This document shows positions 1-55,787 of a stretch of 55,787 bases of DNA, in pieces. The notes below the pieces were generated by a model that worked only from the letters and a program-made list of their open reading frames with translations, ran no database searches and was not told the DNA's origin. The stretch spans positions 1 to 55,787 of the forward strand of contig NZ_JAKEDR010000002.1 in assembly GCF_023653455.1 (NCBI RefSeq), in the 5' to 3' direction. The position numbers and the translations under genes are program-made. How positions within the stretch are numbered: the stretch's first letter is position 1; each line of letters begins with the position of its first letter. Origin of the DNA: Paraclostridium ghonii (lineage in GTDB: Bacteria; Bacillota; Clostridia; Peptostreptococcales; Peptostreptococcaceae).

Positions 1-1
1 A

Positions 2-856
2 TTATATGTTTCTATCATCTACAAATCCAATAACCTCATCTATATAACCCACATTCTTTTTATAGTCCATTTTAAATATACAACTAAAAATAAGATCTAG
101 CATATATTGCATTGAAATATGGGAAGAAAATTGAGATATTCTATTTCTAAGATTTTCTTTATCACTTATATACAAATAATTTTTAATATAATTTTGTTCT
201 ATTTCACTTCCAACTTTACCTACAAGAACCATTTTTACTTCTTTTCTATGTAATATTTGCACAATATGAGGTAAAAATGTTGCCTTACCTGAATATGATA
301 AAATAAGTGCTATATGATTGGTTTTTGATGCAGCTGCAACACAACGTTGCTCATAAAATGATTTAGGACAATTTACAATCCTCCCAATTCCACGCATTTT
401 ATCCTGAAAATTTTCTGCAACATTAATGTTATGTGCATGGGTATATATATCAATAATTTCTGCTTTATGTAGTAGTTTAACAACTTTACTTAACTCTTCT
501 TTATCAATAAAATTATAAGTATCTCTTATAGAGGTTTCATATAGCTTTAATAGCTTTTGAGCTATTACTACTTCACTATCTTGAGAAGTAAATGGGAAAT
601 TAACATCTATTTGATTTTCAACCATGACTTCTTCTGCATTATCTTGAGCTAATTTTACTTTAAGTTCATTAAATCCATCAAGTCCAATTTTTTTACAAAA
701 TCTATGAATTGCAGATTTTGATACGAAAGTTTTTTCAGCAAGATTTTGAATAGATAATTTATGGATTTGTTCTTTATTTTGTAGTATATATTGTGCTAGT
801 TGATTTTCTGTTGGAGTTAGGTTATCACAACACTTAATCATATTTTCTATGGTCAT
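2..856 (-). CDS. MurR/RpiR-family transcriptional regulator
   Basis: A 284-residue sugar-phosphate-responsive repressor or activator. The first ~77 residues are an RpiR-type helix-turn-helix with the recognition region FVSKSAIHRFCKKIG near 44-58. Residues ~125-260 form a SIS domain (IALILSYSGKATF near 182-194), the fold that binds phosphosugars in this family. It is complete, with its ATG at 854-856 and a TAA at the very edge of the window. The gene follows the GH4 glucosidase gene on the same strand, separated by a terminator, so it is probably the local regulator of that gene. The inducer, a phospho-disaccharide or product, is inferred from context only. Confidence 0.88.
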   Translation of the reverse strand: MTIENMIKCCDNLTPTENQLAQYILQNKEQIHKLSIQNLAEKTFVSKSAIHRFCKKIGLDGFNELKVKLAQDNAEEVMVENQIDVNFPFTSQDSEVVIAQKLLKLYETSIRDTYNFIDKEELSKVVKLLHKAEIIDIYTHAHNINVAENFQDKMRGIGRIVNCPKSFYEQRCVAAASKTNHIALILSYSGKATFLPHIVQILHRKEVKMVLVGKVGSEIEQNYIKNYLYISDKENLRNRISQFSSHISMQYMLDLIFSCIFKMDYKKNVGYIDEVIGFVDDRNI

Positions 857-952
857 TATTACCTCCCGATAGCTTTAAAATATTTTTTAATATATCGTTC
901 ATTATATCCTATATATTTCATATTATAATGAAAATATATAAAATGAAATAAA

Positions 953-993
953 AAAATAGCTTTAGCCAATTATACATGGCTAAAGCGAATTTT
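953..993 (-). terminator. terminator of the GH4 glucosidase gene
   Basis: GCTTTAGCCA (959-968) pairs with TGGCTAAAGC (976-985). The flanks are A/T-rich and give a U-run in the minus direction. It lies directly after the glucosidase stop and before the regulator, so the two genes are probably separate transcripts. Confidence 0.85.
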
Positions 994-2382
994 TTATTTA
1001 TTATTTTTCATTAATTCCATTACAACAGGGTCTTTTGATCCTATCCCTTGTAATTTTAATTCATCAATCTTTTCTTTGAATTGAGGTAAATACTTTTCAT
1101 GTGCTACTAACAGTTCATCTAAAACTTGCTTAGCTTTTACTCCATTTTTAACTAACGGATTTATAGTAAATGCTTGTAATGCCATTCCATAGTCACCACT
1201 TAATGCCGCATTTATCGTACACTCTTCCATTGCTTTCATTACTTGTAACCATCCTTTTTCAAATGAACCCATATTTCCCCATGCAATTGGCTCTGCACCT
1301 TTAGATGATATTATAGATGTTACTTCAACAATAGAGTCTTCATCAAGACAAGTTATAGATCCATTGTTTTGAGTACTTGCCACCATTTGAATTGCTTTAT
1401 CATTGTATATTGCACTTATACATTCGCATGCTGCATCACTATAATATACACCACCACGCTTTTGTAGTTCTTCAGGTTTTTTACTTAAATCTGGATTTTT
1501 ATATATCTCAAAAAGTGATGCTTCTACTTCTTTCATTTGTTCAGCTCTTGTTCCACCTTTTTTAAATTCCTCTAAACTATGTTCTAACATTTCTTTTTCC
1601 ATATAGTAATAACGATGGTATCCACATGGTAACAATTTTATTGAATGTAATAATTCTAATGGGAATTCTGCTTGATGAATATTTCCTGGAGTTCCACCTT
1701 TTTTGTCATTAATATGTTCTATTAACTCATCTGTAACTTCTTTTCCATTCTTGTCATAAACTTTATGCCAATGGAAATGGTTCAATCCTGCAAATTTATA
1801 ATTTAATTCTTCAGTCTGTTTTCCTATATTTTCAGGTTCATCTTTCATTGAAATTACTGGTACATTACAAAGTCCTATACACTTTTTCCATCCAAAGTGC
1901 TTAATAACTGCTTCTGTAATAATTCCACTTGGATTAGTAAAGTTAATTAACCAAGCATGTGGACACAATGCCTTCATATCTTCTATAATTTCTTTTATTA
2001 CCGGGATTGTTCTAAACGCTTTAAACATACCACCAGCTCCATTTGTTTCTTGCCCTAACATGCCATGAAGCAATGGTATTCTTTCATCTTTTATTCTTGC
2101 ATCTAATAACCCAACTCTAAATTGTGTCGTTACAAAATCTGCATCTTTTAGAGCTTCTTTTCTATCTAATGTGGTAAACACTTTTACATTGTATGGGGTT
2201 GCATCCCACATACGTTGTGATAATTTCCCAACTATCTCTAATTTTTCTTTTCCTTCTTCTATATCAACTAACCATATTTCACTTATTGGAAGTTCATTAT
2301 ATCTTTTTATAAATCCTTCCATAAGTTCAGGTGTATAGCTACTTCCCCCTCCAATTGTTGCTATCTTTATATGCTTTTTCAT
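994..2382 (-). CDS. 6-phospho-beta-glucosidase, GH4 family
   Basis: A 462-residue NAD- and metal-dependent glycosidase that hydrolyses 6-phospho-glucosides delivered by PTS transport. The Rossmann motif IATIGGGSSYTPEL is at residues 7-20, NFTNPSG at 147-153, and the metal-binding Cys within CNVP at 172-175. The His of NHFHWH (201-206) is the second expected ligand. CNVP rather than CDMP at the metal site fits the beta-glucosidase branch (LicH/CelF) better than MalA/GlvA alpha-glucosidases. Length is normal for GH4. An RpiR regulator follows it and an inverted repeat lies upstream. No PTS gene is in the window, so the sugar cannot be named. Confidence 0.88.
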   Translation of the reverse strand: MKKHIKIATIGGGSSYTPELMEGFIKRYNELPISEIWLVDIEEGKEKLEIVGKLSQRMWDATPYNVKVFTTLDRKEALKDADFVTTQFRVGLLDARIKDERIPLLHGMLGQETNGAGGMFKAFRTIPVIKEIIEDMKALCPHAWLINFTNPSGIITEAVIKHFGWKKCIGLCNVPVISMKDEPENIGKQTEELNYKFAGLNHFHWHKVYDKNGKEVTDELIEHINDKKGGTPGNIHQAEFPLELLHSIKLLPCGYHRYYYMEKEMLEHSLEEFKKGGTRAEQMKEVEASLFEIYKNPDLSKKPEELQKRGGVYYSDAACECISAIYNDKAIQMVASTQNNGSITCLDEDSIVEVTSIISSKGAEPIAWGNMGSFEKGWLQVMKAMEECTINAALSGDYGMALQAFTINPLVKNGVKAKQVLDELLVAHEKYLPQFKEKIDELKLQGIGSKDPVVMELMKNNK

Positions 2383-2510
2383 AATTATCCCTCCAATTGA
2401 TATGTTACTTATAATATATTTGGTTTTGTAGCTTAGTTCAATATAATAGGAATAATCTGATACTTTGTTTTAAAACTTATTATTAAATAATATATTAATT
2501 GAAACTTTTT

Positions 2511-2532
2511 GATACTTTATACTAAAAGTATC
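2511..2532. promoter_or_regulatory. candidate RpiR operator (inverted repeat)
   Basis: GATACTTT (2511-2518) and AAAGTATC (2525-2532) form a perfect 8-bp dyad with a 6-nt centre. A further half-site TGATACTTTG occurs at 2458-2467. They lie upstream of the glucosidase gene on the minus strand. Binding by the neighbouring RpiR protein is inferred. Confidence 0.4.
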
Positions 2533-2581
2533 TAAATTGCTTGTCTAGTGGTATAACTTTTTAAAAATAACAAAAAATATA

Positions 2582-2610
2582 TTGACAAATTTTAAAAATA
2601 AAACTAAAAT
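2582..2610 (+). promoter_or_regulatory. sigma-A promoter of the T-box leader
   Basis: A perfect -35 TTGACA (2582-2587), a 17-nt spacer and TAAAAT (2605-2610) sit ~40 nt before the T-box leader begins. Transcription would start near 2617. Confidence 0.7.
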
Positions 2611-2647
2611 TATAAATAACAAATTTCAAATACTTAAATTCTAAGAA

Positions 2648-2868
2648 AAAGATAGTAGGTATAAGTTACGTTTCAGCGAGCTGGGGTTGGTGTAAGCCCA
2701 GTAACAATATTTATATTGAAGAGAGCTTTGGAGAAGAATATCTGAACTATCAGTAGGATATTAGGTATGTCCCGCCTTAAGGGATTAGAGTGGATAAGTA
2801 TACTTATCAATTAGAGTGGTAACGCGGAATATTTCGTCTCTTGGTTTTATAACCAAGGGACTTTTTTA
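2648..2868 (+). promoter_or_regulatory. T-box riboswitch leader with terminator
   Basis: A tRNA-sensing leader. The Stem I distal hairpin has CTGGG (2681-2685) pairing with CCCAG (2697-2701) around the typical GGTGTAAGC loop. Stem III is TCCC (2770-2773) with GGGA (2781-2784). The T-box sequence TTAGAGTGGTAACGCGG is at 2811-2827. The terminator pairs GTCTCTTGG (2836-2844) with CCAAGGGAC (2853-2861), followed by six T. An extra 16-bp palindrome (2793-2808) sits between Stem III and the T-box. The specifier codon cannot be assigned safely: a possible lower helix GATAGT (2651-2656)/ACTATC (2746-2751) leaves CTG or TGA next to it. Hence the sensed amino acid is unknown. Confidence 0.85.
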
Positions 2869-2937
2869 CGTTTAAAGAATTATGCTAAACAAAATTTGTG
2901 TAAATCATGATATATATACACTGGTTTAGTCTCAAAC

Positions 2938-3085
2938 GTAAAAAAGCTTTTTGAGCAACGGACGAAGTCGTTTGAGTAACGGGACACGAGCTTGCCGAGT
3001 GGACGTTGACGACATGAAATTTGAGCGACATGAAGTGGCTCGCAGACGTAGTCGCTCAAGCGAAGCGAATTTTTGATTTCAAATT
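2938..3085. repeat. GC-rich cluster of short palindromes
   Basis: This stretch is much richer in G+C than its surroundings and consists of short self-complementary units, for example GACGAAGTC and AAGCGAAGCG. The phrases GAGCAACGG, GAGTAACGG and GAGCGACATG recur. It separates the complete T-box from a second T-box/terminator half. No coding potential was recognised. It looks like an inserted small repetitive palindromic element. Confidence 0.55.
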
Positions 3086-3159
3086 TACTACTAAATAACT
3101 CTGAATTTGAGGTACATTGAATGTCTAAAATTCGGAATATTTTGAAAATGTTAGGTACA

Positions 3160-3226
3160 CTTGTCAATAAGAGTGGTAACACGGAATATTTCGTCTCTTG
3201 GTTTTTAAAGCCAAGAGACTTTTTTG
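3160..3226 (+). promoter_or_regulatory. second T-box antiterminator/terminator half
   Basis: GAGTGGTAACACGG (3171-3184), GAATATTTC and a terminator GTCTCTTGG (3193-3201)/CCAAGAGAC (3211-3219) plus T-run closely repeat the 3' half of the leader at 2811-2868. I find no convincing Stem I just upstream. It is either a degraded duplicate or the second unit of a tandem T-box. As a terminator it still stands between the promoter and the racemase gene. Confidence 0.8.
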
Positions 3227-3272
3227 TATTTTAAAGCATTACAAACAACTATTATAAATAGGAGGAATGATT

Positions 3273-4379
3273 ATGAATACTGCACCAAAATATCCGCTTT
3301 TAGAAATAAACTTAAATAAAATATTTGATAATACAAAGTTCTTAGTAAACTTATGTAAAGAAAAAGAAATAAGTATATCAGGCGTTATAAAAGGAGTAAA
3401 TGCAGATCCACAAATAATTGATGCACTGGTAGATGGAGGATGTAAATATTTAGCAAGTTCAAGAATAGATCAACTAATATATTTAAAAGAAAAAGGTATA
3501 AAAAAAGAAAATATGTTAATTAGAATGCCTATGACTCGCGAAATAAAAGATGTTGTACAATATATTGATATTACATTGAATTCAGAGCTTAAAACTATAA
3601 ATTTATTAGAAAAAGAGTGTAAAAAGCAAAATAAAGAACATAAAGTAATACTTATGATGGACTTAGGAGATTTAAGAGAAGGATTTTTTAATAAAAATGA
3701 ACTTATAGATACTGCTTTGTATATAGAAAATAACTTAAAATACGTTAAGTTATATGGAATAGGAACTAATTTAAGTTGTTATGGATCTATTAAGCCCTCA
3801 TATGAAAACTTAAGTTATTTATGTGAAATAGCTGAGGAAATTGAATCTAAAATAGGAAGAAAATTAGATATAATCTCAGGAGGTTCAACTACATCTTTGC
3901 CATTAGTGTTAGATAACAAAATACCTAGTAAAATAAATAATTTACGAATAGGAGAAGCTTTATTAATAGGGCGAGAATTAATAGATTACTGGGGATACGA
4001 TTTAGAAAAAATACACAAAGATACTCTTATATTAAAAGCTGAAATAATAGAGATAAAAGAAAAACCATCTTATCCTATAGGTGAAATGTTCTTAGATGCA
4101 TTTGGTAATAAACCTAATTATGAAGATAAAGGTATAAGAAAAAGAGCAATTTTAGCAGTAGGAAAACAAGATTTTGTTAATGACAGAGATTTGATTCCCT
4201 TAGATGACGGAGTAGAAATTATTGGTAGCAGTAGCGATCATCTTATAGTAGATATACAAAATTCAAATATAAACTTTCAGGTTGGAGATATTATGAGTTT
4301 GGGAATGTTTTACCCCTGTGCACTTTTCTTAACATCATCAAAATATGTAAGTAAATGTTATATTCAACCTGAATTATAA
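3273..4379 (+). CDS. ornithine-racemase-type PLP amino-acid racemase
   Basis: A 368-residue fold-type III PLP enzyme of the alanine racemase N-terminal family, closest in pattern to ornithine racemase (Orr) of Stickland clostridia. The PLP lysine is K40 in SGVIKGVNAD. Other family motifs are MDLGDLREGF, GTNLSCYG, SGGSTTSLPL and LRIGEALLIGRE. The ATG at 3273 is preferred over one at 3267 because GGAGG (3261-3265) would touch the earlier codon. It lies downstream of the T-box(es) and 57 nt ahead of a YjiH-like transporter gene, presumably one transcript. The substrate (ornithine or another amino acid) is not proven by sequence. No ornithine aminomutase genes are present here. Confidence 0.8.
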   Translation: MNTAPKYPLLEINLNKIFDNTKFLVNLCKEKEISISGVIKGVNADPQIIDALVDGGCKYLASSRIDQLIYLKEKGIKKENMLIRMPMTREIKDVVQYIDITLNSELKTINLLEKECKKQNKEHKVILMMDLGDLREGFFNKNELIDTALYIENNLKYVKLYGIGTNLSCYGSIKPSYENLSYLCEIAEEIESKIGRKLDIISGGSTTSLPLVLDNKIPSKINNLRIGEALLIGRELIDYWGYDLEKIHKDTLILKAEIIEIKEKPSYPIGEMFLDAFGNKPNYEDKGIRKRAILAVGKQDFVNDRDLIPLDDGVEIIGSSSDHLIVDIQNSNINFQVGDIMSLGMFYPCALFLTSSKYVSKCYIQPEL

Positions 4380-4436
4380 AAAATACACATATACATTATG
4401 ACAAATTATTAAAACAATAAAATTAAGGAGTTAATT

Positions 4437-5816
4437 ATGAATATAGAGCAAAATTACACATCAGAGGAAAAATACAGTATTTCACAATTTTTAAAGTTTT
4501 TTATACCTTCTTTAATAGGATTATTTTTATTTATAATACCACTACCTTTTGGAGAGATATTTAATGTAGAAGGTGTTTCTCCAGTAAATATAGGTGTAGG
4601 ATTTATGGCAGAGTTATTAAAACTTAATATAGCTGATTATATACCAACTATATGTTTAATGATAATAGTATCTTCAGCTACATTATCTTTACTAGCTAAG
4701 TGCATAAATATAAAAAATGAGTTTTGGAATAACTTATTAAATGTATCAAGTTTTTGGTTATTCTTTAGAGTTTTAAGTTCAATATTTGTAGTAATGATAT
4801 ATTTTAATGTAGGACCAGAATTTATAATTTCAGAAGATACAGGTCATGTAATTATGGGAATAATGCCTAGCTTAATAGCATTATTTGTAATAGCAGGTTT
4901 TTTACTTCCTTTAGTTTTAGATTTTGGATTAATGGATTTCTTTGGAACTATGATATCTAAATTTATGAATACTTTATTCTTAGTTCCAGGAAGAGCATCA
5001 GTAGATACTCTATCTTCTTGGCTAGGAGATGCAACTTTAGGGATTATGATAACTAACACTCAATATAAGCAAGGTTTTTATACAAAAAAGGAAAGTTGTA
5101 TAATAGCTGTTTGTTTCTCCTTAGTTTCATTACCATTCTCTACAGTTATAGCTGATCAATTAGGACTTATGAATAAGTTTGTACCATTTTATTTAACAAT
5201 ATGTGCAGCATCTTTAGTATGTGCAATTATACTACCAAGAATTTATCCTTTATGTAAAATAAAAAATGAAACTTACAATAATATTCCTTATGAACAAGAA
5301 GATATAAATAATGAACTTAGTTTATTCAAACAAGGTATAGAAAATGCAATTAATAGAGCTGAAAAAGCACCTACTATTAATACAATGTTTATCAATGGAC
5401 TAAAAAATATAATAGATATATATATAAGCTTAATACCATTAGTTTTAGCATGGGGAACTATATCTTTGGCAATCGCAGAGTTTACTCCAGTGTTTACATG
5501 GATATCTTACCCAATAATAATTTTATTAGATTTATTAAAAATACCTAATGCAGCTCAAGCAGCACCTGCTGTATTAGTTGGATTTACAGATATGTTTATA
5601 CCATCAGTAATGGTAAGTGGAGATGGATTTGCTGAAATAACTAAATTTATAATAGGTGCTCTTTCTATATCTCAATTAATATACATGACTGAAACTGGTG
5701 CAGTTATATTAAAATCAGAGATACCTCTTAACCTAAAAGATTTAATAATTTTATTCTTAATAAGAACAATTATTTCACTTTTAGTCATCACTCTAATTGC
5801 ACATATGCTATTTTAA
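4437..5816 (+). CDS. YjiH-family membrane protein (nucleoside-recognition Gate domain)
   Basis: A 459-residue polytopic membrane protein with about ten hydrophobic segments and two halves resembling Gate/nucleoside-recognition repeats (GFLLPLVLDFGLMDFFG; PAVLVGFTDMFIPSVMVSG). Proteins of this type are annotated YjiH and are probably transporters of unknown substrate. A good site, AAGGAG, precedes the ATG. It shares the T-box-controlled transcript with the racemase, so amino-acid uptake or exchange is a reasonable inference, though the family is not biochemically settled. A terminator follows. Confidence 0.75.
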   Translation: MNIEQNYTSEEKYSISQFLKFFIPSLIGLFLFIIPLPFGEIFNVEGVSPVNIGVGFMAELLKLNIADYIPTICLMIIVSSATLSLLAKCINIKNEFWNNLLNVSSFWLFFRVLSSIFVVMIYFNVGPEFIISEDTGHVIMGIMPSLIALFVIAGFLLPLVLDFGLMDFFGTMISKFMNTLFLVPGRASVDTLSSWLGDATLGIMITNTQYKQGFYTKKESCIIAVCFSLVSLPFSTVIADQLGLMNKFVPFYLTICAASLVCAIILPRIYPLCKIKNETYNNIPYEQEDINNELSLFKQGIENAINRAEKAPTINTMFINGLKNIIDIYISLIPLVLAWGTISLAIAEFTPVFTWISYPIIILLDLLKIPNAAQAAPAVLVGFTDMFIPSVMVSGDGFAEITKFIIGALSISQLIYMTETGAVILKSEIPLNLKDLIILFLIRTIISLLVITLIAHMLF

Positions 5817-5854
5817 GTAAATTAAAAGAAAGATTAACACAGTCTTTAATATGT

Positions 5855-5896
5855 AAAAAGCTGGTTCCTATATTGTCTAGGAATCAGCTTTCTTTT
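5855..5896 (+). terminator. terminator after the YjiH-like gene
   Basis: AAAGCTGGTTCCTA (5857-5870) pairs with TAGGAATCAGCTTT (5878-5891), with one mismatch, followed by a T-rich tract. It may serve both directions, since the ABC ATPase gene on the minus strand ends at 5940. Confidence 0.85.
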
Positions 5897-5939
5897 AGTT
5901 TTACTTAATCTATATCAAGTTTTATACACTAAAATAATC

Positions 5940-6614
5940 TTAGAATAAATCTCTTGTAGACCCTTCCTTTATAATTTTACCTTTATCAATTATAACAACT
6001 TTATCTGCAAGTGCTTTTGCATCTTCTATATCATGAGTTACAAATATACATGTAATAGCAGCTTTTTGTATTATCTCCTTAAGTTCGTTTCTTATCCTCT
6101 CTTTTAAATTAGCATCTAAGTTACTAAATGGTTCATCTAATAAAAGTATACTCGGATTAGGCGCTAAAGCTCTTGCTATTGCAATTCGCTGTTGTTGACC
6201 TCCACTTAATTCATATGGATACTTATCTTTATACTCATCTAAATTTACTAGTTTTAGCATATCCATCATGCGTGCTTCTTTCTCTGATTTACTCATATTT
6301 TTTAGCCCAAACATAATATTTTTAGCTACATTCATATGAGGAAAAAGTGCATAATCTTGAAATATCATTCCTATACCCCTTTTTTCTGGTTCTACAAAAT
6401 AATTATCATCATATACTATATTATTTGCTATAGTAATCCTACCTTTATAGGCTTCTTCAAGCCCTGCAACAACCCTTAGCACCGTACTTTTACCACTACC
6501 ACTTTCCCCTAGTATACTTACTATTTCTCCTTTATTTATATCAATATTAAAATTTTTTATAGAATCAACTTTTGAATTTTTATATTTAAAGTGTAAATTT
6601 TTTATCTTAAGCAT
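5940..6614 (-). CDS. ferric iron ABC transporter ATP-binding protein
   Basis: A 224-residue ABC ATPase that energises the neighbouring permease. It has Walker A GESGSGKST, signature LSGGQQQRIAIARA, Walker B ILLLDEPF and the H-loop in FVTHD. It stops soon after the nucleotide-binding domain and lacks the TOBE-like C-terminal domain of full-length FbpC (~350 residues), which is common in clostridia. The start is MLKIKN at 6612-6614, because GGAGG lies 6 nt upstream (6621-6625). The longer frame would begin inside the permease gene without a site. It overlaps the permease stop by 8 nt, indicating translational coupling. Confidence 0.85.
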   Translation of the reverse strand: MLKIKNLHFKYKNSKVDSIKNFNIDINKGEIVSILGESGSGKSTVLRVVAGLEEAYKGRITIANNIVYDDNYFVEPEKRGIGMIFQDYALFPHMNVAKNIMFGLKNMSKSEKEARMMDMLKLVNLDEYKDKYPYELSGGQQQRIAIARALAPNPSILLLDEPFSNLDANLKERIRNELKEIIQKAAITCIFVTHDIEDAKALADKVVIIDKGKIIKEGSTRDLF

Positions 6615-8241
6615 GTGAATCCTCCTTATCAACTATTTTATATAGAACAAATATTGCAATAAAACTCACTAATATTATTATTAATGATGGTACAGATGCC
6701 TCGATTATCATTTCATCATTAGCATATTCAAATACTTTAGTTGATAATGTATGAAAGTTAAATGGTCTTAATAAAAGTGCTAAAGGAAGCTCTTTTATTA
6801 TATCTACAAGTACTAGCGAAAAAGCACTAAGTATTGCAGGCTTTATCATAGGTAAATCTACTAAAAAGAATGTCTTTGTTTTTGAATATCCTAAAGTTCT
6901 AGATGCTTCATAAAACTTCTTCCCTATTTTATCAAATCCACCTTCTATACTTTGATAACCAACCGCTAAAAATCTTACTAAATATGCAAATATTAACATA
7001 ACTAAACTCATGCTTAAAAGAAGAGTTGGTGCATCAGGGTTAAACATTTTATAAAGCCACCCTAGTTTTTTGTCAATATCTACAAAGAACAATATCATAG
7101 TTATTGCAATAACTGCTCCTGGAATAGAGTATCCCAGTAAAGTTATTTTAGAATATAGCTTAGATAATAAATTATCATTTATTCTTGTATAATTTGCTAT
7201 AATAACTGCCATAAATACTATTAATGAACTAGATACTACAGCTACCCATAAAGAGTTATATATTAGTACAAAGAAATCTGGAGTTAATATTTTTGAGTAA
7301 CTCATTATACCCCACTTTAATAATTGTGCTGTAGGAATTAAAAATCCTAATGAAAATATTACAAAGCAATATAAAAAAGCAATTGTCCCATGTAATTTAT
7401 TCAATTTTTTTCTATTTAAAGGCCTTATCTTAGTGTTTGTTTGACTATATTTTTTTCTACCTCTTAAAAACTTTTCACTGGTCATAACTACAAATACAGT
7501 TACTAAAAGTATAGCCGCTAACCTTATAGCTGAGTCTATATCACTCATATCAAACCAACTTTTAAATATCGCAGTAGAGAAAGTAGGTATTCCAAAGTAC
7601 GATACAACGCCATAATCACTAAGTACTTCAAGCACGACTAATGTAACTCCGGCTACTATTACTCCTCTACTTACAGGTAAAACTACTCTTAAAAATACTC
7701 CTAAAGAATTTTCTCCAAGCAATCTAGCATTTTCTATCAGTGATGCTGACTGCTTTTCTAAATATGATCTAACTACCATATATACATAAGGTAATAAAAA
7801 TACTGTAAATATAAATATAGTACCAGGAATACTCATTATATTGAAGTATTTTTGACTAACTTCAACTCCTAAATTATTTCTTAAAAATGTTTGAACGACT
7901 CCCGTATATCCTAATATACCTGCATAAGTATATGCTGCAATATATGGTGGTATAGAAAGCGGAAGTATTAAACCCCATCTAAAGAATTTTCTAAAAGGAA
8001 ACTCATATGCACAAATTAGCCATGCAAGGCTCGTTCCTATAATCATTGTGAATAAAGCTGTAAATAAAGATATTACTGCTGTATTTATCACGTAATCTTT
8101 TAATAAATATTCTTTTATATGATACCAATTTTCATTTGGTTTTTGAAATAAATGAAGTACTACATCTATATTAGGTAATATTATCATTAACATAAAAAAT
8201 GTACTTAATATAGCCCATCCATTAAATCTTATTTTTTTCAT
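6607..8241 (-). CDS. ferric iron ABC transporter permease (fused two-domain)
   Basis: A 544-residue FbpB-type permease made of two homologous six-helix halves, so one chain supplies both transmembrane domains. EAA-type loops that contact the ATPase are visible as ENARLLGENSLGVFLRVVLP in the first half and EASRTLGYSKTKTFFLVDLP in the second. It lies between the binding-protein and ATPase genes in the usual SBP-permease-ATPase order. Expression relative to the binding protein is probably lowered by the hairpin at 8274-8312. Confidence 0.87.
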   Translation of the reverse strand: MKKIRFNGWAILSTFFMLMIILPNIDVVLHLFQKPNENWYHIKEYLLKDYVINTAVISLFTALFTMIIGTSLAWLICAYEFPFRKFFRWGLILPLSIPPYIAAYTYAGILGYTGVVQTFLRNNLGVEVSQKYFNIMSIPGTIFIFTVFLLPYVYMVVRSYLEKQSASLIENARLLGENSLGVFLRVVLPVSRGVIVAGVTLVVLEVLSDYGVVSYFGIPTFSTAIFKSWFDMSDIDSAIRLAAILLVTVFVVMTSEKFLRGRKKYSQTNTKIRPLNRKKLNKLHGTIAFLYCFVIFSLGFLIPTAQLLKWGIMSYSKILTPDFFVLIYNSLWVAVVSSSLIVFMAVIIANYTRINDNLLSKLYSKITLLGYSIPGAVIAITMILFFVDIDKKLGWLYKMFNPDAPTLLLSMSLVMLIFAYLVRFLAVGYQSIEGGFDKIGKKFYEASRTLGYSKTKTFFLVDLPMIKPAILSAFSLVLVDIIKELPLALLLRPFNFHTLSTKVFEYANDEMIIEASVPSLIIILVSFIAIFVLYKIVDKEDSHA

Positions 8242-8273
8242 ATATTATTCCTTTCTGTGAGTTACTATTTTAA

Positions 8274-8312
8274 AAAAAGATATTACCTAAATTCAAGGCA
8301 ATATCTTTTTTA
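8274..8312 (-). terminator. intra-operon hairpin between binding protein and permease genes
   Basis: AAAGATATT-A-CCT pairs with AGG-C-AATATCTTT, with A/T runs on both sides giving a U-tract in the minus direction. It sits between the substrate-binding gene stop (8320) and the permease start (8241). It probably terminates partially, giving more binding protein than permease. Confidence 0.7.
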
Positions 8313-8319
8313 ATAATTA

Positions 8320-9366
8320 TTACTTCCAACCTACTTCGTTGAATATTTCAACAGCTTTTTTGTTGTATTCTCCAACTTTAGTTAAATCTATATCTTGTGG
8401 ATTAAAGTCTCCCCATGATTTTAGTAAATCATTAGGTTCAACATTTGGATTTGCTGGATACTCATAATTTGCATCTGTTATAGCTTGCTGAGCTTTTTCT
8501 TCTGTTAAGAATTCTATGAATTTAATAGCATTTTCTTTGTTTTTAGAATGCTTGCTAAGTGCTACCCCACTTACATTTACATGTGTATCTTCTGGGAAGA
8601 ATACGCCTACTTTTTTAGCTGCTTTTACTTCTTCAGCATCTTCTGAAGTTAATAGTTTACCAATATAGTAACTATTAACTATAGCAACTTCTCCTTCTCC
8701 TGCAGCTATTGCTTTTACTTGATCTCTATCATTTCCTTCTGGTTGTCTAGCTAGATTATTTACTATACCAGTGGCCCATTCTTTAGCTTCTTCTTCACCA
8801 TTTAATTCTATAAATGACGCTAATAATGATTGGTTATAACTAGAATCAGAAGATCTAGTTAATAGTTTTCCTTTCCACTTATCACTAGTTAAATCTTCAT
8901 ATGTAGATAAATCTTTCGGATTTACTTTTTCTTTGTCATACGCTAATATTCTAGCTCTTGTACTAAGACCTACCCACTCATTATTTTTTCCTCTTAAATT
9001 TTCAGGTATATTCGCATTTACTGTTTCTGATTCTATAGGTTGTGTTAAATCAGCCTCTATAGCTTGGTAAAGGTTGGCTATATCTGCTGTAGCAAATACA
9101 TCTGCTTGTGTATCTTTTCCTTCTCTTTTTAATCTTTCAAGTAATTCAGGGGCTTTACCTTCTACTACATTTACTTTTATCCCCGTTTCTTCTTCAAATT
9201 GTTTATATAATTCTTTATCAACATCATAATGTCTTGCTGAGTAAACATTTACTACTTCTTCAGACGATGTATCTGTATTTACCTTTGGGGCACATCCTGT
9301 CATTAATCCTATAGTTAAAACTGGTATTAATAATAACGATTTTTTAGATATTTTCTTTAAGCTCAT
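8320..9366 (-). CDS. ferric iron-binding lipoprotein of the ABC importer
   Basis: A 348-residue extracellular binding protein of the FbpA/FutA family. A signal peptide ends in the lipobox LMTGC (~residues 21-25). The VVNVYSARHYDVDKELYKQF opening and the paired tyrosines in NSYYIGKL are typical of Fe(III)-binding members. It is the first gene of the operon, behind a promoter overlapped by a Fur box, which supports iron rather than another anion or sugar. Length is normal. Confidence 0.88.
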   Translation of the reverse strand: MSLKKISKKSLLLIPVLTIGLMTGCAPKVNTDTSSEEVVNVYSARHYDVDKELYKQFEEETGIKVNVVEGKAPELLERLKREGKDTQADVFATADIANLYQAIEADLTQPIESETVNANIPENLRGKNNEWVGLSTRARILAYDKEKVNPKDLSTYEDLTSDKWKGKLLTRSSDSSYNQSLLASFIELNGEEEAKEWATGIVNNLARQPEGNDRDQVKAIAAGEGEVAIVNSYYIGKLLTSEDAEEVKAAKKVGVFFPEDTHVNVSGVALSKHSKNKENAIKFIEFLTEEKAQQAITDANYEYPANPNVEPNDLLKSWGDFNPQDIDLTKVGEYNKKAVEIFNEVGWK

Positions 9367-9407
9367 TTTAAACTTCTCCTTATTAATAATGTATATATTT
9401 TTTAATT

Positions 9408-9423
9408 GATAATATTTATCATT
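9408..9423 (-). promoter_or_regulatory. second Fur-like site in the fbp leader
   Basis: GATAATATTTATCATT resembles the Fur consensus half-sites GATAAT/ATTATC and lies between the promoter and the lipoprotein gene. Confidence 0.55.
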
Positions 9424-9434
9424 CCTGTAATACC

Positions 9435-9463
9435 ATTATAAGATAATGATTATCATTTGTCAA
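9435..9463 (-). promoter_or_regulatory. sigma-A promoter with embedded Fur box
   Basis: On the minus strand TTGACA (9458-9463) and TATAAT (9435-9440) are separated by exactly 17 nt. That spacer is the Fur box AATGATAATCATTATCT. Fur with Fe2+ would therefore block RNA polymerase directly. This is one of the clearest regulatory assignments in the window. Confidence 0.88.
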
Positions 9464-9501
9464 CAATATTTATTATCATTATTTTTCTTTTTATATTAAA
9501 T

Positions 9502-9536
9502 AAAAAAAGTATTGACTATATAGCCAATACCTTTTT
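9502..9536 (-). terminator. terminator of the calcium ATPase gene
   Basis: GTATTG (9509-9514) and CAATAC (9525-9530) close a hairpin whose inner part CTATATAG is also self-complementary, flanked by A- and T-runs. It lies between the ATPase stop and the upstream control region of the iron operon. Confidence 0.75.
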
Positions 9537-9579
9537 CATGTATTTCAATTTTGATTACTAATTTCAATAATAATGCTCT

Positions 9580-12255
9580 CTATTTGTTTGCTAATTCTAC
9601 TTCAATTTCCTCAATCTCTTTAATTTCAGAGCCATCTTTAAATAACAATTTATCAATTAATTTTCTTAACATATCAAATGGAATAATAGTTATTGATAAA
9701 CAAGTTACTACTAACCAATTTTGTAAAGTTATAGGAGTACAGCTAAATAAATCGCCTCCAATAATAGTTAGTATAACTTGAACTATTACAATTGTTCCCA
9801 TAACTTTTGTAAAATCTTTATTTTCCTTAATATACTCAAAAATATTTAGTCCTTCACTTCTAACGTTAAATCCGTTAAAGACTGCTGCTAATACAAACAT
9901 AGAAAAATATCCTGTTAGATGAGCCTCACTTGTTGTAAACATATCTCTAAACATAGGAAGTTTTAAGAATGCTAAACTTAATATAACTACCCATGCCCCA
10001 GCAAAACCAACTTGGTTCATCATTTTTCTTGATACAATACTTTGAGTTCTTGACTTAGGTCTCTCTTTCATGTATGACTTAAGAGCTGGTTCTGATCCTA
10101 ATGCTAAAGCCCCTAACCCATCCATTATTAAGTTAATCCAAAGAATATGTGTAATTTTTAATGGTTGTCCTATTCCTATAAATGGTCCTATTGCGCAAAT
10201 TGCTACTGCTGCTACATTAATAGTTAATTGGAATTTAATGAACTTTAATATATTATTATATATAGTTCTTCCATATAATATTGCACTTTCTATTGATTTA
10301 AAATTATCATCTAGTATAACTATATCTCCAACTTCTTTAGCTACATCTGTACCTGAACCCATAGCAAATCCAACGTCTGCTCTCTTTAATGCAGGGGCAT
10401 CATTAACTCCATCACCTGTCATTCCACATACTAATCCTAGTTCTTGAGCAATTTTAACCATCCTAGATTTATCTGTAGGAAGAGCTCTAGCTATAACTTT
10501 CAAGTTATGCATTATACCTTTAACTTCTTCATCAGTCATGTTGTTTAACTCTTCTGAAGTTAGTGCTATATCATTATCATTTTCAATCAGTCCACTATCC
10601 TTCGCTATAGCAACTGCTGTTTCTTTTCTATCTCCAGTTATCATTACGACCTGAATTCCTGCATTTTTAACTTCTTTAATAGCTTCTCTTGCTTCTGGTC
10701 TAACATCATCTCTTACCCCAACAAAACCTACTATTACTAAGTCTTCAGGAAGTGTATCCTCTATTAATTCACTTTCACTATAAGCAAATGATAAAACTCT
10801 CATGGATTTTTTTGCAAGTTCATCTATTTTTTTATTTATACTTTGTTTTGATATTTCTACTATATCCCCATTTTCATTAATATACTTAGTTGCCTTCGTT
10901 AATAATCTTTCTGGGGCTCCTTTATATACCGTTTTATCTCTTAATTGAGCTGCAGAATATTTATTTGTTGAGTTAAATTGTTGAGTTTTAACTACCTCTA
11001 TATCACTGTATTTATCATAGTCTTTTTTAGTTAAAAAATTAAGTAATGCTTTGTCTGTAGCATTCCCTCCTATAACATTGCATTCACTATCAAACATTGC
11101 TCCTGTGTTTTTGCCTATACAATGTGCCATAAGTTCTTTTATAACTTTACTATTATTGTAACTAGTTTTTATATCCCCATCAAAAAATTCTACAACTTCT
11201 AATTTACCTTTTGTTATTGTTCCTGTTTTATCACTAAATAAAATATTAAGCGATCCTGCTGTTTCAATACCTATTGGTTTTCTAACCAATACATTGTTTT
11301 TTAGCATTTTTGATGTATTTCTCATTAACACTATAGCAATCATTAATGGTAGACCCTCTGGAACTGCCATAACTATAATTACTACTGCAAGCATTATTGT
11401 TTCTAATAGTTGTTTTACTATTTCAATAGCTCCTAGATTTAAGTATTCATTAAATCCACCAACACTTATAATATTTTGAGCTGTTAGTACAATAGCAATA
11501 ACTATAGCACCTATGTACCCAAACTTAGATATTTTATCTGCTAAATCTGTAAGTTTAACTTTCAAAGGACTATCTACACCGTCTTCTGCCATATCTTTAG
11601 CCATATCTCCCATAACGGTATCCATTCCTACTTTAGTTACAAGCATAACACCTGCTCCATTTACAGTTACAGCTCCTCTAAATAAAGATGATTCATCTAC
11701 AAATGTATCTCCTGTTATAGTAATTGCAACTTCTCTATATGCTTCTATGCTGAAATCTTTTCCTACAGCAGTTTTTTTACATTCTTCAGCTTCTCCATTT
11801 AAAGCCGAGTTATCTACTCTAATGTCACCTTCAATAACAATTCCATCTGCAGGTATTTTATCTCCACTTTGGATTATTACGTAATCTCCAACAACAACAT
11901 CATCAATATATATCTCTACTACTTCTTTATCTCTATAAACCTTACACTTTTCTTTTTCCGTACTGCTCTTTAACTTTCGATACTCATTATCTGAGGCCAT
12001 TTCTGTTTTTGCAGATATTACAGTTACCAAAAATATCGATAGTACTATTCCTGCTATTTCACCCCATTCGGCATATTTTAATATCGCCATTACTCCCATT
12101 ATTATTGCTATTGCTAGGAGTAGTTTTATCATAGGGTCATCAAAAGCGGCCTTAAACTTATCCATAAATGTTTCAGGTTTAGATTCTTCTACAATATTAC
12201 TACCGTATAGTTCTCTATTCCTTTCTACTTCTTCTTTAGTTAAACCATTAAACAT
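9580..12255 (-). CDS. calcium-translocating P-type ATPase (type IIB-like)
   Basis: An 891-residue cation pump that expels Ca2+ at the cost of ATP. Motifs seen: VPEGLP in the membrane helix that helps bind calcium, the phosphorylation site DKTGT, and the hinge MTGDGVNDAPALKRADVG. There are ten expected membrane helices, and the C-terminal four-helix block is present. The start MFNGLTKEE at 12253-12255 is chosen because GGAGG lies 6 nt before it; a longer frame has no site. It follows three TerD genes on the same strand after a hairpin, so it is probably the last, separately tuned gene of the Ter operon. This fits the calcium dependence of TerD proteins. Confidence 0.87.
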   Translation of the reverse strand: MFNGLTKEEVERNRELYGSNIVEESKPETFMDKFKAAFDDPMIKLLLAIAIIMGVMAILKYAEWGEIAGIVLSIFLVTVISAKTEMASDNEYRKLKSSTEKEKCKVYRDKEVVEIYIDDVVVGDYVIIQSGDKIPADGIVIEGDIRVDNSALNGEAEECKKTAVGKDFSIEAYREVAITITGDTFVDESSLFRGAVTVNGAGVMLVTKVGMDTVMGDMAKDMAEDGVDSPLKVKLTDLADKISKFGYIGAIVIAIVLTAQNIISVGGFNEYLNLGAIEIVKQLLETIMLAVVIIVMAVPEGLPLMIAIVLMRNTSKMLKNNVLVRKPIGIETAGSLNILFSDKTGTITKGKLEVVEFFDGDIKTSYNNSKVIKELMAHCIGKNTGAMFDSECNVIGGNATDKALLNFLTKKDYDKYSDIEVVKTQQFNSTNKYSAAQLRDKTVYKGAPERLLTKATKYINENGDIVEISKQSINKKIDELAKKSMRVLSFAYSESELIEDTLPEDLVIVGFVGVRDDVRPEAREAIKEVKNAGIQVVMITGDRKETAVAIAKDSGLIENDNDIALTSEELNNMTDEEVKGIMHNLKVIARALPTDKSRMVKIAQELGLVCGMTGDGVNDAPALKRADVGFAMGSGTDVAKEVGDIVILDDNFKSIESAILYGRTIYNNILKFIKFQLTINVAAVAICAIGPFIGIGQPLKITHILWINLIMDGLGALALGSEPALKSYMKERPKSRTQSIVSRKMMNQVGFAGAWVVILSLAFLKLPMFRDMFTTSEAHLTGYFSMFVLAAVFNGFNVRSEGLNIFEYIKENKDFTKVMGTIVIVQVILTIIGGDLFSCTPITLQNWLVVTCLSITIIPFDMLRKLIDKLLFKDGSEIKEIEEIEVELANK

Positions 12256-12286
12256 ATTATTCCTCCAAATTTTTTTCACAAAATAA

Positions 12287-12342
12287 CTTAGAGTGATACC
12301 TTAAGAAATACATTAGTATTTTCTATATCTTATCACTCTAAG
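12287..12342 (-). terminator. hairpin between terD and the calcium ATPase gene
   Basis: CTTAGAGTGATA (12287-12298) pairs perfectly with TATCACTCTAAG (12331-12342). A nested AAATAC/GTATTT stem lies in the loop. The 12-bp stem lies between the last terD and the ATPase, with an A/T-rich flank. It may act as terminator, attenuator or mRNA processing/stability element. Confidence 0.7.
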
Positions 12343-12363
12343 AAATATTAATAATATTAACTC

Positions 12364-12996
12364 TTAATTAAATAGTTGTAATATCCCATTTAAGTCGGCT
12401 ACTTTGCCTTCTCCTACAGCTTTAAATTGCCATTCACCGTTTTGACGTAAAAGTTCTGAGAATATTACTGAAGTTGCTGTAGATCCGTCTTCTTTTAAAT
12501 TGAACCTACACAGTTCCTTTTCTCCATTATTTATATCAACTAATCTAACATATGAGTTATTTACCATTCCAAATGTTTGTCTTCTTTCTTGTGCATTGTG
12601 AATAGTTACAACAAATACAATTTTATATATACTTGAGTTAATATTATCTAAATCAATAAATATTTGTTCATCATCACCATCTCCAGCTCCAGTTCTATTA
12701 TCACCAGCTAAGTAGATACCTTGACCTTGTTTATTATTAAAAAATATTACATTTTCTACAGATCTAAATTTATTGTTTTCGTCTAGTAAAAATGCTGCTA
12801 TATCTAAATCAAAATCAGATCCATTGTTTGCTACATCCCATCCTGCTCCTAATATTACTTTCTTAATTCCAGGATTTTTCTTTGTTAAATCTAGAATATC
12901 ATTTTTCTGTAAGTTAAGTATAGCACCTTGATTTGAATTCGCATTATTTGATTCATTGTTAATTTTATTAAAATTTGATCCTAAATTAATAGCCAT
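12364..12996 (-). CDS. TerD-family stress protein (third of three)
   Basis: A 210-residue TerD-domain protein. TerD domains bind calcium through acidic loops, seen here as DFDLDIAAF and GDNRTGAGDGDDE. The N-terminal block NDILDLTKKNPGIKKVILGA is shared with its two neighbours. The start MAINLG (12994-12996) is chosen over an in-frame GTG at 13005 because that codon lies inside the purine-rich ribosome binding site. An N-rich linker at residues 10-28 is peculiar to this copy. The genes are tightly packed, which indicates one transcript. The family is linked to tellurite, oxidative and envelope stress, but its molecular action is unresolved. Confidence 0.85.
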   Translation of the reverse strand: MAINLGSNFNKINNESNNANSNQGAILNLQKNDILDLTKKNPGIKKVILGAGWDVANNGSDFDLDIAAFLLDENNKFRSVENVIFFNNKQGQGIYLAGDNRTGAGDGDDEQIFIDLDNINSSIYKIVFVVTIHNAQERRQTFGMVNNSYVRLVDINNGEKELCRFNLKEDGSTATSVIFSELLRQNGEWQFKAVGEGKVADLNGILQLFN

Positions 12997-13007
12997 AATT
13001 TCCACCC

Positions 13008-13589
13008 CTATCTATACATTTTGCTTAAACTTGAAACTGTAGCATCTAATAATTTTCCTACAGCTTTAAATTTCCAACTTCCATTTTCTTTATACAATTC
13101 AGAGAATATTGTCGCTGTATTATTTCCTCCATCTTCACTTAAATTGTATCTACATATTTCTTCATTTCTTTTATCTTCATTCACTAATCTAACATAAGCA
13201 TTCTTTACCTTCGAAAAGTTTTGTCGTCTTCCTTTAGCGTCATATATTATAACTGAAAAAACCAACTTATTGCAATCTTTTGGGAGTTTGTCAAGTGATA
13301 TCGATATTTTTTCATCATCACCATCACCTTTACCTGTCAAATTATCTCCATGAAGTCTTATACCTTTACCATTTAAGTGGTTAAAATATATTATTGGATC
13401 GCTACTTTTTATTAACTTTTCATCTTCTCCTAGTAATAATGCAACTAAGTCTAAATCATAATCAGCACCCAATCCAAAAAATCCTTTTTTTGCTACATCC
13501 CAACCACAAGCTACTAGTATGTTTTTTAATCCTGGTTCTTTCTTACTTAAATCTAAAATATCATTTTTTTGTAAGTTTAATAATGCCAT
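13008..13589 (-). CDS. TerD-family stress protein (second of three)
   Basis: A 193-residue TerD-domain protein, the most divergent of the three. It has the acidic calcium-site segments ADYDLDLVALLL and GDNLTGKGDGDDE, but carries an insertion with KKGFFGLG just before the first. It ends SSLSKMYR rather than the ADLNGIL...LF/LY tail of its neighbours. Only a few nucleotides separate it from the next gene. It probably forms a mixed set with the flanking TerD proteins, as in the B. subtilis yceC-D-E cluster. Confidence 0.85.
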   Translation of the reverse strand: MALLNLQKNDILDLSKKEPGLKNILVACGWDVAKKGFFGLGADYDLDLVALLLGEDEKLIKSSDPIIYFNHLNGKGIRLHGDNLTGKGDGDDEKISISLDKLPKDCNKLVFSVIIYDAKGRRQNFSKVKNAYVRLVNEDKRNEEICRYNLSEDGGNNTATIFSELYKENGSWKFKAVGKLLDATVSSLSKMYR

Positions 13590-13625
13590 AGTAATTTCCC
13601 CTTATCATGTTTGTAATATAGTTTT

Positions 13626-14225
13626 TTATATGTATAAGCCTAAAATACCATTTAAGTCTGCAATTTTCCCATCACCTATAGCTTTAAATCTCCAATCATT
13701 TCCATCTCTGTACAACTCTGCAAATACAACAGATGTAACTGTTGAACCATTTTCCTTTAAATTGAATTTACATAATTCTTTTTCATTATTTTCTGCATCT
13801 AATAATCTAACATAAGAATTTTCAACCATCCCAAATGTTTGTCTTTTCATTTGAGCTTCATGAATAGTGACTACGAATACTATTTTAGCTACATCATTTC
13901 TTATCATGGATAAGTCAATTTGTATTCTTTCATCATCACCTTCGCCTGCACCTGTTCTATTGTCACCCTCTAACCTTATACCACTACCTTCCATATTATT
14001 AAAGAAGATAACATCCTCAGGTATTCTGCCAACTTTATTATTACTATTTAATAAAAATGCAGCTATATCTAAATCAAAATCTTGTCCAGTTAACGCTACA
14101 TCCCATCCTGCTCCTAAAATAACCTTTTTAAGACCTGGATTTTTCTTTGTTAAATCTAAAATATCATTTTTTTTCAAATTCAATGCATTTACATTATTGT
14201 TGTTCATCCCAAAATTTATAGCCAT
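13626..14225 (-). CDS. TerD-family stress protein (first of three)
   Basis: A 199-residue TerD-domain protein with DFDLDIAAF and GDNRTGAGEGDDE acidic loops and the common C-terminal segment ADLNGILGLYI. GGAGG precedes the ATG. It lies 31 nt downstream of telA. Strong similarity to the third copy suggests a recent duplication, with the second copy older. Confidence 0.86.
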   Translation of the reverse strand: MAINFGMNNNNVNALNLKKNDILDLTKKNPGLKKVILGAGWDVALTGQDFDLDIAAFLLNSNNKVGRIPEDVIFFNNMEGSGIRLEGDNRTGAGEGDDERIQIDLSMIRNDVAKIVFVVTIHEAQMKRQTFGMVENSYVRLLDAENNEKELCKFNLKENGSTVTSVVFAELYRDGNDWRFKAIGDGKIADLNGILGLYI

Positions 14226-14256
14226 CTCAATTTCCTCCTTGTATGTTAATTTTTAA

Positions 14257-15528
14257 TTATACATTAGTAATATTTTTTTTCATTCTATGTTTTAAACTTT
14301 CTAACTTACTTGAATTTTCTTTTCTTTGAATTCTATTATTTTCTTGAATCGATTTTGTTTCCTCAATTCCCTTCATAATAGTTTCATATGATTTTTCTAG
14401 AGTTTCAATTGCAATAGAACTTCCAGAAGCCATTTTTGCAATTTCAACAGACTGTCTAGCAGTATTTGAAGCATTTCTCATTATAAGTTCATTAGTTTTT
14501 TCATCTAATTGCTTAATAGATTTTGCTTGTATCTCTTGTCTTTTTAGTATTATAGCCTGAGCTAAGCATTGTTTAAATATAGGAAGAGTTATTATAAATG
14601 ATGAATTAATTTTTCTCATTAAATTAAAGTTTGACATTTGCATAGTCTGTATCATAGGTGCCGCTTGAATTGCTACGTTTTCAGCAATTTGTAAATCATA
14701 TACTCTTTGAGATAGCATGTCCTTACTTATTGCAAGCCTTTGAAGCATCATCTGTTTCTCTTCTTCACCTAATGACATATCCATAGATAACTGGTTTGTA
14801 TAGTTGTCAATTTCTTCTACAGCTATCTCTCCTGCTACAATATATTTTTCTAAAGCCTGATAATAGCTTAAATTTCCATTATACAATTTTTTTAAATTAA
14901 CATTAGATTCTTTAATATCATTTTCATATTTTTTAAGAAGAACATACACTTTTTCAACTTCATACCCCATCGAATCGTATTTTTGAAATAATTTATCAAT
15001 GCTATTACCTAAATTCTTCATAAACTTAGATAATACAGAACCTCCTCTAATGTTTTCTAACTCCTTAACATCAAATTTATCCATTATTTTAGTCAAGGTA
15101 ATTAACATCTCACCAGCTTCTTCAGATTTTACTTCTTTCATTGAATTTAATAATTGATCTGAAATTTTTGATATATTTTCACTTACTTGTTGCCCAAACA
15201 TAATTATGGAGTTCGGATTATCTAGGTTAATTTCACTAGTAAGATTTTGAACCTCTTTCATACCTCTTAACCTTTGTTTATATGCTGTTATATTTTCAAT
15301 ATTAGTTTCTTGATCTTGAGATAGAGTTGTATTATTCATAGACTGCATCATATTATTTCCTTGATATCCCATGTTCATATTCATGTTGTTATCTTGGTAT
15401 CCCATATTCATATTGTTCATATTCATGTTGTTACCTTGGTATCCCATGTTTATATCTTCATATAATGTTTCATCATTGTTAACTAATCCACTATCATCTA
15501 TTCCTTTTAACTTACCTGTACTATTCAT
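14257..15528 (-). CDS. TelA-family toxic anion resistance protein
   Basis: A 423-residue cytosolic, largely alpha-helical protein of the TelA/KlaA family, usually encoded beside TerD. The conserved part runs from about residue 80 to the end (MFGQQVSENISKISDQLL; RKINSSFIITLPIFKQCL). The first ~70 residues are a low-complexity Asn/Met/Gly/Tyr/Gln tract with MGYQGNN and MGYQDNN repeated, which I would expect to be disordered. The operon order YceG-TelA-TerD-TerD-TerD matches other firmicutes. Confidence 0.85.
   Translation of the reverse strand: MNSTGKLKGIDDSGLVNNDETLYEDINMGYQGNNMNMNNMNMGYQDNNMNMNMGYQGNNMMQSMNNTTLSQDQETNIENITAYKQRLRGMKEVQNLTSEINLDNPNSIIMFGQQVSENISKISDQLLNSMKEVKSEEAGEMLITLTKIMDKFDVKELENIRGGSVLSKFMKNLGNSIDKLFQKYDSMGYEVEKVYVLLKKYENDIKESNVNLKKLYNGNLSYYQALEKYIVAGEIAVEEIDNYTNQLSMDMSLGEEEKQMMLQRLAISKDMLSQRVYDLQIAENVAIQAAPMIQTMQMSNFNLMRKINSSFIITLPIFKQCLAQAIILKRQEIQAKSIKQLDEKTNELIMRNASNTARQSVEIAKMASGSSIAIETLEKSYETIMKGIEETKSIQENNRIQRKENSSKLESLKHRMKKNITNV
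15352..15455 (-). repeat. in-gene repeat coding for MGYQ(G/D)NN
   Basis: Three imperfect copies of the coding unit for MGYQ(G/D)NN plus NMNM spacers lie in the 5' part of telA. Such in-frame repeats can change copy number by slippage without breaking the gene. Confidence 0.7.
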
Positions 15529-15539
15529 ATCAATCTCCT

Positions 15540-17087
15540 CTATATTTTTAAAATTTTTGATATAAAATTCTTTTTCAAATTTATTACGTCTCCATATTCC
15601 GATGTATAGTTCATTTGTTCAAGTCTTACTACATTTATACTATTGTATTTTAAAATATTATTTATATTAAACAGTCCCGCTGGATTAAATATTACTATAT
15701 CGATTCCAATTGTATGCAAATATGCTAACAACATAACCATATAATCAGAAATTAAACATTCATTATTTAAATATATAACTATCTTAGGTATACTACTTGT
15801 AAAATCAAAATTATCTATGCTTCTTACAATTTGTTCATCCATAGATAAAACTATAGCAAGAAATTTCAATACTTTCTCTTTATCTAGATGTACGTTGAAT
15901 ATATCTTTTTTTGAAATTACCTCATTAAATTTATTTAAAATAAAATTTTGAATCTCATTGCTATATTTTCCAAATCTATATATAGGTAGCTTTTTTATTT
16001 CTTCTATATCAAAAGTCCCATCACTTAACTGACAAAACATCAAAGAGTATATTTCATCATCTTTTAGATAATTTCTACTTATATCTCCATGGTTAAAAAA
16101 CAATGTATTTTTAGATTCACTACAAAACTTTACTAACTTTTGAAATTCAATCTTATTGTTAAATTGACCGTCTATCTTATAGAAAAAACAAGGAACCTTA
16201 ACTAAATTATTCTCAACATTGAAACCAGGTCTTACCTTAGAAACCTCATTCCAATATATGTATATATCTTCTAATACAGTATCTAGTAATAAACTCTTTG
16301 TATATCCATTTCTAAATTGCCATGGCCTATATATTCCACTATTATTAAAAAGATTTTCTTGTACCTCTTGTTGAATATATTTTGTTATAGTTTCAACACT
16401 GTCTATAGACTGTCCATTTTTTGATTTTTCTTTAAATGTTTCTATTTCTTCTATATTTATATAATTTTTTAGTGTACTTAATTTATCTTCATCTATTTCC
16501 TCAAAAAACTCTTCCTTTAAAGGATTTATATAAATAACGTCAAATTTCATCATTCTCAACATAATTAAAAAATATATTTCATGCCTAGTTATATTTCCAT
16601 AATAAATACATTTTGGGTTAATATCAGAATAAAAATTTACTTTTCTAACAAAACTATATGTCCATACTATAAGTTTAGTAATGAAATTATTTCTTATATT
16701 TTCGTTAAAAAAGCTTTCTTTTTTTATAGATAGCTGAACAACATAATTGAGTGAATGTAGAAATTTTTTGTTAATTTCTAGATCATCGAATAAAGTAATA
16801 TCTTGATTTTGTATATTTGATATATTCATAGTGTTTAATTCATTATATACATATTGTATAAGTTCCATTTCTCCTATCATAGGTATAGAACCATCAAAAA
16901 ATAATGTGTTTTCTTTATTTTCTTCTATTTTATCGTCTAAAGTCTTTAATATATTATTGTAAATAGCTTTATCCTCTATCCCTATAAATCTATAAAAATA
17001 AGCTTGAAAATCTCCTTCAGCATTACTTCTTTCTAACTTTTTTCTAAATATAAGATTAGTTGCTTCAATTAAATTTATATAAATCAC
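15540..17087 (-). CDS. YceG-like component of the Ter stress operon
   Basis: About 510 residues, of the family represented by B. subtilis YceG and found with TerD and TelA. No enzyme motif is obvious to me. The text shows alternating alpha/beta segments with hydrophobic strands such as IPKIVIYLNNECLISDYMVM and GIDIVIFNPAG. The start is unclear. A near-perfect anti-16S sequence AAGGAGGTGAT overlaps the GTG at 17085-17087, and no ATG, GTG or TTG follows at normal spacing. ATA at 17076-17078, 8 nt after GGAGG, or ATT at 17082-17084 could be used. It is the first gene of the operon. Confidence 0.75.
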   Translation of the reverse strand: MIYINLIEATNLIFRKKLERSNAEGDFQAYFYRFIGIEDKAIYNNILKTLDDKIEENKENTLFFDGSIPMIGEMELIQYVYNELNTMNISNIQNQDITLFDDLEINKKFLHSLNYVVQLSIKKESFFNENIRNNFITKLIVWTYSFVRKVNFYSDINPKCIYYGNITRHEIYFLIMLRMMKFDVIYINPLKEEFFEEIDEDKLSTLKNYINIEEIETFKEKSKNGQSIDSVETITKYIQQEVQENLFNNSGIYRPWQFRNGYTKSLLLDTVLEDIYIYWNEVSKVRPGFNVENNLVKVPCFFYKIDGQFNNKIEFQKLVKFCSESKNTLFFNHGDISRNYLKDDEIYSLMFCQLSDGTFDIEEIKKLPIYRFGKYSNEIQNFILNKFNEVISKKDIFNVHLDKEKVLKFLAIVLSMDEQIVRSIDNFDFTSSIPKIVIYLNNECLISDYMVMLLAYLHTIGIDIVIFNPAGLFNINNILKYNSINVVRLEQMNYTSEYGDVINLKKNFISKILKI

Positions 17088-17100
17088 CTCCTTGTATAAC

Positions 17101-17322
17101 GTAGGTATTTAAAAATATTTATAAAATTTCTAATCAGCGACTTTTACCATTTATTATTATAGTTAAAACTATAACTTGCCTTCATTATTTTATAGTGTTG
17201 GATTAAAATGCTATTTTAGCAGGTTCAGTGTAATGAAATGATATAACCGATTAAAATCTCTTGGTAAGGTTAAAACTAGATAAAAGTTTTAACATATAAT
17301 ATAGTTGCTATTTTTATTATAC
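17101..17322 (-). promoter_or_regulatory. possible structured 5' leader of the Ter operon
   Basis: A -10-like TATAAT on the minus strand (17316-17321) would give a ~220-nt leader. The leader can form a perfect 8-bp hairpin GTTAAAAC/GTTTTAAC (17269-17293) and a TTATAG/CTATAA hairpin near 17160. No known riboswitch consensus was recognised and no clear -35 was seen. The rest of the gap up to 17423 is featureless A/T-rich DNA. Confidence 0.35.
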
Positions 17323-17423
17323 ATATCTTCATATACATTTTTTGTCATTTCTTGTCACTTTTTTTACTTTTTTATTAAAGTTTAATTAATTTTGATGAAT
17401 TTTTAATGTTTTTATATAAATAA

Positions 17424-17459
17424 AAACACATTGATTAAAATTTATCAATGTGTTTTTTT
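17424..17459 (-). terminator. terminator of the sensor kinase gene
   Basis: ACACATTGAT and ATCAATGTGT form a 10-bp stem around an A/T loop, with A4 before and T7 after, so it can work in both directions. It separates the two-component genes from the Ter operon. Confidence 0.88.
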
Positions 17460-17545
17460 AATACCTTTATTAATTCATTTGCCTAATACCTATTTTTTTA
17501 ATATACTCATAAATCTTAACCTTATTAAATACTATAATTTTTATA

Positions 17546-18904
17546 TTATTTAATATTCCTAATTTTAACAATAACGGTTGTTCCGCTTCCATTGCCACTA
17601 ATCATTTCAATACTCCCATTATGCATTTCTGTAATATATTTAGCAATAGATAATCCAAGCCCTGAACCTGGTATATTTTGATTTCTATGCTTTTCACTTC
17701 TATAAAACTTATTAAATACTAAGTCTACATCATCTGCAGAAATACCTATCCCATTATCCTTTACTCTTATTTCCATTCCATCGGTTATCTTTTCAAATCT
17801 TATACTAATAATGCCATCACTACTAGTATATTTAATAGAATTGCTAATTATATTATTTATAGCCTGAGTTATTTTGTCTTTATCTATATTAATTAATAAA
17901 TTATACGGTTCATTCTCAACAACGAACTGCCTTCCACTAGAGATTACATCCATAGATATTTCTTCTAATAATTCATCGAAGAATTCTTTTGAATATACTT
18001 CCTTTTTATTTATAGACATTTGATTTATCTCTGCCTTTGAAAGTTCAAGTATGTCATCTAATAGCTTAGTTAATACTTTTGCCTTTTTAAGAATTATTCC
18101 AGCATACCTTTTTATATCTCTTTCTTCTTTCACAATACCATCTATTATTCCCTCACAATATCCTGAAATATTTGCTATGGGAGTCTTTAAGTCATGAGAA
18201 ATACATGCCAAAAGTTCTTTTTCTGCTATCTTTAGCTTCTTTTCTCTTTCCCTGGAAATTATTAAGCTCTCTCTCATACGCTCAAAATCATGAGAAAATT
18301 TTCCTACTTCTCCATAATAGTCGTATTCAACTTTTTCTAAGTAGTTTCCTTTTAATATTTCTGATGCTGACTTATGCATTTTATTAATAGGTTCTAGTAT
18401 ATCTTTATTGATAAGTTTATAAATTTTAAAAATAATAAATACAATTAATAATAAAATAATTATTGCACTAAACTTATATATATTTTTATCATTAATATCA
18501 TTTCTAAAATTTATAATATCAATCTTTGGAATACTAAATATAGCTATTTTATCTATTTTACCATCAATAATTAATGGTGTAGAATATCTAACTACTCCTT
18601 TATTATTTATATCTTGCCAATTATCAATGGAAAGGTTGCTTACAGATATTTTATTTGGTGAATTATCTTCTGTAGATTTAATTACGTATCCATCTAATGA
18701 AACTATTGTGTATTTATAGGTTTGATTTTCAAGATTGTTTGAAATAGCATTAAGTTGATCGTGCACTAATACTCTACAAGTATTGTCTATATCTTTAAAA
18801 TAGTCTTCTTTAACTGATAAAGTTATGCTTATTGCAAATAAAATTATCAAAGCTAATAATAGTATTAAATATTTCTTAAAGGTACTTTTAATATAATTGT
18901 TCAC
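17546..18904 (-). CDS. sensor histidine kinase
   Basis: A 452-residue membrane kinase. Transmembrane helices at ~12-30 and ~143-162 bracket an extracytoplasmic domain of ~110 residues. A HAMP-like linker (EPINKMHKSASEILKGNYLE) follows, then the phosphoacceptor His in CISHDLKTPIANISGYCEGI, and the ATP-binding boxes NNIISNSIKYTS, DNGIGI and GSGLGLSIAK. The presence of a real extracellular domain separates it from BceS-type intramembrane kinases. The start overlaps the response-regulator gene by 17 nt, which indicates coupling. It probably senses a signal linked to the adjacent ABC system. Confidence 0.88.
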   Translation of the reverse strand: MNNYIKSTFKKYLILLLALIILFAISITLSVKEDYFKDIDNTCRVLVHDQLNAISNNLENQTYKYTIVSLDGYVIKSTEDNSPNKISVSNLSIDNWQDINNKGVVRYSTPLIIDGKIDKIAIFSIPKIDIINFRNDINDKNIYKFSAIIILLLIVFIIFKIYKLINKDILEPINKMHKSASEILKGNYLEKVEYDYYGEVGKFSHDFERMRESLIISREREKKLKIAEKELLACISHDLKTPIANISGYCEGIIDGIVKEERDIKRYAGIILKKAKVLTKLLDDILELSKAEINQMSINKKEVYSKEFFDELLEEISMDVISSGRQFVVENEPYNLLINIDKDKITQAINNIISNSIKYTSSDGIISIRFEKITDGMEIRVKDNGIGISADDVDLVFNKFYRSEKHRNQNIPGSGLGLSIAKYITEMHNGSIEMISGNGSGTTVIVKIRNIK

Positions 18905-19592
18905 TGCAATACTCCCACTTATAACCTACACCCCATACAGTTTTAATAGAGTTTTTTCCTATATCGCCAAGTTTAGATCTTAACCTTTTAACATAAACAG
19001 CTATTGTATTTTCATCCATAAATTCACTTAATCCCCATACCCCATCATATAATTGTTCCTTAGTGAATACTTTTCCTGAGTTTTTAGCTAGATACTCAAG
19101 TACTTGAAATTCTTTAGTAGTTAAACTAATTTCTGATCCACTTAATACAACTTTATAATTTTGGGGATATATTTTTAAATCTCCATAATCTATTATTTCT
19201 TTTTCTAATACTTCATTAGGTACAAATCCAGCTCTTCTTATTTGTGCTTTTACTCTAGCCAATAACTCCATTGGAGAAAATGGCTTTGTTACATAATCAT
19301 CAGCTCCTACTCCTAAAGAAAGTATTTTGTCCATTTCCCCAGATTTAGCTGATAACATTATAATAGGAACATGTGAGTATTCTCTAATTTTTCTACATAC
19401 TGTTATCCCATCTACCTCAGGTAGCATTATATCTAATATTACTAACGATATATTCTCACTTTTAGCTACTTCCATAGCCTTAGTTCCACTATCTGCTATT
19501 ACTCCCTCATATCCTTCGATTCTTAAATAATCTGTTATAAGATTAGCTAAATCATTATCATCTTCTACGATTAATATTTTTCCCTTATCCAT
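18888..19592 (-). CDS. OmpR/PhoB-family response regulator
   Basis: A 234-residue regulator with a receiver domain (acidic pair EDD near 9-11, phospho-Asp in LVILDIMLPE near residue 54, Lys in YVTKPFSP) and a winged-helix C-terminal domain (LTTKEFQVLEYLAKNSGKVF). AGGGGG lies 5 nt before the ATG. Directly upstream is a hairpin (19610-19640) that also ends the ABC operon, leaving almost no room for a separate promoter. Its synthesis may therefore depend on read-through from the ABC genes, which would be its likely targets. Confidence 0.88.
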   Translation of the reverse strand: MDKGKILIVEDDNDLANLITDYLRIEGYEGVIADSGTKAMEVAKSENISLVILDIMLPEVDGITVCRKIREYSHVPIIMLSAKSGEMDKILSLGVGADDYVTKPFSPMELLARVKAQIRRAGFVPNEVLEKEIIDYGDLKIYPQNYKVVLSGSEISLTTKEFQVLEYLAKNSGKVFTKEQLYDGVWGLSEFMDENTIAVYVKRLRSKLGDIGKNSIKTVWGVGYKWEYCSEQLY

Positions 19593-19609
19593 AATTCCCC
19601 CTAAAAATT

Positions 19610-19640
19610 AAGCTCAGTAAAATTAACTTTCACTGAGCTT
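19610..19640 (-). terminator. terminator/attenuator between ABC and two-component genes
   Basis: AAGCTCAGT (19610-19618) pairs perfectly with ACTGAGCTT (19632-19640). In the minus direction it is followed by AATTTTT and then immediately by the ribosome binding site of the response regulator gene. Confidence 0.75.
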
Positions 19641-19682
19641 TTCTAATACTATTTTATATATAACAAATTTAATTTACAAGTT

Positions 19683-20441
19683 TTACCATGATTTTTCTTC
19701 TAAAAAGTTTTGTAATTTTTCTCTTCTTTCTTTAATATTTTCCTCACTATACTTACCTAGATTAAGCTCTCCATCAATTCTTCCATCTTTAATATAAAGT
19801 ACTCTATTTGCTCTTAATGCACATTTTATATCATGAGTTACCATAACAATAGATTGACCTTTATTGTTAATCTCACTTAATATATCTAATACCATTTGCC
19901 CTGTTGATGAATTAAGTGCTCCTGTTGGCTCATCTCCAAATATTATTTTAGGCTCATTGATTATTGCTCTAGCTATAGCTACTCTTTGTTGCATTCCTCC
20001 AGAAACCTCCGCTGGATATTTATCTTTATGTTCATATAAATCTAAACTTTTTAATATTTGTTTTGCTTTTTTTTGTACTTCTTTCTTATTTTTTCTATCA
20101 TATATAGCTGCATATGTTATATTTTCATAAATAGTTAAGTCATGTAATAAGTTTATAGCTTGAAATATAAAGCTTACATCTTTATTTCTTGTTTTTGCTG
20201 CTTCATTCTCACTTATTATAGAAATATCTTTTCCTAATAATTCAACTTTTCCTGAAGTAGGATTATCCATTGTACTTAATGAGTACAATAATGTTGATTT
20301 ACCTGAACCTGAACTTCCCATAATAACTGTGAAGTCTCCTTTATATATTTCTATATTTAAATTCTTAAGTACATGAGTTCCTGCTTTTCCTAATATAAAA
20401 GATTTACATAAATTCTCAGTTTTTATTATAATTTCTCTCAT
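19683..20441 (-). CDS. MacB-type ABC exporter ATP-binding protein
   Basis: A 252-residue ATPase of the LolD/MacB/BceA class. It has Walker A GSSGSGKST, the signature VSGGMQQRVAIARA and Walker B KIIFGDEPTGALNS, whose GDEPTGALN is diagnostic of the class. The H-loop lies in MVTHDI. It pairs with the FtsX-type permease 11 nt upstream. Substrate is probably a peptide antibiotic or a lipid/peptide at the membrane, since such systems work by mechanotransmission rather than classical transport. This is family knowledge, not shown here. Confidence 0.87.
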   Translation of the reverse strand: MREIIIKTENLCKSFILGKAGTHVLKNLNIEIYKGDFTVIMGSSGSGKSTLLYSLSTMDNPTSGKVELLGKDISIISENEAAKTRNKDVSFIFQAINLLHDLTIYENITYAAIYDRKNKKEVQKKAKQILKSLDLYEHKDKYPAEVSGGMQQRVAIARAIINEPKIIFGDEPTGALNSSTGQMVLDILSEINNKGQSIVMVTHDIKCALRANRVLYIKDGRIDGELNLGKYSEENIKERREKLQNFLEEKSW

Positions 20442-20452
20442 GATTAATCCCC

Positions 20453-22780
20453 CTATTCTTTGATTAAATCTACAGTTGAAATTTTATTTATAGATTTATT
20501 ACAAATATACATAGTTAGAATTATTAAAACAAAAGTAATTCCTACCAACCCTAAAGTCATACTTGTATTAAAGTCAAATATATTAAATCCTAATGCTATC
20601 TCTAGTAATTTAGACGAAGTAAATCTAGTTATTCCAACGCCTATTAATGCTCCTACTACTGCTAAAATCATTATTCTATAATTGTTTCTTCTTTTTATAT
20701 ACTGTGAGGTAAATCCTAAACTCTTCATTATTCCATAATTTCTTCTGTTGTCTAGGTTATTTGTTATTAAAATGTTTACTATATTAACTATTCCAAAAAT
20801 CAATACTCCTACTAACAATATTATTGAAATTGGTACTGAAGTCTCTACTACCTGCGATGCAGCATCCTTCAAAGCTTCATAAACTTTATCAATTATTATA
20901 CTATCAAACTTATTATCTATATCTTTTTTCAGATTTTCGTAATCATCTATATTTTTTAATTTAACAAAAGCAATATTTCCATTTGATTCTCCTTCCAAAG
21001 CATCATTTGTTAATCTTACACTTTGGCCTCCATTCATCATTGATTTATAAATTCCTACAATTAAAAATTCTTTATTTTTTCCTTCAACATTTAAAGTTAT
21101 ATAATCTCCTATTTTTAAATTATTTCTTTTCATTATATCTAAACTTACAGATACTTCCTTGTTATTTCTTGGGTTCATACCTTGAAGTATTGAAAAGTCT
21201 TTTTCATTAAACTCATTATAAACAGTTGCAGCTACCATTCCCCCTACAACATCATACTTCTTAGAATCTATTCCTACTTTAGTTTTTGCCACTACGTCCC
21301 ATAGATAATAATTTTCTACTCTATCATCTTTATCTATATACTCCTTAATTTCCTTTATAGAATCTTCAATATCACTTGGTGCTGATATGACCATATCAGC
21401 ATTTGCAGTTCCAAATATTTCATATAATTCACTATCTAAATTTAACATTGTATATGAAATATTAAGAAATAATGTTGACATATAAAATACTAATACGAAG
21501 ATTATTAATATTATAAAGTTATTCTTCTTGTACTTGAAAATATCATTAATAGCCATACAAAGACTTGAACTATTATTTTTAATTAATGATTTTTTTAATT
21601 TTTCTTTTGATGATGTTAATCCTATATTTATTGCTTCTACTGGTTTTATCTTATTAATGCACTTTAGCGATATAAATAAAGTTATATAAACTATTAAATT
21701 AAATATTATTAATACTGTTATCATTATTCCTAAGGACATTAAATCAAATTTATATTCTCCTAAATTTTTAAATGCTATGTTACAAATATAACTTACCAAT
21801 GGAATTGCAATTAATAATCCTATTAATGATGAAATAATTGAAACAACTCCATAACTATATAGATAAATTGACCTTATTTTTTTAGATGAATACCCCATGC
21901 ACTTATAAATACCTATTGATTTATACTCTTTTAAAATATTATTTTTAACATTTACTTTTAAAATTAGTATTAAAACTATTGCTAATACTATTGCTGCCAT
22001 TAAACTTAAACCACCAAGTAAACTCGTTGCAGTCATTGCAGATATTATATACAAGCTTTTATCTAATATAAATCCACCTATAGGCTCATTGATATAATCA
22101 ACTAATTCCTGTGATACCTTGCTTGAATCACCATCACAGTTCATAGTTATCATTTTAGCATATGGTAGTGATGATAATGTATATCTTTCATATTCATTAA
22201 CATACACATATAATATTCCTACAGAAGTAGATGCTTGGTTTGAATCATTTATAATAGCTGATACCTTATATTCATGTGTCTTTCCCTTATTATCAACAAT
22301 CTTAGCTTTATCTCCAACCTTAATATTATTAAGATTTGCAGTTGTTGCCGAAATCCATATTTCTCCTTTTCTAGGTGATTTTTGTGTCTTATCACCTTCT
22401 ACAATTTCCATTTTATTACTTAAACCTTCCATACTTTTCATTGGTACAACATAACTCATTAAGTTATCATTTTCTTTATTGTTAAAGCTTAAGTTAGTTG
22501 AAACTGAAAACATATCGCTTTTTTTATAATTTCTAACTTTTTCACCTTTTGATTTAAACCAGCTATCGGTTTTATTAACAACTGAATCATTTAATGTAAT
22601 AACTTGAATATCTGGAGTACTATCTCCCATGTAATAATTCAGAGCAAATGTTTTTGATACGCCTATTATTACTGTACTAACGCATATTAAAGATATTGCT
22701 ATGGTAAATATTACTCCTAACAAACTATATTGAGATTTTTTTCTTTTTAACTTAGCTAACCACACTTTTAACCCCTCCAC
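20453..22780 (-). CDS. FtsX/MacB-type ABC permease
   Basis: A 775-residue permease with an N-terminal helix (~18-40), a long extracytoplasmic domain (~50-240), a three-helix FtsX block (~245-370), a second helix plus extracytoplasmic domain (~420-640) and a final three-helix FtsX block. This duplicated layout fits antibiotic-resistance or cell-envelope exporters rather than the 10-helix BceB type. It is the first gene of an ABC-then-two-component locus. A long inverted repeat lies upstream of its start. Confidence 0.86.
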   Translation of the reverse strand: MEGLKVWLAKLKRKKSQYSLLGVIFTIAISLICVSTVIIGVSKTFALNYYMGDSTPDIQVITLNDSVVNKTDSWFKSKGEKVRNYKKSDMFSVSTNLSFNNKENDNLMSYVVPMKSMEGLSNKMEIVEGDKTQKSPRKGEIWISATTANLNNIKVGDKAKIVDNKGKTHEYKVSAIINDSNQASTSVGILYVYVNEYERYTLSSLPYAKMITMNCDGDSSKVSQELVDYINEPIGGFILDKSLYIISAMTATSLLGGLSLMAAIVLAIVLILILKVNVKNNILKEYKSIGIYKCMGYSSKKIRSIYLYSYGVVSIISSLIGLLIAIPLVSYICNIAFKNLGEYKFDLMSLGIMITVLIIFNLIVYITLFISLKCINKIKPVEAINIGLTSSKEKLKKSLIKNNSSSLCMAINDIFKYKKNNFIILIIFVLVFYMSTLFLNISYTMLNLDSELYEIFGTANADMVISAPSDIEDSIKEIKEYIDKDDRVENYYLWDVVAKTKVGIDSKKYDVVGGMVAATVYNEFNEKDFSILQGMNPRNNKEVSVSLDIMKRNNLKIGDYITLNVEGKNKEFLIVGIYKSMMNGGQSVRLTNDALEGESNGNIAFVKLKNIDDYENLKKDIDNKFDSIIIDKVYEALKDAASQVVETSVPISIILLVGVLIFGIVNIVNILITNNLDNRRNYGIMKSLGFTSQYIKRRNNYRIMILAVVGALIGVGITRFTSSKLLEIALGFNIFDFNTSMTLGLVGITFVLIILTMYICNKSINKISTVDLIKE

Positions 22781-22868
22781 CCTAAAACGTTTATCTCTTC
22801 TTTATATTTTTAAGTATATACGGAAAATCTTTAATAATTATTTTCTAATTCTTAATAAATTCTTACAA

Positions 22869-22930
22869 AATATATAAGTTTCAAGACATCTAATCTATAA
22901 AAGGATTAGGTATCTTGAAACTTATATATT
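22869..22930. repeat. long imperfect inverted repeat in divergent intergenic region
   Basis: AATATATAAGTTTCAAGA at the left pairs perfectly with TCTTGAAACTTATATATT at the right. The inner CTAATC/GATTAG also pairs after two mismatches, giving ~26 bp around an 8-nt loop. There is no clear T-run on either strand. It lies between the exporter permease and the glycosyltransferase, so it may be an operator, a leader hairpin or a small mobile remnant. Confidence 0.6.
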
Positions 22931-23034
22931 ATCCTTCACTTTATTTGTTATAATGATTAAATTACTTTAGTAATTTTCCACCATATACCTTCATATAATT
23001 ATAGTATTTAAATAAAATTTTTATTGATGAAGGT

Positions 23035-23739
23035 ATGGTGAAAAAAATGTTTAGTGATATTTCAATCATAATTCCCTATAAAGAAAGTACACCTGAACGA
23101 GCTCAAATTTTTGATTTTGTCATTAATAGATATAAAACATTAATGCCTGATGCAGAGATATGTATTGGCCGTAATGAAGGAGTCTTTAATCAAGCAAAAT
23201 CATTAAATGAGGCAATGAAAAAATCTACTAGAAAATACTTACTTCTAATGGATAGTGATGTTTTAATAAATACTGATACCATTAATAAATGTCTTGAAAT
23301 GATAAAAATTTACGATGTAGTGTTTACACACGATCTATTAATAAGACTTACTCCTGAGTTTTCTAATCATATAATGGAAAATAATATCTTAATTATTAAT
23401 CAACGCTTAGAAAATTTTTCCGGAGAATATTTCCATTATCCGCTTAATTCTATTTGTATGCTAAGAAAAGAATTATTAAATAAAACTGGCGGTTTTGACG
23501 ATAGATTTGAGGGATGGGGACATACTGACACTGCATTTAGAGAAATATTGTTCGCAGCTACTCCTAATATAACTACACTTAAGTTTCATACTATATACCA
23601 TCTGCATCATAGTTATGATCCTACTTTTAAAAACGATGCTTATTTAAATAAAAATGCTAAAATTCACCAAGAATATTATAGTCCTTCTACGATTTTTGAA
23701 ACTATGAGTTATTTAGTAGATAAATATAAAAATTTATAA
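23035..23739 (+). CDS. GT2-type glycosyltransferase
   Basis: A 234-residue single-domain GT-A enzyme. The N-terminal strand ISIIIPYKES, the metal-binding DxD-like YLLLMDSDVLIN near 78-89, and the C-terminal GGFDDRFEGWGHTDTAFREIL near 150-170 recall the galactosyltransferase/chondroitin-synthase C-terminal family. There is no membrane segment. The start is uncertain: AAGG (23030-23033) is too close to the ATG at 23035, so GTG 23038 or ATG 23047 could be used. It stands alone, so the acceptor is unknown. Confidence 0.75.
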   Translation: MVKKMFSDISIIIPYKESTPERAQIFDFVINRYKTLMPDAEICIGRNEGVFNQAKSLNEAMKKSTRKYLLLMDSDVLINTDTINKCLEMIKIYDVVFTHDLLIRLTPEFSNHIMENNILIINQRLENFSGEYFHYPLNSICMLRKELLNKTGGFDDRFEGWGHTDTAFREILFAATPNITTLKFHTIYHLHHSYDPTFKNDAYLNKNAKIHQEYYSPSTIFETMSYLVDKYKNL

Positions 23740-23758
23740 AAATCATACTTACGTATAT

Positions 23759-23796
23759 AAAAGCTCTATTAAACTACCTCTTTAATAGAGCTTTTA
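23759..23796. terminator. bidirectional terminator
   Basis: AAAGCTCTATTAAA and TTTAATAGAGCTTT form a 14-bp perfect stem around a 7-nt loop, between the convergent glycosyltransferase and moaA genes. Confidence 0.9.
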
Positions 23797-23879
23797 AACT
23801 TTATCAACCATACATAATCTATACATCATTATTTTAATACAGTAAAAATCCATTAATATAATTTATTACCTACACCATC

Positions 23880-24839
23880 TTATCCTCCAACTTGATACAT
23901 TTTTTTAGTTATATTACTTTTGTCATGCTCATTTAACGTATGCTCTTTTGGCTTATTTTTTATAATATATTTTAAATAATTTTCTAATTTTTCTTCATTA
24001 TCTAAATAAGGGTTTATATCTATTTCTTCTTTTGAGTATAAGCATAATTTTATATTCCCAGATGATATAACCCTTATCTTATTACAGTTTGTACAAAAAG
24101 AGCAGCTCATCGGCGTTATTATACCTACCCTTCCTTTTGCTCCTTTAATTTTGTAATATGTAGCTACACTTTCTTCATCACTTTTGTCTCTTCCTAATTC
24201 TTTGACAGAAGCTATTCTATCCTTTAAATTTACATATCCATTATCAAATAGTTTTGCTCCTTCCCCTATTGGCATTAGCTCTATAAACCTTACATCTATA
24301 TTGTAATCTTTAGTTATAGATATAAAGTTATTTAATTCATCACTATTCATCCCTTCTATAAAAACACAATTTAGTTTAGTCTTTATATTTAATTTTAAAC
24401 ATTCTCTAATACCTTTTATTACATCTCCAAACTTATCTTCCTTAGTTATTTTTTTATACCTTTCTCTATCTAATGTATCTAAACTTATATTTACAGAACT
24501 AAGCCCTAACTCTTTTAATCTTTTAATTCTATACTTTAAACCCACACCATTAGTAGTTATAGATACTGTTGGTATTTTACATACCTTAGAAGTATACTCT
24601 ATAATCTCTTCTAAGTTAGGATATTGAAGGGGTTCTCCACCTGTGAATCTTATTTTTGATATTCCTATTTTTGAAAAAGCTTTTATCAATTTTTTATACT
24701 CATCTAAGCTCATAAATTGATTCTCATCATATCTTTTTATATCAATTCCTTGAGGAGCACAATATATACACCTTAAATTACATCTTTCTGTTAATGAGAT
24801 TCGTGCATAATCAATTTTTCTATTATAATTGTCTATCAT
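23880..24839 (-). CDS. moaA: GTP 3',8-cyclase MoaA
   Basis: A 319-residue radical SAM enzyme for the first step of molybdopterin (here probably tungstopterin) synthesis. The SAM cluster cysteines are C20, C24 and C27 (RCNLRCIYC). FTGGEP follows near 64-69. The second cluster is formed by CSFCTNC and the later Cys in NIKLCLY. The C-terminal Gly-Gly (YQVGG) required by MoaA is present. It is the last gene of the tungsten cluster. No MoaC, MoaE or MoeA gene is in the window, so these must lie elsewhere. Confidence 0.92.
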   Translation of the reverse strand: MIDNYNRKIDYARISLTERCNLRCIYCAPQGIDIKRYDENQFMSLDEYKKLIKAFSKIGISKIRFTGGEPLQYPNLEEIIEYTSKVCKIPTVSITTNGVGLKYRIKRLKELGLSSVNISLDTLDRERYKKITKEDKFGDVIKGIRECLKLNIKTKLNCVFIEGMNSDELNNFISITKDYNIDVRFIELMPIGEGAKLFDNGYVNLKDRIASVKELGRDKSDEESVATYYKIKGAKGRVGIITPMSCSFCTNCNKIRVISSGNIKLCLYSKEEIDINPYLDNEEKLENYLKYIIKNKPKEHTLNEHDKSNITKKMYQVGG

Positions 24840-24897
24840 TTACACAGTACCTCCAGTTATTGTCTCTTTTAAACTTTTATATAATTTTATAATATGT

Positions 24898-24936
24898 AAA
24901 TGGTGGTCTTAAAATATAATTTCAAGACCACCATTT
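24898..24936 (-). terminator. hairpin between aldehyde oxidoreductase and moaA genes
   Basis: AAATGGTGGTCTT (24898-24910) pairs perfectly with AAGACCACCATTT (24924-24936). The T-run after it is weak, so it may be a terminator or a processing/stability hairpin between the two genes. Confidence 0.7.
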
Positions 24937-24996
24937 ATTACATAAATAAAAACTTGCTTAAATTTTTCAAGTTAAAACATAATATAACTATTTTTA

Positions 24997-26826
24997 TTAG
25001 TGAGTAGTATTTAAAGTTCCTATATACTCTTCTAAGCCTAGTTTTTTAAGCGTTTCATCTGTTGGTACTCCATTTTCATCCCAACCTCTTAAGCTGTAAT
25101 ACTCTGGTAATAAAACATCTAATTTATGAACATGCCCTTTTGTTGGTCCTTTTGAAATAGGGTCCTCTAATAATCTCTTTGGTAAAGTATCATCGCTCTT
25201 ATTTATTCCTGCTCTTAAATTAAATATTTTCTCAAGAGTCCATATTCTATCTCCAGCTTCCAATAAAGTTTCTGGCGTATATATATCTCCACAAACTGAA
25301 TTGTATATATCTACAAAGTCCTGTAACCCAAGTCCAAATGTTGTAAATACACAAATTCCCATAGAATCTATAACTGCCGTTAAATCATGGAATAATTTTG
25401 CATATGCTGGTTTTCCTTCTAATTCTAATCTATCTAGTTTTTCAGGAACTCCTAATATTTCAGGATTTATCATATATCCTTTTACATGGCACCCGCCTCT
25501 ATTGTTTACTGCGTAAGTTATACCTTGACCTTGGATACCCCTTGGGTCATAAGCTGGTAACTCTTGTTTCTTTACTGTCATAGAGTACTCTGTTGCATTA
25601 TAGATTTCACATAATCTGTATGAACCAAGTGCTAATTTGTCACCAAAGCCTTCTCTTTTCCCCATTTTTCTAGTCCACTCAACCATAGCATGGGCATCTC
25701 CCCAATTTAAAGATAATCCGTCTGCTTCTATTTCTTCATCTTTTATATACCCTCTTTGGTACAACTCCATAGCTGCGGCTATTGTTGCACCAGCAGAAAT
25801 AGTATCTAATCCATATTCATTGCAAAGCATATTAGCTTCATTTATAGCATCTAAATCATATATATCACAGTCTGATCCAAATGACCATAAAGTTTCATAT
25901 TCTGGTCCTCCACACTCTTTCCCACTCTTTAACTTTACCCATCTACCACAAGCTATTGGACATCTATAACAAGGATTCTTTCTTATTAATGTATTTTCTG
26001 TCATAGCCTCTCCACTTATTAAATCTGCATTATCTGTATATGCTTCTTGGAAATTCCTAACTGGATGTACCCCATTTTCATTTATTATATTGACAAGTAT
26101 AGCTGTTCCATAAGTAGGTAAGCCTTGTCCTGCTACAGGGTCATTTCTTAATATTTTAAGCTTCTCTGCACTTACCTTTTTAACTAAGTCGGCATCTGCC
26201 AAATTTACTTTATTGCTTCCTTTTACTACTATCGCCTTTAAGTTTTTAGACCCAAGTACAGCTCCTACTCCTCCTCTTCCTGCTGCTCTATCCACATCAT
26301 TCATAACTGCAGATATTGGAGATAATTTTTCTCCTGCCGGACCTATGCAAAGTACTTTAGATCCTTTATGTTCTTCTTGAAGTTTTTCAGTTACTTCTTC
26401 TGATAGCATTCCCCAGTAATTGCTTGCATCTTTTATTTCAATTTTATCATCTTCTATATAAATATATACTGGATTTTCTGATTTACCCTCTAATATGACC
26501 ATGTCATATCCAGCATTTTTTAATTTTACTCCCCATTGTCCTCCTGAGTTTGATATAGCTATCGTTCCTGTTAATGGTGATTTTGTAACTACCATATATC
26601 TACCACTTGTTGGAACGGGAGCTGCTGTAACTGCACCTGTTGCTATTATAAATTTATTTTCTTCACTTAACGGATCTATCTTTGGATTGACTTCATCCAT
26701 GTAAACTTTTACACCTAGACCTCTTGCACCAATATATTTTTGGGCTAAATCTAAATCTAAATCTTCAACATCCACCTTTTGATTTGTTAAGTTAATTCTT
26801 AAAACTTTTCCATTGTATCCAAACAT
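24997..26826 (-). CDS. aor: tungsten-containing aldehyde:ferredoxin oxidoreductase
   Basis: A 609-residue enzyme that oxidises aldehydes to carboxylic acids with ferredoxin, or the reverse, through a bis-tungstopterin. It has the family opening GYNGKVLRINLT, cluster cysteines in PCYRCPIACGR (CxxCxxxC) and a distant Cys in DSMGICVF, giving the four [4Fe-4S] ligands. Pterin-binding segments such as GRGGVGAVLGSKNLKAI are present. Length matches the family (~605). AGGAGG lies 8 nt before the ATG. Its leader contains a candidate Moco/tungsten-cofactor riboswitch. In amino-acid fermenters it handles aldehydes derived from 2-oxo acids. Confidence 0.92.
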   Translation of the reverse strand: MFGYNGKVLRINLTNQKVDVEDLDLDLAQKYIGARGLGVKVYMDEVNPKIDPLSEENKFIIATGAVTAAPVPTSGRYMVVTKSPLTGTIAISNSGGQWGVKLKNAGYDMVILEGKSENPVYIYIEDDKIEIKDASNYWGMLSEEVTEKLQEEHKGSKVLCIGPAGEKLSPISAVMNDVDRAAGRGGVGAVLGSKNLKAIVVKGSNKVNLADADLVKKVSAEKLKILRNDPVAGQGLPTYGTAILVNIINENGVHPVRNFQEAYTDNADLISGEAMTENTLIRKNPCYRCPIACGRWVKLKSGKECGGPEYETLWSFGSDCDIYDLDAINEANMLCNEYGLDTISAGATIAAAMELYQRGYIKDEEIEADGLSLNWGDAHAMVEWTRKMGKREGFGDKLALGSYRLCEIYNATEYSMTVKKQELPAYDPRGIQGQGITYAVNNRGGCHVKGYMINPEILGVPEKLDRLELEGKPAYAKLFHDLTAVIDSMGICVFTTFGLGLQDFVDIYNSVCGDIYTPETLLEAGDRIWTLEKIFNLRAGINKSDDTLPKRLLEDPISKGPTKGHVHKLDVLLPEYYSLRGWDENGVPTDETLKKLGLEEYIGTLNTTH

Positions 26827-26850
26827 AACATTTTCCTCCTTATTTTTTTA

Positions 26851-26947
26851 ATTCACTCCTTTCCATAGGGAGGCATAAGCATTTCTACTTATACCCTAAC
26901 GTTTTACATACCATGGCAACGCTTTAGGTATTGTAAAATCGGAGAAT
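26851..26947 (-). promoter_or_regulatory. candidate Moco/tungsten-cofactor riboswitch
   Basis: On the minus strand, ATTCTCC (26947-26941) can pair with GGAG...GAAT (26859-26851) to close a domain. Inside are TTTTACaATACC/GGTATGTAAAA, ATAAG/CTTAT, and CCTAA..CGTT able to pair with AACGTTAGG. The 3' part GCCTCCCTATGGAAAGGAG (26874-26856) resembles what I recall of the conserved end of the Moco RNA motif. It ends ~10 nt before the ribosome binding site of the tungsten oxidoreductase gene. Tungsten-cofactor sensing is inferred from context. A covariance-model search with RF01055 would decide. Confidence 0.6.
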
Positions 26948-27014
26948 TTCATTCAATTGTAGTATTATATTATAAACAATATAATACTTATTGTGTTTAT
27001 ATATCAATACCTTT

Positions 27015-27698
27015 TCATTTCCCAATATTTACAATGTTATACTCATTAAAAAGTAAATCAACTAAAAGCATCTTATTCCTTAATATATCACCTTTATTTA
27101 GTAATACCTTTATAGCCTCACTCACTTGTATTGATGCAATAGTAGCCGGAGTAAAAGATGGATTTCCAAGTTTATTCTCTAATTCTGAATTCTTATTTTT
27201 ATAAATATAGTTTAGAGTGTCATCCCCTGGAAAAATAGTAGTTGCCTGACCAAACCACCCACCTATAGCTCCATGAATCAAAGGAATATTTATTTCTTTA
27301 CAAACTTTTTGCAATATAAATCTTCCCTTAATATTATCTAATGCGTCTATTATAACATCATGCCCATATAATATTTCTTGAGCATTATCTTCTGTTAGTA
27401 AATCAACAATTGAGTTTATATATACTTGTGAGTTTACTAAATTCATTCTATTCTTTGCTTTTAATGCTTTTTTTTGCCCTAAACTAACTTCATCACAAAG
27501 TATTTGCCTATTTAAATTTGTTTCTTCAAATACATCTCCATCCACACAAGTGATATACCCTATCCCAAGCCTTCCAAGCATTTCAATTATATGTCCTCCC
27601 AGACCTCCACATCCTATTACACACACCTTGAAATTTTTTAGTTTTTCATTTTCTTCAATACTCAATGATTTCATATTTCTTAAGTATCTATTTTTCAT
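27015..27698 (-). CDS. ThiF/MoeB/HesA-family adenylyltransferase
   Basis: A 227-residue E1-like enzyme that adenylates the C-terminal glycine of a ubiquitin-like sulfur carrier. The nucleotide motif is VIGCGGLGGHIIEMLGRLG, with VDGDVFEETNLNRQ following. The CxxC zinc pairs and rhodanese domain of some relatives are missing, so it is the short form. The start at 27696-27698 is set by GGAGG 5 nt upstream; the longer frame would run into the carrier gene. It directly follows the MoaD-like carrier gene, its obvious partner in making molybdopterin dithiolene sulfur. Confidence 0.87.
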   Translation of the reverse strand: MKNRYLRNMKSLSIEENEKLKNFKVCVIGCGGLGGHIIEMLGRLGIGYITCVDGDVFEETNLNRQILCDEVSLGQKKALKAKNRMNLVNSQVYINSIVDLLTEDNAQEILYGHDVIIDALDNIKGRFILQKVCKEINIPLIHGAIGGWFGQATTIFPGDDTLNYIYKNKNSELENKLGNPSFTPATIASIQVSEAIKVLLNKGDILRNKMLLVDLLFNEYNIVNIGK

Positions 27699-27699
27699 T

Positions 27700-27924
27700 T
27701 TAACCTCCTCCAACAGGTGGAAATATAGATAAAACATCTTCATCTTTTAATCTTCTATCAAAACTACCATCCATACCATTAAGAAGTAATATAGCAACCT
27801 CTTCTTTATCTATACTCAACATATCTAACACCTGAAAAATAGTGGTTTCTTCTTTTAATTGAAGTATTTGCTTTTTTTCTCTACCTTCCCTAAAGGTAGC
27901 AAACAACCTTATTTCTATTTTCAT
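27700..27924 (-). CDS. MoaD/ThiS-type ubiquitin-like sulfur carrier
   Basis: A 74-residue beta-grasp protein ending in PPVGGG. The terminal Gly-Gly carries the thiocarboxylate. It starts MKIEIRLFATFREGREKKQ, close to MoaD (RLFATFREG). Its stop lies 1 nt before the start of its adenylyltransferase. It is probably the small subunit of molybdopterin synthase or a tungstopterin-specific version; no MoaE is nearby. Confidence 0.87.
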   Translation of the reverse strand: MKIEIRLFATFREGREKKQILQLKEETTIFQVLDMLSIDKEEVAILLLNGMDGSFDRRLKDEDVLSIFPPVGGG

Positions 27925-27992
27925 ATCACCCCTCCTTTAATTAAAAATCTATTTATTCTTAATATACAGTTAATTTTAATTTTTAATTTATT

Positions 27993-28850
27993 TTATTTAA
28001 ATGTAAAAAATAATGGTTCTCCATATTTATCAACACCATATTCTTTTATTTTATTTTGAACTTTTTCACTTTGATAATATTTTATAAGTTTATCTGTTAT
28101 ATCTTTAGTTTCTTTAGGTAAATCAGATATTGATATCATGCTATACACATTTTTTAAAGATTCATCTTTATCTATTACTATTTCTAAATCTGAGTTTTCT
28201 TTTTTAGTAGCTAAGTAAGTTCCAATATCAGTTAGTGTATATGCTTGCATCTCATTAGCCATTGTCAATGTTGCTCCCATACCTTTTCCTGATTCCTTGT
28301 AATTATCAAACTTATTTTCTTCACCTGATAACTTCCACAATGATAACTCTTTTGAATTTGTGCCAGACTTATCTCCTCTAGATACAAATGGTAGGTTATT
28401 TTCTTTTATGTATTTAAGTGCATCCGTTGTATTCATTTCCTTTATCTTTTTAGAATGTTCATCATCCTTTGGTCCTACTAAAACAAAGTAATTATACATT
28501 ATCTCAAATCTATCAGTTCCATATCCTTCTTTTATAAATTCTTCTTCTTTTTTCTTATCATGCACAAATAATATATCTGCATCCTTGCGCTTTCCTAATT
28601 CTAAAGCTTCCCCAGTCCCCTTTGCAATAACTTGTATATCTACATTATTTTCTTTTTCAAAATCTGCTAATGTATCCTTTAAAAAACCTGTGTCATCTAA
28701 ACTTGTAGTAGTAACTAACTTTAATTTGCTAGGCTTATTAGCTTCTCCTTTTGATTTTTCAGCTTCACTTGGCTTACTTGAAGAACATGCTACCATACTA
28801 AGTGATAATCCTGCAATAAGTAGTAAACTTAAGCTTTTTTTAAAATTCAT
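27993..28850 (-). CDS. tupA: tungstate-binding lipoprotein TupA
   Basis: A 285-residue extracellular binding protein. A signal peptide ends with a lipobox before C22 (SMVACSSSK). The sequence KLVTTTSLDDTGFLKDTLADF holds the TTTS oxyanion motif that separates TupA from ModA. KDADILFVHDKKKEEEFI and SRGDKSGTNSKELSLW are also typical. It lies immediately before the sulfur-carrier genes and after the transporter genes, in the unusual order tupB-tupC-tupA. Confidence 0.9.
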   Translation of the reverse strand: MNFKKSLSLLLIAGLSLSMVACSSSKPSEAEKSKGEANKPSKLKLVTTTSLDDTGFLKDTLADFEKENNVDIQVIAKGTGEALELGKRKDADILFVHDKKKEEEFIKEGYGTDRFEIMYNYFVLVGPKDDEHSKKIKEMNTTDALKYIKENNLPFVSRGDKSGTNSKELSLWKLSGEENKFDNYKESGKGMGATLTMANEMQAYTLTDIGTYLATKKENSDLEIVIDKDESLKNVYSMISISDLPKETKDITDKLIKYYQSEKVQNKIKEYGVDKYGEPLFFTFK

Positions 28851-28949
28851 TTTGATACACCCTCCTAAAATATTTGTTTTTTAGTTTGTTGCTTAGATTA
28901 TAATACATTGAATTTATAATATATTTCAAAGAATTTCCTACTTAAAATT

Positions 28950-28982
28950 TAGGATGATTTAATTTGTGTAAAATTCATCCTA
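28950..28982 (-). promoter_or_regulatory. hairpin upstream of tupA
   Basis: TAGGATGA (28950-28957) pairs with TCATCCTA (28975-28982), with A/T pairing extending inwards. It lies between tupC and tupA. It has little T-run, so it may be an operator or an intra-operon terminator that sets the binding-protein level. Confidence 0.45.
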
Positions 28983-29058
28983 GGAGTAAATGAAATTCTA
29001 TGACATCAAAAAATATTCTTTACCTTTAAGATTCAATCTAATTAATATCCTTAATACT

Positions 29059-29727
29059 TTAGAGAATGTATTTTTCGAAAAACTTTTTATTCTCATACGT
29101 TCCTATAAGATTTAAATTTTCCATAAATACTATAAAATCACTTATTCTTTTTGCTTGCATAAAATCATGTGTAATAAGAATAACCGTCTTTCCTTTTTCT
29201 TTAAGTTCTATAAGCTTTTTTTCTACTTGTTTTATTGTTTTAAAATCCATATTTGCCATTGGTTCATCAAATATATTGAAATCTTTATTTAGTATTAAAG
29301 TTCTTATAAACTGTGCTTTAGCCTGTTCACCACCTGATAATTTTCTTATATTTGTATCCAACCTATCTTCTAACTTAAAATCTTTTATTAATTTAATTAA
29401 TTTATCTTTATCTAGTAAGTTTTCACTTTTGCTATTTTGGTATACATAATCTAAATTTTCTCTAAGTGTTCCAGATAAAAACATAGCTCTTTGAGGATTA
29501 TATGCTATGTATTTATGTATAATCTCTTCACTAAAGCCTTCATCATTTATATTTATACTACCCTCATCAAAATCAGTTATATTGTAAATTATTTTAGTTA
29601 ATGTACTTTTTCCACTTCCATTATGACCTAAAATTGAATATATATATCCTTGTTTAAACTCTATCAGATCTATTTTAAGAGGTTCTTGAAACTTTATTTC
29701 TTTAATAAGATTTTCTATTACAATCAT
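29059..29727 (-). CDS. tupC: tungstate ABC transporter ATP-binding protein TupC
   Basis: A 222-residue ABC ATPase with Walker A GHNGSGKST, a signature LSGGEQAKAQFIRTL and Walker B FNIFDEPMANMD, where the usual LLLDEP is altered to NIFDEP. The H-loop lies in ILITHDF. It is short and lacks a C-terminal regulatory domain, as is usual for TupC. It begins 14 nt after tupB. Confidence 0.87.
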   Translation of the reverse strand: MIVIENLIKEIKFQEPLKIDLIEFKQGYIYSILGHNGSGKSTLTKIIYNITDFDEGSININDEGFSEEIIHKYIAYNPQRAMFLSGTLRENLDYVYQNSKSENLLDKDKLIKLIKDFKLEDRLDTNIRKLSGGEQAKAQFIRTLILNKDFNIFDEPMANMDFKTIKQVEKKLIELKEKGKTVILITHDFMQAKRISDFIVFMENLNLIGTYENKKFFEKYIL

Positions 29728-29740
29728 ATATTAATCCCCT

Positions 29741-30394
29741 TTAGTCATATATTTTTAATCTTTTTATCATAAATGTACATAAAAATGATATTGTAAGAAG
29801 TATGCCAGCCATTATTAAAGATTCATCAAAATTACCCATTGATGTAGATAAAGAAATATAAGTTGTCATAACTCTTGTAGATCCTCTTATGTTTCCTCCT
29901 ACAAGCATAACTGCTCCAACTTCAGATATACCTCTTCCAAATATAGCTATTATTACTGTTATAAGATGGTTTCTTATCTCTCTTAAAAAAATCTTTATAG
30001 TTTGTATTTTTCTTACCTGTAATATCTTACAGGTAAGAAAAATATCATCTCCGAATTTATCTAATGCATCTAATATGAGACTCATAGCCATTGGTATTAG
30101 CAACATAGTCTGAGCTATTATCATAGCAGTTGGTGTAAATAAAAGCTCGAAACTCCCTAATGGACCTTTTCTTGAAAGTATTAAATAAACTAAAAGTCCC
30201 ATTACTACAGGAGGTGTACTCATCAATGCATTGATTACTGTTATAAATTGTTTTTTAAATCTAAAATCTTTTAAATATACAATTACACTAGTTATGCATG
30301 CAATTATTCCTGCTATTATTGTAGCTATTGTTGTCACTAACAGTGATAAAGTCACTATTTCCACTACTTCAGAAATTTGAATTTCTATTATCAT
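29741..30394 (-). CDS. tupB: tungstate ABC transporter permease TupB
   Basis: A 217-residue permease with five to six membrane segments and the short inner-membrane permease signature around GRGISEVGAVMLVGGNIRG. The ATG at 30392-30394 is chosen; GAGG lies only 2 nt before it, and a longer TTG-started form (30412) has no better site. A perfect 16-bp inverted repeat lies inside the gene at 30007-30042 and encodes part of the cytoplasmic loop (FLTCKILQVRKIQT), where relatives carry a LGA-type motif. It is the first gene of the tungsten cluster. Confidence 0.85.
   Translation of the reverse strand: MIIEIQISEVVEIVTLSLLVTTIATIIAGIIACITSVIVYLKDFRFKKQFITVINALMSTPPVVMGLLVYLILSRKGPLGSFELLFTPTAMIIAQTMLLIPMAMSLILDALDKFGDDIFLTCKILQVRKIQTIKIFLREIRNHLITVIIAIFGRGISEVGAVMLVGGNIRGSTRVMTTYISLSTSMGNFDESLIMAGILLTISFLCTFMIKRLKIYD
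30007..30042. repeat. perfect 16-bp inverted repeat inside tupB
   Basis: TTTTTCTTACCTGTAA and TTACAGGTAAGAAAAA are exact reverse complements separated by TATC. The structure is terminator-like on either strand yet lies within the coding region. Confidence 0.9.
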
Positions 30395-30632
30395 CACCTC
30401 TTTTAATAACAATCTTCATAAAGCTTTACTTTTATTTTTTCATTACTTATGTTTATAGATACTATCTTTTCCATAATTATCTCATCATTTAAATTTAATA
30501 ATTCTATTTATATAGTAATATACATAACGTCAATCCCTATATTTCCTTCTTTTTTTATATTATTCTACATTTTTCTACATAATCCTTTATGTATTTATAA
30601 TTATTTATATGTATTTAATTTAACAATAAAAA

Positions 30633-30671
30633 ATCACCTTAGGCGAGTTATATAACCCCCTAAGGTGATTC
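30633..30671 (-). terminator. terminator of nhaC
   Basis: AATCACCTTAGG (30633-30644) pairs perfectly with CCTAAGGTGATT (30660-30671). The minus-strand product is followed by a T-run. It ends the nhaC transcript. Confidence 0.87.
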
Positions 30672-30718
30672 TTACATTTATTTATATTAATTAACGTTTA
30701 TTTAAAGTAAACATTTAA

Positions 30719-32149
30719 TTATACAGCTTTTTTAGGTTCTTCAACCATATTAAGTTCTTCATCTGTATAGGTTTTCATCGTAAATCCAGTAACCCCATAT
30801 ATAAGTGTCACTACTGGAGTTATCCAATTTAAGAAGCAGTATGGAATAAACTCAAATGCACTAACGCCTAATGTTTGGCTACAGAATATTGCATTAGAAT
30901 TCCAAGGAATCAATGGAGCACCAAGTGTTGCAGTATCTTGTATTATCCTAGATAAATTTTCTGGTTTTAACTTAAACTCCTTATATATTGGTGACATTAT
31001 AGTCCCTACAAATACAGATGTAAACATCATAGAAGAACTAAATGCATTTGCAAGATAACTAGCAATAAATGTAGTTCCAACTAATTTAGATCTAGAATTT
31101 CCTATTTTACTTAACATAGGTTGTAATAGTACTTCTAAGAAACCTGTTTTTTGAAGAATACCAGCTATTACAAATACTATAAATACTAATAGTACAGTTT
31201 CTGCCATACTCATTATTCCACCACGATTTAACAGTTTATCTGTATAATCAAGTCCGGTCTCTATAGAAAAACCATTAAGCATGTAATTTAATAACCTATT
31301 AACGCTTTCCCCTTCTTGAATAAACGCTATAACTGCACCTACTACTGCAGAAGATAATATAGAAACTATAGATGGCTTTTGTAATAATAATAAAATAAGT
31401 AAAAATATTATTGGAATTATAGCAACAAAACCTATGTTAAAGTTATCTTTTAATACTCCCATTACTTGGTTTATTTGATTGTAATCTATAGTATTACTAG
31501 CATATTTAAATCCTATAACTGTGTATAAAACAACACATATTATATAAGCTGGAATTGCCGATAAGGTCATATGTTTTATATGAGTTATAACATCAGTTTT
31601 ACAAACAGCTGCTGCTAAGTTTGTAGAGTCTGAAAGTGGCGAAATCTTATCACCAAAGAATGCTCCAGATATTATTGCTCCTGCTGTAAGTCCTGCTGGA
31701 ACTCCCATACTAGTTCCAATACTCATTAATGCTATTCCTGAAGTTCCTAAAGTTCCCCATGAAGTTCCTGTAGCTATAGATGTTAAAGAACATACTATTA
31801 ATGTTGTAACTAAAAAATATTTAGGTGTTATTATTGCAAGTCCACTATAAACTATAGTAGGGATTGTACCTGCTGCTGTCCATGTAGCAATTAATATTCC
31901 AACAGAAAGTACTATTAAGTTGGATTGGAAAGCTCCTTTTCCTACTTCATATCCTAATTCTTCAATTTCACTATTTGTATAACCTAATTTCATAGCAGCT
32001 GGTACTACTATTAGCCACGATAATAAAAACATCGTTGTTATAGATGCCTTAAATACAACCATCCCAACTGTAGTTAAAGATATAATTGCAATCATTACTA
32101 GCATTGCAAACTGAAATGTAGGTTTTCTTTTTTCCATATTTTTGCTCAT
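30719..32149 (-). CDS. nhaC: NhaC-family Na+/H+ antiporter
   Basis: A 476-residue membrane protein with about 11-12 hydrophobic helices. GDKISPLSDSTNLAA and SFSSSMMFTSVFVG-like segments (here ANAFSSSMMFTSV) are typical of the NhaC/ArsB-like superfamily. Some NhaC relatives exchange amino acids or organic acids, so substrate is open. It is read from a sigma-54 promoter ~360 nt upstream, after a broken C-S lyase reading frame. This suggests it originally served the metabolism of that operon's amino acid. Confidence 0.86.
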   Translation of the reverse strand: MSKNMEKRKPTFQFAMLVMIAIISLTTVGMVVFKASITTMFLLSWLIVVPAAMKLGYTNSEIEELGYEVGKGAFQSNLIVLSVGILIATWTAAGTIPTIVYSGLAIITPKYFLVTTLIVCSLTSIATGTSWGTLGTSGIALMSIGTSMGVPAGLTAGAIISGAFFGDKISPLSDSTNLAAAVCKTDVITHIKHMTLSAIPAYIICVVLYTVIGFKYASNTIDYNQINQVMGVLKDNFNIGFVAIIPIIFLLILLLLQKPSIVSILSSAVVGAVIAFIQEGESVNRLLNYMLNGFSIETGLDYTDKLLNRGGIMSMAETVLLVFIVFVIAGILQKTGFLEVLLQPMLSKIGNSRSKLVGTTFIASYLANAFSSSMMFTSVFVGTIMSPIYKEFKLKPENLSRIIQDTATLGAPLIPWNSNAIFCSQTLGVSAFEFIPYCFLNWITPVVTLIYGVTGFTMKTYTDEELNMVEEPKKAV

Positions 32150-32270
32150 TTTTTAATGTCCATCCTTTTTGATTTCTTTTGTTTACATTTTTTAATAAAT
32201 TTCATATACTTAATCCCTATTTAACCATAGATTTTAGGCAAGTAAGGTTAGTTCTTTGATATCATTTTCC

Positions 32271-32471
32271 TTAAATGTCGCAAGAATCTTCACTATTTAA
32301 ATCTCCTTTTCTTTTTTGAGCTAAAACTTTATCAACTTCTTCATATATTAAGTCCACTAAAGTATTACCTCTTAGATAAAAGGTTATTAGTCACATACTT
32401 TTATCCATATCTGACCATTTCGCTGAAAAATTGTTACTTTTGTCAATTACAGAATCAAAGTTATAACGCAT
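32271..32471 (-). pseudogene. remnant of a PatB/MalY-type C-S lyase gene
   Basis: A 67-codon frame with ATG at 32469-32471 and GAAGG upstream encodes MRYNFDSVIDKSNNFSAKW and a few more residues, matching the N-terminus of PatB/MalY cystathionine beta-lyases. It then meets TGA after 26 residues. The same frame continues with LITFYLRGNTLVDLIYEEVD and ends NSEDSCDI-TAA. The second part does not resemble a PatB C-terminus and I could not place it. The simplest view is an internal deletion plus decay. It lies just downstream of a sigma-54 promoter and before nhaC. Confidence 0.55.
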
Positions 32472-32512
32472 ATTACTATACCTTCAATATTTTCAACCCC
32501 ACCTTAACAATT

Positions 32513-32529
32513 AGCAATATTCATGCCAA
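32513..32529 (-). promoter_or_regulatory. sigma-54 (-24/-12) promoter of the lyase remnant-nhaC unit
   Basis: On the minus strand TTGGCATGAATATTGCT matches the consensus TTGGCAcg-N4-TTGCw, with GG (32527-32526) and GC (32515-32514) at the required spacing. It lies ~40 nt before the lyase remnant. Confidence 0.88.
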
Positions 32530-32655
32530 ATTTATTTTTATTTATATATATATATGTTGAAAACATTGAAATTCAAATAAATATTTCTTTTGAAAAAATT
32601 TAATAAATAGAGTTATTTTTAATCAAATTTTTTACCAGTTAAATTTCGTTACAAA

Positions 32656-32665
32656 TTTAACCCAT
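32656..32665 (-). promoter_or_regulatory. candidate activator-binding (enhancer) site
   Basis: ATGGGTTAAA on the minus strand, ~130 nt upstream of the -24 element, is also found ~110 nt upstream of the ridA sigma-54 promoter (35800-35809). It is part of the dyad GTTAAAT (32638-32644)/ATTTAAC (32655-32661). Confidence 0.4.
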
Positions 32666-32673
32666 AAACACAA

Positions 32674-32716
32674 AAACAGGTTTAACAGGCGTACTATTCA
32701 CCCACTTAAACCTATT
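32674..32716 (-). terminator. hairpin terminator after the sigma-54 activator gene
   Basis: AGGTTTAA and TTAAACCT close a long hairpin whose inner GGGTG/CGCCT also pairs with wobble. In the minus direction it is followed by GTTTTTG. It lies 22 nt after the activator stop. It also lies at enhancer distance from the nhaC promoter, so a dual role is possible. Confidence 0.65.
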
Positions 32717-32737
32717 TTAAATATTTTAATTTATATT

Positions 32738-34792
32738 TTAGTTTTTGTGTTCTTCTAAAAATAATCTACCCTCGTCAGTCACTATAGACCCACCACGACC
32801 AGATAAAACTTTTACAAGTCCGTGTTCTTGAAGTTCAAGAAGAATATATCTTATTTGTTGTTCAGTTAAAAATACTTTTTCTTCTAGTGCATATTCGTAT
32901 ATTTTTTTTCTTCCTATTCTTTGTTTAAGTTTATAAGCTTCATTCATTTTGTTAAGTACAAAAACATAATCACTTATCTCTCTCTTTAATTTAATCTTCT
33001 CATAACTTTTTTCTCTTCTTAATATTTCTTCGCATGTATTTTCTTCGTTTAAAGATTCAAGAATATACTCAGGCAAATCAGATACTTGTATTGTATCTTT
33101 ATCTATATAAGAAAAATATTCTGCTAGGTTACTTAACTCCCTTATATTTCCTTCCCAATTATATCTATTGAATACATCTAAAACTTCATCAGAAAGATTA
33201 AAATGAGCATCTAAATTTTTCTTAAATGAGTCAAATATTAAAAATAAATCACCTATACGATCTCTCAACGGACTTATTTTTAAAGGAAGAACATTTAATC
33301 TATAAAATAAATCTTTTCTAAATTTACCCTCACAGATTAATTTCTTTAAATCTCTATTTGTAGCTGCTACGATTCTTATGTCTATATCAACAACTTTATC
33401 TGATCCAACTCTTCTAATTTGCTTTTCTTGTATAACCCTAAGTAAACTCGCTTGAGAATTTAGATCCATCTCTCCAACTTCATCTAAAAATATAGTTCCT
33501 TTGTTGGCCATTTCAAAAAGTCCAATTTTCCCACCTTTTTTAGCACCTGTAAAAGCACCCTCATCATATCCAAAAAGTTCACTTTGTAAAAGTCCTTCTT
33601 GAAAAGTGCTACAGTTTACAGCAACAAATGGTCCTTGATTTCTAGAGGATGCACTGTGTATAGATTGAGCAAAAAGTTCTTTTCCTGTACCACTTTCTCC
33701 TATGATCAATATAGACGAGTTTGATTGAGCCATTTTATAAGCAATTTTTTTACTTTCTATAATATCTTTGCTGCATCCGATTATATCATTAAAATTATAT
33801 TTACTAACATTCCCAGAGTTCATAAGTTGAGCTCTAAGCTTTGCTTGTTTTTTTTCAGCCACATGAAATTTAGCAAGTTTTATTATAAATCCACTAAACC
33901 CACTTATATCTGTATATCTAATATCTAAATTTATATCTATATTATTAACCTTTACAAGCTTTTGTAGATTTACATTTTCCTTTTTTAATTGGCTAAAATC
34001 AAAAGATTTTATATAATCTCCAATATATTTACCAATCATTTCATTATCATTTACACCTAATATTTTCCTAGCTACATGACTATAAAATTGAACAATTTTA
34101 TCCTCGCTTATGCATACTAATCCTTCATCTATAGAAGCTAATAAAAAGTCAAACTTGCTTTCTAGCCTAGTTTGGCTCAATAGAAGTTTTTCTGTAATAT
34201 AACTAGTAGGAACAACTTTATCTGTAAATTTTTTTAATAAATCTTCTTTTATTAAATGCTCTAAACCTAAGTAAATTGCTATACCAGCTATACATCCTAG
34301 ATCTATTATTCTATACCCAAGGTCTATTATTTCACAGTTGTTGCATTTAATTAAAATTTCTTCTCCCGCTGTTAAAACTACAGAATCATATAAAATATTA
34401 TCTGCTCCAGGATAGCTAGGTATAAAATTTTGTATTTTAATTCCTAACTTATGTATAATAGTTATAGTTTCTAGGGCCATACTTTTAGATAGATTGTACA
34501 CAAATATCTTCTTATGTTTATCTAGATTGGATATTTTTTTAACACTAGATCTTTCAAAAGTTAAATTAGGTATAATTATTTGTGCATCTTTTCCACACAT
34601 CGCATATATTTCATCATACTTTAACTTTACAGAAAGAACTATTAGTTTTTCATGTACTAATTTAATGTTGTCTTCTTCAAAGGAATACAAGTTTATTTTT
34701 ATATTATCTCCTAGAAAATATTTTATTTGGTTTGAATAAATCTCTCCTGCATCCTTTTTTAGTGTTATTATAGCTAGTTCTTTTTTTCCCAT
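32738..34792 (-). CDS. sigma-54-dependent transcriptional activator
   Basis: A 684-residue enhancer-binding protein. The N-terminal ~200 residues are an uncharacterised sensor region. A PAS domain follows (~215-300, FDFLLASIDEGLVCISEDKI). The AAA+ domain (~330-560) has Walker A GESGTGKE, the sigma-54-contacting loop GAFTGA, and DEVGEMDLNSQASLLRVIQE. The C-terminal part is not a Fis-type helix-turn-helix but looks like a winged helix (LTEQQIRYILLELQEHGLVKV), as in CdsR-like clostridial activators. It lies between the two near-identical sigma-54 promoters, which are its probable targets. Confidence 0.9.
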   Translation of the reverse strand: MGKKELAIITLKKDAGEIYSNQIKYFLGDNIKINLYSFEEDNIKLVHEKLIVLSVKLKYDEIYAMCGKDAQIIIPNLTFERSSVKKISNLDKHKKIFVYNLSKSMALETITIIHKLGIKIQNFIPSYPGADNILYDSVVLTAGEEILIKCNNCEIIDLGYRIIDLGCIAGIAIYLGLEHLIKEDLLKKFTDKVVPTSYITEKLLLSQTRLESKFDFLLASIDEGLVCISEDKIVQFYSHVARKILGVNDNEMIGKYIGDYIKSFDFSQLKKENVNLQKLVKVNNIDINLDIRYTDISGFSGFIIKLAKFHVAEKKQAKLRAQLMNSGNVSKYNFNDIIGCSKDIIESKKIAYKMAQSNSSILIIGESGTGKELFAQSIHSASSRNQGPFVAVNCSTFQEGLLQSELFGYDEGAFTGAKKGGKIGLFEMANKGTIFLDEVGEMDLNSQASLLRVIQEKQIRRVGSDKVVDIDIRIVAATNRDLKKLICEGKFRKDLFYRLNVLPLKISPLRDRIGDLFLIFDSFKKNLDAHFNLSDEVLDVFNRYNWEGNIRELSNLAEYFSYIDKDTIQVSDLPEYILESLNEENTCEEILRREKSYEKIKLKREISDYVFVLNKMNEAYKLKQRIGRKKIYEYALEEKVFLTEQQIRYILLELQEHGLVKVLSGRGGSIVTDEGRLFLEEHKN

Positions 34793-34886
34793 AGTTGCTC
34801 CTTGTACACAATTTATCTAATATATTTCTTATTTAATATGTTATTATTCACTTTCAACTCATTTTTTCTAAAATAGAAATCCACAT

Positions 34887-34924
34887 AAATAAGCCACTTC
34901 TTTATAAAAAGTGGCTTATTTATA
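34887..34924 (-). terminator. terminator after the glutaredoxin-like gene
   Basis: AAATAAGCCACTT (34887-34899) pairs perfectly with AAGTGGCTTATTT (34909-34921). It separates the ridA transcript from the sigma-54 activator gene. Confidence 0.87.
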
Positions 34925-34938
34925 TAATTAATATTAAA

Positions 34939-35193
34939 TTATTTTCCTAATGCTTCATTTAAGTCTAATGTTTTAGTACCATCTTCTAATACGAAACATG
35001 GTATACCTATTCCACCTTCAGCTCTTACACCCTCGTATATGTCTAAACCTTGACGAAGTGCTAAGTATTCTTTTAAATCTGGTAAATTTGCTGATAAATT
35101 TTTGAAATCAACATCAATATTTCTTTCTCTTAATTGACATAATGCATATAATGTGTCTGGGCATAAATGACTTCCTACTACAGTTATTTTCAT
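34939..35193 (-). CDS. glutaredoxin-related protein
   Basis: An 84-residue thioredoxin-fold protein. It starts MKITVVGSHLCPDTLYALCQ, giving a CPDT motif in place of CPYC, with a second Cys at residue 19. IGIPCFVLEDG contains the cis-proline region. A single-cysteine CPDT site suggests reduction of a specific partner or a monothiol role. It is co-transcribed with ridA (31 nt gap) from a sigma-54 promoter. Confidence 0.8.
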   Translation of the reverse strand: MKITVVGSHLCPDTLYALCQLRERNIDVDFKNLSANLPDLKEYLALRQGLDIYEGVRAEGGIGIPCFVLEDGTKTLDLNEALGK

Positions 35194-35224
35194 AATAATT
35201 ACCTCTCCTTATTAATTGTATAAT

Positions 35225-35599
35225 TTATTTATTTTTAACAGCTATAGCTTCTATCTCGCAAAGTACACCTTTTGGTAATTCTTTAACTGCGACACAGCTA
35301 CGAGCTGGGTTAGATATAAAATATTTTGCATATACTTCATTAAATGCTGCAAAATCGGCCATATCAGCTAAAAAACATGTAGTTTTAAATACATTTTCAA
35401 GACTAATTCCAGCTGACTCTAATATAGCTCTAACGTTTTTGCAACTTTGCTCTGCTTGTGATGATATATCTTCTGGTACAGATCCATCTTCTGGATTTAC
35501 TGGTATTTGCCCTGATGTAAATATGAAGTTACCAACTTCATATCCTTGAGAATAAGGTCCGATAGCTCCTGGTGCTTTTGTTGTTTCAAGTGTTTTCAT
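35225..35599 (-). CDS. ridA: RidA-family enamine/imine deaminase
   Basis: A 124-residue RidA protein that hydrolyses reactive 2-aminoacrylate and related enamines formed by PLP lyases. Motifs: PGAIGPYSQG, FTSGQIPVNPEDG, NPARSCVAVKELPKG with the substrate-binding Arg, and the Glu in CEIEAIAV. The start at 35597-35599 is chosen: AAAGGG lies upstream, and the longer frame would begin next to the sigma-54 start site. The pairing with a C-S lyase remnant under the same kind of promoter makes sense, because such lyases release aminoacrylate. Confidence 0.9.
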   Translation of the reverse strand: MKTLETTKAPGAIGPYSQGYEVGNFIFTSGQIPVNPEDGSVPEDISSQAEQSCKNVRAILESAGISLENVFKTTCFLADMADFAAFNEVYAKYFISNPARSCVAVKELPKGVLCEIEAIAVKNK

Positions 35600-35679
35600 T
35601 ATAAATTCACCCTTTCTTATGCTTATATAAATTTTTAGTACATCTGACATAATCAGATTTCTCAATGTTAATAATATAA

Positions 35680-35697
35680 AGCAATAATCATGCCAAT
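35680..35697 (-). promoter_or_regulatory. sigma-54 (-24/-12) promoter of ridA
   Basis: TTGGCATGATTATTGCT on the minus strand differs by one base from the nhaC promoter element. GG is at 35694-35693 and GC at 35682-35681. Transcription would start near 35669, ~70 nt before the ridA ATG. Confidence 0.9.
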
Positions 35698-35799
35698 TTA
35701 TAAAAATATTATCTTTTCTTCTAAATCTATTTATAATGCTTATATTCTTGAATTTTACAAATTAAATAATTTTATTTTTTAAAATTTTTTATTATTTTA

Positions 35800-35820
35800 A
35801 TGGGTTAAACGGTGTAAACC
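35800..35820. promoter_or_regulatory. candidate activator-binding (enhancer) site of ridA
   Basis: ATGGGTTAAACGGTGTAAACC is an imperfect dyad and shares ATGGGTTAAA with 32656-32665. It lies ~110 nt upstream of the -24 element. A separate perfect 20-bp palindrome occurs further upstream at 35868-35887. Confidence 0.4.
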
Positions 35821-35867
35821 ATTCAACACTTTCACCATTTTATATTCATTTCTACACTATACTATTT

Positions 35868-35887
35868 ATATATGTCTAGACATATAT
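35868..35887. repeat. perfect 20-bp palindrome
   Basis: ATATATGTCTAGACATATAT is fully self-complementary. It stands ~175 nt upstream of the ridA promoter and just before a structured element. It may be a protein-binding site. Confidence 0.6.
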
Positions 35888-35892
35888 GTAAA

Positions 35893-36003
35893 ACAAAAAC
35901 CACCCCTCTATCGTTGAGTGATATGCTCCCTTTTCAGACTTACGTGGTTTTATTCACGTGCCTGAAAAATAGGGTTTCAGTCCTAATAGAAAAAGTGGTT
36001 TTT
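35893..36003. other. unidentified structured element (candidate ncRNA, riboswitch-like fold or MITE)
   Basis: The ends AAAACCAC and GTGGTTTT are inverted repeats, followed inward by TCTAT/ATAGA. Inside are three further hairpins: GAG/CTC, a two-part stem TTTTCAG+ACGTG with CACGT+CTGAAAA, and AGG/CCT. This gives a multi-branched fold of ~110 nt. Both strands end in T-rich runs, so each could terminate. It lies between the peptidase gene and the ridA control region. I recognise no known riboswitch or RNA consensus and no protein reading frame. Confidence 0.5.
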
Positions 36004-36068
36004 TATATTTTTAATTAATTCACCATAAAAACCTATTTAATTATACTCATTCTAAAATCTCAAATACT

Positions 36069-36917
36069 TTATATTGATGCATTAAAAGCCCATAAATTTT
36101 TAGTTTCTTTTATAAACACATCTATATCCCATGTTTTTTCACTTCTTAATTTACTATTAGGATCATTTACAATTATTTTTCCATCTTCATCCACACCTTT
36201 TAATACAATAAAATGCCCTTTACTTGTAAATTCACCTGGACCCATGCTAGCTATTATGGGATGTCCATTTTTAAGATTAGATATAATAGAATCTTTACTT
36301 AAAGGTATTTCTTTTCCAGTTAATCCAAAATATTTTGCACCTTCAGTCATAAGTTTCCAGCTAGTTCCTACTCCATTTACCAAGTATCCATTATCTCTAC
36401 TATAATCAACAACACCTTTTGGATTAATATCTGTATTTCCTGTAAGTCCAACAGCTATCATCGCTAAAGATGTAGGCCCACATCCATTAACCGCAATAAA
36501 TTCTTCCCCATATTTATCATATCCCCATCTTTTATCCCATTGTATAAATAGAGGAATTTCACCTTTTTTATAATCTTTTTTTATAGATATATTCTCTGAA
36601 CTTAGTTTTTCACTATACTTAGGATAGTTTGCCACAAAATCTATCGCCTCTGGGTTTTTAGATGCTAAATCTATTAATGATTCTGGGTATAATTTTATAT
36701 CTTTTAAAATTCCGTTAACTTTTGGATATTCTTCTGACATTTCTACTAGTTTCTTTATATTTGTATTATTAGAATTAAGTAGATCAGATTTCATTTTTTC
36801 TTCACTATTCTTTCCCAATAAACTATATGTTGCATAAACAATAATTAATAAAAATAATATAGTATATTTTACTTTATATTTATTTTGTTTTCTTTTTTCC
36901 ATTATTTTTTCCGTCAT
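36069..36917 (-). CDS. membrane-anchored C39-like cysteine peptidase
   Basis: A 282-residue protein with one N-terminal membrane helix (~18-35), so the catalytic domain probably faces outward. The peptidase C39-like domain starts near 120 (IPLFIQWDKRWG). It has the catalytic Cys in NGCGPTSLAM, His in KGHFIVLKG and Asp/Asn in IIVNDPNS. GGAGG lies a few bases before the ATG. It stands alone. The role (cell-wall peptide or bacteriocin processing) is open. Confidence 0.83.
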   Translation of the reverse strand: MTEKIMEKRKQNKYKVKYTILFLLIIVYATYSLLGKNSEEKMKSDLLNSNNTNIKKLVEMSEEYPKVNGILKDIKLYPESLIDLASKNPEAIDFVANYPKYSEKLSSENISIKKDYKKGEIPLFIQWDKRWGYDKYGEEFIAVNGCGPTSLAMIAVGLTGNTDINPKGVVDYSRDNGYLVNGVGTSWKLMTEGAKYFGLTGKEIPLSKDSIISNLKNGHPIIASMGPGEFTSKGHFIVLKGVDEDGKIIVNDPNSKLRSEKTWDIDVFIKETKNLWAFNASI

Positions 36918-37348
36918 TTTTCCTCCTGCTATAATCTACTTAAATGCTAATTTAAATTTATACGATTTTTATAGTTCATCACTATAATAGTTATATATTT
37001 TATTCTATTTTATATTTCTAATTAAAACCATAACTTCAAACTTACAAAATAAATATAAATCTTACTTATTAGTAATATTGTTAAAAGAAATAAATATCAT
37101 ATATTTTAAAATTTATCTTTATAAAAAAGTCAATTGTCTAAGCAATACCTTTTATGTTTGATTTGCCTTAACACTAGTTTTAAAATAATTTTAAGAATAC
37201 CTTATTCACTACTATTTATGTAAAAATTTATAAAATAATATTAATATAACCAAATTATAATAAAGCAATTGTTAACTCAACGTTAACACTCCTTGTAATC
37301 TTTATATAAAACTCACAAATCAGTGTTTACTTAATTAAAGTATAAAAA
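36918..37348. other. gap with little recognisable content
   Basis: Strongly A/T-rich upstream region of the peptidase gene. The only clear structure is a dyad TGTTAAC-N5-GTTAACA (37270-37288), a possible operator. No reading frame or RNA was recognised. Confidence 0.4.
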
Positions 37349-37384
37349 AATACACTCTTACTCAATCAATAGTAAAAGTGTATT
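37349..37384 (-). terminator. terminator of the deformylase-like gene
   Basis: AATACACT (37349-37356) and AGTGTATT (37377-37384) with inner TTACT/AGTAA form the stem. An A-run in front gives a U-run in the minus direction. Confidence 0.83.
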
Positions 37385-37397
37385 GTTAGTTTATTTT

Positions 37398-37808
37398 TTA
37401 AATTATAATCCCTTCGAAATGATCTACTTCATGTTGTATAATCTGTGCAGTGAATCCTGTAAATATTTGTTTATGCTTCTTAAAATTTATATCTAAATAT
37501 TCTACCTCTATTGTTTCATATCTCGTTGTTTTTCTAGAGCCATCTAAAGATAAGCAACTTTCTTCCGCCTCATAAGGTTTTTCTTTTTTTAGTATAACAG
37601 GGTTTACCATAGGAACTATCATATCTCCTACACTAAATACCAATATGCGTTTTTTTACTCCTATCATATTAGCAGCCATACCTACACAATGATCTAAGTT
37701 TGCATTTAATGTATCAATTAGATCATTAATAACTTCTGTATCTTCTTTTGTTGCAAGTTCTGATTTTTGTTCTAAAAATAATATATCTTTTACTACTGTT
37801 CTTATCAT
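37398..37808 (-). CDS. peptide deformylase-like protein
   Basis: A 136-residue member of the deformylase fold. The metal motifs are intact: HEVDH (HExxH) near the C-terminus and the Cys ligand in EESCLSL. In the first motif the usual GxGxAAxQ reads VGMAANMIG, so the glutamine that assists catalysis is replaced by methionine. It is shorter than standard Def (~150-165 residues). It is more likely a secondary paralogue than the housekeeping enzyme. It is a single gene with its own terminator. Confidence 0.8.
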   Translation of the reverse strand: MIRTVVKDILFLEQKSELATKEDTEVINDLIDTLNANLDHCVGMAANMIGVKKRILVFSVGDMIVPMVNPVILKKEKPYEAEESCLSLDGSRKTTRYETIEVEYLDINFKKHKQIFTGFTAQIIQHEVDHFEGIII

Positions 37809-37997
37809 TCTTTTGCCAACCTTTCTAATTTCTTTGTATGAATTAATATAAGTTTATATTCTTATTTTATACTATAAGATTATACTCTAATACATTATCT
37901 CATTGTAAGTATATAAATTAGTAAAATTACTAACGGCGTTACAGGTTGGGTATATTTTAAATTTCTTTTTTATTTTAAGTTACTTATTAAATATTAC

Positions 37998-39998
37998 TTA
38001 TATATTTCTTGCTACTTCAAAAGCATCCCATATAGCATACATAATATTTTGAACTTGATTTGCATCACCAATCATCCTTACGCTTGGGTGTAAAAACTTA
38101 ATTTCGTCATATAAAGATTTCTCAGAATTATATCCTATTGCAACAACTGCACTATCTGCTTTTATTATTTCTTGATTATCTCTAGTTTCTACCATAAACC
38201 CTTCTTCTGTGCCCTTTATAACTTTAGCACTGCATTTAACATCTATCTTTTTAAATTCAACTAAGTCTTTTAACATATCATGATTAGCATGACATAAGGG
38301 ACCACCTACTTTTAATACATCCTCCATCATTTCAACAATAGTTACATATTTTCCTTGATCTTTTAACCACAATGCTGTTTCACACCCTACTAATCCACCA
38401 CCAATAATTACAGTAGATTGTCCAACATCTTTATTTCCAAGCAATACTTCTTCAGCTGTAAATACTTTCTTAGTTCCTTCAACTGATAATTTTTTTGGTG
38501 TGGATCCTGTTGCAATTATTATATTATCTACATCAAACTCTTTAATTGTATCAACTGTAGCACATTTATTTAATTGTACATCTACTCCTAATTTATTAAG
38601 TTCTAATTTGTACCAATTGACAAGAGCAAGGTCATCTTCTTTAAAATTTGGTGAACCAGCAGCAATTAAATTCCCACCTAATCTTTCTGATTTTTCTAAA
38701 AGAGTTACATCGTGTCCTCTTAGTGTAGCTACTCTTGCAGCTTCACACCCAGCAACTCCACCTCCAATGATAAGTACTTTTTTCTTTTCATCTGCTTTTC
38801 TTATCTCTAGTTCTTTTTCTCTACAACAAGCTGGATTAACAGCACACGATAAATTAGTATAAGTTTGAAGTCTTCCCATACAGCCTTCTTGGCAAGAAAG
38901 ACAAGGGCGTACACTCTTATAATCATCAGCTAAAATTTTATTAGGAATATTTGAATCAGCTAATAATGGTCTTCCAAGAGCTATCATATCAGTTTTGCCT
39001 GATAGTATTGCTTCGCTAGCTAATTCTGGATCCTCCATTCTTCCTGCTGTTATTATTGGCACATCTACTGCATTTTTAAGTATTTCATTATATGGTAGGT
39101 ATAATCCTTTTTCTTGATACATTGGTGGATGACTCCAATACCATGAGTCATATGATCCAACATCCCCATTTAAAGCATCATAACCTGCATCCACTAGTAT
39201 TTTAGCAGCTTCAATTCCTTCACGAATATCTCGTCCCATTTCTACAAATTCTTCTTCTGGCAAACCACCTTTGCACCAATCTTTTATAAAACTTTTTATA
39301 CTATATCTTAATGATACTGGATAATCCTCTCCACATCTTTTCTTTATTTCTTGTACAATTTCACATGCAAAGCGTAGGCGATTTTCTAAACTTCCACCAT
39401 ATTCATCATTTCTATTATTAAAGAAAGATATTGCAAACTGGTCTAGCAAGTATCCTTCATGTACAGCATGTATTTCTATTCCATCAAATCCTGCCTTCTT
39501 TGCAATTTCTGCACTCTCCCCAAACTTTCTTACATATTCTTTTATTTCTTCTATTGTTAATTCACGACACGTTACACCTTTCATAAATCTATGTGGTATA
39601 GGAGATGGCGCTACTGCAACTTCTCCTACTATAGACGGTATACTTACTCGTCCAAATCCAGCAGATAATTGTAAAAATATCTTTGATCCATAAGCGTGAA
39701 CACGTTCTGTCATAGCTTTTCCTCTTGTTATGAAGTTAAGATGATTAAGAGTTGGACATGGCATAGATGGTAGAGCGCATTTTTCAATATCATTTTCAAC
39801 CATAGTTACACCAGTCATAATTAAACCAGTACCACCTTTTGCACGCTCTACATAGAATTCTTCACCTTTTTCATTAAAACTTCCATCAGAGTTGCACAAT
39901 CCTGCTGGACCCATTGGTGCTAAAACAAATCTGTTTTTTATTTCTAATTTACCAATTTTAATTGGTTCAAATAATACTTTATATTTTTCTTGAATCAT
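37998..39998 (-). CDS. 2-enoate reductase / NADH:flavin oxidoreductase
   Basis: A 666-residue enzyme of the enoate reductase/2,4-dienoyl-CoA reductase type. An N-terminal Old-Yellow-Enzyme FMN barrel (~1-370, NRFVLAPMGPAG; DGIEIHAVHEGYLLDQF) precedes the [4Fe-4S] cysteines CLSCQEGCMG plus a later Cys. FAD/NAD domains with GGGVAGCEAA and GGGLVGCETA follow. It reduces the double bond of 2-enoates such as cinnamate in Stickland fermentation (the FldZ type). Substrate cannot be told from sequence. It lies 134 nt after the multicopper oxidase gene, with a hairpin between. Confidence 0.85.
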   Translation of the reverse strand: MIQEKYKVLFEPIKIGKLEIKNRFVLAPMGPAGLCNSDGSFNEKGEEFYVERAKGGTGLIMTGVTMVENDIEKCALPSMPCPTLNHLNFITRGKAMTERVHAYGSKIFLQLSAGFGRVSIPSIVGEVAVAPSPIPHRFMKGVTCRELTIEEIKEYVRKFGESAEIAKKAGFDGIEIHAVHEGYLLDQFAISFFNNRNDEYGGSLENRLRFACEIVQEIKKRCGEDYPVSLRYSIKSFIKDWCKGGLPEEEFVEMGRDIREGIEAAKILVDAGYDALNGDVGSYDSWYWSHPPMYQEKGLYLPYNEILKNAVDVPIITAGRMEDPELASEAILSGKTDMIALGRPLLADSNIPNKILADDYKSVRPCLSCQEGCMGRLQTYTNLSCAVNPACCREKELEIRKADEKKKVLIIGGGVAGCEAARVATLRGHDVTLLEKSERLGGNLIAAGSPNFKEDDLALVNWYKLELNKLGVDVQLNKCATVDTIKEFDVDNIIIATGSTPKKLSVEGTKKVFTAEEVLLGNKDVGQSTVIIGGGLVGCETALWLKDQGKYVTIVEMMEDVLKVGGPLCHANHDMLKDLVEFKKIDVKCSAKVIKGTEEGFMVETRDNQEIIKADSAVVAIGYNSEKSLYDEIKFLHPSVRMIGDANQVQNIMYAIWDAFEVARNI

Positions 39999-40101
39999 AT
40001 TTTATCCCCCTCTTCATTTTTATATAAGATAATTCTCCCCCCTAAAATAAAGTGTAAACATAAAACAGATTCTCTTGCAATCATTTTCCTTTAAGTTCTA
40101 T

Positions 40102-40129
40102 AAAAATAGGGTATTTAAAATCCCTATCC
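40102..40129 (-). terminator. terminator of the multicopper oxidase gene
   Basis: ATAGGG (40106-40111) and CCCTAT (40122-40127) form a short stem, followed by TTTTTA in the minus direction. It lies immediately after the oxidase stop. Confidence 0.65.
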
Positions 40130-40132
40130 TTG

Positions 40133-41974
40133 CTATTCCATATTCTTCATATCTCCATTCATATCCATATTACCAGAACTCATTACCATATATGGTCTCA
40201 TCATTTCATTATCTTCATGATCTAAAATATGACAATGCCACATATAACCTGGCCCAATTGATGGGTTAAATGGGAATAAGTTAACTCCTGGCATTACCTT
40301 CTTCTCGTCTGCATATTGAGGTGCGAACCTGATTGTTAATCTCATTACCTCACCTGGCATAATTATTGCAGTATCCTTCCATCCCTTTTCATTTGGTGGT
40401 GGGTTTATTGGATCTCCTACTAAATATCCATCTAAAGGTATAGGTATTGTAGAATGATTAAGTGGAGGCATCCCATTTATAAACATCCAAGCATTAGAAT
40501 ATTCATCTACATTTATAAGCTGTCTATTCTTAATTAAAAACTGAATAAGATGTATGTGAATAGGATGTGCATCCCCAGTTAAATTCACTATTTCCCACTC
40601 TTCTATACTCCCTACCATAGGCATTTCTGATACTGGAGCAGTAAATTTTTGTCCATTCAAGTACAATCCTGTAGAGTTTTCATCCATTATACATTCTGTT
40701 AACACTAATACTCTATTTGGTGAATCGGGCGTTAGAGTTGGAATATAATTTAGCTTCTCTGGTAGTTTCTTAGCATGTACTCTTTCAGTATCTTTAATTG
40801 TAAATTGCATAATTAAGCCTGTAGTTTCTGGATTGAAATTCTCAGGATCTCCATCTGGATACGGAGCATCTGCATCATTTTGTAATATTATCGTTTCTCC
40901 TCCATTACATTTTGAAAAATCTATCAATATATCGACTCTTTCTGCTGGTGCAATTAAAATTTCACTTAATTCTACTGGTTCTGGTAAATAGCCTCCATCA
41001 CTCCCTATTTGAGTAAATGTCATTTCTTCAGTTAAAGATAAGTTATAAAATCTAGCATTAGAACCATTTAGTATCCTAAATCTATAAACTCTTCTTTCTA
41101 CATTAAGATTAGGCCATACTGCACCATTAACAGTAATTGTATTACCATAAAACTCAGCTTGCCAATAAGGATGTAACTCTGGATAATCTCCAACGTTAGG
41201 AAACCAAATTGATCCATCTTCATTGAATGTATAATCTTTTATTATCAGAGGTATGTCGTATTGATCTTTAGGAAGTATTTCTCCTGGGCAATCCAAAGGG
41301 TTTTCTAAGTCTTTTATAATATATGGACCATACAAACCACAGTAAACATTTAATCTTGTCATACCTAAAGTATGGTCATGGTACCAAATATTCATTGAAG
41401 GTTGCTTATTTAAATATTGAGTTGTTGAAGTTGAAAAAGTTGGCCCTATCATTTTTTCATTAGGTGTAAACCAAGCCTCTGGATGACCATCAAAAACTGA
41501 ACTGGTTTCTCCTCCATGTAAATGAGTAACTATTGGAATAGGTTCTTGAGCTTCATGTACACCTGGTGGAAATGGCGGCACCTCTATTGGATTTAATATA
41601 CCAATATTATTTGGATCAGCCCAACATATTGTAGGATCTACTGCTAATGGGTGAGGCCCATACAGTCTATTTATCCATTGCACATTTATAGGTATATCTC
41701 TTGTTGCTAAAAATATTGGTCCTGGCACTGATGTATGATTATACACACTATTACTGCAATAATCATTGGAATACACAGGTCCCCCATATCCAAATAGTTC
41801 TGTTTTTGGATATCCACAAGGTAACATTTGCTGGAAAAATCTATTTGCTGTAACTATATAGTTATGAGATATTGTCTCATTTGTATATGGATCTTTTATA
41901 ACGTTCGGTGCAAAAACTTTTAACATTGGTAACTTACACTTAAATTTTGGTATAGTTAATGAATCTAATATCAT
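40133..41974 (-). CDS. CotA-type multicopper oxidase
   Basis: A 613-residue laccase/bilirubin-oxidase-like enzyme with all copper motifs: HLHGG, WYHDHT, HPIHIH and HCHILDHEDNEMM, supplying the type 1 and trinuclear copper ligands. The overall layout (three cupredoxin domains, no signal peptide, proline-rich N-terminal half) matches the spore-coat laccase CotA rather than exported laccases. The tail MVMSSGNMDMNGDMKNME is methionine-rich and could bind copper. Such an oxygen-using enzyme is notable in an anaerobe-like gene set. A spore-coat role is an inference. Confidence 0.88.
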   Translation of the reverse strand: MILDSLTIPKFKCKLPMLKVFAPNVIKDPYTNETISHNYIVTANRFFQQMLPCGYPKTELFGYGGPVYSNDYCSNSVYNHTSVPGPIFLATRDIPINVQWINRLYGPHPLAVDPTICWADPNNIGILNPIEVPPFPPGVHEAQEPIPIVTHLHGGETSSVFDGHPEAWFTPNEKMIGPTFSTSTTQYLNKQPSMNIWYHDHTLGMTRLNVYCGLYGPYIIKDLENPLDCPGEILPKDQYDIPLIIKDYTFNEDGSIWFPNVGDYPELHPYWQAEFYGNTITVNGAVWPNLNVERRVYRFRILNGSNARFYNLSLTEEMTFTQIGSDGGYLPEPVELSEILIAPAERVDILIDFSKCNGGETIILQNDADAPYPDGDPENFNPETTGLIMQFTIKDTERVHAKKLPEKLNYIPTLTPDSPNRVLVLTECIMDENSTGLYLNGQKFTAPVSEMPMVGSIEEWEIVNLTGDAHPIHIHLIQFLIKNRQLINVDEYSNAWMFINGMPPLNHSTIPIPLDGYLVGDPINPPPNEKGWKDTAIIMPGEVMRLTIRFAPQYADEKKVMPGVNLFPFNPSIGPGYMWHCHILDHEDNEMMRPYMVMSSGNMDMNGDMKNME

Positions 41975-42152
41975 AATATACCTCCTATATTTTACTTTAT
42001 TATAAAATATGTATTATTTTGTAAATTCGTTACTTATTTTAGGTATATTATGAGAATTTTGTAATATTATAATATAAGAGAAAAATGTACATATAGCTAG
42101 AACCCTAATTAATAAAATATACTTGTAAAAAATGTTATTTAAATCATCATTT

Positions 42153-42168
42153 ATTGACTTAAGTCAAT
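42153..42168. promoter_or_regulatory. CRP/FNR-type palindrome
   Basis: ATTGACTTAAGTCAAT is a perfect 16-bp palindrome of the TTGAC-N4-GTCAA type bound by several CRP/FNR-family regulators. It lies between the divergent oxidase and DUF4386 genes, 57 nt before the latter. Confidence 0.5.
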
Positions 42169-42224
42169 GAAATTAATTTTGTTTCTTGTTAAAATACAAC
42201 TATCTTGAATTAGGATGTAATTAT

Positions 42225-42590
42225 ATGTTCATATTTGAAACAGAAAGGTTTCCACTGAGAAAAGCTGCTCTATGGGCTGGTCTCTCAATTATAGCCATGG
42301 CTATTTGTGCAGGATTTTCGTATGGATTTGTTCACTCTAGTTTGATTGTAAAAGGTGATATGATCACTACAATAAATAACATTTCACAATCCATCACCCT
42401 TTTTAGAGCAGAAATTTTAGGTTGGTTAATAATACTAATATTAGATACTTTAGTTTCATGGTCAACTTATATTTTTTTGGAAAATATAACATTAGTTTTA
42501 GAAAACATACTAAGTATCCCTATGGCTGGAGGAGAATTAGTTCTTGGCATTTGGTTATTAAGTAATTGTACTAAAATTATAAAAGAATAA
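42225..42590 (+). CDS. DUF4386-like membrane protein, internally shortened
   Basis: A 121-residue membrane protein. The first ~90 residues match the start of DUF4386 proteins (ALWAGLSIIAMAICAGFSYGF; RAEILGWLIILILDTLVSW). It then jumps to PMAGGELVLGIWLLSN, which resembles the C-terminal part. The family is usually ~220-240 residues, so roughly 100 residues appear deleted in frame. The ATG at 42225 has AGGA 9 nt upstream. Function of the family is unknown. It may be a non-functional relic. Confidence 0.65.
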   Translation: MFIFETERFPLRKAALWAGLSIIAMAICAGFSYGFVHSSLIVKGDMITTINNISQSITLFRAEILGWLIILILDTLVSWSTYIFLENITLVLENILSIPMAGGELVLGIWLLSNCTKIIKE

Positions 42591-42721
42591 TTTAATTTAT
42601 AATAAGTTTTAGCTAAATATATTTATATTGTATCATTTTATACTTATATTTTTAAAATTGTTTATTATCATGGTAGGTATGTTTTTGCATATATGAATTA
42701 AATTGTATTACCATAAAATTA

Positions 42722-42755
42722 AAAACCATATTGACTATTTTTATCAATATGGTTT
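42722..42755. terminator. bidirectional terminator
   Basis: AAACCATATTGA and TCAATATGGTTT form a 12-bp perfect stem between the convergent DUF4386 and flavoprotein genes. Confidence 0.82.
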
Positions 42756-42855
42756 CCCTGTATTTCAATGGTTGAGCTCAATAGTAAAAATAAAGAAACG
42801 TCGTGTCTTTCTTGCTTAATTATATATGCCGAATTTTTTGTTATAAATATACCTG

Positions 42856-44178
42856 TTATTTAATACTTTGTTTAAAATTAAATATATTGTAAGGATCATA
42901 CTTACATTTCACTTCTTCAAGTCTACATTTATTTTCACCATAGTACTCACACATATAGTTTTCAATAGGATAATATGGGAAATTAATATATGACCCTTCC
43001 GTAATATAGTAAATATCATCAATATGAGACTTTATCCAGTCCTTATTAATTTCTTTATAACAATTGTTTTTAAAAACTGTATCAATGAGCAATATATAAA
43101 AGCTATCTCTATAATAAAAAGCTGTATCAACTTTATCCACTTCACTTATATTTCCACCTAATCCATATACATTTAAACTAATTTCTTCACTACCTTTAGG
43201 TCTTGGTTGATTTATTATATCTACTAAATTTTGTAATGTGCAATAATCATAGTATTGTTTAACAAATCTTCCATAATTCTCAAAATATTGATACTGAGAA
43301 TACACAGAACCTATCAAAAGTACAGCTTGCAAGAAAGAAATATATTCATATCTTAGATTAAACCCTTTAATTTTTCTAAAAGGTTCTAATAATCTATATA
43401 ATTCATCTGGTGTTCCATATAAAAGCCCTCTACAGTTTATATTAATTCCACTTTCTGCTGAATTATATATGCTTCCTCTCATATTAATTTCAGGTACAGC
43501 GTTAGTAATAAAATGCTGCCAAATATCTAAAAATTCAATTTGAGTATATTTACTTGGATTGGAAATATTAAATTCAAATTCAGTCACTTTCTCTACTTTT
43601 AAAGGTAATTTAAACGTCATGGAAACAACTACTCCAAAATTACCTCCGCCTCCTCCTTTGCATGCCCAAAATAAATCTGAATTGGTATATTCATTTGCTG
43701 TTATTAATTCACCTTCATAATTTACTAGCATTAACTCCAACAAACTATCACAAGTTAGTCCGTATTTTCTACATGAGTACCCCCATCCCCCTCCTAATGC
43801 TAGTCCACTTATGCAAACTGTTGGACATGCACCTCCTGAAAATGGATATCCTTTTCCTCCTAGAAATGTGTATAATTGCCCTAGTTGAATCCCACCTTGC
43901 ACTGTGAAAATGTTTTTTTCATAATCTATTTTTATGCTATTTAAGTTACTTATATCTATAACAGATACACCATTTCCTATTGAAAATCCCTCGTAATTAT
44001 GGCCTCCACTTCTTACTCTTATTCCTAAATTTTTTTTCACACTATAAACTACCGCTTTTTGTACATCTTCTATGGACGTACAGTATATAATCATATCCGG
44101 GTATTTATTTATAGCTCTATTCCATACTAGTCTAGCTTGATTATAATACTCGTCTGTAGGAGTTATTATTTCTGCCAT
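42856..44178 (-). CDS. berberine-bridge-type FAD-linked oxidoreductase
   Basis: A 440-residue flavoprotein with an N-terminal PCMH-type FAD domain and a C-terminal BBE segment (CKYDPYNIFNFKQSI). RSGGHNYEGFS holds the His and GACPTVCISGLALGGGWG the Cys expected for bicovalent FAD attachment. Relatives oxidise sugars or alkaloid-like alcohols with oxygen. The ATG at 44176-44178 is set by AGGTG upstream. It is a single gene; no partner is obvious. Confidence 0.83.
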   Translation of the reverse strand: MAEIITPTDEYYNQARLVWNRAINKYPDMIIYCTSIEDVQKAVVYSVKKNLGIRVRSGGHNYEGFSIGNGVSVIDISNLNSIKIDYEKNIFTVQGGIQLGQLYTFLGGKGYPFSGGACPTVCISGLALGGGWGYSCRKYGLTCDSLLELMLVNYEGELITANEYTNSDLFWACKGGGGGNFGVVVSMTFKLPLKVEKVTEFEFNISNPSKYTQIEFLDIWQHFITNAVPEINMRGSIYNSAESGININCRGLLYGTPDELYRLLEPFRKIKGFNLRYEYISFLQAVLLIGSVYSQYQYFENYGRFVKQYYDYCTLQNLVDIINQPRPKGSEEISLNVYGLGGNISEVDKVDTAFYYRDSFYILLIDTVFKNNCYKEINKDWIKSHIDDIYYITEGSYINFPYYPIENYMCEYYGENKCRLEEVKCKYDPYNIFNFKQSIK

Positions 44179-44379
44179 TTTTATCACCTAAAATTTTTAG
44201 ATTTAACATAATACATATAAGTATTATATATATTTATATATATGTTATTTTTACCATTTTGTGATATTTTTCGACAAGCATTGTACCTCTAGGTGTCTTA
44301 GTCAAAAAAACTTGTGCCTTTATAATTGCTTATATCCTAGAGAAGGATTTTCTATAGATTTAAAGTTTTAAAGTTAATT

Positions 44380-45093
44380 TTAATGTTCTTCAATATACTT
44401 TTCTAAATCATCATGGTATATTTTTAGATTTAATTCTTGGGGTTCTGTTTTTTGATTTAATACTAAATCCACCATATGATGAGCTACTTTTCCTCCGATT
44501 GTCATAGATTTAATGCAAGAAACACAATACACAACTACATCTTCACATGGCATTTGCATAGCACGTTCCTTTTGTTTTTTATGTATCTCTTCTATAGGTA
44601 ATGCGGGATAATAACTGTCTCCACAACAAATAGATTTTGTTTTACTAAATTCTGAATCAATAACTTTTATGTTCATTTTTTTTAAAAGGCTTCTAACAGC
44701 ACTATGTACTTGTGGTTTAGGTCTATATGCACATGAATCTTGAACAGATACTTCGAGTCCCAAATAATTCGGTAATGGTAGATTTTCAATACTATCTAAA
44801 ATTTCCCAAATCGATATTGTCTGTATACCTTCATATAGTGACCTAAATCTTTTATCACAACCTGCGCAATTATTTATAATTGTAGAACCTTGTGATAATT
44901 GTGGGTTATGATGGCAACAAAGGCTATGCATTTTTACTGTGCCAAAATATTGGTTCAATATTTTTAAAATTTCATTTCCTGCATTAGGTTTGTATATATT
45001 CATTGCGCAACCCGGATTAAAATAACACTTATTCATATCAATATCTTCTATTTTAATGCTTTTTAATATACTCTTATTCATTTGATTACTCAT
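44380..45093 (-). CDS. CCG-domain (heterodisulfide reductase B-like) iron-sulfur protein
   Basis: A 237-residue cytosolic protein with two cysteine-rich modules. The C-terminal one is complete: SCAYRPKPQ, then ICCGDSYYP and VYCVSC. This matches the CCG pattern that binds a non-cubane or [4Fe-4S] cluster in HdrB. The N-terminal one (CYFNPGCAMNIY ... LCCHHNPQ ... NCAGC) has CCHH in place of CCG. The ATG at 45091-45093 is supported by AAGGAAA upstream. Relatives move electrons within (Fe-S) oxidoreductases, but no HdrA/C-like partner lies beside it. Confidence 0.7.
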   Translation of the reverse strand: MSNQMNKSILKSIKIEDIDMNKCYFNPGCAMNIYKPNAGNEILKILNQYFGTVKMHSLCCHHNPQLSQGSTIINNCAGCDKRFRSLYEGIQTISIWEILDSIENLPLPNYLGLEVSVQDSCAYRPKPQVHSAVRSLLKKMNIKVIDSEFSKTKSICCGDSYYPALPIEEIHKKQKERAMQMPCEDVVVYCVSCIKSMTIGGKVAHHMVDLVLNQKTEPQELNLKIYHDDLEKYIEEH

Positions 45094-45609
45094 ATTTATG
45101 TTTCCTTTCAAGTTAAATTAGGATCTTTATTATTTTTCATACACTAACAACGACTTCCCAAGCAATTTATCACAACTTTTCAGATACTCTATTTAGTTTT
45201 CTCTATATTCAAAGTATGAAATATCACTCTCTTATAAGAAAATTATAGCATAGTTATAAGGTGACATTATTCTATAATTTGTACATTTAATTATAAATAA
45301 AAATCAAAATAAATTATAATTTAATTGATTTCTATATTGGAACTGATTGTCAGTAATCATACTCACAATTTCCTTAGCTATTATCTATTCTTCGTATATA
45401 TTATCTTACCTTCATTATTTACATGCTTTATTAACTTTTATTTTTTAGTATAGATATAATATCATAATTCCTCATATATCAACATTATAGCCATAAAATC
45501 GACATTCAATTTAACTATAATTATAGACAATTTTGATAAATAATGGTAATATATATACGCATTAATTTAATGTGGGCGGGCGAGGGAACAAAAATAAAGA
45601 GGAAGAAGG
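45094..45609. other. divergent intergenic region upstream of the purine permease
   Basis: About 500 nt, A/T-rich. I looked for a purine riboswitch before the permease gene and found none of its conserved sequence. A G-rich stretch, GTGGGCGGGCGAGGG (45572-45586), just before the ribosome binding site is out of keeping with the local composition. No gene or RNA was recognised. Confidence 0.4.
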
Positions 45610-46923
45610 ATGGAACAAAAACTATCAAGTAGTAACTTAGAAGCAATTGCAGCACAAAATTTTAAGACAGAGGTATTAGCAGGAATTACCACTTTTATAG
45701 CCAGCGTGTATATAATAATGACTAATGCACTAATATTATCTGATGCAGGCATAAGTCAAGACGCAGCTATGATAGCAACAGTACTTACATGCACTATATC
45801 TACAGTACTTATGGGGTTAATAGCAAACACTCCATTTATACTAGTCCCAGGTATGGGAATAAACTCACTATTTACTTATACTATCGTTCAGTCAATGGGA
45901 CTGTCATGGCAAGAAGGTTTGGCGGCAGTATTAGTAAGTGGGGTAATATTTACTTTAATAGCAAGTACAAAATTAACTAAAATTCTTATGAACTCTATAC
46001 CTAATAATTTAAAACATGCCATAACTACAGGAGTCGGATTTTTAATTTTATTTATAGGGCTTCAAAAAAGTGGTCTTGTTGTAAGTAATGAAAATACCAT
46101 GATAGGCCTTGGTAATATCGCAAACAAGGAAACTCTTTTAAGTATAGTAACTTTAATTACTATACTAATATTAAGTATGAAAAACGTACCAGGGAATTTA
46201 CTTATAAGTATAATAATTGGTACAGTATTATCACTTTTTATGGGAGTAACTAGTTTAAGCAATTTAGATTTTGCAGGATTTAACATGGGTGCTATTAAAG
46301 AAGTATTTTTAGGTATGTCCTTTGAAAATATCTGGTCTATACCGTTTATGGTAGCAGTATTTTCTATAACAATTGTAATAGTATTTGAAAATATGGGAAT
46401 TTTATATGGTCAATTAGGAGCTTTAAATAGAGAAGCAGATTTCCAAAAGTCATTTAAGGTAACTGGAATATCTAATATAATTGCCGGAGTATGTGGAACA
46501 AGTCCAACTATAGTTGCAGCTGAGAACTTTTCAGGAATAAGTGTTGGTGGTAAAAGCAAAATAGCAGCATTTACATCTGCTATATTATTCTTACTATCAT
46601 TGTTCTTAATACCTGTATTAAAACTTATCCCAGATGGTGTTATAAGTAGTGTTCTTATATTTATAGGAATTCTTATGATACAAACTTTCTTTGACTTAGA
46701 AAAAGGCGATTTGATAGAAACTATATCTATAATCTTAATGATTACGATAATACCTTTTACTTATAATATTGTAAATGGTATATCTATTGGATTTATAGTT
46801 TATACAATTTTAAATGTAGTTATAAACAAAGAAAAGAAAAACGTTTCCATAACTATGTATGTACTTAGCGGGTTGTTTATTTTTAACTTTGTACTTAGTA
46901 CACTCATGGGAACTATACATTAA
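45610..46923 (+). CDS. AzgA-type purine permease (NCS2 family)
   Basis: A 437-residue transporter for adenine/guanine/hypoxanthine with about 12-14 membrane segments. FILVPGMGINSLFTYTIVQSMG and the QxG-like NIIAGVCGTSPTIVAAENFSGIS region are characteristic of the AzgA/PbuG branch. GAGGAAGAAGG precedes the ATG. It is a single gene with a strong terminator. Exact base specificity is not visible. Confidence 0.88.
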   Translation: MEQKLSSSNLEAIAAQNFKTEVLAGITTFIASVYIIMTNALILSDAGISQDAAMIATVLTCTISTVLMGLIANTPFILVPGMGINSLFTYTIVQSMGLSWQEGLAAVLVSGVIFTLIASTKLTKILMNSIPNNLKHAITTGVGFLILFIGLQKSGLVVSNENTMIGLGNIANKETLLSIVTLITILILSMKNVPGNLLISIIIGTVLSLFMGVTSLSNLDFAGFNMGAIKEVFLGMSFENIWSIPFMVAVFSITIVIVFENMGILYGQLGALNREADFQKSFKVTGISNIIAGVCGTSPTIVAAENFSGISVGGKSKIAAFTSAILFLLSLFLIPVLKLIPDGVISSVLIFIGILMIQTFFDLEKGDLIETISIILMITIIPFTYNIVNGISIGFIVYTILNVVINKEKKNVSITMYVLSGLFIFNFVLSTLMGTIH

Positions 46924-46930
46924 AATATAA

Positions 46931-46970
46931 AAAGAGGCGCCGCACTAAAAGATAGGGCGCCGCCTTTTTT
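46931..46970 (+). terminator. GC-rich terminator of the purine permease gene
   Basis: GGCGCCGC and GCGCCGCC pair with one mismatch, followed by six T. The stem is unusually G+C-rich for the window. Confidence 0.85.
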
Positions 46971-47180
46971 AAAGCTAAAATAAGTTTCACAAAAAAAAAC
47001 ACTCATTTATTTGCTTATTAGTAAAGTTTAGCTATTTCTAAGCTTCCTTTATAATATTTTTACTACAAAGGTAAGTCACTATAAAATACCCACCGTATAT
47101 AAATACTACAAAATTCTAATACACAGTATGGCTTAGCTTCTATGTTTTTATCTTCTCCCCATGATCTTTGATATATATAC

Positions 47181-47226
47181 AAAAAATGTAGTTACTAAGT
47201 TTTTATACTTAATAACTACATTTTTT
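47181..47226 (-). terminator. terminator of the flavoprotein/membrane-protein operon
   Basis: AAAAAATGTAGTTA and TAACTACATTTTTT pair, with inner TAAG/CTTA, after the membrane-protein gene. The 200 nt between this and the permease terminator hold nothing recognisable. Confidence 0.88.
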
Positions 47227-47265
47227 AATAGGCTAATATTTCTTTAATTATAGACGCTTTTACAT

Positions 47266-48201
47266 CTACTTATTTTCAGCTAATACATTTTTATAAGCAT
47301 CTGTATCTGTATAAATTTCATCCTTTATTGGATTAAGTTTATTTTTTCTTATTTTACTAAATTGATAAATTGCTAAAGCTGCATTTAAAACCAAAGCTAT
47401 CAAACTTACTACAAAGAAAGCTGTTTTATTATGAGTTGTTGGAACTGGCGCTATTCTATCAGCAAATTGAGGCACAGTCATAACAAACATAATCCAAAAA
47501 GCTAATGTTTGAGCACGATGTTGTAACCATGCTCCTCTTTTTATAAAGAAAGTTGGTATAGTACATGAAAGTAACAAGGCTGCTCCACAATAAATTGAGT
47601 GATCTGATATACAGTTATAAGTATAAGCAAAGTTCCATACATCATAAGCTATAATCCATGTCCATATCATATCTGGCCATATCATATCCTTTGTTTTATC
47701 CTTTGATATAAATATTCCATAACAACCACAAATTGTAATTATATTTAATATTCCTGCTACACCATTCATAATATTCCAAGGTCCAGATATTGTCCAAAGG
47801 TTATCTACAACACCACCATCAGTTAATCCATAAGTAAAAATTTGAAAATCTCTAATAGAAGCTTCCAATATATTTAATGCTAAAATTACTGCTGGAAGAG
47901 CCAATGCCCATTTTTTCTTTTGTAATGATGGAATATATCTAAGAGCCATAAACCAAATACACCCAGCCAGTGCTGAATAAGTTTTTGCCCAGTTAAACCA
48001 AGTTCCAGTTCCATATTCATTTCCTGATGCTGCTGTAGTTGGCCAAACATAAATAGTTAAAAATGTAGGTACTATTATAAACAATAGTATTCCCGTCCAT
48101 TTTGTTGATCTTCCAAGTTCATTAAATGCCATCAATGCAAGTAATACAAATAGGAAAATTCCCCATCCTTCAAAGGTCATTTTTTCATATAAAACCCCCA
48201 T
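47266..48201 (-). CDS. polytopic membrane protein, DUF5692-like
   Basis: A 311-residue membrane protein with about nine hydrophobic helices, rich in Trp and aromatic residues (GTWFNWAKTYSALAGCIWFMAL; IWPDMIWTWIIAYDVWNFAYTYNC). I recognise the DUF5692 pattern but know no function. The start MGVLYEKM at 48199-48201 is chosen because GAGG lies 10 nt upstream. It begins 25 nt after the large iron-sulfur flavoprotein gene, so both are one operon. It may link that enzyme to the membrane or transport its substrate. Confidence 0.7.
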   Translation of the reverse strand: MGVLYEKMTFEGWGIFLFVLLALMAFNELGRSTKWTGILLFIIVPTFLTIYVWPTTAASGNEYGTGTWFNWAKTYSALAGCIWFMALRYIPSLQKKKWALALPAVILALNILEASIRDFQIFTYGLTDGGVVDNLWTISGPWNIMNGVAGILNIITICGCYGIFISKDKTKDMIWPDMIWTWIIAYDVWNFAYTYNCISDHSIYCGAALLLSCTIPTFFIKRGAWLQHRAQTLAFWIMFVMTVPQFADRIAPVPTTHNKTAFFVVSLIALVLNAALAIYQFSKIRKNKLNPIKDEIYTDTDAYKNVLAENK

Positions 48202-48226
48202 AATGCACCTCTTATCTATTCTATTT

Positions 48227-50911
48227 TTATTTTGCAAACACATCCTTAACTTTCTTTCCTATTATTCTACCTTTTCGTCTTATAACATTTTTAACTACTG
48301 CTGGTTTTAAATCTTCATAAGCTACACCTTCCGCATCATATTTTCTTACTAGAGATATAGCATCAAACTTACATTTTGTAGTACATTGACCACAACCTAC
48401 ACACATATATTCATCTACAATAGTAGCTCCACAACCTAAACATCTTTCTGTCTCTTTTTTCATTTGTTCTTCTGTAAAAGTAAGACGCATATCTTTGAAA
48501 GATTCTTTTTCCACTTTATCAGATTTATGACTTGGTCTTTGTCTTGGCATATTATCATATCCTTCTAATTGTAAGCTTTTTTTATCAAATTCATGATAAT
48601 CTCTTCTATCACGTCCATTTACTAAACTTTGTCCTGGCTGAACAAAACGATGAATTGATATAGCTCCTTGTTTACCTGCATCTATTGCATCTATTGCAAA
48701 TCTAGGACCAGTGTATGAATCTCCTCCAGTAAATATATCAGCTTCATTTGTTTGATAAGTAAATCCATCAGCTTTTATTGTATTATTAGGATTTAATTCT
48801 ACTTTGCTTCCTTTAAGTAAATTACCCCATTCAATACTTTGCCCAACTGAAATTAAAACGTAATCAGCATCTACTACTTTTAAATTATTTTCATCAAACA
48901 TTGGAGAGAATTTTCCATTTTCATCAAATACAGAGATACATTTTTTAAATTCAACTCCTACTACTTTTTCATTTTCTACAATTATTCTATTAGGTCCCCA
49001 AGAGTTATTTATTGTTATTTTTTCCTCTAAAGCTTCTTCTATCTCTTCTTCTAAAGCAGGCATTTGTTCTCGATTTTCCAAACAGAACATATCCACACTA
49101 TCTGCACCTACTCTTGTTGCATTTCTTGCAACGTCTATAGCAACATTTCCTCCACCAATAACTACTACTTTTCCATTTAGTTTTATATCTTTTCCTAAAT
49201 TAACATCACGTACAAATTCTATCCCTGGAATAACGCCTTTTGCATCTTCACCTTCTATATTTAAACTTCTACCAGCTTGTGCCCCAATTGCTAAATAAAA
49301 AGCCTTATATCCATCTTTTCTTAATTCATCTAGTGTAATATCCTTACCTACTTCTATACCTGTTTTAAACTCAACTCCCATTTGTTTTAGTATTTCTATT
49401 TCAGCATTAACTACTTCTTTTTCCAATCTGAAAGAAGGAATTCCCAAAGTTAACATACCACCAAGAGCTTTTTGTTTTTCAAATACTGTTACCTTGTATC
49501 CATCTATTGATAAATAATAAGCACATGAAAGTCCAGCAGGTCCTCCTCCTATTATGGCAATCTTTTTACCATAGTCATGTCTTTTTTTAGGAATGAATCT
49601 ATGCTCTTCTTTTAAATCTTGTTCAGCTACAAACTTTTTGATTTCATCTATAGCTATTGGTGAATCTATATCCCCTCTTGTACATGCTGATTCACACTTT
49701 CTAGGACAAATACGACCACATATAGCTGGAAATGGATTTTCTTGTTTTATAAGTTCCAAAGCTTCTTTGTATCTTCCTTGTGACGCAAGTTTAATATATC
49801 CTTGAACAGCTATATGAGCAGGACACGCAGTCTTACATGGGCTAGTTCCACTTTCTACCACATCTTCTCTATTAATTCTATAATCTTCATTCCATCTATC
49901 GCTTCCCCAATTAGTATTTCTTGGAGTTTCTTTTCTTTCTATTTTATCTACTATAGGTTTGCTAGAACATAGTTTTTGACCTAGTTTTAAAGCATTCGTT
50001 GGACAATTTACTACACATTCACCACAAGCAACACACTTATCTTTATCTACTTTAGATACATAGTTAGAACGTACCATATCAGTATTTGCAAACATATTAC
50101 CGCCCTTAAGCGCTAAACATGAACATCCACAGCAATTGCATATTGCATGAGTTTTTCCTGAACCATCTAAGTTTGGTATTTGATGCATTAGTCCATTTTC
50201 TTCAGCTCTTTTTATTATTTCAAAAGCTTCTTCTCTAGTTATTTCTCTACCTCTCCCTGTTCTTATGTAGTACTCAGCTGCATGACCTAATTGAATACAC
50301 ATATCCTCTTTTAAATGGCCACATCCTTCTCCCATACTTTCTCTTGCTGTACGACATGAACAATCTGATACAGAGAATTTATCACTCTCATTTAAATATT
50401 TTGATATTTCCTCATATGAAGCTCTTCTTGTTTCGCCATCTATTGCAGTTTCTATTGGAATAACACGCATAAGTCCTACACCTGGAGGAAAACTTCCTGT
50501 AGATTTTGGTCCATTTTCCACACCATAATCATGAAATGCTTTAGGTATTTGTGGATATTTTCTAGCTTGTTCCTTATTATTAACCATCATTTCCATAATT
50601 CCAGGTACCCAAGTTTCATACCAGAAAGTATCTACGCAATCTATTTCATTAACAAAAACTACACCTATTTCTGCTAATTCTAATAACAACTCTGTACACC
50701 TAGCAACACTTTTTCCACATAAAGGTGCCACCTTCTCAGCCGTTGTTTTTTGTCTAATATTCATACAAAGCAAAACTTCTGCCATTTCATCTGTTACAAC
50801 TGGCTCTAAAATTCTATAACGTGCATCATTTTCATCAAAGTACCCTCTAGATCCTGCTTTTTTTCCACTAACTTGATTTGCAAATTGAAGAACCTTTTCT
50901 TTAACTGCCAT
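48227..50911 (-). CDS. multi-cluster iron-sulfur FAD/NAD(P) oxidoreductase (GltD-like)
   Basis: An 894-residue cytosolic flavoprotein. The N-terminus (~30-110) looks like a winged helix. Cysteine groups CSCR and CNCCGCSC follow, then a ferredoxin motif CVACGECVVNCP, the GltD-type cluster region CKTACPAHIAV...CGRICPRKCESAC, an FAD site GGGPAGLSCAYYL, an NAD(P) site GGGNVAIDVAR, and a C-terminal ferredoxin block CLGCG...CVGCGQCTTKC. The order is that of NADPH-dependent GltD-type electron-input proteins, with extra clusters at both ends. The acceptor is unknown. A TetR regulator is divergent. Confidence 0.8.
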   Translation of the reverse strand: MAVKEKVLQFANQVSGKKAGSRGYFDENDARYRILEPVVTDEMAEVLLCMNIRQKTTAEKVAPLCGKSVARCTELLLELAEIGVVFVNEIDCVDTFWYETWVPGIMEMMVNNKEQARKYPQIPKAFHDYGVENGPKSTGSFPPGVGLMRVIPIETAIDGETRRASYEEISKYLNESDKFSVSDCSCRTARESMGEGCGHLKEDMCIQLGHAAEYYIRTGRGREITREEAFEIIKRAEENGLMHQIPNLDGSGKTHAICNCCGCSCLALKGGNMFANTDMVRSNYVSKVDKDKCVACGECVVNCPTNALKLGQKLCSSKPIVDKIERKETPRNTNWGSDRWNEDYRINREDVVESGTSPCKTACPAHIAVQGYIKLASQGRYKEALELIKQENPFPAICGRICPRKCESACTRGDIDSPIAIDEIKKFVAEQDLKEEHRFIPKKRHDYGKKIAIIGGGPAGLSCAYYLSIDGYKVTVFEKQKALGGMLTLGIPSFRLEKEVVNAEIEILKQMGVEFKTGIEVGKDITLDELRKDGYKAFYLAIGAQAGRSLNIEGEDAKGVIPGIEFVRDVNLGKDIKLNGKVVVIGGGNVAIDVARNATRVGADSVDMFCLENREQMPALEEEIEEALEEKITINNSWGPNRIIVENEKVVGVEFKKCISVFDENGKFSPMFDENNLKVVDADYVLISVGQSIEWGNLLKGSKVELNPNNTIKADGFTYQTNEADIFTGGDSYTGPRFAIDAIDAGKQGAISIHRFVQPGQSLVNGRDRRDYHEFDKKSLQLEGYDNMPRQRPSHKSDKVEKESFKDMRLTFTEEQMKKETERCLGCGATIVDEYMCVGCGQCTTKCKFDAISLVRKYDAEGVAYEDLKPAVVKNVIRRKGRIIGKKVKDVFAK

Positions 50912-50970
50912 AGTAATCTCCCCCTAAAAATATACTTAATCCATTTCACCGAATCTTGTTCTGTAATTAA

Positions 50971-50999
50971 AATATAGCATTTTTACCATATTATGTAAA
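50971..50999 (-). promoter_or_regulatory. promoter of the iron-sulfur flavoprotein operon
   Basis: On the minus strand TTTACA (50994-50999) and TATATT (50971-50976) are 17 nt apart, upstream of the flavoprotein gene. The divergent TetR gene starts at 51127, so the shared region probably carries its operator. Confidence 0.5.
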
Positions 51000-51126
51000 T
51001 ATGCACTTCTAGTTTTATTTATTCACTTTCACAACTTTTCATTATATATTTACTTTCTTTATGCTATACTAAGTAATTATATAATTTACTGTATTCAAAT
51101 TGCAGTGCTATAGGAAGGTATTTGTC

Positions 51127-51753
51127 ATGAAAAAATTAACTAATAGACAAAAACAAGCTATTGCAACCAAGCTTAGAATTACACAAGTGGCCACTGAACT
51201 TTTTAAATTAAATGGATTTGATAGTGTTAAAATTCAAGACATCTGCCAAGCTTCAGGAATTTCAACAGGAGCTTTTTATCATCATTTCAAATCAAAAGCA
51301 GAAATAATTAATACAGCTTACGAGCAAGTTGATATTTTAGTATTGGATAGACTTGAAACAAGAAGTTTTCCTTCAAATCTTGATAAATTATTATTTTTAT
51401 TAGGCGAAGGTTCTAATGTGATGGAGGAACTTGGCTGGGTATTTGTAAGTGAAATATATAAAAATCTACTTTCAATAGAAGGAAAGTATTCTACTAAACC
51501 TGACCGTTATATAGCATTAGAGGTTAGATCTATTGTAGAAGATTCAATAAAAAATGGTGAGTTGAATAATTCTATCTCTTCATTAGATTTGACTATGATA
51601 ATTATGAGAATATCTAGAGGTACCATATTTGACTGGTGTCTTCATGAGGGAAGTTATGATCTTAAATCTAGAATGGAATTTGAGTTGAATTTACTTCTTT
51701 CTAATTTTAAAACTCAAAAACTATATGAAAAATCTCACTATAAAATCTTCTAG
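51127..51753 (+). CDS. TetR-family transcriptional regulator
   Basis: A 208-residue regulator. The N-terminal helix-turn-helix (~10-58) contains ITQVATELFKLNGFDSVKIQ and SGISTGAFYHHFKSKAEII, typical of TetR. The C-terminal ligand domain is divergent. The start ATG at 51127 has GGAAGG 8 nt upstream. The gene is divergent from the iron-sulfur flavoprotein operon, so it most likely represses it until a substrate or toxic compound binds. Confidence 0.88.
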   Translation: MKKLTNRQKQAIATKLRITQVATELFKLNGFDSVKIQDICQASGISTGAFYHHFKSKAEIINTAYEQVDILVLDRLETRSFPSNLDKLLFLLGEGSNVMEELGWVFVSEIYKNLLSIEGKYSTKPDRYIALEVRSIVEDSIKNGELNNSISSLDLTMIIMRISRGTIFDWCLHEGSYDLKSRMEFELNLLLSNFKTQKLYEKSHYKIF

Positions 51754-51847
51754 ATTTAAGTATATTTCATCTCTAGAAATTTAAAATTGATTTCATCCTA
51801 TATACCTAATTCATACAATACTGCATATTTATAATTTGTATGTATAA

Positions 51848-51917
51848 AGCTCCAACATATGATAATATCTCTATTGATTAATTTTAATAATCTTAAGAGT
51901 TTACATTTGTTGGAGCT
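51848..51917. terminator. long-loop hairpin between convergent genes
   Basis: AGCTCCAACA (51848-51857) pairs perfectly with TGTTGGAGCT (51908-51917). Inside, CTCT/AGAG and GATTA/TAAT-ATC can form a second stem. It may act as bidirectional terminator between the TetR and MFS genes, or belong to a small RNA. Confidence 0.55.
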
Positions 51918-51949
51918 CTACTAATATCTTCACTATTCTTAAATATATT

Positions 51950-53182
51950 TTAACTAGCTAATATCATTTCTTCTTGATTCTCTTCAATCTTAATCTTCTT
52001 TTTTTCGACCTTAGGCTTCTTTATTGTAGCCATTATTACTATAGATATAATACATAAAAGGGAAATTACCATAAATGTAGCTTTAAAGCCACCAGTTAAT
52101 TGAGCTATCATTGAGCCAAATATAGCTCCTAACCCAAATCCTTGATATATTACACCATAGTTCTTACTATGATTTTTAAGTCCAAAGAAATCACTTACTA
52201 TAACAGGAAATACTGTAATATTACCACCAAAACAAAATCCTATAGCTGCTACTGCTGTAAAGTAAACAGGTAAGCTTAATTGTGCAAACATAAGTACTAA
52301 TACTGCAACTAATGTAATAGCTAATGATACTTTTACTATTTTAATACCTCCCAACTTATCTGATAGTGTACCTAGTATAAGTCTTCCTGATGTATTAAAA
52401 ATAGCTACCATAGCTACTGCATTTGCTGCAACTTCCGGTGATAAATGTGCTAACTGTACACCGATATCTTTAACTATTCCTATAATATATAATCCACTCA
52501 TGCAAGCTGTAAAAAATACTACAAATAATAGATATGCTTGCTTTGTTCTTAATACTTCTTGCAAATTAAAATCTCTTGAATCTAAATTTTTATTATCATC
52601 TTGAACACCTGTAAAAGCTTGTGCATCTTTTAATAAAAGTGCCCCTATAAACATTAATACTAGTACAATAATTCCCCAATATAAAAATGTTTGAGAAATA
52701 CCTTTTGAGGAAATAAGTGCTGCATTTATATATTTAAATACTACACTACTTGTACCAAATGCCCCTATACATAAACCTGATATAAAACCCTTTTTTTCAG
52801 GAAACCACTTCAAACAATTAGATAACGTCATCATATAGGCTATTCCATTAGATATTCCAGCTAATATGCCTATGCATAAATATAGCATTATTAAACTATC
52901 TACTTTTGCTGTTAGAATAATCCCTAATCCAAACGTAAATGATATAATTCCTATTACTTTTTTAATTCCAAACTTTTCTTGTAACTTTCCTGAAAACAGT
53001 GTCCCGATAGCTAAAGAAAGAGAAAATATTGAAAATGTTATTGAAACCTGGCTTACTTCCCATCCAAACCTATCGCTAAGTGGTTGGTTAAATAAACTCC
53101 AAGTATATAAACTTCCAAGAGCAAACTGAGTCATTATCGTTCCTAATAAGATTAGTAATCTATTATTTGTTTTATTTTCCAT
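51950..53182 (-). CDS. MFS transporter, OFA (oxalate/formate antiporter) family
   Basis: A 410-residue 12-helix transporter. LGTIMTQFALGSLYTWSLFN and GRLILGTLSDKLGGIKIV (the loop 8-9 motif) are typical of the OFA family, which exchanges small carboxylates. The ATG at 53180-53182 has GGAGG 7 nt upstream. It lies directly downstream of a LytS/LytTR pair on the same strand, so the two-component system probably controls it. Similar pairs in other bacteria respond to pyruvate or related acids. Confidence 0.83.
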   Translation of the reverse strand: MENKTNNRLLILLGTIMTQFALGSLYTWSLFNQPLSDRFGWEVSQVSITFSIFSLSLAIGTLFSGKLQEKFGIKKVIGIISFTFGLGIILTAKVDSLIMLYLCIGILAGISNGIAYMMTLSNCLKWFPEKKGFISGLCIGAFGTSSVVFKYINAALISSKGISQTFLYWGIIVLVLMFIGALLLKDAQAFTGVQDDNKNLDSRDFNLQEVLRTKQAYLLFVVFFTACMSGLYIIGIVKDIGVQLAHLSPEVAANAVAMVAIFNTSGRLILGTLSDKLGGIKIVKVSLAITLVAVLVLMFAQLSLPVYFTAVAAIGFCFGGNITVFPVIVSDFFGLKNHSKNYGVIYQGFGLGAIFGSMIAQLTGGFKATFMVISLLCIISIVIMATIKKPKVEKKKIKIEENQEEMILAS

Positions 53183-53256
53183 CACACAACCTCCATCAAT
53201 TATCTTTAATCATCCTGTAATCTAAATATGTACTCATTATATATTAAGACTTTAGG

Positions 53257-53283
53257 TGCATTTAAATAATTGAATGAAATGCA
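53257..53283. promoter_or_regulatory. candidate LytTR operator upstream of the MFS gene
   Basis: TGCATTT (53257-53263) and AAATGCA (53277-53283) form a dyad with 13-nt spacing. On the minus strand the right half reads TGCATTTCAT, close to the GGCATTTCAT repeat I recall for the LytTR regulator YpdB. Confidence 0.4.
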
Positions 53284-53361
53284 TTGATATATTCCTCAAA
53301 TACATGTAAATTAGATTAAATGGTTGTATGAAAATAAATCTATCATAAAGATTTATATTTT

Positions 53362-54087
53362 TTATAAATTCATAATTTCTTTAAACTCTTTAATGTTACT
53401 TCTACTAACAGGTACAACGTCTTCTATATCCTCTAACTTCAAGTCATATGTGTTATTAAGACTTGGGATTATTTCTTTAATTTTATTTATATTTACTACA
53501 TATGATCTATGACATTTAAAGAATTGACTTTGTGGTAATGTATTATAAAACTCAGCTATTCCAGTATTTACAGAATACTCATCATCTTTGGTTACTACAT
53601 AAGTTATTCTTTCTCTTGCTACACAATAGTAAACTTGATCTAAATCAACTACTCTAATGTTATCATTTTTAAATAAGTTTATTTTTCTCGATATACTTTC
53701 TTTACTTTGAGTTTCATTATTTTTAGCTTTGTTATAGCTATCTTTAAGCTTAGTCAACATACTTATAATTCTCGCTTCTTCATAAGGCTTTAATATATAA
53801 TCAAAAGCTTGAATATCAAAAGCATCAATAGCATGTTCCTTATATGCAGTTATAAAAACTATATATGGCTTTTTTTGAAATTTATTTATAGTTTTTGCAA
53901 CAGTCATACCATCTAATGAAGATATATTTATATCTAAAAAAATAACATCTATACCTTCTTCTACAAATTTAAGTGCATCTAATCCATCTTCAAACTCTCC
54001 AACTATCTCAATATCACTAAAATTTTCTATATAATATTTTAACTCTCTTCTAGCTAAAACTTCATCTTCCACTATTATTGCTTTCAT
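53362..54087 (-). CDS. LytTR-family response regulator
   Basis: A 241-residue regulator with an N-terminal receiver domain (VEDE acidic cluster near 6-9, phospho-Asp in DVIFLDINIS near residue 52, Lys in YILKPYEE). The C-terminal LytTR DNA-binding domain (~140-240) includes FKCHRSYVVNINKIKEI. It lies 1 nt after the kinase stop. A likely target is the OFA transporter downstream. Confidence 0.88.
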   Translation of the reverse strand: MKAIIVEDEVLARRELKYYIENFSDIEIVGEFEDGLDALKFVEEGIDVIFLDINISSLDGMTVAKTINKFQKKPYIVFITAYKEHAIDAFDIQAFDYILKPYEEARIISMLTKLKDSYNKAKNNETQSKESISRKINLFKNDNIRVVDLDQVYYCVARERITYVVTKDDEYSVNTGIAEFYNTLPQSQFFKCHRSYVVNINKIKEIIPSLNNTYDLKLEDIEDVVPVSRSNIKEFKEIMNL

Positions 54088-54088
54088 A

Positions 54089-55735
54089 CTATATCCTTTC
54101 TACTAAAAAAGCTATTCTAGTTCCTTTTTCTAATCTTTCAATAACCAATCCCTCTCCATAAATAAGTTTTAATCTTTTATGAACATTATATAAACCAATT
54201 TTATTGTTTTCAATATCATCTTGATAAATCTTTCTAATAATATCTTCCTCTATACCTACACCACTATCTATAATTTCTATTTTCACCTTATCTCTGTATT
54301 CTTTAACATTTATATTGATATAACCTTTACCCTTTGATTTTAAAATACCATGTACAATAGCATTTTCAACTAATGGCTGTATTATTAGACTTGGAATCTT
54401 TATATCTATATCATCCACATCATAGATTATGTTTAATCTATCTCCAAACCTAGCTCTCTCAATATTTACATAAGCATCAACTTGGTTTAGTTCTTTTTTT
54501 AGAGATATAAATTCATCACTAATTTCTAAATTATATCTTAAAAAATTAGCTAAATTCATTACTATGTTCCTAGCTTCATTAGCGTCTATTCTTATACATG
54601 CACTAATAGCATTTAAGGCATTAAATAGAAAGTGAGGATTTATTTGTGCTTGAAGTGCTTTTATCTCAGATTTATTTGCAATTTCCTTAATCTCTTCTAC
54701 CCTAGATATTTCCATTAATGTTGAAATAAGTTGAGATAAACCTACTGCTAGCGCCTGTAGAGAATATGTTATTTTATGTTTTCTTTTATAGTAAATTTTT
54801 AGCGTACCAACTACCTCATTTTTCTCTCTGAGAGGAATTATTATAGATGACTTTATAACTGAATCATTATATTGATTATCATCATTTCTTATGGATATAT
54901 TTCCACTTTCAATAACTTTTTTTGTACAATCAGTAATACTCTCATAACCATTAATGTATTTTTCTTCCCCTAGTCCCACATATGCAAGTACGTATTTTTT
55001 ATCTGTTATAGATACTGCATCAGCATTTATATCATCTTTTATAATCGTACATATCTTATTTAATCCGTCCTTATCTAAGTTACGAAAGTAAGGTAGTGTT
55101 TTATTAGCTATTTCAAGTGCAAGCTTCGACTGTTTTGCAGCTATTCTTTCCTTATCCTCCTCAATACTCTGTACTAATCGTACTATAATCCCAATACTAA
55201 ACTGACCTAGTATCATTGGAATCGATATCTTTAACACTATTTCATGAGCTATATAATAATCTTTGCTAAGTATCAAAATTAATACCATCTCAATTGTCAT
55301 TGTTAACATACCGCCTAATATTCCATATATCCATCGATTATTCTTAGGTACGTTTTTGTATATTATGCCTGAAATTCCCCCTGCTATTAAACTACTTATT
55401 AAGCATGGAATAGATGTCACTCCATTTATATCAATAAAATATCTATGTACTCCAGATACAATACCCGTAGTTATACCGACTATCGGCCCAAACATTATAC
55501 CTCCAGATATTATAACTACATTCCTTACATTTATTAAAGAGCCATAATAATCTAGTGCAAAATATGTTGAGAATACTGCAAAAGCACTAAATATTGAACA
55601 TATTATAATATAGTCTCTTGTTTTATATTGTTCGTTTGTAAAAATTTCTTTAACCCTTGATATTTTAGTTACTAAAAAAAATGCAAATATTATAAGCATT
55701 GATCTCTCTAAAAAATTTAATAAGATTATATCCAT
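54089..55735 (-). CDS. LytS-family sensor histidine kinase
   Basis: A 548-residue kinase. The N-terminal ~190 residues are a 5TMR-LYT membrane sensor (YGSLINVRNVVIISGGIMFG; GITTGIVSGVHRYFID). A GAF domain follows (~215-340), then the His kinase motif INPHFLFNALNAI and an ATPase domain with PSLIIQPLVENAIVHG and DSGVGI. AGGAG precedes the ATG. Family members such as BtsS, YpdA and LytS sense pyruvate or envelope state; here the neighbouring carboxylate-type transporter favours a metabolite. Confidence 0.88.
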   Translation of the reverse strand: MDIILLNFLERSMLIIFAFFLVTKISRVKEIFTNEQYKTRDYIIICSIFSAFAVFSTYFALDYYGSLINVRNVVIISGGIMFGPIVGITTGIVSGVHRYFIDINGVTSIPCLISSLIAGGISGIIYKNVPKNNRWIYGILGGMLTMTIEMVLILILSKDYYIAHEIVLKISIPMILGQFSIGIIVRLVQSIEEDKERIAAKQSKLALEIANKTLPYFRNLDKDGLNKICTIIKDDINADAVSITDKKYVLAYVGLGEEKYINGYESITDCTKKVIESGNISIRNDDNQYNDSVIKSSIIIPLREKNEVVGTLKIYYKRKHKITYSLQALAVGLSQLISTLMEISRVEEIKEIANKSEIKALQAQINPHFLFNALNAISACIRIDANEARNIVMNLANFLRYNLEISDEFISLKKELNQVDAYVNIERARFGDRLNIIYDVDDIDIKIPSLIIQPLVENAIVHGILKSKGKGYININVKEYRDKVKIEIIDSGVGIEEDIIRKIYQDDIENNKIGLYNVHKRLKLIYGEGLVIERLEKGTRIAFLVERI

Positions 55736-55787
55736 ATACTTCAGCTCCTAAATACATTTTTATGATCTATATAACTTAATCTTATAG

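Follow-up and report, generated by a model that had tools for sequence, protein, structure and literature searches.

A P3-less RF01055 RNA in the leader of a tungsten aldehyde ferredoxin oxidoreductase gene of Paraclostridium ghonii, a predicted translational ON switch

The window, by which we mean the whole 55,787-nucleotide stretch of Paraclostridium ghonii DNA analysed here, carries on its minus strand, in this order, genes for a TupB-like permease, an ATPase, a TupA-like protein, a MoaD/ThiS-like protein and a ThiF/MoeB-like protein, then a structured RNA, the gene for an aldehyde ferredoxin oxidoreductase (AOR) and moaA (Table 1). The RNA sits in the leader of a gene of the Mo/W cofactor, with the AOR ATG at 26826 and moaA following. 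The initial annotation, made from the DNA letters, had described the neighbours as tungsten genes, which agrees with the protein matches; the ThiF/MoeB-like gene is an addition to its list. The TupA-like and TupB-like proteins both scored under the NCBIfam equivalog cut-offs. Directly 5' of the RNA lies an inverted repeat (26961-26988) with perfect 11-bp arms 6 nt apart, which overlaps a promoter-like -10, occurs once in the window and is a possible operator or 5' RNA hairpin. Elsewhere in the window, a T-box leader (RF00230) was matched on the plus strand at 2634-2844 with 140 bits.

Table 1. Features of the RNA and of the surrounding genes (SD, Shine-Dalgarno sequence; CM, covariance model; MFE, minimum free energy)
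Feature	Position	Strand	Basis
RF01055 aptamer, P3-less form	26840..26956	-	cmscan
P1 5' strand UUCUCC, alternative SD partner (predicted anti-SD)	26941..26946	-	MFE pairing with GGAGGA; sequence
CUCC of the P1 5' strand	26944-26941	-	pairs with GGAG 26859-26856 in P1
P2 with tetraloop-receptor bulge (CCUAA/AUGG); strands 26938-26927 and 26912-26902	26902..26938	-	CM alignment, sequence
P2-P4 junction CGTTA, 5 nt, site where P3 would be	26897..26901	-	CM alignment
P4 hairpin, GAAA tetraloop 26885-26882	26871..26896	-	CM alignment, sequence
P1 3' strand GGAG, inside GGAAAGGAG (26864-26856)	26856..26859	-	CM alignment
SD AAGGAGG of AOR, 8 nt 5' of the ATG (26826), outside P1	26835..26841	-	sequence
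Tungsten aldehyde ferredoxin oxidoreductase (AOR), 609 aa	24997..26826	-	PF02730/PF01314; PDB relatives including 1aor and 9g7j
moaA (GTP 3',8-cyclase), next gene after AOR	23880..24839	-	TIGR02666, 333 bits, cut-off 284
ThiF/MoeB-like adenylyltransferase, upstream of the RNA	27015..27743	-	PF00899; below NCBIfam cut-offs
MoaD/ThiS-like sulfur carrier, upstream	27700..27924	-	PF02597; below NCBIfam cut-offs
TupA-like tungstate-binding protein	27993..28850	-	TupA model 206 bits, under cut-off 400; best PDB relative 3lr1, a tungstate-binding protein
ABC ATPase (TupC position)	29059..29727	-	PF00005
TupB-like ABC permease	29741..30412	-	PF00528; TupB model 123 bits, under cut-off 320

When the whole window was searched with Rfam cmscan, RF01055 (Moco/Tuco RNA) matched the minus strand at 26956-26840 with a score of 71 bits (gathering cut-off, 36) and an E-value of 3.4e-15, and the alignment covered the whole model (positions 1-135). 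The initial annotation had placed a candidate of the Moco motif at 26841-26960, correct within a few bases, and the letters that it quoted, GCCTCCC...GGAAAGGAG, are present, with GGAAAGGAG at 26864-26856. Membership of the motif, for which it had proposed a covariance search with a check for P3, was confirmed by a score above the curated threshold over the full model. The model's P3 columns are deleted in the window RNA and the P2-P4 junction is reduced to five nucleotides, indicating that P3 is absent, while the GAAA tetraloop of P4 and the tetraloop receptor in P2 are retained. Compared with 200 dinucleotide shuffles, the leader from 26956 to 26820 had a better fold than every one (z -2.79). 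With this aptamer the known RF01055 class gains a further member, of the already known P3-less variant. Stem conservation in orthologous leaders, the other point on which the annotation had staked its proposal, was seen in the three AOR rows that lie closest on the tree (L076, L077 and L184), all of which carry a P3-less RNA, two of them (L076 and L077) having come from the RNA search itself. The RNA match was absent from the next nearest AOR rows, L166 and L191.

At E <= 1, the 3.53 Mb genome gave one RF01055 match, the window aptamer, and AOR is likewise a single-copy gene (one PF01314 match). The tungsten transport and use genes of the host include the TupA-like gene and AOR. Among six genomes of the genus, one of which is 75% complete, AOR was present in this one only, and RF01055 was found in none of the other five; thus, in the sampled genus, RNA and enzyme co-occur or are both absent. 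The idea of a tungsten-only host was rejected, as the genome has two PF00384, two PF02738 (xanthine-dehydrogenase-type) and three MoeA_N matches. One of the two PF00384 matches contains an in-frame TGA, presumably as in selenocysteine formate dehydrogenases. The locus had been called a strong test case for tungsten sensing, a description that these molybdopterin enzymes of the PF00384 and xanthine-dehydrogenase types weaken.

Searches for RF01055 covered 60 relatives, of which 25 had a match (47 match rows, with loci for all 47), and 391 genomes of the class, of which 54 had a match (129 match rows, with loci from 118). Left out of the 129 rows were nine of 33-44 bits, one truncated by a contig end and G139:C7 (64.5 bits). 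One 1.6 Mb genome of the order (G059) held ten RF01055 matches (L010, L026, L058-L060, L062-L064, L066 and L072). The covariance model was built from P3-bearing RNAs and the Rfam consensus, so that P3-less RNAs show as deletions; MAFFT alignments that mixed the two forms misplaced the P2 and P3 strands and were not used. On those loci, the model gave 157 RNAs (154 distinct), among which the length of the P2-P4 junction was bimodal, 2-6 nt in 139 and at least 16 nt in 18. Two of the latter assignments (L107 and L156) were changed by eye from P3-bearing to P3-less, which leaves 16 with P3, including the doubtful L024, which is short and without a conserved P4. The AOR protein search returned at least 586 relatives, and the best 80 were kept. 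The RNA was found at 25 of these 80 loci, with junctions of 3-5 nt in all 25, and the RNA match was absent at the other 55; when 14 of the 80 were searched with the Rfam model itself, one (L184) matched. Since L196 duplicates L147, the distinct leaders number 178, of which 38 precede AOR (14 reached via the RNA, including that of the window, and 24 via AOR).

P3 was absent from all 38 AOR leaders and all 34 TupA leaders, and present in 3/9 TupB, 6/12 MoeA and 2/5 MoaA distinct leaders. For AOR leaders against all others (0/38 vs 16/140), the Fisher p value was 0.025. P3-less RNAs also lead 11 sulfite-oxidase-like and four XDH-like genes. Three P3-bearing RNAs (L032, L035 and L050) lead tupB-like importers, contrary to a simple rule that P3 means molybdenum, and the genome of L032 also holds a P3-less, ON-type ferredoxin-AOR leader (L157). 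These counts extend the correlation of Regulski et al., as given in the available text of PMC2408646, and add exceptions to it.

Beyond P3, 23 AOR leaders formed a group with a reduced aptamer (L142, L147, L150, L152, L154-L157, L190, L194, L195, L204, L206, L210, L211, L216, L218, L224, L225, L231, L233, L235 and L237). By a crude pattern, the P2 tetraloop receptor was missing from 21/23 of this group, from 1/15 of the other AOR leaders and from 23/140 of the remaining leaders; the GAAA loop was missing from 14/23 of the group. Five RNAs of the group were viewed in full, and in all five CCUGCC or CCGGCC...GCAAAG replaces CCUCCC...GGAAAG, which looks like a compensatory change in P5.

The Moco RNA motif goes back to Regulski 2008 (PMC2408646) and to Weinberg 2007 as cited therein. 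According to the available part of PMC2408646, P3-less RNAs were proposed in 2008 as sensors of the tungsten cofactor; they make up 58 of 176 RNAs, and 17 of 19 organisms with such RNAs have tungsten genes. The same text reports that deletion of P3 in E. coli abolished regulation and did not switch specificity, and that the instability of the cofactor precludes the usual binding assays, the ligand of the class still being inferred. For the window RNA, we infer sensing of the tungsten cofactor and state it with reserve, since the link between P3 loss and Tuco is a correlation, the E. coli deletion did not switch specificity, and three of nine tupB-leading RNAs have P3.

To predict the direction of control, the leader was folded together with its SD. 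The initial annotation had described a closed multi-stem fold; the multi-stem aptamer holds, as matched by the covariance model, but once the SD is included, the minimum-energy structure leaves its closing stem P1 unformed, and the P1 5' strand UUCUCC is then predicted to pair with the SD letters GGAGGA instead. In the ligand-free ensemble, the pairing of the 5' P1 strand with the SD had a probability of 0.96-0.98, vs 0.004-0.005 for P1. Forcing P1, a state that costs 3.5 kcal/mol, left the SD mostly unpaired, with an accessibility of 0.90, compared with 0.30 when P1 was forbidden, and accessibility was higher with P1 in all 18 combinations of temperature and transcript end. With 33 nt of coding sequence, the pairing of the 5' P1 strand with the SD fell to 0.15-0.39 and the free SD was already 0.53-0.63 open; with 63 nt, the pairing was 0.43-0.95. 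Thus, the predicted direction is stable across settings, and the strength of the pairing varies with transcript length. These folding models take no account of ligand, tertiary contacts or co-transcriptional kinetics. In addition, CUCC is conserved as part of the aptamer itself and is complementary to any SD, which means that some of this pairing is to be expected anyway.

No nucleotide of the SD lies inside P1 in the window, where the SD begins 18 nt downstream of the first base of the P1 3' strand, and no intrinsic terminator was found between the aptamer and the start codon in the window leader. As the SD is outside P1 and is freed when P1 is forced, the prediction is that ligand turns expression ON, the reverse of E. 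coli moaA. The initial annotation was silent on direction; the modelled layout argues for ON. In the mechanism that we propose, the P3-less RNA would, without ligand, pair UUCUCC of its P1 5' strand with GGAGGA of the AOR SD and block translation. With ligand, P1 would close, CUCC pairing with GGAG (26859-26856), and the SD, beginning 14 nt downstream, would be released. AOR would then be produced when its own cofactor is available. The presence of moaA, a supply gene, after AOR in the same unit counts against such ON control of a gene that uses the cofactor. We put at about an even chance the reading of the window RNA as a P3-less RF01055 riboswitch, most likely sensing the tungsten cofactor, that acts as a translational ON switch of AOR.

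The same question was put to each distinct leader by a terminator test, in which the probability of the terminator base with P1 forced was compared with that with P1 forbidden, and a leader was called ON or OFF if the ratio exceeded 10^0.5 either way. Among the 38 AOR leaders, there were 23 ON calls, one OFF call (L167, a hairpin within the coding region), four insensitive leaders (L073, L076, L077 and L184) and ten without a terminator. Nine leaders were treated as translational (that of the window, L167, L169, L171, L172, L179, L186, L198 and L217; for L198 and L217, an upstream start was taken), and in all nine the SD was predicted to be more open with P1, marginally so in L169 (0.62 vs 0.56). 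When both tests were combined, 32 of the 38 were predicted ON at equilibrium, three were ON-like only in truncated transcripts, and three were undetermined (L073, L206 and L210). In L179 (L179:3355-3500), the anti-SD extends beyond the conserved CUCC: the whole 9-nt 5' strand of P1, UCCACUUCC, is able to base-pair with GGAGUGUGGA across the SD. By these predictions, L179 offers a clear-cut test of translational ON control.

The 5' arm of the terminator was built from the P1 3' strand in 22/27 AOR leaders with a terminator (the in-gene hairpin of L167 being excluded), in 5/64 supply leaders and in 6/49 others; the Fisher p value of 6e-12 for AOR vs supply is uncorrected for shared ancestry. In many AOR leaders, the overlap of the terminator with GGAG runs via G-U pairs with the U tract, and strict overlap was clearest in L190, L194, L195, L224 and L237. 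In the three closest relatives, L076, L077 and L184, the full-length terminator (-22 to -25 kcal/mol, beginning 38-56 nt beyond the first base of the P1 3' strand) forms with or without P1 at equilibrium. In one or two of three truncated transcripts of each, the P1 state gave a long-range helix expected to hold back the terminator, and an anti-P1 hairpin formed in the P1-free state. Of 300 mononucleotide shuffles, 10 (L184), 13 (L076) and 35 (L077) equalled or exceeded this complementarity, and the ON-likeness of these truncated transcripts is suggestive only. A proposal that the outer P1 pairs covary was rejected: positions 3-7 pair in 76/110 (0.69), compared with 0.63 on average and 0.71 at most after swapping. 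On a quick tree of 93 AOR rows (L173, L073 and L124 form long branches, L150 is omitted and L196, the duplicate of L147, is labelled undetermined), the terminator-type leaders need 10 changes, at least seven of them forced by supported branches, and the SD type needs four; both forms are scattered over several separate parts. The AOR leaders share ancestry, and the p values here take no account of it.

Whether the window RNA lowers rather than raises expression has to be weighed against these results. In such an arrangement, as in E. coli moaA, a ligand-closed P1 ending 14 nt before the SD would hinder 30S binding and yield less AOR and MoaA. The E. coli member, tested in vivo, is OFF in the available text of PMC2408646, the AOR unit includes the biosynthetic gene moaA, and in TupA/FecCD leaders whose SD is nearby, it falls within P1. 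We nevertheless judge OFF control unlikely here, considering that the window has no SD base in P1, that accessibility is predicted to rise with P1 in every setting, and that the sole OFF call among AOR leaders rests on a coding-region hairpin. Less probable still, and in our view rather improbable, is that a real aptamer keeps a decayed expression platform, the terminator of its closest relatives having been lost with little effect remaining: L076, L077 and L184 do have a strong terminator and the window has none, but the aptamer retains its conserved elements and its 71 bits, SD competition is predicted in the window, and terminator-less translational forms recur elsewhere in the AOR tree.

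The identity of the ligand is a separate matter. That the same RNA responds to the molybdenum cofactor, to both metal forms or to a metal-free pterin precursor would fit the PF00384, PF02738 and MoeA_N matches of the host, the P3-less RNAs before XDH-like and sulfite-oxidase-like genes, the three P3-bearing RNAs before tupB, and the available text of PMC10845959, in which the exact ligand of the class is not identified. Weighed against the absence of P3 from every distinct AOR and TupA leader, and against the E. coli P3-bearing RNA, which in the available part of PMC2408646 was not repressed by tungstate, such a ligand seems to us doubtful, about as much so as OFF control. The tungsten cofactor remains the ligand that we prefer.

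Supply leaders (n = 78) comprised those of TupA, TupB, ModA/WtpA, MoeA, MoaA, MoaC and FecCD units, and the terminator test called 4 ON, 13 OFF and 47 insensitive, with 14 lacking a terminator. In five terminator-less supply leaders with the SD adjoining the aptamer (L047, L092, L100, L108 and L140), 4-5 SD bases lie inside P1; SD accessibilities with and without P1 were 0.31/0.30, 0.34/0.35, 0.41/0.54, 0.25/0.60 and 0.33/0.41, respectively, clearly lower with P1 in three (L100, L108 and L140). Because 47 of the 78 are insensitive in the model, OFF control of supply is weakly shown. Eight genomes of the 391-genome class set have an AOR leader, and in all eight that leader was predicted ON (this table is without the AOR leaders of the 60-relative set, L025, L073, L076 and L077). 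Their ten supply leaders included one ON (L040, tupB), one OFF (L085), seven insensitive and one terminator-less (L102); two further leaders in one of these genomes, neither AOR nor supply (L038 and L086), were both ON. The other leaders (n = 62) gave 8 ON and 14 OFF calls, the remainder being insensitive or terminator-less. The notion that all cofactor users are ON was rejected, as Suox-like, NuoE, hydrogenase and XDH units were mixed, with OFF commoner. In these models, ON control of users is limited to AOR leaders.

What seems to be new is the predicted ON wiring, common to most AOR leaders that carry the RNA. In the literature searched, which excluded most subscription papers and all preprints, we recognised no paper on an AOR-leader riboswitch or an ON form of the class, and the terms 'ON switch' and 'antiterminator' are absent from the available text of PMC2408646. 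More generally, tungsten-AOR leaders of Bacillota, Synergistota and Cloacimonadota may carry P3-less RF01055 ON switches that work by at least two routes, through which the cofactor would turn on its enzyme, with transporter and synthesis leaders, where resolved, leaning OFF; we hold this to be as plausible as its opposite. In one route P1 would compete with a terminator; in the other, the one predicted for the window, the P1 5' strand would serve as an anti-Shine-Dalgarno. So far, correlation is the basis of the tungsten variant, and an AOR leader whose signal is predicted to go up with tungstate would be a cleaner test than moaA repression. If the ON model is true, tungsten but not molybdate should raise reporter expression, and the rise should depend on the pterin pathway. 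A user gene turned on by its own cofactor would mean that one aptamer class is wired in both directions.

Adenine ON riboswitches of the pbuE (ydhL) type share the P1 3' strand with the 5' arm of a terminator, and the ligand prevents termination. The terminator-type AOR relatives resemble them, as their P1 3' strand is part of the terminator 5' arm; the window differs, having another aptamer and using the SD with no terminator. The torCAD operon of E. coli is activated by bis-MGD, a logic like that of the AOR ON model with an unrelated leader. With the RF01055 Moco motif, the window RNA shares the full-length match, P1, the P2 receptor, the P4 GAAA loop, P5 and a place in the leader of a cofactor-dependent gene, but it has no P3 and its SD is outside P1. 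Like the proposed Tuco variants, it lacks P3 and stands alongside genes of tungsten transport, MPT synthesis and a tungstoenzyme; those variants carry no stated output direction in the available text of PMC2408646, whereas the window RNA is predicted to be ON. The Moco RNA of E. coli moaA belongs to the same aptamer family and likewise exerts translational control, with transcription termination also inferred there in the available part of PMC12121620. Its ribosome binding site lies within P1 and the switch is OFF, as given in the available part of PMC2408646, whereas the SD in the window lies beyond P1 and is predicted to be paired by the 5' P1 strand when that strand is free, with ON as the predicted direction.
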